DNA from: Prochlorococcus sp. AG-363-P08
GTDB taxonomy: Bacteria; Cyanobacteriota; Cyanobacteriia; PCC-6307; Cyanobiaceae
DNA: 64,000 nucleotides
Assembly (NCBI GenBank): GCA_003278195.1
Contig: QCGE01000001.1
Coordinates: forward strand, 62,001-126,000
Reading direction: 5' to 3'
The position numbers and the translations under genes are program-made. Below are positions 1-64,000 of the stretch, in pieces (position 1 is the first letter of the stretch; each line of letters opens with the position of its first letter). Below the pieces are notes generated by a model. That model was not told where the DNA came from. It worked only from the letters and a program-made list of their open reading frames with translations, and ran no database searches.

Positions 1-227
1 AACTTGCTTCTAGTGGCTTTGCAGACACAACACGTGTTGGGGGAGGAAATCCAACTCTTGGAGCAGCCATGGCATCTTCAAATACCAATGCAATACTTAA
101 AGGAATCAAAAACTATCAATCTATTATTAATGATTTTGAAAAATTAATTAAAGAAGAGAATTGGCCAGATCTAAAAGAGCAACTCAATCAAACTAAAATA
201 CTAAGAGAAGAATTCTTCTCGTCTTAA
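1..227 (+). CDS. tyrA: Prephenate/arogenate dehydrogenase, C-terminal part
   Basis: An open frame (third frame) enters from the left edge and ends at TAA 225-227; about 74 residues are visible. It begins LASSGFADTTRVGGGNPTLG, which matches the C-terminal region of TyrA-family dehydrogenases, where a conserved 'ASxGFxDxTRxxxGNPxL' stretch lies in the helical dimerisation domain. The enzyme makes the tyrosine precursor by NAD(P)-dependent oxidative decarboxylation of prephenate or arogenate. The Rossmann domain lies outside the window, so cofactor preference cannot be judged. crtD converges on its 3' end. The TyrA call rests on this short motif alone. Confidence 0.65.
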   Translation, partial: LASSGFADTTRVGGGNPTLGAAMASSNTNAILKGIKNYQSIINDFEKLIKEENWPDLKEQLNQTKILREEFFSS

Positions 228-244
228 AAAATGAAAATTTAAAC

Positions 245-1750
245 CTAAATATTTAAGGATATTCCCCTCTTGGACAAAAGCTGCCTACATGCCATTAAAG
301 CAGACTGTGTAACACCTGCTGTACCTTCTCCAGGGTAAATCGAGTCTCCACATAACCATAAACCTGGAATTGGAGTTCTACTAGCCAATCCAAATGGACC
401 AAAAAAATCGGGATGCTGGCCAATACCACCTACAATTCCATTAGGTCGACCAGTCCATTTAGCAAAACTTTTGGGAGTTGAAAGCTCATTATGATGCCAA
501 TCATTAGAAGAAATCTTTAATAGATTTTCCAGCGCACATCTTATAGAAAGCTGAGATCTCTTTTTTTTATTTTTATAAGCGGCATCACTTAAATCACACC
601 ATTCAAAAATATCCGTAAAGACACTTGCAATAACAGTTGCATAACCACTAGGAGCTCGTCCATCACCTTCACTACTAATTGAGACAAATAAATCACCCGG
701 ATCATCAAGTGATAGTTGAATATGATTTGGACATTCCGCTGGTAAGAAATCTCTTTTAATTGAAGAATAGAAAACTATTGCTCCACTTGGAACGGGGAGT
801 TTTTTTAAATAGTCAACATAAGAATCAACATGACTATTGCCAGGTTCAAGCAAGTCAATTAAGCATTGTGGAGGAAGACTACACACAACATCAAGTGCTG
901 AATACTTTCTCACTTTTCCTACAGAATCTTGAACACTTACATTTACTAAATTCTTAGTGGGTTCAACATCTAAAGATATTACACGATGTTGGCAAAATAT
1001 ACCTCCTCCATCTCTCCTAATTGAATTACTTAATTGATCACTTAGAACTTGCATAGATCCATTCAAATGCCAAAGGCCTAAGGGATCCTGAGCCATTTGT
1101 AAAACTGTTGCCCCATATAATGCCGCTGTTCTATCCACTGGCTCTTGAGAATATAGTTTAAGTTGTAAATCCAAAAAATGTCTTAACCGTAAATCTTGAT
1201 TTACACCACAAAACCTTAGTAAATCAGCAACAGAGCATTTACTAAATAAACCTGAAAAAAGAGTAGATGGTCTAATTGCCTTGGAAAATTGAATGAAATC
1301 CCATGTATTTCTGAATGGAAGAATTGGGCCTCTATTTGCAAAATCCCAATTCGCAGAATGTAAATCTTCTAATAAACCCCAAAAAGATTCAGTACCAGGA
1401 AAATGTTTTTTACGCTCTTCTTTCCAACGGCCTCGATGATGCCAAAGATTAATCGGATCAAGACCATCTGCAAGATCTACAGAACATGCTGGATCTAATA
1501 AATGTGCTTTAGGCAATGGAATGCCTAAATGTTGAAAAACTCTCTGATGGCTCCCACCTATTTCAAATCCCGCAACCTGAGTAGCACCTGCATCAAATAC
1601 AAAAGGTCCACGAGAAAAAGTTCCGGCACAGCCACCTAATTGAGAATGTGCTTCAAAAAGAGTTACCTCAACTCCCTGATTCGCCAATAAGGCTGCAGTA
1701 GTCAGGCCTGCAATCCCTCCACCAATGACAATTACGGGTTCTTGTAGCAT
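245..1750 (-). CDS. crtD: FAD-dependent carotenoid desaturase/isomerase family (CrtD-like)
   Basis: 501 aa. The N-terminus has a dinucleotide-binding motif VIVIGGGIAGLTTAALLANQG followed by an acidic end to the second strand (VTLFEA), and a phytoene-desaturase-type segment (SQLGGCAGTF). The C-terminus has GLWLCGDSIYPGEGTAGVTQSA, the second FAD-contact region of CrtI/CrtH/CrtD-like oxidoreductases. Members desaturate or isomerise C40 carotenoids at the membrane. Picocyanobacterial homologues are usually annotated as C-3',4' desaturase CrtD, but CrtH (carotene isomerase) is closely related and cannot be excluded by reading alone. It starts with ATG and is divergent from the fructosamine kinase-like gene, with only about 35 bp between the starts, so the promoters must overlap. 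Confidence 0.7.
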   Translation of the reverse strand: MLQEPVIVIGGGIAGLTTAALLANQGVEVTLFEAHSQLGGCAGTFSRGPFVFDAGATQVAGFEIGGSHQRVFQHLGIPLPKAHLLDPACSVDLADGLDPINLWHHRGRWKEERKKHFPGTESFWGLLEDLHSANWDFANRGPILPFRNTWDFIQFSKAIRPSTLFSGLFSKCSVADLLRFCGVNQDLRLRHFLDLQLKLYSQEPVDRTAALYGATVLQMAQDPLGLWHLNGSMQVLSDQLSNSIRRDGGGIFCQHRVISLDVEPTKNLVNVSVQDSVGKVRKYSALDVVCSLPPQCLIDLLEPGNSHVDSYVDYLKKLPVPSGAIVFYSSIKRDFLPAECPNHIQLSLDDPGDLFVSISSEGDGRAPSGYATVIASVFTDIFEWCDLSDAAYKNKKKRSQLSIRCALENLLKISSNDWHHNELSTPKSFAKWTGRPNGIVGGIGQHPDFFGPFGLASRTPIPGLWLCGDSIYPGEGTAGVTQSALMACRQLLSKRGISLNI

Positions 1751-1785
1751 TCCAAAATGCCTACAAAGCTAATCAAGAGAAGTGT

Positions 1786-2694
1786 ATGCAAAAGCAATTG
1801 CTTGAATCACTTTTTAACCCAAAAGGTCCCTTTGAAGGGAATGAACTACAAAATATTTCTTGTATTCAAGATGGATCTAAGAATAAAGCTTGGAAACTGG
1901 ACTTATCTGATGGACGGAAATTCTTTGCGAAAACAGGCGATAAACACATGCTGCAAGCAGAATCAAAGAGCTTAAAAAAGCTAAGTAGCTGGGCAGATCA
2001 CTCTTTAATAATTGTTCCTAAGCCTTATCTAGTGCAAGAAATATCTGGAACATCCTTACTTCTTACACCCTGGTTAGACCTAACAGGTGGAGATCAGATT
2101 TTATTAGGCAGAGGTCTTGCTCTGATACACAAAAAATCCGCTGAACAAAGCCCAGGGAATTTTGGCTGGGATTCTGATGGATACATAGGCCTAGGGCCAC
2201 AACCAGGAGGTTGGATTAAGGATTGGGGAGAATGCTTCGTTCAACTCCGTTTAATCCCACAAATGAAAATTGCTACTAAATGGGGATTAGAAATTAGGGA
2301 TTTCGAATCTCTCTTAATAGACCTGGTTGACTTTTTAAATCAACATTCTCCTTCGCCAAGCCTTGTCCATGGTGATTTATGGAGTGGAAATGCCTCAGTC
2401 CTACTTGATGGCCGAGGAGCTCTAATAGATCCTGCTTCGTGGTGGGCTGATAGGGAAGTAGATATTGCTATGAGTAAGCTTTTTGGCGGATTTTCAAAGT
2501 CCTTCTATGAAGGCTATGAAGAAATTTGGCCCTTAAAACCCAAAGCTCATGAAAGAGTAGAAATTTACAACCTGTACCATCTACTCAATCATGCAAATAT
2601 TTTTGGAGGTTCATACCAAAAACAAAGCATATCAAGTTTGGAAAGAATTAAAAGGCAAGTCTCTTATGAAAAGGATAAGAAAGAACTAGCCTAA
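1786..2694 (+). CDS. Fructosamine kinase family protein
   Basis: 302 aa with an aminoglycoside-phosphotransferase-like fold. The catalytic loop is SLVHGDLWSGNASVLLDGRGALIDPASWWADREVDIAMSKLFGGF: HGDLWxGN carries the catalytic Asp and the metal-binding Asn, and IDPAxxxxDREVDxAMxxLFGGF is the signature of the fructosamine/ketosamine-3-kinase family. The family phosphorylates sugar adducts on protein lysines so that they break down (deglycation); bacterial members' substrates are mostly untested. The ATG at 1786 gives an N-terminus typical of the family. Its last 9 bp overlap the convergent CAAD gene. Confidence 0.85.
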   Translation: MQKQLLESLFNPKGPFEGNELQNISCIQDGSKNKAWKLDLSDGRKFFAKTGDKHMLQAESKSLKKLSSWADHSLIIVPKPYLVQEISGTSLLLTPWLDLTGGDQILLGRGLALIHKKSAEQSPGNFGWDSDGYIGLGPQPGGWIKDWGECFVQLRLIPQMKIATKWGLEIRDFESLLIDLVDFLNQHSPSPSLVHGDLWSGNASVLLDGRGALIDPASWWADREVDIAMSKLFGGFSKSFYEGYEEIWPLKPKAHERVEIYNLYHLLNHANIFGGSYQKQSISSLERIKRQVSYEKDKKELA

Positions 2695-3084
2695 ATATTC
2701 CTTGCGAAGATTCTGAACCTTCTCAAGAACAGCATTTCTCTTCTCACTAGCTCGAAGGTTTTGCCAACTCCACTGTCCAACTACTACCAATCCCAAAAGC
2801 TCGAGCAAACCGGGGATGACTGGCAAAAGGTTGATGGTGTCAATCACCCCTTTGATGATGATCTGGGCAATAATCACAACAGTGATAATCCCAGCTGCCT
2901 TGCCGTATTTACCCATCTGAGTCCAATCGACCTTTGCCAGCGTCTCATTGACAGTTCTCATCATTTTGCTGAACTGCTCTGAGTAGTTGATCGTGTCGTC
3001 CTGTTTTCCAGAATTGGCCACAGCTTTTTTGGTAGTGGTGGTGTTAGTGGTGCCTGTAGTCGCGTCAGAGTTTAGTTCAGTCAT
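2686..3084 (-). CDS. CAAD/CURT1-domain thylakoid membrane protein
   Basis: About 132 aa starting from ATG 3084 (the track's TTG start adds two residues). A Thr/Ser/Asn-rich disordered N-terminus is followed by an amphipathic segment (YSEQFSKMMRTVNETLAKVDW), two hydrophobic segments (AAGIITVVIIAQIIIKGVIDTINLLPVIPGLLELLGLVVVGQW) and a basic C-terminal helix (ASEKRNAVLEKVQNLRKEY). This is the layout of the cyanobacterial CAAD domain, also found as stand-alone CURT1-like proteins that bend thylakoid membranes. Here the domain is stand-alone, not fused to an aminoacyl-tRNA synthetase. It is transcribed away from the JAMM gene. Confidence 0.75.
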   Translation of the reverse strand: MTELNSDATTGTTNTTTTKKAVANSGKQDDTINYSEQFSKMMRTVNETLAKVDWTQMGKYGKAAGIITVVIIAQIIIKGVIDTINLLPVIPGLLELLGLVVVGQWSWQNLRASEKRNAVLEKVQNLRKEYLG

Positions 3085-3137
3085 GTCCAAAACTCTGGAT
3101 GCAATTATGTAATGAGAATATCGAAAGTGTCTATGTA

Positions 3138-3641
3138 ATGCCAGGTTTCCTTAACTTCGAACATGATTGCCTAACAATTCTTCGTCGAAGCATGATCGCA
3201 GTTGCGCCTGAAGAAGGGTGTGCATTGTTGCTAGGCAATCAAAAGAATTCAGCAATCTTCCCAAAAAAAATCATTTGGAATGTGAGTCTGATTTGGCCTT
3301 GCTGCAATGCTTGGGAGCCAGGTTTTTTTAACCTCGATCATCGATCAATTTGTCTATCACTAGGATCTGAGCAAAAGCTAACTAGAGAAAATCGCTTTGC
3401 TCTAGATCCAAGAGAACAACTTTTGGCTCAGCGTTGGGCACGAGCAAATAATCTAGAAATCATCGGTACTGCTCATTCCCATCCTGAGGGGGATGCCTAC
3501 GTATCAGACACAGATCTTCGCTGGGGCATGTCTCCAGGATTAATGGTTATTGTTGCCAAAAATCAATTAGTTCGAGCCTGGTGGAAAAACGATAGTCAGT
3601 CAAATCAGCTACAGCCAGTGCAGCTAGCCCACTCGTCTTAA
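3138..3641 (+). CDS. JAMM/MPN (Mov34) metalloprotease
   Basis: The core contains EEGCALLLG (catalytic Glu) and HSHPEGDAYVSDTD, which fits the JAMM zinc motif HxH(x7)SxxD exactly, so an active Zn peptidase is expected. Prokaryotic JAMM proteins cut after the C-terminal Gly of ubiquitin-like sulfur carriers or remove adducts from them (for example Mec in the CysO pathway). The track starts at ATG 3099; I prefer ATG 3138 because the family fold begins close to LTILRRSMIAVAPEEG and because 3099 lies only about 14 bp from the divergent CAAD start. It sits 8 bp upstream of the E1-like gene, implying a shared transcript and a joint role. Confidence 0.8.
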   Translation: MPGFLNFEHDCLTILRRSMIAVAPEEGCALLLGNQKNSAIFPKKIIWNVSLIWPCCNAWEPGFFNLDHRSICLSLGSEQKLTRENRFALDPREQLLAQRWARANNLEIIGTAHSHPEGDAYVSDTDLRWGMSPGLMVIVAKNQLVRAWWKNDSQSNQLQPVQLAHSS

Positions 3642-3649
3642 ACCAGACT

Positions 3650-4843
3650 ATGGAAAAAAGCAATTCGCATCACAAGCCAAGTCAGACCAAAAAAGCCAAA
3701 TTATTACCTAATGAATTAGATCGATATGCAAGGCATATCTGCCTTCCAGAAATAGGTTTACAAGGTCAAGAGAAACTCAAAGCAGCTTCTGTGCTTTGTG
3801 TAGGAATGGGTGGTCTTGGCTCCCCAATAGCTCTTTACCTTGCAGCAGCAGGGATAGGACGAATAGGGCTTATTGATTTTGACTGGGTAGAAGAATCCAA
3901 CCTCCAAAGACAAATAATTCATGGGATGTCTTCCATAGGCCTTAGTAAAATATCTTCTGCAAAAAAACGAATAAATGAAATAAATCCAGAATGCCAAATC
4001 GATCTTTTTGAAACGTCATTAACAAGTGAAAATGCTTTGAATATAATTGAACCTTATGATGTTATATGTGATGGGACCGATAATTTTGCTAGCAAGTATT
4101 TAATAAATGATGCATGTATTCTTCTTGATAAACCTTATATCTATGGATCAGTTCAAAGATTCGAAGGACAAGCCTCTGTATTTAATCTCAATTCAAAAAG
4201 CCCAAACTATAGAGACTTAATACCAGAACCGCCGCCTCCTGAATTAATCCCAAACTGCGCAGAAGCAGGTGTGATTGGTGTACTTCCAGGATTGATTGGG
4301 TTGATTCAAGCCACTGAAACGATCAAGATAATTACAGAGATTGGAGAGCCACTTGATGGTCGATTACTAGTTTTCAGCGCACTAACCATGACCTTCAAAG
4401 AGCTAAAGTTAAAGAAAAGGATGAAGAATAGTGCTATCAAAAAATTAATTGACTATGAAGAATTTTGCAATCCTAAAAATATTTACCCAAAGACGAATAA
4501 GCCGATCGTTCCAAGCATATCAGCTAAAGAGTTAAAGAATTTACTTGATGAAAACAATGAATCGCTATTACTAATAGATGTCCGCAGTCCAACTGAGGCC
4601 GAAGCAAAATCAATCAAAGGTTCAAAACTATTTCCGCTAAATGAAATTGATAATCAAGACGCTATCAATCTAATAAAAAAAATTAGCTTGAAAAAAAAGA
4701 TATATGTATATTGCAAAAGCGGTATTCGTTCAGAGAAAGCAATAGATATCTTAAATAAGCATGGGATATTTGCGACAAATATCAAAGGCGGAATACAAGC
4801 ATGGGAAAAGATGGTAGCTGAAGAAAATCATAACCAGAAATAA
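3650..4843 (+). CDS. moeB: E1-like adenylyltransferase with C-terminal rhodanese (MoeB/MoeZ type)
   Basis: 397 aa. Residues about 20-260 form the ThiF/MoeB domain: GMGGLGSPIALYLAAAGIGRIGLIDFD nucleotide loop, ESNLQRQIIH, and a conserved NCAEAGVIGVLPGLIGLIQATE segment. Residues about 290-390 are a rhodanese domain with the active Cys in VYCKSGIRS. The enzyme would adenylate the C-terminal Gly of a sulfur carrier (MoaD/ThiS) and pass sulfur to it. The usual zinc CxxC pairs of MoeB are not seen: the place of PCYRCLYP reads SPNYRDLIPE, and no CxxC follows ELKLKKR. Start ATG 3650, 8 bp after the JAMM stop. Confidence 0.85.
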   Translation: MEKSNSHHKPSQTKKAKLLPNELDRYARHICLPEIGLQGQEKLKAASVLCVGMGGLGSPIALYLAAAGIGRIGLIDFDWVEESNLQRQIIHGMSSIGLSKISSAKKRINEINPECQIDLFETSLTSENALNIIEPYDVICDGTDNFASKYLINDACILLDKPYIYGSVQRFEGQASVFNLNSKSPNYRDLIPEPPPPELIPNCAEAGVIGVLPGLIGLIQATETIKIITEIGEPLDGRLLVFSALTMTFKELKLKKRMKNSAIKKLIDYEEFCNPKNIYPKTNKPIVPSISAKELKNLLDENNESLLLIDVRSPTEAEAKSIKGSKLFPLNEIDNQDAINLIKKISLKKKIYVYCKSGIRSEKAIDILNKHGIFATNIKGGIQAWEKMVAEENHNQK

Positions 4844-4858
4844 ATATTTAGCCTCTAA

Positions 4859-6067
4859 TTAATAATCAACTCCCCTTTTAAGATCGACCCCTTGTTCCGC
4901 ATAATGCTTATGGCAAACCATCTCTGAATGTACACTTGCTAAATCAAAGTAAGCAGGCTGATGCTTACACCTGCCAGTAATAATTACTTCGGTTTCTAAT
5001 GGTTTTCTAAGCAAAGTCTGTAATATTGGCTCCACTGGAAGCAACTCAAGATCAACACTTGGATTTAGTTCATCAAGTATTACTGTTTTGTATAGGCCAC
5101 TTGATATAGCAGCTCTTGCAATTTCCCAAGCTCTCTCAGCTTCTACGTAATCAATAGGCTGTTGCTGACCTCTCCAAACTATGGCATCTCGTCCAGAGCG
5201 AAGATGATCTACTAAATGTGGATAACTCTCCCTTAAAGCCGCAATTGCTGCATCCTCTGTATAACCACTCCCACCTTTTAACCACTGAAGAATCAATACT
5301 CTATGACTTTTATCTTGACTAATTCCACGACCTATAGCTTGAAGAGCTTTGCCCAATGCACTAGTGGATTTGCCTTTGCCTTCACCTGTATAAATCTCAA
5401 TCCCACGACTTGGTTTTAAAGACACCAAATTATCCTCTTCTTTTGGTGGACGTCTATGCGCACGCATTTCTGAGTGCAAATCAGCAACTTTGACTAATTC
5501 AGAGGGCGCAGCTCTTCCAGTAACAATAATTTCCATTCCTGCAGGCCTAGCGATCAAGGTACTCACAACGTCTTTTATGTCCAATAAACCCAACTCAAGA
5601 ACTGGATTTAACTCATCCAATACAACAACTGAATACAGAGCACTAGCTATCGCTCCCTTTGCAATATCCCAACCTCTCTTAGCTTCCTGTAGGTCAAAGC
5701 GTGTTGAACTTTCAGCTGTAAAAAAATCAGCTCTTCCTGTTCTTACCTGATCAATTAAGTGAGGAAATCCTTGCTGAAGCGCTTCAATCGCAGCATCTTC
5801 GTCATATGCCCTTCCAGGACCCTTAAGAAAACGAAGCAACAAAACACGAGTACGCCTTTGCTCACAAATTCCAAGACCGATCGTCCTAAGAACAACCCCT
5901 AAAGCAGCTTGACTTTTGCCTTTTCCTTCGCCGTCATATATATGTAATTGTCCATGGCTTCTTTCCTGGCGATCAGCAGCAGTAACAATGCCGATTCCTC
6001 GTGCATTGCTCTTTCGAGAACCCTTGTTTTCTTTAGACGTCTTGGCTGCGTCCGTCTGTGAAGACAT
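4859..6067 (-). CDS. cobO: Tandem-duplicated cob(I)alamin/corrinoid adenosyltransferase (CobO/BtuR/CobA type)
   Basis: About 402 aa when started at ATG 6067 (MSSQTDAAKTS). The track start at 6172 would run into the divergent larE gene. Two complete copies are joined head to tail: copy 1 has GEGKGKSQAALG, copy 2 has GEGKGKSTSALG (Walker A), and both have L-D-E-L-N (VVLDELNPVLEL / VILDELNPSVDL), EDAAI, and a terminal HSEM. The family transfers adenosyl from ATP to cobalamin or cobinamide and normally works as a homodimer of about 200-residue chains; the fusion probably makes an internal pseudo-dimer. Both P-loops look intact. Its 3' end converges with moeB. Confidence 0.88.
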   Translation of the reverse strand: MSSQTDAAKTSKENKGSRKSNARGIGIVTAADRQERSHGQLHIYDGEGKGKSQAALGVVLRTIGLGICEQRRTRVLLLRFLKGPGRAYDEDAAIEALQQGFPHLIDQVRTGRADFFTAESSTRFDLQEAKRGWDIAKGAIASALYSVVVLDELNPVLELGLLDIKDVVSTLIARPAGMEIIVTGRAAPSELVKVADLHSEMRAHRRPPKEEDNLVSLKPSRGIEIYTGEGKGKSTSALGKALQAIGRGISQDKSHRVLILQWLKGGSGYTEDAAIAALRESYPHLVDHLRSGRDAIVWRGQQQPIDYVEAERAWEIARAAISSGLYKTVILDELNPSVDLELLPVEPILQTLLRKPLETEVIITGRCKHQPAYFDLASVHSEMVCHKHYAEQGVDLKRGVDY

Positions 6068-6138
6068 ATACAAGCCTCTGTACAGATGGAGCTTAACTAG
6101 TTCTAGTCGATGTGTTCGTTTTCTAAAAGAAGAGTTTC

Positions 6139-6969
6139 GTGTCACAGTTCCACCAAATAGAGCCTCTGTCAAAACTTGAGCTAGGTCACCTTGTCTCCTT
6201 ACGCAAGTTCCTACTTGAGCTCAAGCAAGTCTGCATTGCCTATTCAGGCGGTGTAGACAGCTCTCTAGTGGCTGCTATCGCCCATGAACAACTTGGCAGC
6301 AAAGCATTTGCAGTAACAGGGTTATCTCCAGCTTTAGCTCCAACACTTTTGAATGAAGCGCGGCAACAAGCTAAATGGATAGGAATCTGCCATGAAGAAT
6401 GCATTACCCAAGAACTTGAAAACCCTTCATACAGCAATAATCCCCAAAACAGATGTTATGCATGCAAAACAGAATTGCATGGGCATCTAAATGTGATTTC
6501 TAAAAAAGCTGGCAACTTTCAATTAATAGATGGGGTCAACCTTGATGATCTTGCTGATTACCGGCCTGGCCTAAAGGCAGGGCAAGAAGCTGGTGTGATC
6601 TCACCTCTTGCAGAATTAAAAATAGGGAAACAATCAATTCGTAAAATCTCAAAAGCTCTTGGGTTTCCCTGGTGGGATAAGCCTGCACAGCCCTGCCTGG
6701 CTTCACGGTTTCCTTATGGCCAAAAGATCACTAAAGAAAACTTGCAAAAAGTAGGAGAAGCAGAAGCTTGGCTAAGAAGCATTGGCTTCAAGGAAGTTCG
6801 CGTCAGATGCGAAAATGAAAGTGCAAGAATCGAAGTTCCTGAAGAGCAAGTCAACGATCTTTTAGTTAAATCATTGAGAAGTAAAATCCTAATAGAGTTA
6901 ACATCGATCGGATTTAAGTCTGTGAGTATTGATATCGAGGGATTGATTAGCGGGAAACTAAATAGATGA
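6139..6969 (+). CDS. larE: ATP-dependent sulfur transferase LarE family
   Basis: 276 aa PP-loop protein: IAYSGGVDSSLVAAIA is the pyrophosphatase P-loop, followed by NRCYACKTELHG and QPCLASRFPYG. The last Cys matches the sacrificial Cys in the PCLASR motif of Lactobacillus LarE; the added CxxC gives three Cys in all, as in LarE members reported to carry a [4Fe-4S] cluster. LarE installs sulfur while building the nickel-pincer nucleotide of lactate racemase, but no larA, larB or larC is in this window, so the substrate here is open. Start is GTG 6139; no ATG precedes the P-loop. The gap to the divergent cobO start is 71 bp. Confidence 0.85.
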   Translation: MSQFHQIEPLSKLELGHLVSLRKFLLELKQVCIAYSGGVDSSLVAAIAHEQLGSKAFAVTGLSPALAPTLLNEARQQAKWIGICHEECITQELENPSYSNNPQNRCYACKTELHGHLNVISKKAGNFQLIDGVNLDDLADYRPGLKAGQEAGVISPLAELKIGKQSIRKISKALGFPWWDKPAQPCLASRFPYGQKITKENLQKVGEAEAWLRSIGFKEVRVRCENESARIEVPEEQVNDLLVKSLRSKILIELTSIGFKSVSIDIEGLISGKLNR

Positions 6970-6993
6970 ATCCATGAATAGGCTTAAAAATAT

Positions 6994-7494
6994 TCAAAGC
7001 TTACTTTTTTCATTTTTTACCTCTATTGGCTCTCTAACAAGATTCAAAATCTCTTCTGGGCTTTCTCTTTGAAAACTTTTGAGAGATGATCCTTTTGCAC
7101 CTAACTCTTTTCTTAAAAACTCACATGCCATTTCAGGTAATGTGTGATCACCACAAGTAAAAACATCAACAGCTGCATAACCAATCTCAGGCCACGTGTG
7201 AATAGACAGATGGGATTCAGCTAAAAGTGCAAGACCAGTAACCCCCTGAGGCTCAAAACGATGAGTTATAAGGTTTAGCAACTTTGCTCCTGCTCGCTTG
7301 GCGGCAGTCGTAATAATTGTCCGCAAAAATGCTTCATCATTAATCTTGACCTGATCACACTCATACAGTTCAAGAATGCAGTGCTTACCTACAATTTTCC
7401 CCGTCTCAGAAGTGCTTTGAGTCCAATTGACTTTTATAGGCTTTAAATTTCTCCATCCAGGATTTGGATGCAAGCATGACTGGGTAGGTTCCAT
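6994..7494 (-). CDS. speD: S-adenosylmethionine decarboxylase proenzyme
   Basis: 166 aa. Self-cleavage site [31 protein letters not shown]: the Glu-Ser bond is cut to make the pyruvoyl group, and the downstream His and Cys are the processing and proton-donor residues of prokaryotic class 1B enzymes. The product supplies decarboxylated SAM for spermidine synthesis. The protein has a roughly 30-residue N-terminal extension before the usual beginning ([16 protein letters not shown]), longer than the about 130-residue norm; no internal ATG offers a shorter start. It lies 34 bp downstream of recF on the same strand and may be cotranscribed with it. Confidence 0.93.
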
Positions 7495-7528
7495 TTAAGA
7501 ATGCAAATTGTTCAGCACATTACTTGAC

Positions 7529-8626
7529 CTACCCTCCATCTCTAAGCAACTCAGTGTTCAGAACTTGGCAATGTCTTTTCCAATTTCCTTCAAAAGCTTC
7601 TAGATGGGTTGCTGTAATTAAGCATTGATGGCTATCTCCAACAGCATCAAGTAGCAATAGTTGTCTAGCAGGATCCAATTCCGCCAGTACATCATCTAAA
7701 AGGAAAAGCGGAGATTGACCATATATCTCACCGACAAGCTCAAGCTCAGCAAGCTTCAAGGCAAGCACCAGTGTTCTTTGTTGTCCAGCAGAAGCAAAAC
7801 GACGAGCTGGGACGCCATTCAATAAAAAAACAATCTCATCACGATGCGGGCCAATAGAACAACTTCCTACTCGCTCTTCTTGAGTGCGTTGAGAAAAAAG
7901 CTGTTTCTCAATAGATAAACGCCATGACTCTTCCTCTTCTTCTCCTTCTAAGAAACTCCCTGGCTGATAATCAAGTGTGAATTTTTCTTTTCCATTACTT
8001 AGATTCTCGTGCCATCGGGCTGCAAGCGGAAAAACATATGCCAATGCCCTCTTTCTTCTTCTATGAATTCTTGTACTTACTAATGCCATCTGCACATCAA
8101 ATGCATTTAAGAGTTCATCTCTGTCAAGTTTGGGAACATGTTGAAGATTTCTCCACAAATGACTCCGTTGTCTAAGGAGCTTGATGTAGCGAGTTATCAA
8201 ATCTGCATATACAGGTTCCAACTGTTGCACAACCCGATCAAGCCAATGTCTCCTAATAGATGGTTCTCCTCGAACCAAATCCAGATCAAGAGAACTAAAT
8301 CCCACAAAACGCAGGGGGCCTATGAGGTCTAATTGGCGCGCTAATGGTTTGTTGTTTAAAGAAGCCGACCGGCCTCCTTTCCTTCTTAACTCAAGTTGAA
8401 GAAAGTCATCAGCATTCGCTTTTGCCCTAACTAATGCTTGGGATTTATCCCAATGAATAAGGTCCTGATCACGATTAGACCGATGAGATCGAAGACTTCC
8501 AAGAAGCTCAACAGCCTCAAGCAAATTAGATTTTCCTACTCCATTAGGACCAATAATCAAAAGCCGATCCTGCTCCAACTCCAAACGAAGTTGTATGTAA
8601 TTACGGAATCCCTCTAGTTCGAGCAA
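7529..8626 (-). CDS. recF: DNA replication and repair protein RecF
   Basis: 365 aa from TTG 8626. Walker [21 protein letters not shown], signature [18 protein letters not shown] and Walker [13 protein letters not shown] identify an SMC-like RecF ATPase; the size fits. RecF with RecO and RecR loads RecA at gaps. The first residues ([10 protein letters not shown]) lack the opening beta strand found in other RecF proteins (MYLKxLxLxNFRNY); reading upstream in frame gives IRLN from ATT 8638, which restores the expected length. Translation may therefore start at the ATT rather than the TTG; neither has a clear Shine-Dalgarno. The tRNA-Arg gene is divergent just upstream. Confidence 0.92.
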
Positions 8627-8719
8627 GTTAAGCCGAATTTTTCGAAGAGCGGTTGAAGATAAGGTACCGTGATTAAGGCCTTTATCTAGACAAGTGATCT
8701 AGTCAATTGGCCTTAATAG

Positions 8720-8793
8720 GGGCATGTAGCTCAGTTGGATAGAGCATCAGATTCCGGTTCTGAGGGTCGGGGGTTCGAGTCCCTCCATGCTCG
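8720..8793 (+). tRNA. tRNA-Arg (anticodon CCG)
   Basis: 74 nt cloverleaf. Acceptor GGGCATG pairs with CATGCTC (one G-U), D arm GCTCAGTTGGATAGAGC, anticodon arm TCAGA-TTCCGGT-TCTGA giving CCG, T arm GGGGGTTCGAGTCCCTC, discriminator G. CCA is not encoded. It reads CGG codons. Confidence 0.95.
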
Positions 8794-8812
8794 TATCTTT
8801 TATATAAGAAGC

Positions 8813-9265
8813 TTAAAAAAGTCTTAATCCCATAGCACGAATTCCTCCTGGATCAATCAAGAATCCATTATCGTTTAATGCTTTAATTGTTACCTCTGAT
8901 GCCGCAATGGAAATACTGCAACCGGGAACATCTCTTCGCAATATTCTCAATGTTCTATGTACTAAAACTGCAAGGAGACTACCTTGTTGATCACCAGGTC
9001 TTGCAACTAAATTCCATAAATTTGCATTCAATCCATAATCCGTAGTGGCTCTTACAAAACCAACCAATGAACCAGTTGATTCTTCAATTATGCTCAAATT
9101 GCATATACTCCTCTCCATAGCTAATTCTAATTTTTTTTGGGAATATGTTTCTTCTCTGCATCTCCAAAGTAATCTATTAAGTGCTCTCGGTGTAGGCGGG
9201 TTATCTACCTCCAGAACAAATCCTGGCGGCAAGCTTGGGAACAATGACTTATTTACAAAAGGCAT
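8813..9265 (-). CDS. GNAT-family N-acetyltransferase-like protein
   Basis: 150 aa from ATG 9265 (MPFVNKSLFPSLPP). The track start at 9310 would overlap ppc by 35 bp. The body resembles a GNAT fold: a strand reading LSIIEESTGSLVGFVRATTDYGLNANLWNLVARPGDQQGSLLAVLVHRTLRIL, in which LVARPGDQQGSLLAVLVHR stands where the acetyl-CoA pyrophosphate loop (V-x-P-x-x-x-G-x-G-x-x-L) is expected, and a final ALNDNGFLIDPGG. The glycine loop is imperfect (QQGS rather than GxG/A). Substrate unknown. It is the last gene of the minus-strand run after ppc. Confidence 0.6.
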   Translation of the reverse strand: MPFVNKSLFPSLPPGFVLEVDNPPTPRALNRLLWRCREETYSQKKLELAMERSICNLSIIEESTGSLVGFVRATTDYGLNANLWNLVARPGDQQGSLLAVLVHRTLRILRRDVPGCSISIAASEVTIKALNDNGFLIDPGGIRAMGLRLF

Positions 9266-9275
9266 CAAACTTTTA

Positions 9276-12200
9276 TCAGCCCGTATTACGCATTCCTGCC
9301 GCAATGCCATTAATAGTTAACAAGGCTCCTCTCAAAAGTTCACTGCGGCTATATGTACGTCCGTCTCCATCTGTAGCGGGAGATTCACTCATAGGTGGCT
9401 GGCGATTCTGATCACGCAACCTTTTCAAAAGAGCAACTTGAAGGAAGCCTAATGGAACTATTGTTCTATTCCTGAGATCAACAGACAACTGCAAAGCCTT
9501 ATCAGCAGCTAAAAGTCTTGAGTTTCCTGTAATTTCCATTACCAAAGTTCTAGTTCTATTATATTCGTTTTCAATAACATCAAATATTTTTTTAAAGGCC
9601 TCACGATTATCATTACTACCAAGACTATTAACGTAGTGTTGTGCTAAATCAAGGTCTACCTTTGATAAAGTCATCTCAACTTTTGATATCAACATTCTAA
9701 AAAATGGCCAACGTTGATGAAGCATTCTAAGTAGGTCAAGTTGAGAAGAATCTGAAAGCAATTCAGCTTCTAAAGCAGTGCCAACACCAAACCAACTTGG
9801 CAGTAAAAATCTACTCTGCGTCCAACCAAAAACCCATGGAATAGCCCTTAGGCTTGACAGATCCTTTGCACCCCTTTTACGTCTTGCAGGGCGACTAGAA
9901 ATCTGTAATTTACTAATCTCTTCAATAGGAGTGACTTGTTGGAAAAACGCTACTAAATCAGGGTTATCATGTACCAAAGCCCTGTAATGTTCTCTTGATC
10001 TTGCAGCCAATCTTGTCATCAACTCATTCCACTCTGGCGTTGCATCAAGTTGATTAGTTACAAGGCTATTCTGCAAAACTGCAGTAGTTACAGTCTCTAA
10101 ATTATAAAGAGCAAGCTCTGGAAGACTATACTTTGAAGCAAGAACTTCTCCCTGCTCAGTAATTTTAATTCTCCCCTGAAGTGTGCCACTAGGCTGAGCA
10201 AGAATTGCTTGATAAGCCGGTCCTCCTCCTCTGCCAACAGAACCTCCTCGTCCATGAAATAACCTTAAAACAACTCCTTTTTCCTTAGCTAGATTTTGCA
10301 AAGCAATTTGGGCCTGATGAATCTCCCAATTACTAGAAAGAAAACCTGAGTCTTTATTACTGTCTGAATAGCCAAGCATTAATTCCTGGAGTTGTTGTGA
10401 TTTCTCTCCAACAAGTGGAAGTAAATTTCTATATATAGGAGTCTCAAATAAGTCTTCCATCACTGCAGGTGCATGCTGCAAATCTTCAACTGTCTCAAAT
10501 AAAGGAACCAAAAGAAGCTCTGAGTGACGTGCAACTGGATCAACCAAACCAGCTTCTTTAGCTAACAACAAGACTTCTAATAAATCAGATCCACTATGAC
10601 TCATTGAAATGACATATGTTCGACAAATTCGGCTTCCAAATTCCTCCTGAAGTCTGGTAAGCATACGAAACACAGCGAATGTTTCAGCAGTGCTATTAGA
10701 CCATTCAACAGATGAAGGTATAAGTGGCCTCCTTGTATTTAACTCTGCCTTTAACCATTCTACTCTTTCAGATTCTTCCATGTCTTCATAGGACTTAGGA
10801 AGATTTAAATAGCGAGTCAATTCATCAATTGCATCACTATGCCTAGTACTCTCCTGACGAATATCTAAACTTGCTAGAGAAAATCCAAATATCCTCACTT
10901 GAGTTAGCAAAGTTTCTAGTGGCTCACATGTAAGGTCTGTACTTACCAAACTATTTCTTATCAGCTCTAAATCACTACGAAATTCAGCAATTGATCCATA
11001 ATGAAGATCTTCAACTAAATTAATAGAAGGCCTCAGTTTACTAATGCCCTCAGGAACTATCTCCCACCCTGCATCTGCCAACTGTTGATTACGTTCTTGA
11101 GTTAATCTCAAACGTTCTAATGTATAACTTAATTTCAATCTATAAGGTTCTAATCTATATCTGGCTGCACGTTCTTCATAGACCTTAGGAAAATGCAATC
11201 TATCCATTTCCAAAGATTCTAATAATGGAGCACTTACCTGACTCCATTGCATTGAAATACTCAATTGATCTCTAAGGTCTTGTACAGCACTGATATAACG
11301 ATCCAACATTAATTTACGCTGATAGCAAGCTGTTCTCCATGTGATCTCAGGGGTGACAGATGGATTCCCATCTCTATCTGAACCAACCCATGAGCCAAAT
11401 GTACAAAAAGCTGCCTGTGGTATATGTACATCTGGATAACTAGATGCTAAAGCTGTAGAAATCCTCCTTCTAAGTTGCGGCATTGCATCAAACAAAACCT
11501 GCTGAAAATAGTGGAGTGCATAATCAACCTCATCAAGAACAGAAGGCTTGAATTGATGTAATTCGTCTGTTCGCCACCAAAGACGTATTTCTTCTTCAAG
11601 CTGAAGTCTTAAAATTTGATTCTCAGTTTCCGAAATAAGCGTATCAGACTGCAACTGCTGCAACAAACTTGCTACTCTTCGTTGTTTATGACGAACCGTA
11701 TGTCTTACAATTTCAGTAGGGTGCGCTGTAAATACAAGCCGAATATCCAATTCCTGAAGAAGATTCTCTAACTGTGCTGGAGGAACATTTAAGCGACGTA
11801 ATCTTTCAAAGAGTTCTCGAAATGTTGCAGGATCAGTCTGACTCGCCAATGGAGGGGCGAATGGATCGACAAGATCTTCTTCATTATTATCTCTACTTCT
11901 TTTCATGCTTTCTAGATAGCTATCTTCTTCAATACGCTGCTCAAGAATATTGACAAGTTGAAAATATAAAGAGAACGCTCTAGCAGCCGTAATTGCTTCT
12001 GCTAAATCCATCTCCCGGATCAACAAAATAATTGCAGCACTTGTCCCAGCTTCATCACTACCTTCGACTGCAAGTGGATCACTTAATTGCTTAAGACGAA
12101 ATAAGCGTTCTGCTTGTTCTGGAGCACATTCACTATGTAACACTGTTTGCCATAAGTCCTCTACAAGCTCAAGTCTTTGCTCCAAAAGACGGCCAGATTG

Positions 12201-12296
12201 ATTTTGAACTTGTTTAGTCTTGATTGCATCTTTATATTTGCCATTTAATGGCTCCAAATCATTCATTAGGTCTTTAGCAGAATCTGATTTAGTCAT
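9276..12296 (-). CDS. ppc: Phosphoenolpyruvate carboxylase
   Basis: 1006 aa, normal for bacterial PEPC. Motifs in order: [19 protein letters not shown] (catalytic His), [31 protein letters not shown] and [14 protein letters not shown] (catalytic Arg loop), ending in [11 protein letters not shown], the conserved C-terminal Gly. It fixes bicarbonate onto PEP to give oxaloacetate, refilling the TCA intermediates that feed nitrogen assimilation. It starts 3 bp after the gshA stop and is followed closely by the GNAT gene, so it is part of a minus-strand operon with trpE and gshA. Confidence 0.98.
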
Positions 12297-12299
12297 TGC

Positions 12300-13439
12300 T
12301 TAGAAAATTGCCTCCGTTCGATATTTTTGATTCTCCTCTGCTGACATTAAAACAATCCCTTCTTCCAAAATAGACTGAATGGTCTTGCCAACTGAATATT
12401 GGTGAAGCCATTGCATTGCTTGATTTCCATTCCTCAATAGTGAGTTTAATGGTGACAATTGATGAGTTAAATCAAACTCTCGTGCCATTGGTGTAACCTC
12501 CAAGATCAGTTCTTCAATCCAATCTCTACAAGAAATCAAGCTCCCATCTCGCCAGTGAGCAAGATTTGCATCCAAGCTATTTTTAGCAGCCTCAGAATCA
12601 TTTTGATCACTTAATTTAGCGAGCTCTTTTGCTGATAGTTTACTTACTTTTAAAGGATCAAGCTTTTCAGGATTTTTCAAAAGACATAGAACTCTTAACT
12701 CCAAAAGAGTTGTCAATGCAATCAAAACTGAAGGGTCTGTTATTAGATCACAAATTCTCAACTCCAAACGATTTAATTCATAGGGTCGGCGAGGACCATT
12801 AGGGCGAACAGATGTCCACAAATGTCGTTCATTTAACATTTTTCCAGAAGAAAGTTCCTTCTCAACCCAAGTCACATAGTGTTCATAATCCAAAAAAATA
12901 GGAACATATTCCGGGTTCAATGGAAACTGTCTCCATCTTTGCGAATGAACCCCTGTGGGAATACCATCTAGGAAAGGAGAACTTGCACTTAATGCAAGCA
13001 TCAAAGCACCTTCACATCTAACCAAACGCAAAGCCGCAAAAAGTAAATCTAAGTCTTCAAGGCCCAAATTAATATGAATGCTGGCTGTAACGACCCTTGT
13101 GCCATAAGCCTCTTGAATAAAATCATGATAGGAATTGTCAGGGTCAGACCGTTCAAATATCTGACTATTTCCCATACTTAATGTGCTGCCTGGAATCAGA
13201 GTCAAATCCCTCGCTGACAACCATTCTCGCAACCTCCTTCTAGGTAAAACTAGAGCTTCCCATAACAGAGAATAATCAGAGATTGGCTGAGTTATGTACT
13301 CAAGATTTCTGTGATCAGGCTCTTTCACAAAGTCAAGTAAATCATTAGTAGCCTCTCTTGCTACTCCCTTATGAATCCCACTATGTGAGCCTGTAAATAG
13401 CTCTACCTCAAATCCTTTTAACAACAATCTCTTTTTCAT
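12300..13439 (-). CDS. gshA: Glutamate-cysteine ligase, cyanobacterial type
   Basis: 379 aa. KGFEVELFTGSHSGIHKGVAREATNDLLDFVKEPDHRNLEYITQPISDYSLL is the N-terminal substrate region of the cyanobacterial GshA group; further on YGTRVVTASIHINLGLEDLDLLFAALRLVRCEGALMLALSASSPFLDGIPTGVHSQRW contains the conserved HIN(L) and A-L-S-A-S-S-P-F-x-D-G elements. It makes gamma-glutamylcysteine, the first step to glutathione. ATG at 13439 overlaps the trpE stop by 4 bp (translational coupling likely), and ppc follows after 3 bp. Confidence 0.85.
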   Translation of the reverse strand: MKKRLLLKGFEVELFTGSHSGIHKGVAREATNDLLDFVKEPDHRNLEYITQPISDYSLLWEALVLPRRRLREWLSARDLTLIPGSTLSMGNSQIFERSDPDNSYHDFIQEAYGTRVVTASIHINLGLEDLDLLFAALRLVRCEGALMLALSASSPFLDGIPTGVHSQRWRQFPLNPEYVPIFLDYEHYVTWVEKELSSGKMLNERHLWTSVRPNGPRRPYELNRLELRICDLITDPSVLIALTTLLELRVLCLLKNPEKLDPLKVSKLSAKELAKLSDQNDSEAAKNSLDANLAHWRDGSLISCRDWIEELILEVTPMAREFDLTHQLSPLNSLLRNGNQAMQWLHQYSVGKTIQSILEEGIVLMSAEENQKYRTEAIF

Positions 13440-14962
13440 GAGTTCTCAGAGCCAGTCTCTAAACAAGCAAGAGCTGCAAGCATTCCTCTTGCCTTATTAA
13501 GGGTTTCTTGATACTCAGCATCTGGAATTGAATCAGCAACCACACCAGCACCTGCTTGAACTTGAACTTTTAAACCACCTTCTGGATGGCTTCGAACAAC
13601 CATCGTACGGATAGTAATTGCTGTATTGAGTGCACCTGATAAATCAACTGATCCATAAATTCCAGAATAAGGGCCACGTGCATCAGGCTCTAACTCATGA
13701 ATAATTTGCATTGCTCGTATTTTGGGTGCTCCACTAACTGTGCCAGCAGGAAATGAAGCCATAAGTAAATCCCATACATCCTTAGAAGAAGCAAGAAGAC
13801 CTTGAACCTCGCTAACAATATGCATTACATGGGAATACTTCTCAATAACCATTAATTGTTTTACCGAAACACTCCCAGGCTTACTAACTCTTCCAAGATC
13901 ATTTCTGCCTAGATCAACAAGCATCACATGCTCAGCCAATTCCTTGGGATCAGCAAGAAGTTCATTCTCTAGCTCCTGATCCTCTATAAGGTTTTTTCCA
14001 CGAGGTCGAGTACCCGCTATAGGCCTCAGACTTGCTCGAATCCCTTCTGATACAGGCTCTGCCTTTACCATGACTTCTGGGCTTGAACCAATCAACTGCC
14101 AATCTCCGAAGTCAAAAAAAGCCATATATGGAGATGGATTAACCATTCTCAAGCTCCTATATAAATCAAGTGGTTTCTTGTTAACCCTTGCTTCTAAGCG
14201 TTGACTTAGTACAAGTTGAAAAACATCTCCAGCAGCAATATGGTCCTTGGCAATTAGTACAGATTTCTCAAAATCAGATTGCGTAGTGTTGCTAATGGTT
14301 TTTGGATATTTAGTTGAGTTAGGTTTCCATCCCAATGATCCACTGGACTGCAATGGCTCATTAATACGGCTTTCCAAGTCCTGAATTCGTTCCAGAGCAC
14401 TTTGATATGCCATTTCAGTGCGTTGTCCAGCCGTTAAATCCCCATAAGCGACTGCAGTAATCAAGCGTTTCACCTGATCTACGATCAGAATACTGTCCAT
14501 AAGCATCCATATACCCTCAGGTAGATCATTAGATCCATCCTCATAAACCGGTACTTTCGGCTCAATCCACCGAATTAACTCATATCCCCACATGCCATAA
14601 AGCTGGCCCAAAGGAGGAAGACCCCTAATAGATGCTGTTTTGTAAGGAGCAAGCCAACATCGAAGCTCTTCAAAAGGATTTCCCTTAATACTTTCCGACT
14701 TTCCTGAACGCCATGTTCTTGATAAATGGTTGCCCTGGGCTTTAGCAATCCAAAGTGGATTACTAGCAACCACACTCCATCGTCCAAGGTTCTCTCCGCC
14801 TTCAACAGATTCCAATAAAACACCAGGAGGATGCCCCTCGCCAACCTTTAACCAGGTAGACAAAGGAGTTTCCAAATCCGCTGGCCAACTTTTAGCCAAA
14901 GGTATGAAATTAAAGCCGTTTGAGGCAGCCTCATCGAATGAGGCTCTATCAGGACTGAGCAT
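13436..14962 (-). CDS. trpE: Anthranilate synthase component I
   Basis: 508 aa chorismate-binding enzyme. The C-terminal half carries [61 protein letters not shown] and [23 protein letters not shown], the chorismate and Mg sites. The N-terminal segment [25 protein letters not shown]-like (here [20 protein letters not shown]) and [15 protein letters not shown] contain the tryptophan feedback element (LLES). It makes anthranilate with TrpG, which is not nearby. It lies directly downstream of psaD with a 67 bp gap that holds a strong hairpin. Confidence 0.95.
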
Positions 14963-14970
14963 TAGGGAAT

Positions 14971-14992
14971 CTTCGCAGCAAAGGCTGCGAAG
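14971..14992 (-). terminator. Hairpin between psaD and trpE
   Basis: CTTCGCAGC-AAAG-GCTGCGAAG on the plus strand is a perfect 9 bp inverted repeat. On the minus (transcribed) strand it comes 38 bp after the psaD stop and ends 8 bp before the trpE ATG. No U-run follows it in the transcribed direction, so it may be a stabilising 3' end of psaD mRNA or a leader structure of trpE rather than a simple intrinsic terminator. Confidence 0.5.
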
Positions 14993-15029
14993 TTAAAAAT
15001 CCCTTAAGGGTTTAGTAAATAAAAGGTGA

Positions 15030-15458
15030 TCAGGCGTCGTATGTGTTCCGACCGCTGAACTTAAGACCTGCAGGATTTGGATTTTGCCCTATTCGACGAG
15101 GGTTGTGGTTAACAATTTTTCTACCCTCATTAACCTTTTCAGGAAACACTCCATCTTTGGGATGAAGAAATTCTGTATCTCCACCTGGGAAAATCCGATA
15201 GATCTTGTAGTCCTCAATCCTCGGCTTGAATGTTCTGAGCTGAGTGCCTAAAGCTAGGCATTGTTCTTTGCGTGCAAAATACATGAGGTTTTCGCCCTCA
15301 TTCATGATTGCAGCACCACCTGTAGGCAATTCGAAAGCCTGTGATTTGGTGCTGGACCAAGTGATTGCGTACTTTTCCTCAGTTTCAGCGGAGTTTAAAA
15401 GTCCACCAGTGCTCCCTATGGACTTTGGGAGATTTCCTTTAAGAGCCTGGGATGCCAT
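15030..15458 (-). CDS. psaD: Photosystem I reaction centre subunit II (PsaD)
   Basis: 142 aa. GGSTGGLL-type opening ([22 protein letters not shown]), [51 protein letters not shown] and a C-terminal [18 protein letters not shown] are typical of PsaD. It sits on the stromal/cytoplasmic side of photosystem I, docks ferredoxin and holds PsaC in place. PsaC is also encoded in this window, about 41 kb away. A 118 bp gap separates it from the upstream histidine kinase gene, enough for its own promoter; it leads into trpE-gshA-ppc. Confidence 0.98.
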
Positions 15459-15576
15459 TGCTGTCCTCGAAAATCGTAAAACCGGTACAAGTCAAAAGTA
15501 GCACCGTGTTTTGTGCTTTATGAGCCTACAGAGGGTCAACCTTCACACCCGTCAACATTGTTAGAACTTAAAAAAA

Positions 15577-16956
15577 TCAAATATTGCACCCAGCAATGGG
15601 GAAAAAGACAGTTAAAGCGCTATCACGGCGATCAGTAAGACGTCCTCCCAAGCTTGCTAGAAGTCTTTGTGTGGCAGCTCTACTAAGTTGCAAACTTCCT
15701 GTATTTGGATTCCAACTCAATACTGGACCTAGCGCAGAATTTTTCTCCCCATTGGATAGTTCACTCTTATGTGAACTGGGCAACTCACTCAATAATTGAA
15801 GTTTTAAACGATGCCCTGCTGGCCTCAGTCTCAATGTCAAATTTCCACCTGGTGGCAATCCTCTGCTGGTTCTATCAATAACTCCTCCAAGCATCATTTC
15901 TAATCTTTCTGGATCGCTTAGGACCTGAGGCAAGTCATCAGATATGTCCAAATTCAAAGTGACTCCTCTTCTTTCAAGTTGGTCACTAATGGTTGGGGAT
16001 AAAAGCCTCAACAATTTCCCAAGATCAGTCCTAGCCAACATTGATTTTTCCTGAGGCTGACGTTGCAATTCAGCAGCATTGAAAATCAGGCCGAATCTAT
16101 CAATTTGCTCATTGCACTCAGTATCAATTTGCCTAAGACGAGTCTCTACAATCTCAGAGAGATCCTCTCGCCTTAATAGCGACCGAATAAGTGTCCTAAT
16201 GGTCGCAAGTGGTGTCCTTACCTCATGTGTCAAAGCCTCTAAAAGAGTCAAAGCCGAACTTTGATCTTCGATCAATGCAGAATTTGACTGTTTATCAGGC
16301 ATTGCCTGAAAAGTAAGGCTAGGTGCCATCCCAGCCAACCTCTCAGCTAAACGAGGCCAAAACATCTTTTCTAAGTCGTTATTACTTTTCAACTCACCTA
16401 AATTTCCAAGCTCCCTTCTTAGCTCAAGCGCATGTAAATGAGATTCATCTTTAATTCTTAGATCTAAAATCTTTAAAAGATCCGCAATTACTTCTGGATC
16501 ACTTCGCATGAGTAAATGTCGTTTACCGTTACTGCCATACAAAGACAGTGCAATCTGAATTTGAGGTGTAATTATTATTAATAAGGGATCATATCCATCG
16601 TCCTCCCGTAATGGCATTCGCCTATAATGTGATTCACCAGGGAGATTTTGTTTAGATATTGAATTACATCTTTTGGGCAGTAAAAGGTTGCCATTTGGTG
16701 AATGCAAGCTAGCCAATTCCTCTGGGGCCCATACCCAACCTTTTAATCGATCCAACAATCTGGTCTCATAAAGAGCGGGAAGAGGAGCTGCTATCCAAAG
16801 CCCTTGCATTGGATCCATAGGCAACAGGATGTCAGCTTGAAGTGTTTCTAAAGCCGCCCACCAAAGTCGTCGGACTGTATCTTCATGCACTCCTGATGAA
16901 TGGACTCCTTTGGCCATTCGCTTTTGTATAGCTTGGAGGCTTTTTGAAGTATTCAC
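15577..16956 (-). CDS. Histidine-kinase-like protein with degenerate ATPase domain
   Basis: 459 aa. No transmembrane segment is obvious. An H-box, LLEALTHEVRTPLATIRTLIRSLLRREDLSE, lies near residue 240 with the phospho-acceptor His. The following domain keeps DLGKLLRLLSPTISDQLERRGVTLNLDISDDLPQVLSDPERLEMML, but the N-box Asn is gone (GGVIDRTSRG in place of N-x-x-x-N-A) and no DxGxG G-box can be seen (the stretch reads LSELPSSHKSELSNG). ATP binding is therefore doubtful. The unknown N-terminal 200 residues may sense a ligand. Start GTG 16956 overlaps the rodA stop by 4 bp, so it is an operon partner of rodA and mrp. Confidence 0.75.
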   Translation of the reverse strand: MNTSKSLQAIQKRMAKGVHSSGVHEDTVRRLWWAALETLQADILLPMDPMQGLWIAAPLPALYETRLLDRLKGWVWAPEELASLHSPNGNLLLPKRCNSISKQNLPGESHYRRMPLREDDGYDPLLIIITPQIQIALSLYGSNGKRHLLMRSDPEVIADLLKILDLRIKDESHLHALELRRELGNLGELKSNNDLEKMFWPRLAERLAGMAPSLTFQAMPDKQSNSALIEDQSSALTLLEALTHEVRTPLATIRTLIRSLLRREDLSEIVETRLRQIDTECNEQIDRFGLIFNAAELQRQPQEKSMLARTDLGKLLRLLSPTISDQLERRGVTLNLDISDDLPQVLSDPERLEMMLGGVIDRTSRGLPPGGNLTLRLRPAGHRLKLQLLSELPSSHKSELSNGEKNSALGPVLSWNPNTGSLQLSRAATQRLLASLGGRLTDRRDSALTVFFPIAGCNI

Positions 16957-18230
16957 AAATCCTCAGTTTTCAAGGAGGATTGACGAGCCACAGAAAGGCA
17001 TAATCCAAGCGCAATGAAATTGACCATTAATGCCGTTCTCCCATAACTCATAAAAGGAAGAGGAATTCCAGTAACAGGACCTAAACCAATAGTCATAAAT
17101 ATATTAACTACAACCTGAAACATCAACATAGTACCTATTCCAATTACCACTAAAGACTCAAAGTCAGTAGAAGCATTTCTCGCAATACTTAATAGCTTAA
17201 TCAGTAAAATTGCAAAGCAAAAAACAACAAAGACTGTTCCTAAAAAACCTGTTTCTTCACCTAATGCACTAAAAATGAAGTCAGTGTGTTGTTCGGGGAT
17301 GAATCTCAATTTTGTCAATTGTCCTTTTAATAGCCCTAACCCAAACAAACCACCTGAACCTATCCCTACAGTACTTTGAAGTAAATGATAACCACCACCA
17401 AGTGGATCCTTAGCAGGGTCTAAAAATAACAATAATCTCTCACGTTGATAAGCCTTTAAAAAATTCAACCATATCCATGGTGTTGAAAGTGCTATCAAAA
17501 TATTTAAAAGAATTGCAACCAAAGCAGATGACATTCTCGCAGGCAAAGAACGATATGCCAAAAGACCAACAAAAGGAATCCACGCAATCAATGCAAGTGG
17601 AATTACAGCTACAAATAAAGCACTAACTAATAATGAGAATGCTAATACAACCCATTCAATATGCATTCCAGACCAATAAAGCATCGTCATCAGGCAAGCA
17701 CCAAAAACCAATGAGGTTCCTAAATCAGGCTGCAAAAAAACAAGTACCCAAGGCAAGGAAATAACCGCCAAAGGCCTTAATAATTGAACAGGGCGCTCTA
17801 TAGGGTGTCGTTCAAGAACTGCTCCAAGCAAAAGAATCGCAGAAAGTTTGGCTAATTCTGAGGGTTGAAAGTTAAATCCAGCAATATTTAGCCATCGCTG
17901 CGAACCTAAAGCAGAAACTCCAATCCATCGCACTGCAATCAGGCTTAAAACAGTTGAAAAATAAATAGGCAATAAAAAAGGTTTAAATCTTCTCAACGGT
18001 AATCTTGACAATGCAATTGAAAGAGCTATTCCGACTAGGGCAGTAATCCAATGCTGATACCATTCAGCTATATTTGTAGTCCTTTGCGTACTTGCAATAA
18101 GAATACCAGAAAGTGTTACTAAAAAAATTGGTATGCACCATAAAATATAATTATTTTTTTTTGATTTAGTTGTCCGGCGAAATGACTTCAAGAAAGATGT
18201 ATTAGATCTGAATAATGAAACTCTAAACAT
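16953..18230 (-). CDS. rodA: Cell-shape SEDS glycosyltransferase RodA
   Basis: 425 aa with about 10 hydrophobic segments. SEDS family motifs: GFNFQPSELAKLSAILLLGAVLER, VFLQPDLGTSLVFGACLMTMLYWSG, GGGYHLLQSTVGIGSGGLFGLGLLKGQLTKLRFIPEQHTDFIFSALGEETGFLG and GPVTGIPLPFMSYGRTALM. The Asp in LIPEQHTDFIF is the conserved polymerase residue. It polymerises peptidoglycan glycan strands with a class B PBP during elongation; the ERHP-IER segment and spacing fit RodA better than FtsW, which was not seen here. It starts 6 bp after mrp and overlaps the kinase gene. Confidence 0.92.
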   Translation of the reverse strand: MFRVSLFRSNTSFLKSFRRTTKSKKNNYILWCIPIFLVTLSGILIASTQRTTNIAEWYQHWITALVGIALSIALSRLPLRRFKPFLLPIYFSTVLSLIAVRWIGVSALGSQRWLNIAGFNFQPSELAKLSAILLLGAVLERHPIERPVQLLRPLAVISLPWVLVFLQPDLGTSLVFGACLMTMLYWSGMHIEWVVLAFSLLVSALFVAVIPLALIAWIPFVGLLAYRSLPARMSSALVAILLNILIALSTPWIWLNFLKAYQRERLLLFLDPAKDPLGGGYHLLQSTVGIGSGGLFGLGLLKGQLTKLRFIPEQHTDFIFSALGEETGFLGTVFVVFCFAILLIKLLSIARNASTDFESLVVIGIGTMLMFQVVVNIFMTIGLGPVTGIPLPFMSYGRTALMVNFIALGLCLSVARQSSLKTEDL

Positions 18231-18236
18231 CTGAAG

Positions 18237-19310
18237 TCAATTCAAAGTAAGACTATTAAAAAGATGTGTTGCAAGTTTCATGAATTCGTTAGAGGTTAAC
18301 GAATTAGGTTGACTAAGCACTATTGGCTTACCTGTATCGCCTCCTTCTTGAACAGGCATTTCCATAGGTATTTGAGCCAAAAGAGAAACATTATTTTCAT
18401 CAGCCAACTGTTGACCACCTCCGCTTCCAAATAGTTCATAACGAATTTCTTTTTGATCAGGTGGTATAAAACAAGTCATATTCTCGACAACTCCTAACAC
18501 CGAAATACCCATCTGCAAAAACATTGCTAGACCTCGCCTTGAATCCTGTAAAGATACTTTTTGAGGAGTGGTAACAATAACCACACCAGCCATTGGTACC
18601 GCTTGAGCTAAAGATAATTGTGCATCACCGGTCCCAGGGGGAAGATCAACCACTAAGAAATCAAGTTCACCCCAAGAAACCTGATAAAGAAACTGACGAA
18701 TTATTCCGTTAAGCATTGGTCCACGCCAAATAACAGGTTGGTTTTCCTCTATAAGGAGACCCATTGAAACAACTGAAATACCACAACTTTTGATAGGAGT
18801 CATTGTTTGCTCTGCCCCATTGCCATTAACTTCTGGAGTTTTATCTGCTACACCTAACATCGTTGGCGTATTTGGACCATATATATCTGCATCTAAAAGG
18901 CCTACCTGAAGCCCTTTTTTCGCAAGAGCACAAGCCAAATTAACTGCAACAGTACTTTTTCCTACACCACCCTTACCACTACTAACAGCAATTACTCTTT
19001 TGACTCCAGGAATCGATTGGCGTTCTTCGGTTTGCCCATGACCAGCTTGACCAATTGAAGCTTCCCCTTGAGGATTAGCGATCTCAATCTGAACCTCCTG
19101 AATTTCCTCTAATTCATTAAGCAAATCTCTGATTTCTTTAGCAATCCGATCTCGTTGATTAACAGCAAACCTTGGCAAATTTAGTCTCAAAACAACTTTT
19201 GGAGGATCAACACGTATTTGCTCTATCCATCCAAGCTCTATTACGGACCTTCCACTCCCTACATCCTTGACTTGCTCAAGAATTGTTCGCACTTGTTCAA
19301 CAAAGCTCAT
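18237..19310 (-). CDS. mrp: Mrp/NBP35 family Fe-S cluster carrier ATPase
   Basis: 357 aa. Residues 1-90 are a DUF59/MIP18-like domain (VGSGRSVIELGWIEQIRVDPPKVVLRLNLP); a deviant Walker A, SSGKGGVGKSTVAVNLACALAKKG, follows, then LLDADIYGPNTPTMLGV, DFLVVDLPPGTGDAQLSLAQ and VVENMTCFIPP. The family carries Fe-S clusters to apoproteins. The C-terminal CxxC used by many homologues is absent (TCFIPPDQKEI), as I would expect for cyanobacterial members. It is the first gene of the mrp-rodA-kinase unit; the divergent hemF lies 125 bp away. Confidence 0.93.
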   Translation of the reverse strand: MSFVEQVRTILEQVKDVGSGRSVIELGWIEQIRVDPPKVVLRLNLPRFAVNQRDRIAKEIRDLLNELEEIQEVQIEIANPQGEASIGQAGHGQTEERQSIPGVKRVIAVSSGKGGVGKSTVAVNLACALAKKGLQVGLLDADIYGPNTPTMLGVADKTPEVNGNGAEQTMTPIKSCGISVVSMGLLIEENQPVIWRGPMLNGIIRQFLYQVSWGELDFLVVDLPPGTGDAQLSLAQAVPMAGVVIVTTPQKVSLQDSRRGLAMFLQMGISVLGVVENMTCFIPPDQKEIRYELFGSGGGQQLADENNVSLLAQIPMEMPVQEGGDTGKPIVLSQPNSLTSNEFMKLATHLFNSLTLN

Positions 19311-19434
19311 TCCTTCGCTATCAGTAAAGAGAATCTAATCTTAGTGGCGATAGCCAATGCTCTAGCCTAATCAGGTAGAAAAAACTACTGAACAGAACCC
19401 AACTCCTCATTACGCAATTCCTCCTGGATTTTCC

Positions 19435-20547
19435 ATGATCCGTTCCTTCTTCAGTCGATTGATCGCTAACAAGAAAGGTTCTTTTACTCCAAATGAAAGG
19501 TCTCAAACTGCTATAGAGAATTTGAAATTACCACCTGACAATTCCAGAGAACGTGCGCGGAGCCTCGTGTTAGGTCTCCAAGATGAGATTTGTTCAGGCC
19601 TAGAACAACTTGATAGTTCCGGGAAATTCATAGAAGAATCATGGGATAGACCCGAAGGTGGAGGTGGGCGATCAAGAGTGATGAAAGAAGGAAAAATCTT
19701 TGAACAAGCTGGGGTGAACTTCTCCGAAGTACATGGTGAAGAATTACCTCCCTCGATCCTGAACCAACGACCTGAAGCCAAAGGCCACCCATGGTTTGCA
19801 ACTGGAACATCGATGGTTCTGCATCCACGCAACCCATATCTACCAACTGTCCATCTCAATTATCGTTATTTTGAGGCAGGGCCAGTCTGGTGGTTTGGCG
19901 GAGGAGCAGATTTAACCCCGTATTATCCTTATCTAGAAGATGCTCGTCACTTTCATCGAATACATAAGCAAGCTTGTGATTCAATAAGTCCTGATTTTCA
20001 TAAGGTATTCAAACCATGGTGTGATGAATACTTCTATTTAAAACATCGTCAAGAATCTAGAGGAGTAGGAGGAATTTTCTATGACTATCAAGATGGATCT
20101 GGTCTTTTATATAAAGGCCAAAATTCAAAAGGTAAAGCAGCAATGTCAGCAGCAGAGTTAGGGGAAAGACCAAAAACCTGGGAAGAATTATTTAACTTAG
20201 CTCAGGCCTGTGGAAACGCATTCCTTCCCGCATATAAGCCTATAATTGAAAAGCGAAAAGATTACAACTATGGAGAAAAAGAGCGTGAGTTTCAGTTGTA
20301 TAGGCGTGGTAGATATGTTGAGTTTAATCTAGTCTGGGATAGGGGTACTATATTTGGTCTGCAAACTAATGGGCGTACAGAATCAATATTAATGTCACTG
20401 CCACCACTTGCCCGATGGGAATATGGTTATGTGGCTGAAAAAGGTTCTCGAGAAGCTCTTCTAACAGAGCTATTTACTACATCTCAGGATTGGCTAAATG
20501 ATCAAGAACTAGAAGCAAGGTGTGAGCCATACCAAGCTATTGATTAA
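19435..20547 (+). CDS. hemF: Coproporphyrinogen III oxidase, oxygen-dependent
   Basis: 370 aa, the usual size. [76 protein letters not shown], and [37 protein letters not shown] are hallmark HemF segments. It converts coproporphyrinogen III to protoporphyrinogen IX with O2, feeding haem, bilin and divinyl-chlorophyll synthesis, and so links to HO1/PebA/PebB in the same window. Its 3' end overlaps the convergent amidase-like gene by 11 bp. Confidence 0.98.
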
Positions 20548-21304
20548 TAGTTTGAGGGTTATTCAAACCATTCAAAATTGAATCAGCAATTCTTATAGCA
20601 ATCAATTTAATTGTTGTTTCACTAGTAGCAGTATTTCGCAAATTATTCTCCAACTCACCTTCTAATTTTCCTACTTCTAGAATCCTAATTTGTCTTCGAG
20701 GAGAGCCAAGTCCACCACGAAATAATATTGGATAGCGCCCAAACTCTTGAGCAAGTGACTCATCTATTGTATTTAAATTTGCGGTAAGAGCAGGAATCAA
20801 TCCCGAGCCATATCCATATTTTCCATAAGCATCAAAGTGAATTTCTATTGCGTAACCACCATTTAAAGAATGACGATATCCTTTCGACCAATTACTTCTT
20901 GGATCAGTTTCATCAACAAGATGACGTACACTTGGATCATATGAACTGATATTCAAACCTTTATCTGTACCAACTCTAACAATTTCATCTCTTATCTTTA
21001 AATTCCAATACAACTCATCTCGCATACTCTTATCCATTGGCTGAGCTCCTTTCAAATCAACTGCCTCACCAGCAGTTCCAGCTCCATTCATCCCTTGAGA
21101 ATCTGCATGTCCTGCTAAAACAAGAATTGGAATATCTTTTAATGGCTCATCTTTACCAACCCAGAAACTAGGCAATTGCACACGAGGTCCTAATAAAGGA
21201 TCAATAATTGACTCTGGATGACTTTCCACAGAGGTATGGACACCAGAACAATAGAGTCCAAACAATGCAACATAAGCTATTAATCTTTTTCTTTTGATAA
21301 GCAT
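20537..21304 (-). CDS. Exported N-acetylmuramoyl-L-alanine amidase-like protein
   Basis: 255 aa from ATG 21304 ([16 protein letters not shown]); the track's TTG at 21325 adds seven residues. A signal peptide or anchor ([16 protein letters not shown]) leads into a region with the order of an Amidase_3 zinc site: AGHAD (His), AGEAVD (Glu), [10 protein letters not shown] (His) and ILEVGKLEG (Glu). The sequence between is unlike typical AmiC, so this is a divergent family; substrate cleavage is inferred. It lies directly after the complex C assembly gene on the same strand, and probably acts in the periplasm. Confidence 0.55.
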
Positions 21305-21321
21305 GAAGTCAAGAAAAGAAT

Positions 21322-21876
21322 TCAAATAGGTGAGGACAAAAGAGATCCATCGCTAGCTAAATCAAGATGTTTTCCAAGCTCCAACTCCATAGCAATAAGC
21401 TCATCGCGATGAGCTTTGAGCAAAAGAGAGCTGCCCAAAGCTTCTGGCGGACTAATCAACCTCAATTCAACCCATTCAACTCTTGCCGCCCTGCGCATAT
21501 ATACCAAGCCAGCTAATGGACCTAATGCAGATATGCATAGTGGCCACCAACCCGTAAATGTATATAACTGGATAAAAACAAGTCCGAGACATGCAGCACC
21601 AACCGTCCCAAAAACTGATAACAAAATGGCCAAAGATTGACTTGAAGTCACACTTCCCCGAAACCTGAGTACCTGTCTATCTAAATTACCCCCATCTCTA
21701 ATCCAACCTCTTTCTTCAAGCCATGTAGTGATGCCGTTTAAAACTTCTAACGGAGGCTTAGAAGATTTCACCTCTACAACTGTAGTCCTATCTTTACTGG
21801 CAGCTCGAAGAAAAAAAATTAACCCAATAGCCAGCAATAGGGTCAACAAAAGAGTTGAAGACAAAACTTTTGACAT
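21322..21876 (-). CDS. Cofactor assembly of complex C subunit B-like (CCB) membrane protein
   Basis: 184 aa from ATG 21876 (MSKVLSSTLLLTLL); the track start at 21918 adds 14 residues with no support. One N-terminal transmembrane segment (LLLTLLLAIGLIFFLRAASKDRT), a soluble stretch with LNGITTWLEERGWIRDGG and VLRFRG, and two further hydrophobic helices (SLAILLSVFGTVGAACLGLVFI, WWPLCISALGPLAGLVYMRRAA) followed by a short strand domain match the cyanobacterial family named after plastid CCB2/CCB4, which help attach haem c-i to cytochrome b6. The assignment is from memory of the family's N-terminal pattern. Confidence 0.65.
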   Translation of the reverse strand: MSKVLSSTLLLTLLLAIGLIFFLRAASKDRTTVVEVKSSKPPLEVLNGITTWLEERGWIRDGGNLDRQVLRFRGSVTSSQSLAILLSVFGTVGAACLGLVFIQLYTFTGWWPLCISALGPLAGLVYMRRAARVEWVELRLISPPEALGSSLLLKAHRDELIAMELELGKHLDLASDGSLLSSPI

Positions 21877-22157
21877 GTCCAATAAGAAAAAACAAACTAA
21901 ATTGCTTTGAATGGCCATCCAAATGACTGACCATTAAGAACTTACAAAAATAGAACGAGGGATCTATAACAATATGGCCCCGAAAAACAAGAGAGTCTCC
22001 TTACGAGAGATTCCCTTAATACTTATTCTCGCACTAAAGGCTAAAAACATATGTAACCTCCCCATATTTTAATTACTTCCAAATTCTTTAATTATTTTAA
22101 ACTCCTTAACTTTATGTCAGCCTAATCTTTCTCTATTAAAAAATCCTTCTTTGAATC

Positions 22158-22802
22158 ATGAAAGAATTTTCTTCTAAACCCAAAAAATTTGCCGTATTTG
22201 ATGAAGATATTGATATTGAATGGGAAGCACTTCTGCAAAGTTCCACTGAATTAGCGGTAGACACAGAGGCGATGGGTCTGATCCATGGAAGAGATAGATT
22301 ATGCCTAGTTCAAGTATGTGATACTAATGACAATGTTGCATGCATAAGAATCAGGAAAGGACAGACATCTTCTCCTCGCCTTAAGAAATTAATGGAGCAT
22401 TCCTCTATTGAAAAGGTATTTCATTTCGCACGCTTTGATGTTGCTGCACTAGCAACGGGCTTAAGCATTAATGTAAACCCTATTTTTTGTACAAAGATTG
22501 CTAGTCGCCTAGCCAGGACTTATAGCCCTAGACATGGATTAAAAGAAGTTGTGATGGAGCTTGTAGGGATAGAGCTTGATAAGCAAGCACAAAGTAGTGA
22601 TTGGGGTAAATCCGAAGAATTAAGCAATGAACAACTGATATATGCTGCAAACGACACCAGATATTTATTAGCAGCAAAACATCGTCTGCAAGAAATGCTT
22701 CTACGTGAAGAGCGATGGGAACTTGCTAAAAGTTGCTTCAAATGTATTCCTGTTATGTCGACTCTTGATCGTATGCGTTTTCATCAAATTTTCGAGCATT
22801 AA
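22158..22802 (+). CDS. rnd: Ribonuclease D-like 3'-5' exonuclease
   Basis: 214 aa, only the DEDDy exonuclease domain. AVDTEAMGLIHGRDRLCLVQVCD carries the first Asp/Glu pair, VFHFARFDVAAL the third Asp, and YAANDTRYLLAAKHRL the Tyr/Asp pair. The C-terminal HRDC domains of E. coli RNase D are absent, as is usual in cyanobacteria. It would trim 3' ends of tRNA precursors and other stable RNAs. Start ATG 22158; about 280 bp of non-coding sequence lies upstream. Confidence 0.9.
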   Translation: MKEFSSKPKKFAVFDEDIDIEWEALLQSSTELAVDTEAMGLIHGRDRLCLVQVCDTNDNVACIRIRKGQTSSPRLKKLMEHSSIEKVFHFARFDVAALATGLSINVNPIFCTKIASRLARTYSPRHGLKEVVMELVGIELDKQAQSSDWGKSEELSNEQLIYAANDTRYLLAAKHRLQEMLLREERWELAKSCFKCIPVMSTLDRMRFHQIFEH

Positions 22803-22816
22803 TATATCAAAAATAT

Positions 22817-23083
22817 TTAATCTTCAATCATAAAATTCTCATCCTCTGCCAAGGCTTTTAATAAGTCATCTAATTGTTTCCCAGGACCAATCTCATTTTT
22901 GAGACTAGAGCGGGCTTCTTCCAATAACTGTTTAGCTATCTCCTTTCTTCTTTGTAAATCTTTCACCCCCTCCTTTGCAGCAGCCAATTCAACTCGTCTA
23001 CGTGCAGCAGCAAGACTAATGCTGAGGCAACTTGCAATCTCAGCACAAATTTTTAAATATGCATGATCCTGAATAGCAGACAT
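22817..23083 (-). CDS. Small conserved hypothetical protein
   Basis: 88 aa, charged and almost wholly helical: YLKICAEIASCLSISLAAARRRVELAAAKEGVKDLQRRKEIAKQLLEEARSS, then an acidic tail ending AEDENFMIED. No transmembrane segment. The N-terminal part could form a small helix-turn-helix-like bundle, but I cannot assign it. It ends 15 bp after the convergent rnd stop. It looks real because its codon use and amino-acid composition match the neighbours and no other frame is better. Function unknown. Confidence 0.65.
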   Translation of the reverse strand: MSAIQDHAYLKICAEIASCLSISLAAARRRVELAAAKEGVKDLQRRKEIAKQLLEEARSSLKNEIGPGKQLDDLLKALAEDENFMIED

Positions 23084-23144
23084 AAACTCTTCTTCAAATA
23101 TCCATTATCTATCTTGAATGAAGAAGCGCAAATTCTCAGGATTA

Positions 23145-24374
23145 TTAGCTCTTCAAAAGAAAACTCGAAACAAGTTCTGCCAACATCGCACTTCCTCCTG
23201 GCAAGCCCATACGTTGTGCCCCTCGATCTCCTAAACCATCGCGCAGATGACGGTTATTTAAAAGCAATTTAACTCTTGCAGCTAAAGCTGTTGGAGTACT
23301 GAAAGGCTGCACTGCACCTCCCAAAAGACGACTTTGACGTTTAGCAAAACCCTTCTTAAATTGAGGCCCTGATCCTGGCAAAGAAACCGCAGGTATACCA
23401 AGTCCAACAAGTTGTTCAGTTGCTGTTCCTGCTGTTGTAAGGCCAACTTCTGCCCAACTAGCCCATGCCGCGAACTGACCGGGGCCAAGCAATAGCAACT
23501 GGGAGCCTTTTTGCCAAGAAGATTGCGCTTTCAATTCACTTGCTGGTAAAGCAATAGGTTTATATCCATGCTCAAATAACAATTGACCCAACTCAGCACA
23601 TGAGGGATTTGATCCAAGTGCAACCAATACCACTATTGATTCTTCAAAATCCAAGGTTGCGAGAGAATTAAGTAATCTTTCGAAATTCCTCATAGCTTCT
23701 GGGATACGGCTTCCACATAACAAAATCAATCTTCGATATTTCACAAGAGACGGTGGGCAAAATTTGTTTTCTAATTGATCCATCATTGGATTGCCTGGAG
23801 AATGTGCTCTTACTCCATGCCTTCTAAGACCTCGAGCAGTTAATTTGTCTCTTACTGCAACCAACTTGCAACGGGGCGATCTCATTAATAGCCACTCCCA
23901 AGGATCCCATTCCGTCCCTTTAAGCCTGTGATAGTAATCACTAAGAGCAATACCAGGTCCACTCATCCAGGTGTAATCACTTTTCGGAGTGCCAATAAAT
24001 CCATAAATAGATCCACTACTCCATGCCAGTAACAATGGGAATAGGTCGCCAACTGCCAAAAGCAACCTCCCTTGAGATGCCTCATGACGAATTCGTCTCC
24101 ATTGCCTAACACAAAGCAGCATTAATCCAGAGGAGAAGTCAGCGATCAAACCACTAATACTTTGATTGCTAAAACCACCAGAAGGCAATCTTGCTATAGG
24201 ACCTATTTGATTTAACCAACCCTTAGAAACGGCATCTGTAAAGGCTTTTCCCTCTCCTACTAAAGGCATTACTTCTAAAAGAAGGTTGGGGTGAATTTTA
24301 TGAATTGATTCCAAAACCCTAAGTGCTATCAAGTCTTCTCCATGACCATTTGAAATGACTAATAGTGCTTTGAT
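23145..24374 (-). CDS. LpxB-like (lipid-A-disaccharide synthase-related) glycosyltransferase
   Basis: About 409 aa. SNGHGEDLIALRVLES near the N-terminus, LLAVGDLFPLLLAWSSG, SPGNPMMDQLE, LLCGSRIPEAMRNFERLL, and TTAGTATEQLVGLGIPAVSLPGSGPQF resemble the cyanobacterial GT-B family annotated as lipid-A-disaccharide synthase-related. It is not the true LpxB enzyme; substrate unknown. The track's N-terminus (KAAPRFELGIKDLQSSALPLGHAA) is the antisense reading of tRNA-Cys, so the real start must be downstream, yet no ATG, GTG or TTG lies between that tRNA and SNGHGED. I place it at ATC 24374 (giving M-KALLVISNGHGED); TTG 24455 inside the tRNA is the alternative. Confidence 0.75.
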   Translation of the reverse strand: MKALLVISNGHGEDLIALRVLESIHKIHPNLLLEVMPLVGEGKAFTDAVSKGWLNQIGPIARLPSGGFSNQSISGLIADFSSGLMLLCVRQWRRIRHEASQGRLLLAVGDLFPLLLAWSSGSIYGFIGTPKSDYTWMSGPGIALSDYYHRLKGTEWDPWEWLLMRSPRCKLVAVRDKLTARGLRRHGVRAHSPGNPMMDQLENKFCPPSLVKYRRLILLCGSRIPEAMRNFERLLNSLATLDFEESIVVLVALGSNPSCAELGQLLFEHGYKPIALPASELKAQSSWQKGSQLLLLGPGQFAAWASWAEVGLTTAGTATEQLVGLGIPAVSLPGSGPQFKKGFAKRQSRLLGGAVQPFSTPTALAARVKLLLNNRHLRDGLGDRGAQRMGLPGGSAMLAELVSSFLLKS

Positions 24375-24419
24375 TCCCTGGCTGATACCACCTGCGGAAT
24401 ATAGTGATACTTGATCAAT

Positions 24420-24490
24420 GGCGGCATGGCCAAGCGGTAAGGCAGAGGATTGCAAATCCTTTATCCCCAGTTCGAATCTGGGTGCCGCCT
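24420..24490 (+). tRNA. tRNA-Cys (anticodon GCA)
   Basis: 71 nt cloverleaf. Acceptor GGCGGCA pairs with TGCCGCC, short D loop CCAAGCGGTAAGG, anticodon arm GAGGA-TTGCAAA-TCCTT gives GCA, T arm CCCAGTTCGAATCTGGG, discriminator U as in other tRNA-Cys. It is antisense to the 5' part of the ORF-track call on the other strand and marks the left edge of the accessory block. Confidence 0.96.
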
Positions 24491-24558
24491 TCTTACCTCT
24501 CCTGAAGATCAGTAGGAGGAATTCAATTATTAGCTCTCTCTTACGCATCTAAAGCTGT

Positions 24559-24576
24559 AGGACAATCAGTCCTTTT
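24559..24576 (+). terminator. Possible terminator after tRNA-Cys
   Basis: AGGAC-AATCA-GTCCT followed by TTT lies about 70 bp downstream of tRNA-Cys. The stem is only 5 bp, so this is a weak candidate. Confidence 0.3.
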
Positions 24577-24816
24577 ATCCTCAAATTCATTATCGCAAGA
24601 ATGCTACGCCAAGCCAATCATCGAGGATCCCAGAGTAATTAAGAATAAAATGAATAAATTCATTGGCTGCAACTTGGCCATTTGCCTAAACAAGCAGTAA
24701 TACATTTAGCCTGTAAAGCCTGTAAGAAATGCGTTGCATTTATTTAATTTAATGAGTAGCCTTTTTATCTTTAACACAAGATCTGTACTTTCTGAAATCA
24801 TTTGCTCCGTATTTCC

Positions 24817-25908
24817 ATGAAAAGACAGCCAAAAATAGCATTAGTCTTATCAATTAACTTCTTGGCATTCTTATGCTTTATATCAATAATTGAGTTATTC
24901 CTAGGTAAATGGATCAAGAACTTTGCAAGTAAATCAGACTACAAACCAATACCTGCAATGATTAAGAATAGAGTTTTAAAGTATGATGCACGAGAGATAT
25001 ATTCATCAAAAAACTCAGTACCTATAATATACAAAAGAGACAAATTAGGTTACAGGAGTAGATCTCTGCCTGATACAAAAGAAGTTATCTTAGCGATTGG
25101 AGGCTCTACAACTGATGAAAGATTTATTACTGAGGGCGAAACCTGGGTAGATAATTTAGACACGTTGATTCCTGAATTCGATTTTATAAACGGTGGAATC
25201 GATGGGCAAAGTTCTTATGGACACCGCATTGCAATCAAAGAATGGCACTCCTTGGCTTTAGAAAAAGAAAATACAAATTCAATAATATTCTATATAGGAA
25301 TTAATGATCGAAAGCTATTAAGAAATCAATTAACTAAGTACGACATTGCACAGGGCTATGAATATATAAAAATCATTTTGAAAGATAATTCATTTTTTTA
25401 TAGCAATGCTTTAAAGGTTTTCAATGGATTAGGAAGCAAGAAAGGGGCAATACTGAGAAGACATATGGCAAGGGAAATTGAATTCCTGAAAAAAGGGAAA
25501 ATCTATGATTCTCACGAAAGATTAAATAGATCATCTTTTATATCCTACAAAAAGACTTTTTCAAATCTACTTTCAGAGACAATAAATAACTTCCCTAATA
25601 GTCGTATATTTGTAGTTCAGCAACAAATACCAGGATGCAAGTTCCTAAATAATCATAGAGTATATGACAGACACCCACTTATTTATGAAAAGCATCCTGA
25701 CATGAAATCTATATGCCTTGATTTGCTGTATGTATATAATATCCAAGAAGAAATCATTAATTCGTTTGATTTCAAGGAAAGCATCACTCTCATTCCTATG
25801 TATCTACAACCTGTCCTAGACGATGATGATGTTTATGATTATATTCATACCAATAGAGATGGTTCTCTTAAAATTGCAAAATTTATTCAATCATTTCTTA
25901 GACGGTAA
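24817..25908 (+). CDS. Membrane-anchored SGNH/GDSL-type hydrolase
   Basis: 363 aa from ATG 24817 (MKRQPKIALV); the track's TTG adds five residues. An N-terminal membrane anchor (IALVLSINFLAFLCFISIIELFLG) is followed by SGNH blocks: AIGGSTTDE (block I Ser), NGGIDGQSSYGH (Gly block), FYIGINDRKL (block III, G-x-N-D) and YDYIHTNRDGSLKIAKF (block V His). Such extracytoplasmic esterases often deacylate or acylate surface glycans. The gene is AT-rich, lacks an operon partner, and sits in the accessory block beside tRNA-Cys. Substrate unknown; orphan status suggests horizontal origin, which is inference. Confidence 0.75.
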   Translation: MKRQPKIALVLSINFLAFLCFISIIELFLGKWIKNFASKSDYKPIPAMIKNRVLKYDAREIYSSKNSVPIIYKRDKLGYRSRSLPDTKEVILAIGGSTTDERFITEGETWVDNLDTLIPEFDFINGGIDGQSSYGHRIAIKEWHSLALEKENTNSIIFYIGINDRKLLRNQLTKYDIAQGYEYIKIILKDNSFFYSNALKVFNGLGSKKGAILRRHMAREIEFLKKGKIYDSHERLNRSSFISYKKTFSNLLSETINNFPNSRIFVVQQQIPGCKFLNNHRVYDRHPLIYEKHPDMKSICLDLLYVYNIQEEIINSFDFKESITLIPMYLQPVLDDDDVYDYIHTNRDGSLKIAKFIQSFLRR

Positions 25909-26065
25909 TTAATACTCCAAGATACTATTTCTCAATGATCATAGGTTTCACGCAATCAATCAGGAGATTTGCATTATAGATAAAAATACTTAGCAAGAAG
26001 AATGATTCTTTGAGGTCAAAAGCATATATCTAAGACTAAAAAAAGATTCAAAGTCATTGCACAAA

Positions 26066-26302
26066 TCATTTGCCTCCATTGCAGAAATTTACTGCAGCAG
26101 AAATACTATTATCATTTCTTAATTCTTCAATGCAATCATTAAAAATCATTGCTTCTTGATTCATTGAGGATAAGCCTAATGCAATTGCTGCCAGAGAAAT
26201 TGATGCGACAACCCTTGTGCCGAGTGTAGTGAATCCAAATAGAAGCATTAGAGCCTTTTTTCTTGAACAGCTCTTCTTATTTTTTTTTTGAACTTTACTC
26301 AT
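26066..26302 (-). CDS. Small hypothetical membrane/exported protein
   Basis: 78 aa. Lys-rich start (KVQKKNKKSCSRKK), a long hydrophobic stretch (ALMLLFGFTTLGTRVVASISLAAIALGLSS) and a short polar tail with two Cys (DCIEELR, VNFCNGGK) look like an exported or anchored miniprotein. Codons 5-8 contain a run of ten A (plus strand T10, 26280-26289), prone to slippage. I recognise no family. It lies between the SGNH hydrolase and an orphan gene. Confidence 0.5.
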   Translation of the reverse strand: MSKVQKKNKKSCSRKKALMLLFGFTTLGTRVVASISLAAIALGLSSMNQEAMIFNDCIEELRNDNSISAAVNFCNGGK

Positions 26303-26403
26303 GCCTTGTCTTATATGAAAACCTACTCTATGTCTTACTTGGCTGATTTGACTAGCAAAAAAAGCCCAGAAAACCGTATATCATAAATAAAAACAGAAAA
26401 GAA

Positions 26404-26937
26404 ATGAAGCCTATCAAACAGATTAAAAAAACAAGAGAAGCTTCACCACTTTTTAAATACTGGGGATCCGAGCAAAACAAGGACGATGAAATGGAAAGAC
26501 TTTCAATGAGTAATCCTTCCGGTCCATACAAAGAAGGTGTTGCCTTATTTAATGAAGAGCCTTATAAGTGGGAAATCTTATATCAAAGTATTTTAAAAGA
26601 AATCATAATGGGAGACAAAAGCTGCATAAATAGTCTTTCAAAACTACTACTATCAGTCAACATATCTGAAAGAGAAAAAGTTATCAAAAACTTCTCGAAA
26701 TTAAATTTACTTGAAAAAGAGATAATTGCGGAAATAAGTGAAATTATCTTTTCTAAAGAAAATGATATTTTAAATGGAAGCCATTACCCTGGCAAAAAAA
26801 ACAATGTAAAAAGATTTATCAGAATATTAATTGCAATTTTTACAAATCCGTATGGAGTAGAATTAAAAGCAAAAAAAACCAAATTATATGAACATACTGG
26901 CTATATAATAAATGCTATCAAGCAGCCTTACACATAA
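26404..26937 (+). CDS. Hypothetical protein
   Basis: 177 aa, no family recognised. An N-terminal basic stretch (KPIKQIKKTREASPLFKYWGS) leads to an acidic-basic helical body (YKWEILYQSILKEIIMGDKSCINSLSKLLLSVNISEREKVIKNFSKLNLLEKEIIAEISEII) and a more hydrophobic end (FIRILIAIFTNPYGVELKAKKTKLYEHTGYIINAIKQPY). No signal peptide or clear membrane helix. The gene is rich in A and in AAA/ATA codons. It ends 12 bp before the stop of the convergent recombinase-like gene. Confidence 0.55.
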   Translation: MKPIKQIKKTREASPLFKYWGSEQNKDDEMERLSMSNPSGPYKEGVALFNEEPYKWEILYQSILKEIIMGDKSCINSLSKLLLSVNISEREKVIKNFSKLNLLEKEIIAEISEIIFSKENDILNGSHYPGKKNNVKRFIRILIAIFTNPYGVELKAKKTKLYEHTGYIINAIKQPYT

Positions 26938-26949
26938 CCACTTAACTCT

Positions 26950-27531
26950 TTATTGTTGTTCAACTATTATTCGCCTTATTGTTGAAAGAGCTAGTCCTGT
27001 TTGCTCTCTGATAGCCCGATAAGAGAATCCATCTTGCCTTAACCTGATGACTAGCCTCTCCTTAATAGGACTAGTTCTTGGCCTCCCCCCAGTATTCCTA
27101 ACTAGAAAATATTCTTCATCTATATTTCTATTTGGCTCGGCATAAATAGGCTTTTCCTGAAGTGATAAGAGCCCGTAAAGCAATGAAATAATTGGCAATG
27201 ATACATTTCCTATTTTACTAGTGTCAATAAGGCCATCAATACTTCTAATCTCTATCCCCTGACTATGTATGCAATGCAGAGAATTTACAACCCTAGAATA
27301 ATTACTACCTAAAGAACTTAAAGTCAAAAGAATTAATTGATCCCCATACCGCAGATTCTTTAATGCCAAATCTAATTGTGGCCTTTCGTGTATAGATCTA
27401 ACACTGGTTGAAATGTCCTGAAAAATCTTATGACAACCCTCCCTTCTAAGTAGAGAAACTTCTTTATCCACATCTCGACTAAATGGACCTAAGTAAGAAT
27501 ATCCAACTTTCCTCCTAAAAGAATCCGCCAT
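26950..27531 (-). CDS. Serine-recombinase-like DNA-binding protein lacking catalytic residues
   Basis: 193 aa from ATG 27531 (MADSFRRKVGYSYLG), or from ATG 27585. The resolvase fold is readable: GYSYLGPFSRDVDKEVSLLRREGCHKIFQD, ERPQLDLALKNLRYGDQLILLTLSSLGSNYSRVVNSLHCIHSQGIEIRSIDGLIDT. Where active enzymes have Y-A-R-V-S this reads Y-S-Y-L-G, and where they have K-L-D-R-L-G-R-S it reads T-L-S-S-L-G-S-N, so the nucleophilic Ser and the catalytic Arg residues are gone. A C-terminal Hin-like helix-turn-helix (GGRPRTSPIKERLVIRLRQDGFSYRAIREQTGLALSTIRRIIVEQ) is intact. It probably acts as a regulator rather than a recombinase (inference). Confidence 0.75.
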   Translation of the reverse strand: MADSFRRKVGYSYLGPFSRDVDKEVSLLRREGCHKIFQDISTSVRSIHERPQLDLALKNLRYGDQLILLTLSSLGSNYSRVVNSLHCIHSQGIEIRSIDGLIDTSKIGNVSLPIISLLYGLLSLQEKPIYAEPNRNIDEEYFLVRNTGGRPRTSPIKERLVIRLRQDGFSYRAIREQTGLALSTIRRIIVEQQ

Positions 27532-27589
27532 GAATGGCTTTCTATGAGCAAGAAACCGTGAAGAAGTTTTCCTAAACCCAGGCATAAAA

Positions 27590-27657
27590 GTTCCAATAAC
27601 ACTGTTCCAATAACTATTATAGCGAAACAAATCCAGAACAGTTATCAGAACAGCTGT
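27590..27657 (-). promoter_or_regulatory. Promoter with two pairs of direct repeats (putative operator)
   Basis: On the minus strand this reads CTGTTCTG-ataa-CTGTTCTG, then TATAAT (27616-27621), then GTTATTGGAAC-agt-GTTATTGGAAC (27604-27614 and 27590-27600). The -10 element lies between the two repeat pairs, and the second pair covers the expected transcription start. An 8 bp palindrome ACAGCTGT lies at 27650-27657. The position directly upstream of a helix-turn-helix protein suggests autoregulation. Confidence 0.45.
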
Positions 27658-27874
27658 AATTATGGGCTGATCTCTAAATTTTCATTATTTTTGAAGCTTT
27701 TACAAAGCCCTCACCATTCCAGTAATAATAAGATATATGTTATGCAAACCGTTTTTAAAGTACTAAGTCCAAACATAGGCTCTTTAGATTAAGCTTTCTT
27801 TGTTTATTGAGTTGACAACCTAGGATTGGATTCAAGAGCTTGAAACGCTCCCTTTCTAAAATTTAATTATCCAA

Positions 27875-28147
27875 GTGGGTGCTAGCAGGGGAATAAGAAA
27901 AAAAATCCTTTTAAATGCTATTTCTGTTGTCATGCTGATTCCAGGAATATGTCTAGCAGATACGCAAATATGCGAAATTAAATATGGTGAAAAGAATCTT
28001 GATCAAAATAAAGCTATAAATTCATTTACCCGTCTATTAAATAATCAGAATATAGAGAAGTGTCATCAAATAGGGATTGAATTTAATGAGTTTGGAGAAG
28101 AGCTATCAGACAAACCAATTTATGCTTGTTGCTCTCCCGGCGAATAA
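27875..28147 (+). CDS. Small secreted Cys-containing hypothetical protein
   Basis: 90 aa from GTG 27875; no ATG precedes the hydrophobic core. A signal peptide (RKKILLNAISVVMLIPGICLADT, likely cut after CLA) is followed by a short mature part with four Cys (TQICEIK, EKCHQIG, YACCSPG). The spaced Cys suggest periplasmic disulfides. No family recognised. It lies in the accessory block downstream of a 240 bp gap that carries the recombinase-like promoter. Confidence 0.5.
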   Translation: MGASRGIRKKILLNAISVVMLIPGICLADTQICEIKYGEKNLDQNKAINSFTRLLNNQNIEKCHQIGIEFNEFGEELSDKPIYACCSPGE

Positions 28148-28209
28148 GAAATATCTTCAACTAAAGTTTGAATAAAATAAGAAATTAAGCAAAAAGTAAT
28201 TTTTTATCT

Positions 28210-28389
28210 TTAATATTCACTATCTGCGACACACCTTCCTATGCATCTTTTTGCATTATTAGAAGTTCTTAAGCAATGATTGCAAAGAATTTTTTCCTCC
28301 TCTACAAAAATTTCTAAATCAACTTGAGCTTTAGATTTTACTTCTTCAGATGCATCAGAATAATTAGGAATAAAAGTTTTACTAGACAT
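28210..28389 (-). CDS. Small Cys-rich conserved-looking protein (59 aa), below the ORF track cutoff
   Basis: An ATG at 28389 opens a 59-codon frame: MSSKTFIPNYSDASEEVK... ending EEEKILCNHCLRTSNNAKRCIGRCVADSEY. CxxC followed by CxxxC spaced about 12 residues later looks like a zinc-binding knuckle. The ORF track misses it because it is one residue too short. The composition is that of a real protein and the frame fills most of the gap between two annotated genes. Function unknown. Confidence 0.6.
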   Translation of the reverse strand: MSSKTFIPNYSDASEEVKSKAQVDLEIFVEEEKILCNHCLRTSNNAKRCIGRCVADSEY

Positions 28390-28462
28390 TCTCTATACTC
28401 ATGATAGTCTGCTAGGACTGAAAAGTATTCTTATTATTAATTTTACACTAAAGCGCTATTAG

Positions 28463-29137
28463 CTATTCAGAGTCAGGGAGATTTGGATCTGGACTAACCA
28501 CTACTGGCAAACTTGAAGTATTGTTTTTTGGATTAGAAGGGGATGACCGCATAGGTAAAACAACTTTTACAGGGGGAGGTTCTGGCGGAGTCCTTGGAGG
28601 AGTCGCTTTCTTCTCCTTCTCCTCTTCCTCCTCATTAGAACAAGCGGCTAATGCCTCTCTCAATAGAGAATCAAAAGTTGCTCCGGGAAGTCTATGTCTA
28701 GCAACTTCTAAAAATGTTCTTGGAAGGGATTCAGCTGCTGCTGTTCGCAATGCTGGGTTATTACGTCGATGCTCCTGCTCATCTTGAATGGCTCGAATAA
28801 AGCGACGAGTTACATCCCTCTTAGTTGACGCCTTGATAAAGGTGTCATTATCACCCACCCCACTTCCTACTTCACGCTCAAGATCACTTAATCGTCTATC
28901 AAGACTTTCAAGAACCTCTTCAGCTTCCTTTCCAATATGGGCCAATTGGCCATCTGAAAGATTAGGCATATCTGCCACATAAACCTTTCCATGATCCCTA
29001 AGGGTCAAAAAAGTAGGTCTTGCGGCTTGACGGCTAGCGCCATTTACTTCATAACCTCCTTGAAGTGGCCTGCGAGGAGGAACTGGACCAGCAGAACTAC
29101 GTCTCCGCGTTAGGCGTTGAGAACTATCAAAAGGCAT
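28463..29137 (-). CDS. Conserved picocyanobacterial hypothetical protein
   Basis: 224 aa. A basic N-terminus (FDSSQRLTRRRSSAGPVPPRRPLQGGYEV) precedes TFLTLRDHGKVYVADMPNLSDGQLAHIGKEAEEVLESLDRRLSDLEREV (a likely coiled coil), a second helical region (DTFIKASTKRDVTRRFIRAIQDEQEHRRNN), RTFLEVARHRLPGATFDSLLREALAAC, and then an acidic run (NEEEEEKEKK) with a Pro-rich low-complexity tail. No membrane segment. It ends near the accessory block and starts 137 bp downstream of purM. Higher GC than its left-hand neighbours suggests that it belongs to the core genome. Confidence 0.65.
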   Translation of the reverse strand: MPFDSSQRLTRRRSSAGPVPPRRPLQGGYEVNGASRQAARPTFLTLRDHGKVYVADMPNLSDGQLAHIGKEAEEVLESLDRRLSDLEREVGSGVGDNDTFIKASTKRDVTRRFIRAIQDEQEHRRNNPALRTAAAESLPRTFLEVARHRLPGATFDSLLREALAACSNEEEEEKEKKATPPRTPPEPPPVKVVLPMRSSPSNPKNNTSSLPVVVSPDPNLPDSE

Positions 29138-29273
29138 CGAGATAAAAAAAATGTAACGACGCTGATACCGAACTAATGATTCGGAATGCTTTTAACTACT
29201 TTACTGGCAGCCCTCAAGTAATTGGTAATACCTAACAGCTCGTTAGAAATCCGAAGCAATCAGACCATTCTTT

Positions 29274-30314
29274 TCATGAGCTAGGCAAACCCTTTACTAA
29301 TTGCTGATCCTTGTCTGTATGAGCTTCTACGACTCCTATTGTCCAAGCATCAAAGCCTGTATTGGAAGAAACCTCCAAAAATCGCTTCTCCTCAAATTCT
29401 GAAACAACAGCGCAAAAGCCAATTCCAAGATTAAAGGTATTCCAAAGGTCAACTTCAGGGATTTCTCCGGCTTCTTGAAGCCATGTGAATATTTCTGGTC
29501 TAGACCAAGCTTTGACATCAACAAAGGCTCTAAGACCAGTAGGTAAACACCTTGGAAGATTCTCTGGCAAGCCACCACCAGTGATATGAGCCATAGCTTT
29601 GACCTCTACTTTTGCTCCTAAAAGGGACTTAACCAATTCTCCATATAACTTTGTAGGCTCTAAAAGTGTATTGATCACTGAAACTTGGTCTTTGCCATAT
29701 TGAGTGGTTTGATCAACTTTCTTTAGGTCTAAAACCTTTCTAACAAGGCTAAAGCCATTGCTATGAACACCACTACTACCTATACCAATAATCCTGTCAC
29801 CCTCGCAAACATTACTACCATCAATTAAAGCTGCCTCTTCGGCAACCCCAACACAAAAACCAGCCAAGTCATATTGACCAGGCATATAAAAGCCTGGCAT
29901 TTCAGCTGTCTCCCCGCCTAACAAAGAACAACCACTCAAGCGACACCCCTTGGCAATTCCCTCAATTACTTGACCCATAGCAGCGGGACTAAGTATTCCG
30001 GTAGCTATGTAATCCAAAAAGAAAAGAGGTTCCGCTCCAGAAGTGATTACATCGTTAATACACATAGCCACAAGATCAATACCTACCCCAAAATGAGCTT
30101 GATACTTCTGAGCCAACTCAAGCTTGGTCCCCACTCCATCAGTACCTGCAACTAAAACTGGACTCTTCAGTCCTTCAGGAAGACGAGTAAAACCTCCAAA
30201 GCCCCCCAAGCCACCTATCACCTCCTTCCGATAGGTGGCTTGCACGTTAGATTTGATTTGATTCACGAAAGACCTTCCGGCCTCAACGTTTACTCCTGAA
30301 GTCTTGTAATCCAT
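29274..30314 (-). CDS. purM: Phosphoribosylformylglycinamidine cyclo-ligase (AIR synthetase)
   Basis: 346 aa. [67 protein letters not shown] and [15 protein letters not shown] are PurM ATP-grasp-like (AIRS family) signatures. The enzyme closes the imidazole ring of FGAM to make AIR in purine synthesis. Start ATG 30314. The panC-cmk unit is divergent, with about 135 bp before the first upstream ORF. Confidence 0.97.
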
Positions 30315-30449
30315 AGCAAGCTAATCCCTCTTTAATAGTCACCCCCCTTGGTCAATTGGCCAATAGCAATTAGACAGTTTGAACAATTATCAAAACAATT
30401 ATTACCACTTGACTAAAAAATTGATCCACGGATTCAACCTTACGCTTTT

Positions 30450-30602
30450 ATGAGAGAACTTTTAACAACAAATAACGTTTTACAAACAAAAGCCTCTGGG
30501 CTATCAATGCTGTCATCTATAGGTAAAGTGAAGACTATGGTTTATGGAATTCCAATTTTTTTAATTCAAATTCCATACAAAAATAAGGAGTTGCAACACT
30601 GA
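30450..30602 (+). CDS. Short ORF overlapping the panC start
   Basis: ATG 30450 opens a 50-codon frame: MRELLTTNNVLQTKASG...IPYKNKELQH, with a mildly hydrophobic middle (VYGIPIFLIQIPY). Its TGA (30600-30602) overlaps the CTG that I propose as the panC start (CTGA overlap). It is not a high-light-inducible protein by motif: no ExxxxR or N-x-R helix is seen. It may be a leader peptide that couples translation to panC, or a chance frame. Confidence 0.35.
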   Translation: MRELLTTNNVLQTKASGLSMLSSIGKVKTMVYGIPIFLIQIPYKNKELQH

Positions 30603-32143
30603 GCCTTCCCTTCTTACAAACGAATATTGAATTACGTCGATGGCGGGAAAGCCAATCTTGTGAAATATTTTTTGTGCCTACAATGGGATCCTTGCACAAG
30701 GGTCATAGTTCTCTTATTAGTGCTCCAAAAAATATTAAATTGAATAAACCATTTAAAGTTATAACAAGCATTTTTATAAATCCGCTTCAATTTGGAAAAA
30801 ATGAGGATTTTGAAAAATATCCAAGAACTATTGACAAAGACTGTGAAGTAGCAGAAGAAGCCGGGGCTTCTGCAATATGGGCTCCTTCATTTGAAGATAT
30901 CTTTCCTGGTGGCTTGTCAAACACCTGCCAAGTCAAGGCACCATCTGATCTTCAGAAATATCTTTGCGGTTTTCATAGAAATGGTCACTTTGACGGAGTA
31001 GCTACCGTTGTAACTAGATTATTAAGTCTGGTACGCCCTGAAATTTTAATCCTAGGGGAGAAGGACTGGCAGCAATTAATAATCTTGCGTAAACTAATAT
31101 CTGATCTAGGACTTCCTATTAAAGTTCTATCAGTTGCAACAGTCAGAGATGAGAATGGAATCCCTTATAGTTCTAGAAATAATTACCTCACTAAATCAGA
31201 GAAAAAGAATTTAATATTCTTCTCTCAGACATTAAAGAACACTAATAAAAAATTCAAGTTGGAGGGTAAGCTTAACAATACTGAGCTGAAAAACGAATTA
31301 ATTAAACATGATTTGAAGGTGGAATACATTGAAGCTGTTGATCCATTTACACTTCAACCGACCAATGCAATCAAAAACCACACCTTACTAGCAGCTGCCG
31401 TGAGATGTGGAAACACTCGCCTAATAGATCACACTTTTCTCATGACTCGTAAACCTGTTGTTGCAATTGATGGTCCTGCAGGGGCAGGTAAAAGCACTGT
31501 CACGAAACTCTTCGCAAAAAGATTGCAATTGATTTATCTAGATACTGGCTCAATGTATCGCGCTGTTACTTGGTTAATTCAGAAAGAAAATATAGACCCA
31601 AATGACGAACAAAGGATCAGGAAACTACTTGAGAATCTACAACTTGAGCTCAAATTCTCTGATTCAGGTAATCAAATTATTATAATCAACAAGCTAGATG
31701 CAACAGATGCAATAAGGGAACAAACTGTAACTAATCTAGTATCTACAATTGCCTCAAATGTTGACGTACGTAAAGCACTAACTACTCAACAAAAGCAAAT
31801 CGGAAGTGATGGTGGCTTAGTGGCTGAGGGAAGGGATATTGGAACTACTGTATTCCCAGATGCAGAGCTAAAGATCTTCTTAACAGCAAGCCCTAAGGAA
31901 AGAGCAAGGCGAAGAAGAGATGATCTGATACAAAGAGGACAAATTGTAGAAGATATAAAAATAATTGAAAAACAGATCATCGAGAGAGACTACAAAGATA
32001 GCTCTAGAAAAGTGTCACCTTTAAGAAAGGCAGATGATGCTATAGAAGTAATTACAGATGGAATGGATATTGAGAAGGTGGTTAATGAATTAGTAGAGCT
32101 TTTTCGTCTTAATGTTCCTCAAGAAGTATGGTCTAGTCATTAG
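30599..32143 (+). CDS. panC/cmk: Bifunctional pantoate-beta-alanine ligase / cytidylate kinase
   Basis: About 514 aa from CTG 30599. PanC half: VPTMGSLHKGHSSLI (HxGH), ITSIFINPLQFG, DGVATVVTRLL; kinase half from residue about 280: VVAIDGPAGAGKSTVTKLFAKRLQLIYLDTGSMYRAVTW. PanC makes pantothenate; Cmk phosphorylates CMP/dCMP. This fusion is typical of cyanobacteria. The track's GTG 30674 would remove the first strand and helix before PTMG; the in-frame upstream sequence LPFLQTNIELRRWRESQSCEIFFVPTMG matches a normal PanC N-terminus, and AAGGAG lies 8 bp before the CTG. No ATG/GTG/TTG is available between the upstream stop (TAA 30584-30586) and 30674. Confidence 0.93.
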   Translation: MSLPFLQTNIELRRWRESQSCEIFFVPTMGSLHKGHSSLISAPKNIKLNKPFKVITSIFINPLQFGKNEDFEKYPRTIDKDCEVAEEAGASAIWAPSFEDIFPGGLSNTCQVKAPSDLQKYLCGFHRNGHFDGVATVVTRLLSLVRPEILILGEKDWQQLIILRKLISDLGLPIKVLSVATVRDENGIPYSSRNNYLTKSEKKNLIFFSQTLKNTNKKFKLEGKLNNTELKNELIKHDLKVEYIEAVDPFTLQPTNAIKNHTLLAAAVRCGNTRLIDHTFLMTRKPVVAIDGPAGAGKSTVTKLFAKRLQLIYLDTGSMYRAVTWLIQKENIDPNDEQRIRKLLENLQLELKFSDSGNQIIIINKLDATDAIREQTVTNLVSTIASNVDVRKALTTQQKQIGSDGGLVAEGRDIGTTVFPDAELKIFLTASPKERARRRRDDLIQRGQIVEDIKIIEKQIIERDYKDSSRKVSPLRKADDAIEVITDGMDIEKVVNELVELFRLNVPQEVWSSH

Positions 32144-32612
32144 ATTTCAATCTTCTAAGTAATCCATCACATGCATCATCTAAAAGGTCAAGAACATCTT
32201 CAAATCCCTTGTCACCACCATAATAAGGGTCTGGAACTTCAACAAGATTTGTCTTTGATGCAAAAGTAAGAATTGGATTTAACTCAGCCTTTTTAACTAT
32301 AGATTGTTGACTGGATAGAAGCTTGACATCTTTCAAATTCTGATTATCCATAGTCAGAATAAAGTCAAAGGTAGAGATGTCTTCTTTGCTAATTTGCCTG
32401 GCAATACTAGGTAAATGAATACCTCTCTTACTTGCTGCTAATGACATCCTAGAATCTGCTGGATTACCAACATGCCAAGATCCAGTACCTGCCGAATCAA
32501 CAAAAAAGTCATCCTGTATACCTTGAGTTTTAATCTTATTTATGAAAACACCCTCTGCTGCAGGTGATCTACATATATTGCCTAAGCAAACGAAAAGAAT
32601 CTTTATAGTCAT
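32133..32612 (-). CDS. Low-molecular-weight protein tyrosine phosphatase
   Basis: 159 aa, the normal size. Active-site loop VCLGNICRSPAAEGVF (C-x5-R-S) close to the N-terminus and the general-acid loop VPDPYYGG near the end. Such enzymes dephosphorylate tyrosine kinases that control exopolysaccharide export, or arsenate-like substrates. A partner tyrosine kinase is not in the window. Its 3' end overlaps the convergent panC-cmk by 11 bp, and it lies downstream of pebB on the same strand with a 96 bp gap. Confidence 0.93.
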   Translation of the reverse strand: MTIKILFVCLGNICRSPAAEGVFINKIKTQGIQDDFFVDSAGTGSWHVGNPADSRMSLAASKRGIHLPSIARQISKEDISTFDFILTMDNQNLKDVKLLSSQQSIVKKAELNPILTFASKTNLVEVPDPYYGGDKGFEDVLDLLDDACDGLLRRLKSND

Positions 32613-32708
32613 AAATAACTGAAATAAAAGAGTGTTAGTAATGTATTTTAGGTTTTCAAAGGTTAATAGCAGTCCAATAAGTCAATAAACCGAGCAATTC
32701 TCAATAAT

Positions 32709-34237
<1,529 letters not shown>

Positions 34238-34368
34238 TCAGGATTTAACCACTTTAGAAGAAATTCACACCCGATATACGAATAAAAAGTCGGGCTAGGC
34301 AATCAAGCAGTAAAATTGCATTATAGACTAATTTTAATTGTATTTTTTGTATTTGTCTAAGGCTTTTT

Positions 34369-35076
34369 TCACTCTGTGCTTCCTTTACGTTTGCGTCTAG
34401 TAAGCATGCCGAATAGAAGCTTGCCAATTGTTGCTATTAGGTTTCCTTCGAGTTCTTTAAACATATTCATATTATATGCAAATGCTTTATTAGCTTCTTC
34501 CACTATTGATTCTGCTGTACTTTGATTAATAGGTAAAGAGTTTAAATTCTCAGAATATCTTTTTTTGAATAACTTTTCATCATGAATAAGTGGGAAGTCA
34601 TAAAAGTTTAAACCCTCATCTTCCTCAAGATTCATTGCTTTCTTAGCTATCCTTTTAAGAATCTGACCCCCAGATAAATCACCAATATATCTAGTGTAAT
34701 GATGGCCTAATAAAAGTTCAGGTGAATTACAAGCTATATAGTGAATACGATCTACGTAATCTTTAGCTGAAGGTGTGGGCTTAACTTCAACAGACCAATT
34801 CTCCCCAAAATAAAAGGCCAAGTCTTGCTTGATTGCCTCAGTTCTATTTAGTTCCTTATAATCAAATGTACTCACAATTTTGTGACCTTGCTCAGACAAG
34901 TGCTGAATCTCTTGTTCCATAGCAGAATAGACAAAATAAAGATCTGCCATCAGTAATCTATAGCTAGATTTATCAACTACTCCTTTAAGGAAACAAGTCA
35001 CAAACCCAGTATTCTCAGCCATTGTGTGGGCCTTTTTGGTACCTTCTCTTAATAGCCTTGCAAGGTCTAAAGACAT
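34369..35076 (-). CDS. ho1: Heme oxygenase (biliverdin-forming)
   Basis: 235 aa from ATG 35076 (MSLDLARLLREG). LREGTKKAHTMAENTGFVTCFLKGVV holds the proximal His ligand; HHYTRYIGDLSGGQILKRIAKKAM is the conserved distal helix. It opens haem to biliverdin IXalpha with ferredoxin as the electron donor. Its product feeds PebA and PebB directly downstream. The hypothetical gene upstream starts on the same strand, with 45 bp between. Confidence 0.97.
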   Translation of the reverse strand: MSLDLARLLREGTKKAHTMAENTGFVTCFLKGVVDKSSYRLLMADLYFVYSAMEQEIQHLSEQGHKIVSTFDYKELNRTEAIKQDLAFYFGENWSVEVKPTPSAKDYVDRIHYIACNSPELLLGHHYTRYIGDLSGGQILKRIAKKAMNLEEDEGLNFYDFPLIHDEKLFKKRYSENLNSLPINQSTAESIVEEANKAFAYNMNMFKELEGNLIATIGKLLFGMLTRRKRKGSTE

Positions 35077-35121
35077 TGAACGTGTACGCACTAATAATGA
35101 AAGCAGTCTAAGTGAGAAGAA

Positions 35122-35568
35122 TTAAAAGATTTCATGTGAAGGTGGAAAAAGAGAGAAAAGTTCTCTACATATCTCCTTGAGCTGAAGCAGGTGAACAGGC
35201 TCTGGCAAGTAGTCACCTGTTGGTTTCCATTCTCCAACAGTAGCCAACCTCCATCTCTCTCCCTCATAGGTCATTCCTCTAATTACCACTCCCAAAAGAT
35301 GCGGTTTAACTGATCCAACTTCCTCTCCACTTAAACGAAGCTGCAAAAGCAGGCTCCGACACTGCAAACGTGGAGACCAACCTGGGAAATGGAAAGACAT
35401 ATCTAGAGACTCAGCCTCAGACCACATACGTGTCTGAGGATCATCACGCCATGGAGTCAAATTCACAGAAGCCTCTGGATAATGAAGGCGTACAAGCGCT
35501 ACTGACGAAGCAAGTGCATGGGCAAAATCCAAGCTGTGAACATAATCAGATGCATTCACCAATCCCAC
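35122..35568 (-). CDS. Conserved picocyanobacterial hypothetical protein
   Basis: 148 aa from GTG 35568. No family recognised. LDFAHALASSVALVRLHYPEASVNLTPWRDDPQTRMWSEAESLDMSFHFPGWSPRLQCRSLLLQLRL and GVVIRGMTYEGERWRLATVGEWKPTGDYLPEPVHLLQLKEICRELFSLFPP are unusually Trp-rich (five) and probably a small soluble alpha/beta domain. Adjacent to and upstream of ho1 on the same strand, so it may be cotranscribed with the bilin genes; a role in that pathway is inference only. Confidence 0.6.
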   Translation of the reverse strand: MGLVNASDYVHSLDFAHALASSVALVRLHYPEASVNLTPWRDDPQTRMWSEAESLDMSFHFPGWSPRLQCRSLLLQLRLSGEEVGSVKPHLLGVVIRGMTYEGERWRLATVGEWKPTGDYLPEPVHLLQLKEICRELFSLFPPSHEIF

Positions 35569-35714
35569 CTATCCCTTCTAGAGGTAGCAAAAAGCATGCC
35601 TATTAGGTATTCATATTATATATAGGAAATCTAATTAACGATGCCTGTAAAATATCCTGAGGGTTTTAAATTTGCTTTTAAAAAAGCATCCCTATGGAAG
35701 AGGGTGTCTAAAAA

Positions 35715-37034
35715 ATGAATTTCCTGAAGGCTATCACTAAAATTTCTAAATATGCAATAGTAGGAGGTTTAGCTGCTACAACACATGCAATCTCTCTACT
35801 CATTTTAAGCAATTATTTACCACTTTGGACTAGTAATCTTAGTGGATTCTTATTAGCGTCTTGCATAAGCTACTTAGGGCATTCAATATTTACTTTTAGA
35901 AAAGCAACAAACGGAAATCGCTTTGCCAAAAGATGGTTGATTTTTCAATTTATTTTAAATATAATTGTCTGCTTACTATTACCAATAATATTAAGTTCAG
36001 TCAAACATCTACCTTTCACTACATGGATATTTGTACTTTCTCCAACATTAATAAATGCTTTAATCTGGTCTAATGCTGCAAGATTTAGCTTTATTAGAAT
36101 CTATTCCTCTAGATATAAGCCAATAATACATGCTGACGACCTAGGCCTTTCGAATGCAACCAATAAAGCAATTTTCTCACTGGCAAAAAACAATGAACTC
36201 AATAGTGCCAGCATTTTAATTAATGGAGCAGAGGTGGAATCTGCTATTAAAGATTGGCAAGAGAAGTTTACTTTCCCACTTACACTTCATGTATGCTTAA
36301 CTGAAGGTAAAGCAGTCTCTTCTCAAGAAGGGAAAAGTCAAGTAACTAATAGTCAAGGTATATTGAATCAAAGCTTTGGCAAGCTAATTCTTTACTCCTT
36401 GCTTCCAAAAAACAATTCCAACCGAATATCTGTCGAGAATCAAATAAAAAAAGAAATTAGTGCTCAGATAAATCTTTTCAAAGAATTGACTTCTTATGAT
36501 TCTATTTGGATAGACGGTCATCAACATATTCATTTAATTCCTATTGTCCTTGATGTTATTCTTAACCTATCGAAAGGGGCTAAAGTTACTTGGCTAAGAA
36601 CTACTTTTGAGCCAATACCTACAGGGGTATCACTTAATTACTGGAAGAAAAGCATTCTTCAAGGAGGCCTAATAAAATGGTTTGTTCTTCAACTTCTAAC
36701 AATTCTTGCAAAACCAAGGATAAAGCAAGCACAAATCAAAACTAATGCAGGTTTTGCTGGAATACTATTTACAGGGCAAATGATTGAACAACCACTTTTT
36801 GCATGTTTTAAAGAACTACAAACCATAGAGCCAAGAAATGGTCAAACCCCATCAATTCTGCTTACGCATCCAGCTGCAGAAATTGATTACAAGGATCTTG
36901 ATAATAAAAAATTACTAGCCTTCGAACTATCAAAAAAATTTATTTCTTCAAGCTTAAGACAAAAAGAATGGGATGAATTAAAAAGATTAAAATTACTTTC
37001 TGACTATTCTAGTCTTGGCAGTGAATCTTTCTAA
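35715..37034 (+). CDS. GtrA-like flippase fused to YdjC/ChbG-type deacetylase
   Basis: 439 aa. Residues 1-125 are a GtrA-like domain with four hydrophobic segments (YAIVGGLAATTHAISLLIL, LSGFLLASCISYLGHSIFTF, FQFILNIIVCLLLPIIL, WIFVLSPTLINALIWSNAARFSFI). From residue 136 comes a YdjC domain: PIIHADDLGLSNATNKAI (metal Asp), TLHVCLTEGK, SIWIDGHQHIHLIP (metal His pair), LLTHPAA. GtrA flips polyprenyl-phosphate sugars; YdjC enzymes remove acetyl groups from amino sugars, as NaxD does in Francisella. Its 3' end overlaps the convergent GtrB-like gene by 26 bp. Confidence 0.85.
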   Translation: MNFLKAITKISKYAIVGGLAATTHAISLLILSNYLPLWTSNLSGFLLASCISYLGHSIFTFRKATNGNRFAKRWLIFQFILNIIVCLLLPIILSSVKHLPFTTWIFVLSPTLINALIWSNAARFSFIRIYSSRYKPIIHADDLGLSNATNKAIFSLAKNNELNSASILINGAEVESAIKDWQEKFTFPLTLHVCLTEGKAVSSQEGKSQVTNSQGILNQSFGKLILYSLLPKNNSNRISVENQIKKEISAQINLFKELTSYDSIWIDGHQHIHLIPIVLDVILNLSKGAKVTWLRTTFEPIPTGVSLNYWKKSILQGGLIKWFVLQLLTILAKPRIKQAQIKTNAGFAGILFTGQMIEQPLFACFKELQTIEPRNGQTPSILLTHPAAEIDYKDLDNKKLLAFELSKKFISSSLRQKEWDELKRLKLLSDYSSLGSESF

Positions 37035-37986
37035 TAAAATAATGAGGTCTCGCTTTTGTATCCACATAAACCCTGCCAATATAATCACCTAGTACTCCTA
37101 TTCCAATAAGTTGTACGCCTCCTAGAAACAAAACAGCCACAATCAAAGAAGCATATCCAGGAACATCAATCCCATTAAAAATAGTTTGTAAAATAATAAC
37201 CAAAGCATATAATATACTGATTAATGAAACTGTTATCCCTAAAAAACTCCAGATTTTTAAAGGTAAGACAGAAAAAGAAAATATTCCATCTAATGCATAG
37301 CCCAACAACTTCAAAGGGCTCCAAGAACTAATTCCCCCAATACGGTTAACCCTTTTATAACTAACTTCTATACTTCTAAAACCTGTCCAAGGCACTAACC
37401 CTTTAGAGAACCTACTAAATTCACGCATTTCTGTTAACGCATTTACTACAGGTGCACTTAGTAATCGATAATCGCCTGCTCCTTCAGTTAACTGGATAGA
37501 GTCAACAAGTCGGTTGAACACTTTGTAGAACCATGAGGCAGTAGTTATTTTCAAGAGCGACTCTTGATCACGACTATCCCTTACAGCAGTAACAATCTCT
37601 GCACCATTAGTCCATTCAAAAACCATTTCATCAATTAACTCAGGCGGATGTTGCAAATCAGAGTCAATCAAAACAACTGCATCGCAATTGCCTTTTGCAT
37701 AATCAAGGCCCGCAAGCATTGCAGACTCTTTACCGAAGTTTCTAGTTAATTCAAGTAAAACCAATTTTTCAGGGATTGCATGATCAACTTGCTTGCCATG
37801 CCAATCAAGAATTCTGGAAACTGTTCTATCCCTTGAACCATCATCTACCAAAACCAATCGATCAACTTTAGGTATCGCAACAACCCGCTCAATAAAATGC
37901 TCTATAGCCTCCTCTTCGTTGTAACACGCTGCTACCACCCAGATCTGAGAGGTACCTCCAGAATTAGTCAAAGGAGAATAGGTCAT
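37009..37986 (-). CDS. GtrB-like polyprenyl-phosphate glycosyltransferase (GT2)
   Basis: 325 aa. VVAACYNEEEAIEHFIERV, LVLVDDGSRDRT, LLELTRNFGKESAMLAGLDYAKGN, AVVLIDSDLQHPPELI (DxD-like metal site) and GAGDYRLLSAPVVNALTEM are GT2 DPM1/GtrB signatures; two C-terminal membrane helices (IWSFLGITVSLISILYALVIILQTIF and ASLIVAVLFLGGVQLIGIGVLGDYIGRVY) complete the fold. It would add a sugar from a nucleotide donor to polyprenyl phosphate on the cytoplasmic face, for the GtrA-YdjC partner encoded convergently. Confidence 0.9.
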   Translation of the reverse strand: MTYSPLTNSGGTSQIWVVAACYNEEEAIEHFIERVVAIPKVDRLVLVDDGSRDRTVSRILDWHGKQVDHAIPEKLVLLELTRNFGKESAMLAGLDYAKGNCDAVVLIDSDLQHPPELIDEMVFEWTNGAEIVTAVRDSRDQESLLKITTASWFYKVFNRLVDSIQLTEGAGDYRLLSAPVVNALTEMREFSRFSKGLVPWTGFRSIEVSYKRVNRIGGISSWSPLKLLGYALDGIFSFSVLPLKIWSFLGITVSLISILYALVIILQTIFNGIDVPGYASLIVAVLFLGGVQLIGIGVLGDYIGRVYVDTKARPHYFIRKIHCQD

Positions 37987-38118
37987 GTAATCAAAAGAAA
38001 ATTACATCCTTTAAGCGCTATTTGCCTTCCTAATTCAAGTTTTCACTAAATAAGGAAGATAAATCACACCTCCAAGGCATAGGCTCAACAGAGGAGCATC
38101 TTCTTCTAAAGAGTGGTT

Positions 38119-39543
38119 ATGACGCAATTCGAAAAACTGACCCCACCATCAAAAGGGAAGATTATTCGTTTCGAGAATGGAGAACCTGTCGTCCCCGATA
38201 ACCCTATTATTCCTTTTATCCGTGGAGATGGAACCGGTGCCGATATTTGGCCAGCAACGCAAAAAGTTATTGATGCCGCAATAGAAAAAGCTTATGGCAC
38301 AACAAAGAAGATCGAATGGTTCAAAGTTTATGCAGGCGATGAAGCCTGCGAAATATATGGAACTTATCAATACTTGCCTGAAGACACGCTTCAAGCAATC
38401 AAAACCTATGGAGTAGCAATAAAAGGCCCTCTTACAACTCCTATTGGAGGTGGAATCCGATCGCTGAATGTTTCTCTAAGGCAAATCTTCGACCTTTATT
38501 CATGTGTTCGTCCATGTCGTTATTACGAAGGCACACCTAGTCCCCATAAAAGACCTCAAGACCTTAATGTCATTGTTTATAGAGAAAATACCGAAGATAT
38601 ATATATGGGAATCGAATGGGAAGCAAAAGACCCTGTAGGAATCGAGTTAAGAGAGCACCTCAACAAAGTAGTAATCCCAGCCAATGGAAAGTTGGGCCAA
38701 CGTCAAATCCCTAAAGAAGCTGGCATAGGGATCAAACCAGTAAGCAAAGAAGGAAGTCAAAGGCATATTCGTAAAGCAATTCAACATGCTTTACGAATGG
38801 AAGGGACAAAAAGACACGTGACCTTGGTGCATAAAGGCAACATTATGAAATTTACAGAGGGTTCATTTCGGGATTGGGGATATGAATTAGCTACTAGTGA
38901 ATTCCGAAAGGTTTGTGTTACCGAACGAGAAAGCTGGATTCTTCAAAATTTTGATAGCAATCCAACTATTAGTTATGAAGAAAATGCGAAGATGATTGAC
39001 CCTGGATATAATTCTTTGACCTCCGAAAAGAAAGAATCAATATGCAATGAAGTCAAAAATGTTATTAATTTAATTGGAATAACCCATGGAAAAGACAAAT
39101 GGCGAGAAATGGTCTTAGTTGATGATCGCATAGCTGATAGCATCTTCCAACAAATTCAGACACGTCCTCAGGAATACTCGATTCTCGCAACTCTAAACTT
39201 GAATGGAGACTATATATCTGATGCGGCGGCTGCAATTGTTGGTGGGCTCGGGATGGCTCCTGGCGCCAATATTGGTGACAAAGCTGCCATATTCGAAGCT
39301 ACTCATGGCACAGCTCCTAAGCATGCAGGTCTTGATCGAATCAACCCTGGCTCAGTCATACTCAGTGGTGTCATGATGCTGGAATTTCTTGGATGGCACA
39401 AAGCGGCCCAACTAATTACCAAAGGAATTAGCGAGTCGATTTCAGAGCAGAAAGTTACTTACGACTTGGCTCGACTGATGGAACCTCCAGTAGAACCATT
39501 AAGCTGCAGCGGATTCGCAAAATCGATAATTGAGAGATTTTAA
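38119..39543 (+). CDS. icd: Isocitrate dehydrogenase (NADP+)
   Basis: 474 aa from ATG 38119 (MTQFEKLTPPS); the track's GTG adds two residues. IPFIRGDGTGADIWPATQKVIDAA, GPLTTPIGGGIRSLNVSLRQIFDLYSCVRPCRYYEGTPSP, NTEDIYMGIEWE, LVHKGNIMKFTEG, LATLNLNGDYISDAAAAIVGGLGMAPGANIGD and EATHGTAPKHAG are Icd motifs, with Ser of SLNVSLRQ at the isocitrate site. It makes 2-oxoglutarate, the carbon skeleton for ammonia assimilation. No GTA-N8-TAC NtcA-type site was found by eye just upstream. Confidence 0.98.
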   Translation: MTQFEKLTPPSKGKIIRFENGEPVVPDNPIIPFIRGDGTGADIWPATQKVIDAAIEKAYGTTKKIEWFKVYAGDEACEIYGTYQYLPEDTLQAIKTYGVAIKGPLTTPIGGGIRSLNVSLRQIFDLYSCVRPCRYYEGTPSPHKRPQDLNVIVYRENTEDIYMGIEWEAKDPVGIELREHLNKVVIPANGKLGQRQIPKEAGIGIKPVSKEGSQRHIRKAIQHALRMEGTKRHVTLVHKGNIMKFTEGSFRDWGYELATSEFRKVCVTERESWILQNFDSNPTISYEENAKMIDPGYNSLTSEKKESICNEVKNVINLIGITHGKDKWREMVLVDDRIADSIFQQIQTRPQEYSILATLNLNGDYISDAAAAIVGGLGMAPGANIGDKAAIFEATHGTAPKHAGLDRINPGSVILSGVMMLEFLGWHKAAQLITKGISESISEQKVTYDLARLMEPPVEPLSCSGFAKSIIERF

Positions 39544-39616
39544 GTAAGGAATCAAATGGCTAATCCAAAATTTCTAGATAAAACTGGTTCAATAATTAGG
39601 CAGAGCTAACTTAAAT

Positions 39617-40996
39617 ATGCACAATAGAAACATGGAGCCAATCCAAAAAAAATCAAAAGTTCTTAATCAATTTATCCCTAATGGAACAATTGATCCATGT
39701 GTTCATTGTGGTTTTTGTCTACCAACTTGTGCGAGTTATAGGGTCCTTGGCACAGAAATGGACTCACCCAGAGGAAGAATCCACATTTTAAAATCTATTG
39801 AAAGTGGTGAGTTAAAAATGGATAAAACAATTGCACACCATTTCAACACATGTCTTGGATGTTTTGCATGTGTAACAGCTTGTCCCTCAGGGGTTAGATA
39901 TGACAAATTAATAGAAGCAACTCGTCCAGAAATAAATACAAATAATTTAGAAAGCTCTTGTCAAAAATTATTCAAAAAAATTCTCTTATCTATTTTACCT
40001 TACCCTAAAAGATTAAGAACAATTCTCCATTCTGTTCGAGGCTATTCTGGAAGTCATTTTCAAAATATTTTCCGTGAACTCAAGTTTACTAGAATTTTTG
40101 GAAGTCAAATTGAGGAAATGGAAGCACTATTACCCCCACTAGTAGAAGGGAGTTTTAAAGATAATTTCAAAATAATCAATGAATACGATGGAGCTAAGCG
40201 TGGTCGAATAGGACTGGTACTTGGATGTGTCCAAAGGTGTTTTGATCCAGATGTAAATCAAGCAACATTGGCAGTATTACAAGCCAATGGTTTCGAAGTC
40301 ATCATTCCAAATGACCAAGGTTGTTGTGGTGCTGTTACCCATCATCAAGGCTATATAAATTCAACTATTCGCCATGCAGAAGAACTAGTAAAGAGCTTTG
40401 TAAATGTTATTGGGAAAGGAAAGCCAGCTGGCGAAGAGCCATTAGATGCAATTGTTGTTGCAGCATCTGGGTGTGGTCACACAATGAAAGCTTATCAAAC
40501 ACTTTTGGATAAAGAAAAAAATTTTCAGATTCCTGTCCTCGATGTGCATGAATTTCTAGTTCAAAATGGTCTTAGCAAAAAGTTTATTGAATCTCTTCAG
40601 CCCATAAAAATGATTAGCAATGAAAACATCACTTCTACAGAATCAATAGAGGTTGCTTATCATGATGCTTGCCACATGATACATGGACAAAAAATTTCAG
40701 AAGAACCTCGTCAACTCTTAAAGAAAATACCAAATATTGTACTTCGTGAGGTTAAAGAAATGGGTCTATGTTGTGGAAGCGCAGGTATCTATAATCTAAT
40801 TCAACCAGAAATCGCAAAAGAGCTGGGAACAATCAAAGTTAATGACCTGAGTAGCACTGGTGCAAGCATAGTTGCCAGTGCAAATATTGGGTGCACTTTG
40901 CAAATACGAAGGCATAGGAAAAGTGATTTAAAAGTATTACATCCAATGCAATTACTTGCAAAATCAGCAGGAATCGACAAGTCTCCAAACTCTTAA
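39617..40996 (+). CDS. glcF: Glycolate dehydrogenase iron-sulfur subunit
   Basis: 459 aa. Two [4Fe-4S] motifs near the N-terminus, DPCVHCGFCLPTCASYRVLG and CLGCFACVTACPSGVRYD, followed by two CCG-type domains: GCVQRCFDPD / GCCGAVTHHQG and AYHDACHMIHGQ / GLCCGSAGIYNL, as in GlcF. It passes electrons from glycolate to the quinone pool in photorespiration. GlcE lies about 1.4 kb downstream on the same strand; the kinase gene on the opposite strand overlaps its end by 33 bp. Confidence 0.95.
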   Translation: MHNRNMEPIQKKSKVLNQFIPNGTIDPCVHCGFCLPTCASYRVLGTEMDSPRGRIHILKSIESGELKMDKTIAHHFNTCLGCFACVTACPSGVRYDKLIEATRPEINTNNLESSCQKLFKKILLSILPYPKRLRTILHSVRGYSGSHFQNIFRELKFTRIFGSQIEEMEALLPPLVEGSFKDNFKIINEYDGAKRGRIGLVLGCVQRCFDPDVNQATLAVLQANGFEVIIPNDQGCCGAVTHHQGYINSTIRHAEELVKSFVNVIGKGKPAGEEPLDAIVVAASGCGHTMKAYQTLLDKEKNFQIPVLDVHEFLVQNGLSKKFIESLQPIKMISNENITSTESIEVAYHDACHMIHGQKISEEPRQLLKKIPNIVLREVKEMGLCCGSAGIYNLIQPEIAKELGTIKVNDLSSTGASIVASANIGCTLQIRRHRKSDLKVLHPMQLLAKSAGIDKSPNS

Positions 40997-42319
40997 AAGA
41001 GTTTCTGAATCACCAAGATTCCCTGGAAATGTGATGACTGGCATATGAATATTTCGTTCATTTAGAGAAGCAATTACTAATGATAGGCCTGGGAAAATCT
41101 GACCTTTTAAATCAACACTCTCAACGCCAAATCCTTCTTTCAAAAGTACATTTGAGGTGATTCCACCTTTACTAATTAAATAACCCAATTTTAACGCTAG
41201 TTGACTTATTATCTTTGCAATAAATTGCGCCAAAAAACAACCAAACAAAACTCTTGATTCTAACGTTGGTAAAATCCATTCACCGCGGGTCGTATATAAC
41301 ACTGGTGTCTTCCCATCAGCTAGTAAATTCTCAATCTTTGATAACAGCTCACTCTCCAATTCTAAAACACATGAATCCTTAAAACTTTGATTATATAAGT
41401 CAGCCAACTTGCTGACAGGTATCTCCACTCCATGGCAACTAGTGCCTTCAAGCAATTTTTGCAATTGTGCATCAGCAAGACTTACATAGGAACCAACGAT
41501 CACCATTCCTGGCAAAGGATTTCCAAACTCATCTTTTCTACGCATATTTGCAATCAAACTCTCTTCTAATATTTGAGGAGCTAGGCATGATAAAGAGTTT
41601 AAAAAACTTGCTGCTGAGCGAAATAAAAACCTTTTCTTTCCAGTCAAATTCCTCACTGCTTCTGCTAATGCATCCAATTGTGATGATTTCACTGCATCTA
41701 CAATTACATTCTGATTCTTAGAACATGATTCCAACCAAGCCTCCAACGCATTCATCCCTTCTTTCCCAGCAGCAGCCTTATCAAGTAGGGACAAACTAAT
41801 TCTTTTTACAGAGCAAGGATCTATCTGACCTGAGCTTTTTTCATTCAACCACTCAGCCAAATTACTAGTTGAATAAGCAAATAACCTGTCCTTTGCAAAA
41901 GAAGTTGTATGAACTGGCTTCCCATTCAATAAATGTATGCCATCAACCGTAGTGCGACCACCTTGAAAAAAAGCGGGTATATGGAGCGTGGCATCAAAAG
42001 GTCCAAACACTCCAGCAATCATGCTTGGCTCTAGTACACCATGCCCTCTAAGGGTGGAATCACCTCTACTCACAAAAAAAATGTTATTTAGAGATAAACC
42101 CTCAGCAAGAATTGCTCGTTTCAGAACAAAGCAAATTTCGCTAATACGACCAGCGGCCTCTGCTGGAAGCAACGCTCTAGTGTTAGCCAATATAAAAAGG
42201 AGAGGAGATTCATGGCGCAGTCCTCTACATAGAGCATCGAATTCCCACGAAAGCAACAATGGGCAGCTATGAACTGTTTGCGAACCAGTTGGATCATCAT
42301 CAAGCACAACAATCTTCAT
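40964..42319 (-). CDS. Four-carbon acid sugar kinase family (DUF1537/OtnK-like)
   Basis: 451 aa from ATG 42319 (MKIVVLDDDPTGSQT); the track start at 42385 would overlap the divergent glcE start. VLDDDPTGSQTVHSCPLL, RGDSTLRGHGVLEPSMIAGVF, HIPAFFQGGRTTVDGIHLL, VIVGSYVSLADAQLQKLLEG and a C-terminal SKGGITSNVLLKEGFGVESVDLKGQIFPGLSLV fit the DUF1537 N- and C-terminal domains. Known members phosphorylate D-threonate, D-erythronate or related acids; the usual PdxA2-type dehydrogenase or aldolase partner is not here. It lies inside the glcF-glcE pair on the opposite strand. Confidence 0.8.
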   Translation of the reverse strand: MKIVVLDDDPTGSQTVHSCPLLLSWEFDALCRGLRHESPLLFILANTRALLPAEAAGRISEICFVLKRAILAEGLSLNNIFFVSRGDSTLRGHGVLEPSMIAGVFGPFDATLHIPAFFQGGRTTVDGIHLLNGKPVHTTSFAKDRLFAYSTSNLAEWLNEKSSGQIDPCSVKRISLSLLDKAAAGKEGMNALEAWLESCSKNQNVIVDAVKSSQLDALAEAVRNLTGKKRFLFRSAASFLNSLSCLAPQILEESLIANMRRKDEFGNPLPGMVIVGSYVSLADAQLQKLLEGTSCHGVEIPVSKLADLYNQSFKDSCVLELESELLSKIENLLADGKTPVLYTTRGEWILPTLESRVLFGCFLAQFIAKIISQLALKLGYLISKGGITSNVLLKEGFGVESVDLKGQIFPGLSLVIASLNERNIHMPVITFPGNLGDSETLLRVWRLVDSC

Positions 42320-42360
42320 ATCATCCACTGACTGTGAAACCCCAAATAACAAAGCCTGGC

Positions 42361-43560
42361 ATGACCATCGAACCAAGTTCTCCAAAAGACCTTTCTAATC
42401 TTTTAGCAGAGCTACATGAAGAGACAAAACTTTGGCATCCATGTGGACTGAGTTCAAGAATCAACTGGGGACCTCCAATCGAAAAAAGATCAAAACCAAT
42501 CAGCACCAGGCGTCTTAATAAAGTAATTAATCACTCAGCTGAAGATTTAACTATCACTGTCCAAGCAGGTATTCCCTATGGTGAATTACAGGATTATTTA
42601 GCGGAACAAAATCAATGGCTTGCCATTGACTGGCCTTGGGGAACAAACCCACACAAGGATACTAAAAGTAGTGGCAGCATAGGTGGATTAATAGCACGCG
42701 GACTTTCTGGAAGTTTGCGATATAGACATTTAGGTGTTCGTGATCAGATAATCGGAATCGGCTTTCAACGTAGTGATGGGATAGAAGCAAATGCAGGAGG
42801 AAAAGTAGTAAAAAATGTAGCGGGATATGACATGATGCGACTACTTTGTGGCAGTTGGGGAAGTCTTGGAATAATCACAGAACTAACCCTTAGGACACAA
42901 CCAATAAAACCAGCTCATTCTCAAATTCATATCAACGGTCCGTTTCCTGAATTGGAAGAATTTAGATGTAAGGTAATACGTTCTACCTTCACCCCGGAAT
43001 ACTTTGACTGGGTGAAAAATGATCCTAATGAGTGGAAATTAGAAATAGGTTTGGCAAGTGTTTCTGATGAGGCCATTAAAGACCAAATAAAAGGACTTAA
43101 AAAGTTGATCAACTTACAGGGACTTGAATTAATTGAAGAAGAATGGGAAGGCCCTTTGCTCACACATCAATTCCCGAGAATGCACAATTCAGATGTTCCT
43201 TGGTTAATAAGACTATCTATCCCACCTGCAAATGCTAAAGATCTAATTTGTAGTAATGAGATAGCATCACTTAAAAAGTGGAACTGGCGGTTTTCAGCAG
43301 GAACTGGTATTGGAGAAGGGTGGGAAACAAGAATATTAGATATTGAAGGAATCTCTCAAAAGAATAAAGTAGATAGCCTGCGAAATTTTATCAAAAAAAT
43401 CAACGGAGAACTGATTATATTAATGCAGCCAAAGAACATTGAAATCCCTTTAAAATCATGGGAGGATGTTCCATCAAAAAGTCTAATTGAAGCATTGAAA
43501 TATAATTTTGATCCAAAGTCTCAAATCTCAATTGGACGCCTTCCAGGCGTGGCCTCATAA
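42361..43560 (+). CDS. glcE: Glycolate dehydrogenase FAD-binding subunit
   Basis: 399 aa from ATG 42361 (MTIEPSSPKDLSNLL). FAD_binding_4 features: WHPCGLSSRINWG, VQAGIPYGELQDYLAEQNQWLAIDWPWG, SGSIGGLIARGLSGSLRYRHLGVRDQIIGIGFQRSDGIEANAGGKVVKNVAGYDMMRLLCGSWGSLGIITELTLRTQP. GlcE holds an FAD-like domain and pairs with GlcD and GlcF. GlcD is not in this window. The 41 bp gap to the divergent kinase supports the shorter starts for both genes. Confidence 0.93.
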   Translation: MTIEPSSPKDLSNLLAELHEETKLWHPCGLSSRINWGPPIEKRSKPISTRRLNKVINHSAEDLTITVQAGIPYGELQDYLAEQNQWLAIDWPWGTNPHKDTKSSGSIGGLIARGLSGSLRYRHLGVRDQIIGIGFQRSDGIEANAGGKVVKNVAGYDMMRLLCGSWGSLGIITELTLRTQPIKPAHSQIHINGPFPELEEFRCKVIRSTFTPEYFDWVKNDPNEWKLEIGLASVSDEAIKDQIKGLKKLINLQGLELIEEEWEGPLLTHQFPRMHNSDVPWLIRLSIPPANAKDLICSNEIASLKKWNWRFSAGTGIGEGWETRILDIEGISQKNKVDSLRNFIKKINGELIILMQPKNIEIPLKSWEDVPSKSLIEALKYNFDPKSQISIGRLPGVAS

Positions 43561-44409
43561 ATTTACGACAGAAAAATCACATGTAAAGTTGGTTGATTCT
43601 TCTGGGTCAAGAAACTGCAGACGATCATGAGTAACCAAAGAGTTCCTTGGGCTAGTCCAAGGTTCTAAGCAAACCATCTTTCTTGGTGGGTCTGTCCAGA
43701 TCACCGGCAAGTCAAGAGGGTATTGAAATTGCGCATCAATACGGATTCCTGCTAATAAATCGGTTAGGCAAACTTTTTCAGAGGGTCCTGAAAGAAAATC
43801 AACTCCTCTTTCAAGTCTTGAAAGTTGCTCATTTGTATTAGTCATAGACTTATCTAAATAATTTATACAAGTATCAGTTAATCCTTCTATTTTAGAATTT
43901 TCTAAATTAGTAATATTAAAATAAGGATGTATTCCAAAAGAAAAAGGCATTTTATATTTACTGCGATTTTTAATCTCAACTCTCATATAAATACCATTTT
44001 TCTTGAATTTAACTTCAATCAGAATAATAAAATAGTAAGGATATTGAACGAGTGTTTCCTGGTTTTCAGAAAGACTTAATACAATCGCTTGCTTGTTTTC
44101 GTTGTATAAAATTTCCCAAGAGTTATCCCTAGCAAATCCATGCTGAAGCATTTCAAACTTACCTAAAGGTGTCACATAAGAATCATTTGACAAATTTCCA
44201 CATATTGGAAACAAAATAGGAATACCTCCTCTAATACTTTTATTTTTTTCATTAAATCTCTCCATATCAAGGTAAAGGATTTCTCTATTATTGCAACGCC
44301 ATTCTGTAATTAAGCCACCACGCTCAGGCACTATTCTCAACCGATCACCATTAAACGTATTCATGAACTCCCAATGTTCATATGGATCATTCTTTTGGGT
44401 AAACTTCAT
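43555..44409 (-). CDS. Hexose-6-phosphate 1-epimerase/aldose mutarotase family
   Basis: 284 aa from ATG 44409 (the track's TTG and another ATG lie 9 and 6 bp upstream). DRLRIVPERGGLITEWRCNNREILYLD, SIRGGIPILFPICGNL, LQHGFARDNSWEI, and PFSFGIHPYFNITN are the galactose-mutarotase-fold signature; the RGGIPILFP and QHGFAR pattern points to the YeaD-like glucose-6-phosphate 1-epimerase branch. The catalytic Glu should lie in KMVCLEPWTSP. It speeds anomer interconversion of sugar phosphates. The 3' end overlaps glcE by 6 bp. Confidence 0.85.
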   Translation of the reverse strand: MKFTQKNDPYEHWEFMNTFNGDRLRIVPERGGLITEWRCNNREILYLDMERFNEKNKSIRGGIPILFPICGNLSNDSYVTPLGKFEMLQHGFARDNSWEILYNENKQAIVLSLSENQETLVQYPYYFIILIEVKFKKNGIYMRVEIKNRSKYKMPFSFGIHPYFNITNLENSKIEGLTDTCINYLDKSMTNTNEQLSRLERGVDFLSGPSEKVCLTDLLAGIRIDAQFQYPLDLPVIWTDPPRKMVCLEPWTSPRNSLVTHDRLQFLDPEESTNFTCDFSVVNL

Positions 44410-44455
44410 GACCATCAATTCAATTGTAGAAATAATCTAAGAATCAGACTTATTG

Positions 44456-45406
44456 CTATCCTTTTAACCAAGAAAGCATTTCTGCATTGACACGCTCAGG
44501 TATTTCATCATGAGGACAATGACCAGCCTTCAAAAGTACCTCTTTAAATTCTAATGATGCCTGTCTAGCAAAAACTCGAAACTTATCTTGTTTCGCTTTT
44601 GCATTTCTGAGCCAAGGATCACTATCTCCCCAAAGCAAAAGTAATGGTGCTTGTAAATCATTAAATAATTCATCTATAGGCTTACCTTTTAAGCCACGTG
44701 CTTGAAAAACTTTACGAAACACCTGAAATGCACCAGGATCCAAAGAAGGCCTCCTAATAGACTCAATCAAATAATCATCTACATTTGTAGGATCTATATA
44801 TACCTGCTGAAGAGTACTTCGAATAACACGAGGTCTGCGAAGATTCTCAAATATCAATCTCTGCATAGCAGGATATATAAACCACTTAAATAAAATATCT
44901 CGTGAAATACCAGATCCAATAATTTTCCGCAACCTAGTGGAGAAATTCTTTGGCTGGGAAACATACTTTTCATCACTAAAATAACCAGCTGCATTAAGCA
45001 AAACAACGCCCGCAGATTCTTCTTCTAAAGCAGCACCTGCAGCAAGTGCTGCATAACCTCCAAGAGAATTCCCCACAATTACCGTGGGTCTTCGAATTCT
45101 CTCTTTTACATATGCAACTACTTGTTCCTTCCAAAGCTCGCCGCCGTACTCCAATTCAGGAGGCTTAGCACTCCGTCCAAAGCCAAGTAAATCAATTGCA
45201 TGTACTTCATAAGATTCTGAAAGTACAGGAATGTTGTATCTCCAATGATCTGTTGAAGCACCAAAACCATGCACAAGTAATAATGCAGGCCTCTTTCTCT
45301 TATTAAACAAACCGAAGGCACTCTCCTCAGGAGAACTACTCACCGAGAAAACATCATGTCCTAAATAACTCCAAGGTTGATTTGGTGTCGCAGTTATAGA
45401 AGTCAT
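44456..45406 (-). CDS. Alpha/beta hydrolase of the pheophytinase/chlorophyll dephytylase type
   Basis: 316 aa from ATG 45406 (MTSITATPNQPW). VHGFGASTDHWRYNIPVLSESYEVHAIDLLGFGRSAKP, IVGNSLGGYAALAAGA (nucleophile Ser) and LLLWGDSDPW...AGHCPHDEIPE (Asp and His) give a full catalytic triad. The HGFGAS-x-HWRYNIP and AGHCPHDE-PE strings closely resemble plant PPH and CLD1, which remove phytol from pheophytin or chlorophyll. Here it would act on divinyl chlorophylls, a plausible turnover role that is inference. A related luciferase/haloalkane dehalogenase-type substrate is the alternative. Confidence 0.75.
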   Translation of the reverse strand: MTSITATPNQPWSYLGHDVFSVSSSPEESAFGLFNKRKRPALLLVHGFGASTDHWRYNIPVLSESYEVHAIDLLGFGRSAKPPELEYGGELWKEQVVAYVKERIRRPTVIVGNSLGGYAALAAGAALEEESAGVVLLNAAGYFSDEKYVSQPKNFSTRLRKIIGSGISRDILFKWFIYPAMQRLIFENLRRPRVIRSTLQQVYIDPTNVDDYLIESIRRPSLDPGAFQVFRKVFQARGLKGKPIDELFNDLQAPLLLLWGDSDPWLRNAKAKQDKFRVFARQASLEFKEVLLKAGHCPHDEIPERVNAEMLSWLKG

Positions 45407-45542
45407 AGAATCAATGAAATCACTTGCCAAGTAAGAGAATGGTAGGGAAGTAAATATAAACTCATAAGAGAATTATCCATGCAGAGATAATTCTACTAAG
45501 ATCTCATATTTAGCTTTGGGATCTGTACTGTGATTTAAAAGT

Positions 45543-46916
45543 CTATAAAAGTCCCACTGGATTTGCGGCTATCTCATCTGGAATTTCATTACCTCCACCA
45601 GGAGTTTTATCTTTAAGAACAATTCTTAGTAGAACAGGCGCCAGAAAAGTCGTGCCAATAACCATCAACAAGACCGCAGCTTCCAAAGAAGGGGTTAATA
45701 ATCCTGCACTTGTTCCTAGGCCAAGAAAGATCAAGCCGACTTCTCCTCTAGGCATCATTCCCAATCCAACCACTAAACGATCTGTCGGTTTATCAATAAG
45801 AAATGACCAACCTGCTGCGATTTTTCCCACAATTGCAACAATCAACATAAATCCAGCAACCACTAACGCAGAACGACTAGCGGGATCAAGAGGGTTGATA
45901 ACAGAAAGATCCATCCCAGCTCCAACTAAAACAAAGAAAATGGTTGCGAAAAGAGACACTAGAGGAAGAACTGACTGTTGAATCGCATGATTATTTTTAG
46001 AACTACTCAGTATCAAACCGGCGGCAAAGGCGCCTAATGCCGCCTCCAAGCCAATAGCAGTTGCAACAAAGCAACTCAAAACAAGAATTACAAAAGACGC
46101 AACTACAACTGCCCCAGGCGCTTTTAATCGGTCAAGCACCCAATCAAATGCTGGGGCAGCCGTTCTACTAAGAACAATCGCTCCAATTACAAATAATGTT
46201 GCTGCAAAAACAAGCTTGACAATCGGGGCAATTTGTAATGATCCTCCACTCGCAAGAGCAACTACCACAGCAAGAATGACTATTCCTAAAATGTCATCAA
46301 GAACAGCTGCACCAATCACTATTTGTCCTTCACGAGTTTTGAGATATCCAAGTTCGCCAAAAACACTCGCTGTAATTCCTATGCTTGTTGCTGTCATAGA
46401 AGCCCCTGCAAATACAGCAGGGATTAAATCAACCTGAAAAATAAACATCAAACCCAATGTTCCAAAGGCAAAAGGCAGAATCACTCCTGCCATAGCAACG
46501 GTAAATGCTTGAACTCCCACTGCTACTAGTTCTTCTAATTCACTTTCAAGGCCTGTGAGAAAAAGCAATGCATATAAACCAAGTGTGGCAACAGCTTGTA
46601 GAGACGGAAAACTCTCAAAGTAAAGATCAGGCACCGCCTCAGGTGGCACTGAAGCCAACGTGCTTATGAACTGAACAAATCCCTCATTCAATTGAGCATT
46701 AGTAGAAGGAGGCATCAACAAATGAAACCCTGATGCCCCAATAACAACACCCGCAAGTAATTCGCCAACGATAGTTGGCAAACTCAATCTCACCAAAACT
46801 TCCGCCAAAGTTCTTGCTGCCAAGAAAATAAGCAAAAAATTAATGACTCCTATTAAGGTTTCAGCGACCTCAACGTCATGGGTGCTAAGCACTGAGAGCA
46901 CTTGAGGCAAAAACAT
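45543..46916 (-). CDS. Monovalent cation:proton antiporter, CPA2/NhaS3-like
   Basis: 457 aa with about 12-13 hydrophobic segments. LVRLSLPTIVGELLAGVVIGASGFH, the half-way ALLFLTGLESELEELVAVG, ASMTATSIGITASVFGELGYLKTREGQIVIGAAVLDDILGIVILAVVV (the paired Asp that carries the ion) and RGEVGLIFLGLGTSAGL fit the CPA2 family, like NhaS3 of Synechocystis. No C-terminal RCK/TrkA-N domain is present. It likely exchanges Na+ (or K+) for H+ at the plasma or thylakoid membrane. A 288 bp intergenic region separates it from the divergent glgP. Confidence 0.9.
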   Translation of the reverse strand: MFLPQVLSVLSTHDVEVAETLIGVINFLLIFLAARTLAEVLVRLSLPTIVGELLAGVVIGASGFHLLMPPSTNAQLNEGFVQFISTLASVPPEAVPDLYFESFPSLQAVATLGLYALLFLTGLESELEELVAVGVQAFTVAMAGVILPFAFGTLGLMFIFQVDLIPAVFAGASMTATSIGITASVFGELGYLKTREGQIVIGAAVLDDILGIVILAVVVALASGGSLQIAPIVKLVFAATLFVIGAIVLSRTAAPAFDWVLDRLKAPGAVVVASFVILVLSCFVATAIGLEAALGAFAAGLILSSSKNNHAIQQSVLPLVSLFATIFFVLVGAGMDLSVINPLDPASRSALVVAGFMLIVAIVGKIAAGWSFLIDKPTDRLVVGLGMMPRGEVGLIFLGLGTSAGLLTPSLEAAVLLMVIGTTFLAPVLLRIVLKDKTPGGGNEIPDEIAANPVGLL

Positions 46917-47204
46917 AAGACCGATTTAGTTCACCAGAAGGAAAACATAAAGGACCGTGCTCCCAATAAATGCTCATAGCGCAATGTTCTGAAAACCAAA
47001 ATCTCAAAGTGTGGATCTGAGGTCACTAGATGTATGACCGTCAAAGTAGAGCTAGCGTCTTTCAAAACATTTTTACAACTATTGATTTCCGGGAATTAGC
47101 CCAAGGACATAAGTCCTATCCATCTTCCCTGAAAGAGAACACCCTTGCCTTCTTAAAGCAGAAAGATCACTAATCCTGCACTTCAACTTTTGTCGAAAAC
47201 CTTC

Positions 47205-49727
47205 ATGAGCGAGTCCAAGCCCCTTGACCTGCGTCTTCCAACTCCAGGTTGCTATGCAGACCCAGAACGCGCAGGCATTGATGTAGATGCCGTCTTTGAT
47301 GGCATGACTGAACATCTCTTCTTTACTCTTGGAAAACTTGCTCCAACCGCTAGCCTCCACGACCTCTATATGGCATTGAGCTATGCCGTAAGAGATCGCT
47401 TAATGACCAGATATCTCGCAAGTCTTGAATCTATTCGCGCTAAACCTCATAAAACAGTTTCATATCTCTCTGCTGAATTTCTTATTGGTCCCCAACTAAA
47501 CAACAACCTTTTAAATCTGGGTATCCAAAAAGAAGCTGAAGCAGCTCTTCGCAGGTTTGGTATTGAATCCCTTAGTCATATTTTAGAAGTAGAAGAAGAG
47601 CCAGGTCTAGGAAATGGTGGCTTAGGGCGATTAGCAGCCTGCTACATGGAGTCACTTGCAACACTCCAAGTACCAGCAATTGGTTATGGAATTCGATATG
47701 AGTTTGGCATCTTTAATCAAGTAATTCGTGATGGCTGGCAAGTAGAAGTTACTGATAAATGGCTAAAAGGTGGATGGCCTTGGGAATTACCCCAACCAGA
47801 TGAAGCATGCTTAGTTGGTTTTGGAGGACATACTGAAAACTACATCGATGAAAAAGGAAGCTATCGCTCTCGATGGATTCCATCAGAGCATGCGATTGGT
47901 GTGCCACATGATGTCCCAATACTGGGATATCGAGTTAATAGCTGCAACCGACTAAGACTATGGAGAGCAGATGCAACTGAAAGTTTTGATTTCTATGCGT
48001 TTAATATCGGAGATTATTATGGAGCAGTCGAAGAAAAAGTTGGTTCAGAAACTCTTTCAAAAGTACTGTATCCAAATGATGGAACTGATGAAGGCAGAAG
48101 ACTAAGACTAAAGCAACAACATTTCTTTGTTAGTTGCTCTCTTCAAGACATGCTAAAAAGCCTAGAAAAAAGATCTATCCCCTTAGAAGAGTTTTCAAAT
48201 CACTGGACAGTTCAGCTCAATGACACTCATCCTGCAATTGCTGTCGCTGAATTAATGAGGCTATTAATTGACAACTACCACTTTGACTGGGATAAAGCAT
48301 GGGAAATAACCTCAAAATCAGTTTCATATACAAATCACACACTTCTACCAGAGGCCCTAGAGAAATGGGATCTGGACCTTTTCAGAAGTTTGCTACCTAG
48401 ACATCTAGAACTGATTTACGAAATCAATCAAAGATTTCTTCAAAAAGTCCGCTTAAGGTATCCAGGAAATGATTCGATTCTTAGGCAATTATCAATCATT
48501 GACGAAGATGGTGGCAAGGCAATTCGTATGGCTCACTTAGCAACAATAGGTGCCAAAAATGTAAATGGTGTAGCAGCTCTTCATTCAAATCTGATCAAAC
48601 GGCAGCTCCTGCCAGAATTCGCTAAATTATGGCCTGAAAAATTTACTAATGTCACAAATGGTGTTACTCCACGTCGTTGGGTTGCACTCTCAAATCCAGC
48701 ACTTTCCTCACTTTTAGATAAAGAGCTAGGCCCAGAATGGATTACAAACATGGAATTACTAAATGATCTTGAGAAAAAGAAAAATGACATTTCATTCCTT
48801 GAGAAATTTGGTGAAACAAAATTAATAGGAAAAAGGAAGTTAGCTGGATATATACACAGACAAACAGGAGTTTTAGTAGACCCTTCTAGTATGTTTGATG
48901 TACAAGTTAAAAGAATTCACCAATACAAAAGACAACACCTAAATGCTCTTCAAATTATTGCCCAATATCTACGTATTAAGAATGGCAAGTCCAGAGGGAT
49001 GGCTCCAAGGACAGTAATTTTTGGAGGTAAAGCTGCTCCTGGCTATTACATGGCAAAACTAATAATCAGGTTTATCAATGGTATTGCTGAAACCATCAAT
49101 GCTGATCCAGATATGGATGGACTTCTCCGAGTAATATTTCTTCCTGATTACAATGTAAAACTTGGAGAACAAGTTTATCCGGCATCCGATCTATCCGAAC
49201 AAATTTCCACCGCAGGTAAAGAAGCATCTGGCACTGGAAATATGAAATTTGCTATGAATGGAGCACTTACAATTGGTACTCTTGATGGTGCAAATATTGA
49301 GATACGTGATTTAGTTGGAGCAGAAAATTTCTTCTTATTTGGTAAAACCGAATCTGAAATAATGGAGCTGCGGAATGGAGGATATGAGCCACAACAGTAT
49401 ATTAATTCTTTACCAGAGCTTGCTGAAGCACTCAAACTGATTGAGGTGGGACATTTCAGCAATGGAGATGCAGATCTTTTCCGACCAATACTCGACAACC
49501 TTAAAGGAACAGATCCCTTCTTCGTTATGGCAGATTTTGAAGATTATTTAAGAGCACAAGATAGTGTAAGTAGGGCTTGGACCGACCGCGAAGAATGGAA
49601 CCGGATGTCCCTGCTCAATACAGCAAGATCAGGCTTCTTTTCTTCAGATAGATCCATTCGAGAATATTGCAAAAGAATATGGAAAGTTGACCCTCTTCCT
49701 GTAGAAATAACTTGTGATGTGCGCTAA
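47205..49727 (+). CDS. glgP: Glycogen phosphorylase
   Basis: 840 aa from ATG 47205 (MSESKPLDLRLP); the track's TTG at 47190 adds five residues. KTVSYLSAEFLIGPQL, GLGNGGLGRLAACYMESLATL, GIRYEFGIFNQ, WTVQLNDTHPAIAVAELMR and EASGTGNMKFAMNGALTIGTLDGANIEI (PLP-lysine region) are diagnostic. It releases glucose-1-phosphate from glycogen in the dark. The 288 bp gap before it shows no clear operator. It has no fusion or truncation. Confidence 0.98.
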   Translation: MSESKPLDLRLPTPGCYADPERAGIDVDAVFDGMTEHLFFTLGKLAPTASLHDLYMALSYAVRDRLMTRYLASLESIRAKPHKTVSYLSAEFLIGPQLNNNLLNLGIQKEAEAALRRFGIESLSHILEVEEEPGLGNGGLGRLAACYMESLATLQVPAIGYGIRYEFGIFNQVIRDGWQVEVTDKWLKGGWPWELPQPDEACLVGFGGHTENYIDEKGSYRSRWIPSEHAIGVPHDVPILGYRVNSCNRLRLWRADATESFDFYAFNIGDYYGAVEEKVGSETLSKVLYPNDGTDEGRRLRLKQQHFFVSCSLQDMLKSLEKRSIPLEEFSNHWTVQLNDTHPAIAVAELMRLLIDNYHFDWDKAWEITSKSVSYTNHTLLPEALEKWDLDLFRSLLPRHLELIYEINQRFLQKVRLRYPGNDSILRQLSIIDEDGGKAIRMAHLATIGAKNVNGVAALHSNLIKRQLLPEFAKLWPEKFTNVTNGVTPRRWVALSNPALSSLLDKELGPEWITNMELLNDLEKKKNDISFLEKFGETKLIGKRKLAGYIHRQTGVLVDPSSMFDVQVKRIHQYKRQHLNALQIIAQYLRIKNGKSRGMAPRTVIFGGKAAPGYYMAKLIIRFINGIAETINADPDMDGLLRVIFLPDYNVKLGEQVYPASDLSEQISTAGKEASGTGNMKFAMNGALTIGTLDGANIEIRDLVGAENFFLFGKTESEIMELRNGGYEPQQYINSLPELAEALKLIEVGHFSNGDADLFRPILDNLKGTDPFFVMADFEDYLRAQDSVSRAWTDREEWNRMSLLNTARSGFFSSDRSIREYCKRIWKVDPLPVEITCDVR

Positions 49728-49751
49728 TTAAGAGGTAAAAAAAGTTTTATT

Positions 49752-50219
49752 TTATTGATTTCTATCAGGTAAATCAGGAGTTTGGTGCAGCAGTCGATTT
49801 AAACGTAACCTATCCAAATTCAAAGGATCAGGAGCTAGTTCACCAGCTAATTCACGAAATTTTTGCTCTACTGACTCAGGCATCTTCACATCAAATATTC
49901 TCTCCATTAGCACTTCTATTGAGAACAAATGAGCATTAATGTTTTCTAAATCAGCTATAGCTTGCTGAAGAGTATCCGGAACTTCTTCGGAGATAGAAGT
50001 TTGATCAGAACAAGCTTCGTTTGAAGGTTCAGAGTTATGCCTAGAAGCATCCTGCTTCTGTAGATCCTCTAGAACTCTTCCCGCAAGAGTTCTAAATGAC
50101 TGCAATGCAGCCCAATTAAGTTCTTGCTGATGACGCAAAGTAGGAAATTCACGAATCAAACGATCGTGCTCCCTATAAAACCTTTGACAGTCATTACATT
50201 GACAGGGCTCTTCAGGCAC
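49752..50219 (-). CDS. Conserved picocyanobacterial hypothetical protein with N-terminal Cys cluster
   Basis: 155 aa. The N-terminus PEEPCQCNDCQRFYREHDRLIREFPTLRHQQELNW has C-x-C-x-x-C, which may bind metal; the rest is helical (FRTLAGRVLEDLQKQ; DTLQQAIADLENINAHLFSIEVLMERIFDVKMPESVEQKFRELAGE) with an acidic linker. The last part LDRLRLNRLLHQTPDLP is basic. No membrane segment or enzyme motif. It lies downstream of a related-looking small gene on the same strand (36 bp gap). Confidence 0.6.
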   Translation of the reverse strand: MPEEPCQCNDCQRFYREHDRLIREFPTLRHQQELNWAALQSFRTLAGRVLEDLQKQDASRHNSEPSNEACSDQTSISEEVPDTLQQAIADLENINAHLFSIEVLMERIFDVKMPESVEQKFRELAGELAPDPLNLDRLRLNRLLHQTPDLPDRNQ

Positions 50220-50255
50220 AGGAGTCCCTACAGCTAACTCCTATCATGCCATCCG

Positions 50256-50585
50256 CTATGCCGCGATGGATGAATCACCAGACTGTTCATCCTCTCCACC
50301 TTCTGTTTCAAGGCAATCAGGCAAAGGAATTTCAATAGTCGTTACAACTTGAATGACATCACGAAGTCGCATTGAGTCAGCAAACCAACCCATAGCTTGT
50401 TCCGTGTCACCGCGCCGCTCGGCATCAGTGGCCTGATCCTCATGAGCCTCTGCTAGAAGGGCTAACCAACAAAGACATCTAGCCTGGACAACAGACAAGT
50501 CCAAGTCAGTAGGTTGAGAATTAGCAATGTTCTCGCTTTCCTGTTGGACAAGGAGCCGTAGTCGTAAATCGTGAAGCTGTGTCAT
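50256..50585 (-). CDS. Small conserved hypothetical protein
   Basis: 109 aa, acidic. TQLHDLRLRLLVQQESENIANSQPTDLDLSVVQARCLCWLALLAEAHEDQATDAERRGDTEQAMGWFADSMRLRDVIQVVTTIEIPLP looks like two helices of a TPR-like hairpin followed by an acidic tail (ETEGGEDEQSGDSS). No catalytic motif. Lies upstream of the Cys-cluster gene on the same strand. Function unknown; its regular reading frame and composition speak for a real gene. Confidence 0.6.
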   Translation of the reverse strand: MTQLHDLRLRLLVQQESENIANSQPTDLDLSVVQARCLCWLALLAEAHEDQATDAERRGDTEQAMGWFADSMRLRDVIQVVTTIEIPLPDCLETEGGEDEQSGDSSIAA

Positions 50586-50684
50586 AGAGACTGTTTCACC
50601 GACCTAACGCTAGCGGCAGTGTAAAGATTGCCCAGCCCCCCACATTTAGTACCGACCACTACTAAGGAGAAAATCCAATATTCA

Positions 50685-50758
<74 letters not shown>

Positions 50759-50795
50759 ATTGAAAGAAATCAACCTCAAAGGGCATTATGGACGT

Positions 50796-51179
50796 TGAAA
50801 GCAGGAGAGGTGATCGCAATCAAATATTGCTGCTTCTTAACAGCAATATTTGATTGAGGAAAGTCCGGGCTCCCCGATGGCCAAGCTTGCTGGGTAACGC
50901 CCAGTGCGGGTGACCGTGAGGATAGTGCCACAGAAACACACCGCCGATGGCCTTAAAGGCACAGGCAAGGGTGCAAAGGTGCGGTAAGAGCGCACCAGCA
51001 GTATCGAGAGGTGCTGGCTCGGTAAACCCCGGCTGGGAGCAAGGCAAAGGAACGTAGGCTGGCCATCTACCTCGTTCCAAACAATGAGCCGCTAGAGGTT
51101 CTCGGCAACGAAAATCCCAGATAGATGATCACCCACCCCTAAAGGTGGTGAACAGAACCCGGCTTATGACCTGCTTTCA
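50796..51179 (+). ncRNA. rnpB: RNase P RNA
   Basis: The conserved core GAGGAAAGTCCGGGCTCC lies near the 5' end, with TAACGCCCAGTGCGGGTGACCGTGAGGATAGTGCCACAGAAACACACCGCC and the 3' core CAGAACCCGGCTTATGACCTGC. The ends pair over 10 bp (TGAAAGCAGG with CCTGCTTTCA), setting the approximate limits and a length near 384 nt, normal for cyanobacterial type A RNA. The stem CAATCAAATATTGCTG...CAGCAATATTTGATTG (P3-like) is perfect. Divergent tRNA-Arg lies 37 bp upstream and rnc follows 68 bp downstream. It is the ribozyme that matures tRNA 5' ends. Confidence 0.96.
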
Positions 51180-51247
51180 CCAAACTCAAAAAAATCAATA
51201 ATTTAGATAGATTGCCTACAAATTCAACACATAACACTCAAGACATC

Positions 51248-52024
51248 ATGCAAGATATAGGCAACAAAAATTTATCTGCCAAGCGATTTAAACAACTAAA
51301 AGAACTACTAGTCAAATTAAAAGCTGATAAGCCTTCAAGTAATAAATCTGAGAATCTAAAAACTCAAGATATCTCTATTATTGATGAAGCTCTTACCCAC
51401 ACATCAGCAAATCTCACACAAAACCATGAGAGACTAGAGTTTCTAGGCGATGCAGTACTTCGCCTGGTTGCATCTGAATTTATTGACCGTCACTATCCAA
51501 GCATGAAAGTTGGGGAAAGGTCTGCCCTTAGAGCACATCTCGTAAGTGACAAATGGTTAACAACAATAGGAGAAAAAATTAAAGTAGAAAAAATATTAAT
51601 AGTAGGCAAAAATGCAATTGGTGACAGGCATGGAGCTGCAACATTAAAAGCTGAAGCGACGGAGGCATTGATTGGAGCAATATATGAATATTGGAATGAT
51701 CTAGAGCCAATCCACACTTGGTTAACACCTGAATGGATAAAAGAAAGCAAATCTTTCTTGTCTAACCCTGAACAATACAATTACAAATCTGCACTACAAG
51801 AGTATTGCCAGGGACAATCTATGGACATACCTAAATATAAAAGTGAGGAGAAAAATTTTGAGCATGGCAATGCTCATCGATTCTTTTGTAGAGTTTATCT
51901 TATGCACACATTATATGGAGAAGGTTGGGGAGCATCTAGGCGCGAGTCAGAACAAAATGCTGCTCAAAAAGCCTTTAAAAAATTAAAAGAAAAATCTGTT
52001 CATAATGAATCTAAAAAATATTAA
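51248..52024 (+). CDS. rnc: Ribonuclease III
   Basis: 258 aa from ATG 51248 (MQDIGNKNLS), or 270 aa from TTG 51212; neither start is clearly better. IIDEALTHTSANLTQNHERLEFLGDAVLRLVASEFI (signature HERLEFLGDAVL with the metal-binding residues), LKAEATEALIGAIYEYW, and a C-terminal dsRBD (YNYKSALQEYCQGQSMDIPKYKSEEKN...RRESEQNAAQKAFKKL). It cuts double-stranded RNA, including rRNA precursors. Placement just after rnpB groups two RNA-processing genes. Confidence 0.96.
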   Translation: MQDIGNKNLSAKRFKQLKELLVKLKADKPSSNKSENLKTQDISIIDEALTHTSANLTQNHERLEFLGDAVLRLVASEFIDRHYPSMKVGERSALRAHLVSDKWLTTIGEKIKVEKILIVGKNAIGDRHGAATLKAEATEALIGAIYEYWNDLEPIHTWLTPEWIKESKSFLSNPEQYNYKSALQEYCQGQSMDIPKYKSEEKNFEHGNAHRFFCRVYLMHTLYGEGWGASRRESEQNAAQKAFKKLKEKSVHNESKKY

Positions 52025-52042
52025 ATATTCAGTTTTTGGCTT

Positions 52043-52228
52043 TCAGGCAACTTCTAAATCCTCAAGAGGAATTGTAACTAATTTATCCCAATTTCCACCC
52101 TCAAAAAGTACTGCTGCCCTCTCATCACTAATCCTTTGGACAAACCCCTTATAACCGTTATATATAGAGGTCAGGTCATTCACCACAACCGTTGCACCAG
52201 GCAAGATTGGAGAGGTGGTATTTCCCAT
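52043..52228 (-). CDS. ndhS: NAD(P)H dehydrogenase-like complex subunit NdhS
   Basis: 61 aa SH3-like small protein. ILPGATVVVNDLTSIYNGYKGFVQRISDERAAVLFEGGNWDKLVTIPLEDLEV matches NdhS (CRR31-type), with the conserved VLFEGGNWDKLVT. NdhS provides the ferredoxin-binding site of the photosynthetic NDH-1 complex used in cyclic electron flow. Start ATG 52228. It is divergent from rimM by 53 bp and convergent with rnc. Confidence 0.88.
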   Translation of the reverse strand: MGNTTSPILPGATVVVNDLTSIYNGYKGFVQRISDERAAVLFEGGNWDKLVTIPLEDLEVA

Positions 52229-52281
52229 GAAATCAATTTCAAAGCTTCGTTAATGCATTATCCACTGAATTGGAAAGAAAA

Positions 52282-52812
52282 ATGACTGAATCTCAAGACT
52301 GGCTAACAGTTGGAAAAATTGTTGCTGCACAAGGCTTAAAAGGGGAACTACGAGTAAACCCAAGCAGCGATTTCCCAGAAAGATTTACCGAGCCTGGACT
52401 TCGTTGGATAAAAAAAGGTAAAGAGACTATTAAAAAAATTCAATTAATTTCCGGCCGGCATATACCAGGAAAATCTCTTTTTGTAATTAAATTGGAAGGA
52501 ATTAATAATCGTAACGCTGCTGAATCTCTAATTGGCAACGAGCTTTTAGTCCCTTCAAGTAGTCGTCCAGAACTGCCTGAAAATGAATTTCATCTATTGG
52601 ATTTAATAGGTCTTCAAGTACGTCTAGAGCCGCTTGAGTACCCAGTCGGAGAAGTAATAGGTCTTGAAAGTGCAGGCAATGACCTTTTAGAAATTCAATT
52701 AAAAGAAGGTAAAAAAGTGTTGGTCCCCTTTGTTGAAGAAATAGTGCCAAAAGTGAAGATCAATGAAGGTTGGCTAGAGATAACCCCCCCTCCAGGCTTA
52801 CTTGATCTTTAA
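52282..52812 (+). CDS. rimM: 16S rRNA processing protein RimM
   Basis: 176 aa from ATG 52282 ([12 protein letters not shown]); the track start is a TTG four residues earlier. [29 protein letters not shown] is the N-terminal RimM motif; [36 protein letters not shown] and [33 protein letters not shown] form the PRC-barrel. It binds S19 in 30S maturation. manC begins 63 bp downstream on the same strand. Confidence 0.95.
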
Positions 52813-52875
52813 AGACATCGACAAATACAAGTCCTTTGCGCGATTCTTAAGGAACAAATCACTTCAAATAAAGTA

Positions 52876-54330
52876 GTGGAACCTAGACCTCTAATCCCTG
52901 TAATCCTTTCTGGTGGATCAGGAACACGGCTTTGGCCCCTTTCCAGAGCAAGCTATCCAAAACAATACTGGGCATTAGGTGAGTCGACTAATAAAACCCT
53001 TCTTCAACAAACTCAAGAAAGACTGCATGGTCTTGAGGGATTGTCTGAACCTTTATTGATTTGCCACGAAGATCATCGATTCATAGTTGCAGAGCAAATG
53101 CGGCAATTAAACATCTCACCGAGAACCATACTTTTAGAGCCAATTGGTCGCAATACAGCTCCCGCAATAGCAGTAGCTGCACTTCAAGCAACTGAACGAG
53201 GAGAAGATCCCCTTCTTCTAGTTTTATCAGCTGATCATCTGATACAAAATGCCTCTGAATTCCGTAAAACAATCACAGCTGGTCGAAATGCTGCAGAGGA
53301 AGGGAGGTTAGTAACTTTTGGAATTATCCCAACACGTCCTGAAACTGGATATGGGTATATAGAAGTTGAGAAACCACTAATCAATCACAAATCAAAAGGA
53401 TTGCCAATTTTGAGGTTTGTAGAAAAGCCCAACAAGATAACAGCAGAAAAATTTCTTGTTGAAGGCCGTTTTACTTGGAATAGCGGCATATTTCTCTTTA
53501 AAGCAAGTGCAATATTGAGCGAATTAGAGCGACTTGCTCCAGAAATTGTTAGCTGCTGTAGAGCATCACTAGAAAATGAAATGCCAGATATGGAATTTTT
53601 AAGACTTGAAAGAGAAGCTTTTGCTAATTGCCCAAATGTGGCTATCGACGTAGCTGTTATGGAAAAAACCAATTTAGGAACAGTACTACCACTAGATGCT
53701 GGATGGAGTGATGTGGGTAGTTGGGGTGCACTTTGGGATACTGCCAAAAAAGATAACGATGGCAACGTATTAAGAGGTCGCGTTATTACAGAAAAGAGTG
53801 AGAATTGTTATCTCCGCAGCGAGCATAGGCTTGTAGTTGGACTTGGAATTAAAAATCTTGTAGTTGTTGAAACTGATGATGCAATTCTGGTCACCAACCG
53901 AGAACAATCACAAGAAGTGAAAACTATTGTTAATCAACTTGAAAGCGATGGAAGTCCCGAAGGAAAAGCACATAGAAAAATATATAGGCCATGGGGTTAT
54001 TACACTAGTGTGGTAGAAGATAATCGCTGGCAAGTTAAAAGGATTGTGGTCAAGCCAGGAGAAAGCCTTTCTCTACAAATGCACCATCATCGTGCAGAAC
54101 ATTGGATCGTCGTCAAAGGTACGGCTCTAGTAGAACGTGATGGTGCTAAACAGTTGTTAGGGGAAAACGAAAGTACTTATATCCCGCTTGGTTGCAAGCA
54201 TAGATTAACAAATCCAGGCAAAATGCCAATGGAGCTAATAGAAGTTCAAAGTGGTGCGTATTTAGGTGAAGATGACATTATACGTTTTGAAGATAGGTAC
54301 AAAAGACTAAACAAAATAAAGCTTGCTTAG
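52876..54330 (+). CDS. manC: Mannose-1-phosphate guanylyltransferase (with mannose-6-phosphate isomerase domain)
   Basis: 484 aa from GTG 52876. Nucleotidyltransferase motif VILSGGSGTRLWPLSRASYPKQYWAL, then LLLVLSADHLI, FVEKPN, WNSGIFLFKA; a C-terminal cupin HRPWGYYTSVVEDNRWQVKRIVVKPGESLSLQMHHHRAEHWIVVKGTALVERD (isomerase type II). It makes GDP-mannose and possibly fructose-6-phosphate to mannose-6-phosphate, for surface glycans. It could donate mannose units for a lipid-linked sugar system such as the GtrB one here (inference). Convergent with glmS, 1 bp between the stops. Confidence 0.95.
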   Translation: MEPRPLIPVILSGGSGTRLWPLSRASYPKQYWALGESTNKTLLQQTQERLHGLEGLSEPLLICHEDHRFIVAEQMRQLNISPRTILLEPIGRNTAPAIAVAALQATERGEDPLLLVLSADHLIQNASEFRKTITAGRNAAEEGRLVTFGIIPTRPETGYGYIEVEKPLINHKSKGLPILRFVEKPNKITAEKFLVEGRFTWNSGIFLFKASAILSELERLAPEIVSCCRASLENEMPDMEFLRLEREAFANCPNVAIDVAVMEKTNLGTVLPLDAGWSDVGSWGALWDTAKKDNDGNVLRGRVITEKSENCYLRSEHRLVVGLGIKNLVVVETDDAILVTNREQSQEVKTIVNQLESDGSPEGKAHRKIYRPWGYYTSVVEDNRWQVKRIVVKPGESLSLQMHHHRAEHWIVVKGTALVERDGAKQLLGENESTYIPLGCKHRLTNPGKMPMELIEVQSGAYLGEDDIIRFEDRYKRLNKIKLA

Positions 54331-54331
54331 A

Positions 54332-56236
54332 TTATTCAACAGTGACACTTTTTGCTAAGTTCCTAGGCTGATCAACATCAAGTCCTCTATGTGCTGCAAT
54401 ATGATAACTCAATAATTGCATAGGGATCACTGAGAATAATGGACTAATCCATTCACTAACTTTTGGCAAAGGAAGTAAAGAATCAAATATTTTCGTATCA
54501 GGTCCCTCAGGCGCAATTCCAATAAGCTGAGCATCCCTTGCCTTAGCTTCCTGAGCGTTACTTAATACCTTATCAAAGACAACTCCAGGCATCGCAATAG
54601 ATATAACAGGGACACTAGGGTCTAACAAAGCAATTGGACCATGCTTCATTTCTCCAGCTGGATATCCCTCAGCATGAATATAACTAATTTCCTTAAGTTT
54701 CAGCGCTCCTTCTAAAGCTATTGGATAGTTAATACCTCTTCCTAAAAAAATCACATCTTGAATATTTGCAAAATGAGGTGCTAATTCCTCAGAAATCTGG
54801 TCATGTTTTTTTACTAATAGTCGAAGTTGTCCCGGAACTGCTCGAAGCTCATTAGTAAGATTTAAAATCTCCTCCTGACTACGACTTTTACGACGTGCAG
54901 CAAACATTAATGCAAGGCCATAAAAGGCAAATAATTGTCCAAGAAATGTTTTTGTTGCTGCAACTCCAACCTCCATTCCAGCTCCTATGTCAAGAATATT
55001 TGGAACTTGTCTAGCCAAAGAACTTTCTGGGCGATTAGTGACTCCCAACTGACGCGATGCAAACGCAGGATCTCCATGCTCTGTTCTTCTAGTAGCTTCC
55101 ATCAAAAGAGCTGCCAATGTATCTGCTGTCTCACCTGACTGAGTAACACCAATTGTCAAAGTATTAGGCATTAAAGGAGGGGCTGCATACCTGAATTCAC
55201 TTGCATAGAAAACTGAAGTAGGAATTCCAGAAAACTGTTCAAGAAGATAAGCTCCAACCAATGCGGCATGTCGGCTAGTACCACAAGCAAGAATCTGAAC
55301 TCGCTCAATCCCTTGATAAAAAGAGTTATCAAATGGAAATGCAACTGGAGTATCAACAGAAAGTCCTTCAGGCAAATGCCTAGATACCCACAATTCAGCT
55401 ATTTCGGGCTGCTCATGAATCTCTTTAAGCATGTAATGCCGAAAATTACGCTTATCAGTTACATAATCTGAACCGCTTAATAGCGTTGGACTCCTCTGTT
55501 GTCTAATCCCTTGAGCGTCATACAACTCGATTCCAAGAGGAGTTAATAAAGCAACTTCGCCATCTTCCATCGGCAAAATAGTTCTTGTAAAGCCAGCAAG
55601 CGCAGGGGTATCACTTGCACAAAGAAATTCACCCTCTCCCAAGCCAATTAGCAAAGGTGCTTGCTTACGCGCCACTACTAAGGCCTCAGGAGTTTTAGAC
55701 CAAATAACCGCAATTGCATAAGCGCCTGTCAACTGAAGTGAAACTTTCTGAACAGCTGACAACAACATTGCGCCAGTTTTCACGCTGCTTTCTAATTCCA
55801 AACTTTTAAGCTCTCTCGCAATCAGATGAGGGATTACTTCTGTATCAGTTTCAGAATTAAAAACAACTCCTTCTGCTTCAAGCTCCTCTTTTAAGGACCG
55901 ATAATTCTCAATAATTCCATTCTGAACAACTGCTATTTCACTAGCAGTATCTCTATGAGGATGAGCATTTCGCTCTTCAGGCTTGCCATGAGTTGCCCAC
56001 CTCGTATGTCCAATCCCTAGAAAACCTTCGGCACCTCCCTTCTCAACAAGTGCTGCAAGATTTGCAAGCTTACCCTTAGCCCGCTGACAGGTCATCAAAC
56101 CAAAATCAGCGTTCTCCCTTGAGGCAACTGTTGCAAGACCCGCGGAATCATATCCTCGGTATTCAAGCTGCTTTAAGCCTCCAAGAAGCAAAGGAGCTGC
56201 TTCACGAGAGCCAATAACCGCAACGATTCCACACAT
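54332..56236 (-). CDS. glmS: Glutamine-fructose-6-phosphate aminotransferase (isomerising)
   Basis: 634 aa. MCGIVAVIGS places the catalytic Cys at residue 2; GHTRWATHGKPEERNAHPH, VVQNGIIENY and FNSETDTEVIPHLI are the class II glutaminase; two SIS domains follow (ACGTSRHAALVGAYLLE, GVTQSGETADTLAAL, ISYIHAEGYPAGEMKHGPIALL) and it ends DQPRNLAKSVTVE. It makes glucosamine-6-phosphate, the entry to UDP-GlcNAc and hence peptidoglycan and lipid-linked amino sugars. A strong GC hairpin lies directly upstream of the start codon. Confidence 0.98.
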   Translation of the reverse strand: MCGIVAVIGSREAAPLLLGGLKQLEYRGYDSAGLATVASRENADFGLMTCQRAKGKLANLAALVEKGGAEGFLGIGHTRWATHGKPEERNAHPHRDTASEIAVVQNGIIENYRSLKEELEAEGVVFNSETDTEVIPHLIARELKSLELESSVKTGAMLLSAVQKVSLQLTGAYAIAVIWSKTPEALVVARKQAPLLIGLGEGEFLCASDTPALAGFTRTILPMEDGEVALLTPLGIELYDAQGIRQQRSPTLLSGSDYVTDKRNFRHYMLKEIHEQPEIAELWVSRHLPEGLSVDTPVAFPFDNSFYQGIERVQILACGTSRHAALVGAYLLEQFSGIPTSVFYASEFRYAAPPLMPNTLTIGVTQSGETADTLAALLMEATRRTEHGDPAFASRQLGVTNRPESSLARQVPNILDIGAGMEVGVAATKTFLGQLFAFYGLALMFAARRKSRSQEEILNLTNELRAVPGQLRLLVKKHDQISEELAPHFANIQDVIFLGRGINYPIALEGALKLKEISYIHAEGYPAGEMKHGPIALLDPSVPVISIAMPGVVFDKVLSNAQEAKARDAQLIGIAPEGPDTKIFDSLLPLPKVSEWISPLFSVIPMQLLSYHIAAHRGLDVDQPRNLAKSVTVE

Positions 56237-56260
56237 ATAAAAGCCCGGCAGCGCCGGGCT
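56234..56260 (-). terminator. Intrinsic terminator-like hairpin after psaC, abutting glmS
   Basis: On the transcribed strand AGCCCGGC-GCT-GCCGGGCT (8 bp, GC-rich) is followed by TTTTATATG. It lies 58 bp after the psaC stop and is a good rho-independent terminator. Its 3' edge is 5 bp from the glmS ATG, so it occupies the place where a ribosome-binding site would sit. Confidence 0.75.
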
Positions 56261-56317
56261 GAACTTATGGGATCAGCCTATAAAAAGGCGTTCCCTTATC
56301 TGCACACTATAAAAAAA

Positions 56318-56944
<627 letters not shown>

Positions 56945-56953
56945 GGAGCACAA

Positions 56954-58201
56954 ATGGTGGAGGGTCTCCATCGCGTTGTGGTCACAGGCCTCGGTGCGAT
57001 AACGCCGATTGGGAATACTGTTCAGGCCTATCTGGATGGTCTTACCACTGGTTCTAACGGTGTAGCAGCAATTACTTTGTTTGATGCTGCTAATCATGCA
57101 TGTCGGTTTGGGGCTGAAGTAAAAAACTTCGACCCAACAGGCTTTCTTGAGCCTAAAGAATCAAAAAGATGGGATCGATTCTCAAAGTTTGGAGTTGTAG
57201 CAGCAAAACAAGCTGTTCTCGATTCAGGCCTCACTATCACTGAAAGCAACTCAGCACGCATCGGAGTCATCATTGGCTCCGGAGTAGGGGGATTACTAAC
57301 AATGGAGACACAAGCACATGTGCTTGCAGAAAGGGGACCTAATCGGGTTAGTCCTTTCACGGTTCCAATGATGATCCCCAATATGGCTACAGGACTTGCT
57401 GCTATTGCCCTCGGAGCAAAAGGTCCGAGTTCAGCCGTTTCAACAGCTTGTGCTGCTGGGTCCAATGCAATTGGAGACGCTTTTCGGTTACTTCAACTTG
57501 GGAAAGCAGATGCAATGATTTGCGGCGGGGCAGAAGCAAGCATTACTCCTCTTGGAGTAGCAGGGTTTTCTAGTGCAAAAGCACTTTCCTTCCGCAATGA
57601 TGATCCTTCTTCAGCTAGTAGACCTTTTGATGCTGACCGAGATGGTTTTGTAATTGGAGAAGGAGCAGGAGTTTTAGTACTCGAGAGACTAGAAAGTGCT
57701 AAATCCCGTGGAGCGACAATTCATGCTGAGATTGTTGGTTACGGAACCACTTGTGATGCCCACCACATCACATCTCCAACGCCTGGAGGAATAGGAGGTG
57801 CTGAAGCAATGCGACTTGCACTTCAAGACGGAAAACTAGCGACTGATTGCATTGACTACATCAATGCCCATGGAACTAGTACACCTGCAAATGACAGCAA
57901 TGAAACTGCCGCAATCAAAAATGTCTTTGGGGATCAAGCAAATGCAATCCCGATAAGTTCAACAAAATCAATGACTGGCCACCTACTTGGAGGTTCAGGG
58001 GGTATTGAAGCAGTGGCTTGTGTCCTTGCTCTTCAGCATGGAGTAGTTCCTCCTACCATCAACTACTCGAACCCTGATCCATCATGTGATCTGGATTACG
58101 TACCAAACACTGCTAGAGAATCCAATCTAAAAGTTGTACTCTCGAATTCCTTTGGATTTGGTGGTCACAATGTTTGCCTTGCTTTCAAACAGATGACCTG
58201 A
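56954..58201 (+). CDS. fabF: Beta-ketoacyl-ACP synthase II
   Basis: 415 aa. Catalytic Cys in [18 protein letters not shown], His in [15 protein letters not shown], His in [18 protein letters not shown], plus [10 protein letters not shown]. It elongates acyl-ACP (C16 to C18 and unsaturated chains). Start ATG 56954 is 9 bp after acpP, preceded by GAGGAG. tkt follows 64 bp later on the same strand. Confidence 0.98.
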
Positions 58202-58265
58202 TTCACATTCGCCTCAAGTCATCTATCAAACTAAAAAATTTCCTGCTCTCACACCTTCTAAAACC

Positions 58266-60275
58266 ATGGTCGCTGCGCCTGCTTCTCTAGACAAACTATG
58301 TGTCAACAGCATAAGAATGCTCGCCGTTGATGCAGTAAACAAGTCCAATAGCGGCCATCCAGGCCTACCTATGGGTTGCGCCCCCATGGGATACGCACTC
58401 TGGGATAGGTTCTTTCACCACAATCCAAAAAACCCAAATTGGTTCAACCGAGACAGATTTGTGCTTTCCGCCGGGCATGGTTGCATGTTGCTATATGCCC
58501 TCTTGCATCTAACTGGTTATGACTCGGTTTCAATAGATGACATCAAAGAATTCCGTCAATGGGGTTCTCGTACTCCTGGACACCCAGAAACATTTGAAAC
58601 GCCAGGAGTAGAAGTAACCGCTGGTCCTTTAGGGGCTGGTATTTCAAATGCTGTAGGCCTCGCCATAGCTGAAGCCCACCTGGCAGCAAAATTCAACAAA
58701 TCAGACGCAACAATTGTTGATCACTACACATATGTGATTATGGGCGATGGTTGTAATCAAGAAGGTGTATCTGCTGAAGCATGTTCACTAGCAGGTCATC
58801 TAAAGCTAGGCAAATTAATAGCTCTCTATGATGACAATCAAATCACCATCGATGGACGAACCGATGTTTCATTTACCGAAGATGTTTTAAAACGATATGA
58901 AGCTTATGGATGGCATATACAACATGTTCAAGATGGAAATAATGATATAGATGCTATTGCTAAAGCAATAGCATCAGCAAAGAAAGTCACTGACAAGCCA
59001 TCAATCATCAAAATAAGTACCACCATTGGATATGGTTCACCAAACAAAAGTGATACTGCAGGTGTACATGGTGCTCCCTTAGGTGAAGAAGAAGCAATCC
59101 TTACCCGCAAACAACTGGGATGGGATTATTCGCCATTTGAGATCCCTAAAGATGCATACGACCAATTCAGGAAAGCAATCGAAAAAGGAAGCAAATTAGA
59201 AAATGATTGGAATGAATCATTAGATGCTTACCGCAAAAATTACCCAACAGAAGCAAATGAATTTGAAAGGATGCTTCGCGGAGAACTTCCTCAAGGATGG
59301 GATAAAGATCTACCTACCTATTCAGAAAACGATAAAGGTCTTGCAACACGAAAACACTCTCAAATTTGCCTTGGAGCCCTTGGACCAAACCTTCCTGAAC
59401 TAATTGGCGGCTCAGCTGACCTCACGCACTCAAACTACACAGATATCAAGGGTGAAACTGGTTCATTCCAAGCGCAAACACCCGAAAAACGTTATTTACA
59501 CTTTGGGGTACGTGAGCATGCAATGGCAGCAATCTTGAATGGTATTGCTTATCACAAAAGCGGTCTAATCCCATATGGAGGAACATTCCTTGTTTTTGCA
59601 GACTATATGAGAGGTTCTATGCGCCTTTCTGCACTAAGCGAACTAGGAGTTATTTACGTACTTACTCATGACTCAATTGGAGTTGGTGAAGATGGTCCAA
59701 CTCATCAACCGATCGAAACAATCCCATCACTGAGAGCAATGCCAAATATGCTCGTATTTCGACCAGGAGATGGAAACGAAACCAGTGGTGCTTACAAACT
59801 AGCCATATCAAATAGGAACCGGCCTAGTGCCCTATGCCTAAGTAGACAAGGCATGGCTAATCAGGCAAATTCATCTATTGAAAAGGTTGAATTAGGAGGA
59901 TATGTTCTTGAAGACTGCGAAGGCACACCAGATCTCATTTTAATAGGAACCGGTAGTGAGCTTGACTTATGTGTACAAGCAGGAAAAGAACTAACTTCTG
60001 AAGGACACAAAATACGTGTTGTCTCTATGCCATGTGTTGAACTATTTGAAGAGCAAAGTGATGCTTACAAAGAAAAAGTATTGCCAAATATCGTTCGCAA
60101 AAGATTAGTTGTAGAAGCAGCAGAGTCCTTCGGATGGCACAAATTCATTGGTTTAGATGGAGATAGCATAACGATGAACAGTTTTGGAGCTTCTGCACCA
60201 GGTGGCACTTGCATGGATAAGTTTGGCTTTACAGTGGAAAACGTGATCAACAAATCACGAGATCTCCTTGCTTAA
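58266..60275 (+). CDS. tktA: Transketolase
   Basis: 669 aa. [22 protein letters not shown] motif [72 protein letters not shown] and [14 protein letters not shown] are diagnostic. It serves the Calvin cycle and pentose-phosphate pathway. TPP dependence links it to thiC nearby. Followed by a 14 bp hairpin without U-run (60318-60360). Confidence 0.98.
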
Positions 60276-60317
60276 GCAAACTAGAGCGGAACACTCTCAT
60301 CATCAGGGAATTAAGAA

Positions 60318-60360
60318 CTACACATCTGACCTAATTAATTTCAAATGGTTAGATGTGTAG
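60318..60360 (+). repeat. Long inverted repeat downstream of tkt
   Basis: CTACACATCTGACC and GGTTAGATGTGTAG form a 14 bp stem with one G-U pair around a 15-base AT loop. No U-run follows on the plus strand (CCATATTTAGAC). On the minus strand the next bases are TTCTTAATT. It may be an mRNA 3' stabiliser or a factor-dependent terminator. Confidence 0.5.
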
Positions 60361-60496
60361 CCATATTTAGACACCCAAATAAAAAATGTCTATCTGGTCT
60401 AAAGTTTGGACATTGAAGACAGATTTGCAAGCAGCCTCTAAGATGAAATCATAAATTAATTTCAAGATTCAATTCACTGTTCAAAACCAATCTGAC

Positions 60497-61483
60497 ATGA
60501 AGGATTTGAATCAAGAACAATCAACCATTCAGAGTAGAAAGGTTTACCGCAATCTAATAACAGGTGGTGCTGGTTTTCTAGGCTCACATCTAGCAGATAA
60601 GCTAATGAATGCTGGTCAAGAAGTGATTTGTTTAGATAACTATTTTACTGGCAGAAAGTCCAACCTTAAACAATGGATTGGTCATCCTAAATTTGAACTA
60701 ATTCGCCATGATGTTACCGAACCTATAACATTAGAAGTAGATAGAATATGGCACCTTGCTTGCCCTGCATCACCTGTACATTATCAATTCAACCCCATCA
60801 AAACTGCTAAAACAAGCTTTCTAGGAACTTATAATATGCTAGGCCTAGCAAGAAGAGTTGGGGCAAGAATATTACTTGCAAGTACTAGTGAAGTTTACGG
60901 AGATCCAGAAATACATCCACAACCAGAAAGTTACCGTGGCTGTGTAAATACACTGGGAATACGCAGTTGCTACGACGAAGGCAAAAGAATTGCTGAGACC
61001 CTTTGCTTCGACTACCAAAGAATGCATAATACGCAAATCAGAATAATGAGAATCTTCAACACTTATGGCCCAAGAATGCTTCCTGAGGATGGCAGAGTAG
61101 TCAGCAACTTTATAGTTCAAGCACTTCGTGGTAAAGAATTAACTATTTATGGAGATGGTCAACAAACTCGGTCATTCTGCTATGTAGATGATCTCATCGA
61201 AGGCATGATTCTTCTTATGAATGGGGTCCATCCAGGTCCTATTAATGTAGGTAATCCAAAAGAGTTTACAATTCTAGAACTTGCAGAAATTATTCGAAAA
61301 AAACTTAATCCAAATCTCAAGTTTACAAACAAACCACTGCCTCAAGATGATCCTCTGCAAAGACAACCAGTCATTGACTTGGCAGAAAAAGAATTAGGCT
61401 GGGAACCAAAAACTAACCTAGAAGACGGTCTAGAAAAAACAATAGAGTGGTTTAAAAGTAAATTAACAGGTGAAGATTTTTAA
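60497..61483 (+). CDS. NAD-dependent UDP-glucuronate decarboxylase-like (UDP-xylose synthase)
   Basis: 328 aa extended [41 protein letters not shown] (NAD loop), [50 protein letters not shown] (catalytic S/T and the YxxxK equivalent), [22 protein letters not shown] and [19 protein letters not shown] follow the UXS/SLS pattern. UDP-glucuronate is expected to be the substrate; the family includes dTDP-glucose dehydratases, which look different at the DEGKR site. It supplies UDP-xylose for surface glycans. Convergent with thiC. Confidence 0.88.
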
Positions 61484-61560
61484 TGGTCAAATAGTTCTAA
61501 GAAATCGAATAAGAATAAATAGTAATTTAGTTATCAGATCTTACAAGCAAGGAAAAACTA

Positions 61561-62943
<1,383 letters not shown>

Positions 62944-62966
62944 TTAAGCAATAGATCACGCATATT

Positions 62967-63052
62967 CACTTCCCTTCGCCGGCTTGACCCGTATCAGGTT
63001 CAGAGGGTGTGATCTCAGCCCGTACAAAAACGATGTACTGGCACCCCTAGTG
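62967..63052 (-). promoter_or_regulatory. TPP (THI-box) riboswitch upstream of thiC
   Basis: On the minus strand: CACTAGGGGTGCC...GGGCTGAGATCACACCCTCTGAACCTGATACGGGTCAAGCCGGCGAAGGGAAGTG. CTGAGA, ACCCTCTGAACCTGAT and the CACT/AGTG closing stem are hallmarks of the THI element. About 60 nt separate it from the thiC start, so it would control translation or transcription of thiC by thiamine pyrophosphate. Confidence 0.97.
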
Positions 63053-63253
63053 GTTTTAGAAACCTAGCTAAAATTGACAACACAAGCCGCGATCCTTGTT
63101 CAAAAAAGATTTTCTTTGATCTTTGGCTCACCAAAAGCATTGATGTGAACGAAAAAATACTGATGGAATCACTATCTCTAAAAACTTATTCTCAACTCTT
63201 CAGTGGATTTGAGAGTTTTTCAAAAAATAAATACTTAATCAACCACTAGACTC

Positions 63254-63475
63254 TCATGAAGAATAATTATCTTGACTGTTCAACATAGAATTCATCAACA
63301 TCACTCTTCCTCTTCTTCGACTGATAGGACCTTTAAGGATCAAACCACTTCCAATAAATAATGCAGGTATAGATTGGAGACGATTACTATCTTGCCGCTG
63401 TAAAAGTCCTACGAGTGAAATCAATACTAAAAAAGGAGCAGAAAGAGATAAAAAAGCATTTTTAGAGATCTTCAT
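63254..63475 (-). CDS. Small conserved membrane protein
   Basis: 73 aa. A hydrophobic stretch (NAFLSLSAPFLVLISLVGLLQ) is followed by a second (SIPALFIGSGLILKG), then a basic tail (PISRRRGRVMLMNSMLNSQD). The layout is two short membrane helices with a charged cytoplasmic end. It lies 18 bp downstream of the M20 peptidase end on the same strand. Function unknown. Confidence 0.5.
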   Translation of the reverse strand: MKISKNAFLSLSAPFLVLISLVGLLQRQDSNRLQSIPALFIGSGLILKGPISRRRGRVMLMNSMLNSQDNYSS

Positions 63476-63493
63476 GAATCTTTTTTGATAAAC

Positions 63494-64000
63494 CTAGGAG
63501 GCATTTCTGTGCATCCAAGAAAGCAAAGTAGCCATAAGAACCTTTATACCAGAGACTAAACTTTCTTCTTCTGGACAAAAGTTGCCATTATGCAAAGGAG
63601 CGCAGCCATCTTTGCCTGCAACACCAAGTCTAAACATAGTTCCCTTGACATCCTGCAAAAGCTCCGCAAAGTCCTCAGCACCAAGAGAAGCCTTTTCAAG
63701 GCGTAAAACATTAGGATTTCCTAACTGCTTAATAGCTGAGGTCTCTAAAAGAGTTGTCAGAGAAGGATCGTTATAGACCGAAGGAGCAATCCTCTTATAT
63801 CTAACTACAGCTCTTGCACCAAAACTGGAGCAAATCCCTTCAACAATTTCAGTTATCCATTTAGGCAAACTTTCATTTAAAGAAGGATCTAAGCAACGAA
63901 CTGTGCCTAGAAGGCTTACCCGCTCAGCTATGACATTAAAAGCCTTTCCACCCTCAATTCGACCAAAACTAATTACTACAGGGTTTAAAGCATCCAATCT
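63494..64000 (-). CDS. M20-family amidohydrolase/peptidase, C-terminal part
   Basis: The frame runs off the right edge; 168 residues are visible. LGTVRCLDPSLNESLPKWITEIVEGICSSFGARAVVRYKRIAPSVYNDPSL is the small dimerisation domain and ASLGAEDFAELLQDVKGTMFRLGVAGKDGCAPLHNGNFCPEEESLVSGIKVLMATLL the end of the catalytic domain, with GAEDFA and LHNGNFCPEEE typical of the IAA-amino-acid/hippurate hydrolase subgroup (AmhX/HipO-like). The metal ligands upstream are outside the window. Substrate unknown. Confidence 0.85.
   Translation of the reverse strand, partial: RLDALNPVVISFGRIEGGKAFNVIAERVSLLGTVRCLDPSLNESLPKWITEIVEGICSSFGARAVVRYKRIAPSVYNDPSLTTLLETSAIKQLGNPNVLRLEKASLGAEDFAELLQDVKGTMFRLGVAGKDGCAPLHNGNFCPEEESLVSGIKVLMATLLSWMHRNAS

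Follow-up and report, generated by a model that had tools for sequence, protein, structure and literature searches.

In Bordetella, LgmA is a family 2 glycosyltransferase (GT2) and LgmC is a deacetylase. The lgmA, lgmB and lgmC genes are all required for the addition of glucosamine (GlcN) to lipid A, lgmD of the same cluster is not essential (PMC4993483), and LgmB is the inner-membrane GlcN transferase (PMC11401268). The Francisella system FlmF2/NaxD/FlmK consists of a polyprenyl-phosphate GT2, a YdjC-family deacetylase and an ArnT-like transferase. Its NaxD deacetylates undecaprenyl-phosphate-GalNAc. The flmF2 and flmK genes serve the decoration of lipid A with galactosamine (PMC4688374), and NaxD is a GalNAc deacetylase in Acinetobacter as well (PMC6635527). 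In the enterobacterial Arn pathway a sugar is loaded onto undecaprenyl phosphate (Und-P), deacylated on the lipid, flipped and transferred by a GT-C enzyme. The deacylating enzyme ArnD belongs to a different family and removes a formyl group; ArnE/F are SMR-type proteins. The GtrA/GtrB/GtrX and CsbB/GtcA/YfhO systems combine a putative flippase of the GtrA family with a GtrB-like synthase (PMC7389260).

The locus described here lies in a 64,000-nucleotide stretch of a Prochlorococcus genome (hereafter, the window) and comprises a gene that joins a GtrA domain to a YdjC domain and, tail to tail with it, a gene for a GtrB-like GT2 (Table 1). It resembles the Lgm system in logic and the FlmF2/NaxD/FlmK system in its enzyme families, and the step order would be that of Arn; however, the lgm genes are separate, with no GtrA-deacetylase fusion reported and with lipid A phosphates as the acceptor of GlcN, NaxD stands alone without a GtrA domain and works on GalNAc destined for a lipid A phosphate, and the arn genes are all separate and handle 4-formamido-arabinose. 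GtrA/GtrB/GtrX and CsbB/GtcA/YfhO share the pairing of GtrA with a GtrB-like enzyme but include neither a deacetylation step nor a YdjC domain. Our main reading, to which we assign a probability of about 0.6, is that the two genes form the cytoplasmic half of a condensed pathway of the Lgm/NaxD/Arn type, one that adds an amino sugar outside the cytoplasm.

Table 1. Features of the window (position 1 is its first letter).
Feature	Coordinates	Strand	Basis or remark
GtrA-YdjC fusion gene	35715..37034	+	439 aa, uninterrupted single reading frame
GtrA domain, residues 1-131, putative polyprenyl-phosphate-sugar flippase	35715..36107	+	Four AlphaFold2 helices; K+R distribution
YdjC/ChbG-type deacetylase domain, residues 132-439	36108..37031	+	Pfam, structure match, mapped D141/D142/H192/H269/H385
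GtrB-like GT2, putative polyprenyl-phosphate glycosyltransferase	37009..37986	-	325 aa; match to Synechocystis GtrB
Tail-to-tail overlap, fusion gene/GT2 gene	37009..37034	.	26 bp
glmS	54332-56236		Housekeeping gene, distant from the fusion/GT2 pair
manC	52876-54330		Housekeeping gene, distant from the fusion/GT2 pair
148-aa protein	35122-35568		Without Pfam or NCBIfam match
Pantoate-beta-alanine ligase + cytidylate kinase	30674-32143		Single 489-aa fusion protein

Both convergent reading frames and their shared 3' ends are present as the initial annotation had described them. In relatives the overlap ranges from -9 to +32 bp and is not conserved, so the 26-bp overlap reflects tight packing only. 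The single frame of the fusion gene carries both Pfam domains above their curated cut-offs, GtrA_DPMS_TM (PF04138) at residues 12-105 (40.0 bits against 26.1), recovered again in a scan of the host's own genome, and YdjC (PF04794) at residues 137-422 (127.9 bits against 29.7). Within the host's family 400 genomes were searched; 92 match the fusion gene, and in 85 of them the match spans both domains, which rules out a chance join or a frameshift of the assembly at the fusion point, a condition that the initial annotation had named as refuting. Many of the match rows contain one TGA, which in the case checked (L028) is the gene's own stop codon; in at least one genome (G120) the match holds several in-frame stops and looks decayed.

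The YdjC domain has the fold of its family. In VIA-align the YdjC part scores Z 23.6 to 2i5i, 23.3 to ChbG (7vi8), 20.7 to 8jqe and 18.4 to 2e67, and structures outside the YdjC family score 13.4 and below. The catalytic residues of ChbG are D10, D11, H61, H125 and H206 (PMC9402603), and in a HMMER alignment to 7VI8 they correspond to D141, D142, H192, H269 and H385 of the fusion. By this mapping D142, H192 and H269 are the metal ligands, D141 is the general base and H385 is the general acid. All five are invariant in the 27 aligned fusions. The metal residues that had been pointed out in the motifs HADD and DGHQHIH are thus part of a fuller set that includes H192 (in LTLHVCLTEG) and H385, and they are not missing from other strains. 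ChbG itself differs from the fusion in being soluble, in lacking a GtrA domain and in its substrate, diacetylchitobiose; the fusion does not reach the cut-off of the ChbG equivalog model (NF002559; 65 bits against 227). The best named NCBIfam model for the domain is HpnK (TIGR03473, 89 bits), which would suggest an HpnK-like enzyme acting on glycosylated hopanoids. This reading is scarcely credible, because the HpnK cut-off of 232.6 is not reached and the squalene-hopene cyclase domain (PF13243) was not found in any of ten fusion-bearing genomes, nine of them at least 90% complete; we therefore regard a hopanoid role as ruled unlikely.

The neighbouring product matches Pfam Glycos_transf_2 (83.3 bits) and aligns nearly end to end with the crystallised GtrB of Synechocystis (sll0501, PDB 5EKP; E = 4.9e-88 over residues 8-319), C-terminal membrane part included, confirming the assignment as a GtrB-like GT2. 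Its second-closest kin in the PDB is ArnC (9HWJ; E = 3.7e-38); both are synthases of polyprenyl-phosphate sugars. The GT2 is thus nearer to GtrB than to ArnC, in a comparison that contains no relative of known N-acetylhexosamine (HexNAc) specificity. The GT2 tree places it in a separate clade that is not one of demonstrated HexNAc specificity and gives it no firm nearest relative, and the tree was set aside as a guide to the sugar. That the sugar may be a HexNAc is suggested by the deacetylase partner, not by the GT2 sequence.

Fusion and GT2 are closely linked. A convergent GT2 adjoins the fusion at every one of the 30 loci read, of which the window is one, and a close GT2 orthologue occurs in 84 of the 400 family genomes, all 84 with a fusion-gene match, a co-occurrence that reports linkage and is not independent proof, as neighbours are gained and lost jointly. 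Eight genomes match the fusion gene without a GT2 orthologue: five have single-domain or partial matches, two are incomplete (G286, G336), and in one (G052) the GT2 is replaced. In this last genome a non-orthologous GT2 with 31% identity (L178, 9385-10383) occupies the same convergent position beside a retained fusion, an apparent non-orthologous swap, implying that the fusion retains a partner of the GT2 family through an exchange of the gene. In G130, a single-contig picocyanobacterial genome, a stand-alone 132-aa GtrA and the GT2 (L177, 2272-2670 and 1324-2289) sit between the usual flanking genes, icd and heme oxygenase, and YdjC is absent there. In G183 a stand-alone GtrA adjoins a GT2 of 38% identity. 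Taken together, these three genomes suggest that the core of the system consists of GtrA and GT2 and that deacetylation may be an added and separable step.

The retention of GtrA and GT2 without YdjC in G130 could also be explained if the product of the GT2 is a neutral sugar (e.g. glucose) on polyprenyl phosphate that feeds an ordinary GtrAB system of three components, and YdjC acts on something else, such as a soluble chito-oligosaccharide or a peptidoglycan-derived sugar. The proximity of the GT2 to Synechocystis GtrB among PDB structures fits such a scheme, as does the activity of ChbG-type YdjC enzymes on soluble disaccharides (PMC9402603). However, YdjC is physically fused to GtrA, its active site is invariant in all aligned fusions, and a strong GT2 relative adjoins YdjC in 20 of 29 distant YdjC loci, several of which also contain GtrA. 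Given these associations we consider a neutral-sugar system with a deacetylase that acts on another substrate quite improbable, and favor the deacetylation of a lipid-linked sugar.

An AlphaFold2 model of the fusion built with 27 relatives (pLDDT 88.4) contains four long helices (residues 3-31, 37-59, 69-92 and 101-130) followed by an alpha/beta barrel, in agreement with the four-helix GtrA-like domain proposed in the initial annotation. Over the 27 sequences, the mean numbers of K+R residues in the successive GtrA segments are 3.1, 0.4, 4.5, 0.4 and 5.1, so that positive charge is concentrated at the N-terminal end, in the loop that joins helix 2 to helix 3 and behind helix 4, and the other loops are nearly free of it. 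By the positive-inside rule this distribution predicts an N-in, C-in topology, and with both ends cytoplasmic the deacetylase domain is predicted to face the cytoplasm. R73 and N114 are invariant in the fusions and plausibly correspond to R95 and N132 of GtcA, which are needed for GtcA function (PMC7389260). When the GtrA part was modelled alone, the best Foldseek row was DPMS (9ep0), with a probability of 0.85 but an E-value of 0.76, and the VIA score against the DPMS membrane domain (Z 6.5) is weak and tied with unrelated helical rows. This weak likeness to the membrane domain of a synthase, along with the description of GtrA proteins in the literature only as putative flippases (PMC7389260), would fit a GtrA domain that serves as a membrane anchor or docking domain, bringing the deacetylase to the GT2 product while another protein does the flipping. 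We think this unlikely, because G130 keeps a stand-alone GtrA beside its GT2, implying that GtrA has a job without the deacetylase, and because the residues that plausibly match the function-essential pair of GtcA do not vary among the fusions. A putative flippase role of the GtrA domain is retained in our main reading.

Outside the picocyanobacteria the same parts occur as separate genes. Alphaproteobacteria carry GtrA, GT2 and YdjC as separate neighbouring genes, and genomes of one further group of the cyanobacterial phylum (f31) carry GT-C, GT2, GtrA and YdjC in this manner. At one of the f31 loci (L121), a PMT/ArnT-type GT-C shares a strand with the GT2, and the opposite strand carries GtrA and, 3 bases on, YdjC; a second (L129) has GtrA, GT-C, GT2 and YdjC all present. 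The caveat that homologues might show the domains only as separate, unlinked genes thus holds for their separateness beyond picocyanobacteria but not for linkage, since the genes are neighbours. In three Cyanobium genomes (L065, L066 and G081) an ArnT-like GT-C gene ends directly upstream of the start of the fusion, and its product matches ArnT (5EZM; E = 1.4e-21), so that both the GT2 and this GT-C have kin in the Arn pathway. From these loci and the separate-gene sets, the complete set appears to be GT-C, GtrA-YdjC and GT2. An ArnT-like profile gave no match in the host genome, which is 84% complete, and matched in each of 24 other picocyanobacterial genomes, fusion-bearing or not, and so, Cyanobium apart, the acceptor transferase shows no tie to the system.

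On our main reading, the GT2 would load polyprenyl phosphate, at the cytoplasmic face of the membrane, with an N-acetylhexosamine, which is most likely GlcNAc drawn from UDP-GlcNAc. The YdjC domain, located behind the fourth GtrA helix, would then remove the acetyl group by means of its bound metal, with D141 as the base and H385 as the acid, and the GtrA domain fused to it would carry the amino sugar on its polyprenyl phosphate across to the periplasmic face, where an ArnT/PMT-type GT-C may place the amino sugar on an envelope glycan, perhaps lipid A or the LPS core. The family memberships, the invariant catalytic residues, the GT2 linkage and the separate-gene versions with an ArnT-like GT-C support well the core of the earlier proposal, a lipid-linked sugar deacetylation like that of FlmF2/NaxD. 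The glmS and manC genes, which had been listed as possible sources of precursors, are indeed in the window, but carry no weight as evidence and were set aside as system components because they are housekeeping genes far from the pair.

As for the acceptor, lipid A of marine Synechococcus WH8102 and CC9311 is without phosphate (PMC4515613), and the acceptor would accordingly differ from that of the Bordetella Lgm system. The LPS of marine Synechococcus contains glucosamine and galacturonic acid and is without heptose, KDO and phosphate (PMC4515613), a composition that makes an amino sugar on the LPS core or lipid A plausible. A fusion of deacetylase and flippase would couple deacetylation to export. 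In a stricter form of this idea, GtrA would accept or export the lipid-linked sugar only after its deacetylation by the YdjC domain next to it in the chain; one polypeptide would then both edit and export, yielding a positively charged amino sugar on a picocyanobacterial LPS that is without the usual phosphates, heptose and KDO. We offer this obligatory coupling as possible but tentative.

The fusion is found only in picocyanobacteria, marine Prochlorococcus and Synechococcus among them. Among 386 Cyanobacteriota genomes, two-domain matches occur only in the host's family, and the other matches in the phylum are stand-alone YdjC proteins with frames mostly of about 280-310 aa. Across 84,980 species, a pattern scan whose motifs favour the picocyanobacterial family, and on which the absence of fusions outside Cyanobacteriota is based, returned fusions only from Prochlorococcus, Synechococcus, Cyanobium, Vulcanococcus and unnamed cyanobacteria. 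Synechococcus sp. WH7803 (L078) is one of the strains with the fusion. A GtrA-YdjC fusion is not described in the open-licence texts that made up the literature searched, and none of these texts treats YdjC and GtrA together. The parts and the pathway logic are already known; the fusion of a flippase-family domain with a deacetylase domain is new to the literature searched.

The evidence behind the common description of GtrA proteins as flippases is thin. That GtrA occurs naturally fused to an enzyme expected to edit a lipid-linked sugar is genetic evidence for its handling of this lipid. The fusion also makes it possible to assay editing and flipping in a single polypeptide, and G130, with YdjC lost and GtrA and GT2 kept, provides a natural contrast to its fusion-bearing relatives. 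The system looks like a condensed form of the pathway that in other bacteria places free amino sugars on the outer surface. For many marine Synechococcus and some Prochlorococcus it predicts an envelope that displays a free amino sugar, a feature that could bear on recognition by phages and grazers.

A 566-aa ArnT-like protein on another contig of the host (C29) was considered as a dedicated transferase and rejected, because its orthologues, present in 187 of the 400 family genomes, are enriched among those with the pair (71 of 84) but not specific to them (116 of 316 without the pair), and because it lies beside a GT2-GtrA gene of its own. It has no Pfam match, and its ArnT-like N-terminal motif was recognised by eye. 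In the same region of C29 (L136, 749-6815), which encodes several large membrane proteins, a DPM1-like GT2 and a GtrA domain are joined in one 370-aa protein. In G130, an ORF that resembles MTA/SAH nucleosidase by eye adjoins GtrA. Within the window, the 148-aa protein in Table 1 lies between heme oxygenase and the fusion gene and is kept in the relatives checked. The window holds a second fusion protein, of pantoate-beta-alanine ligase and cytidylate kinase, which is a known bifunctional arrangement in cyanobacteria.
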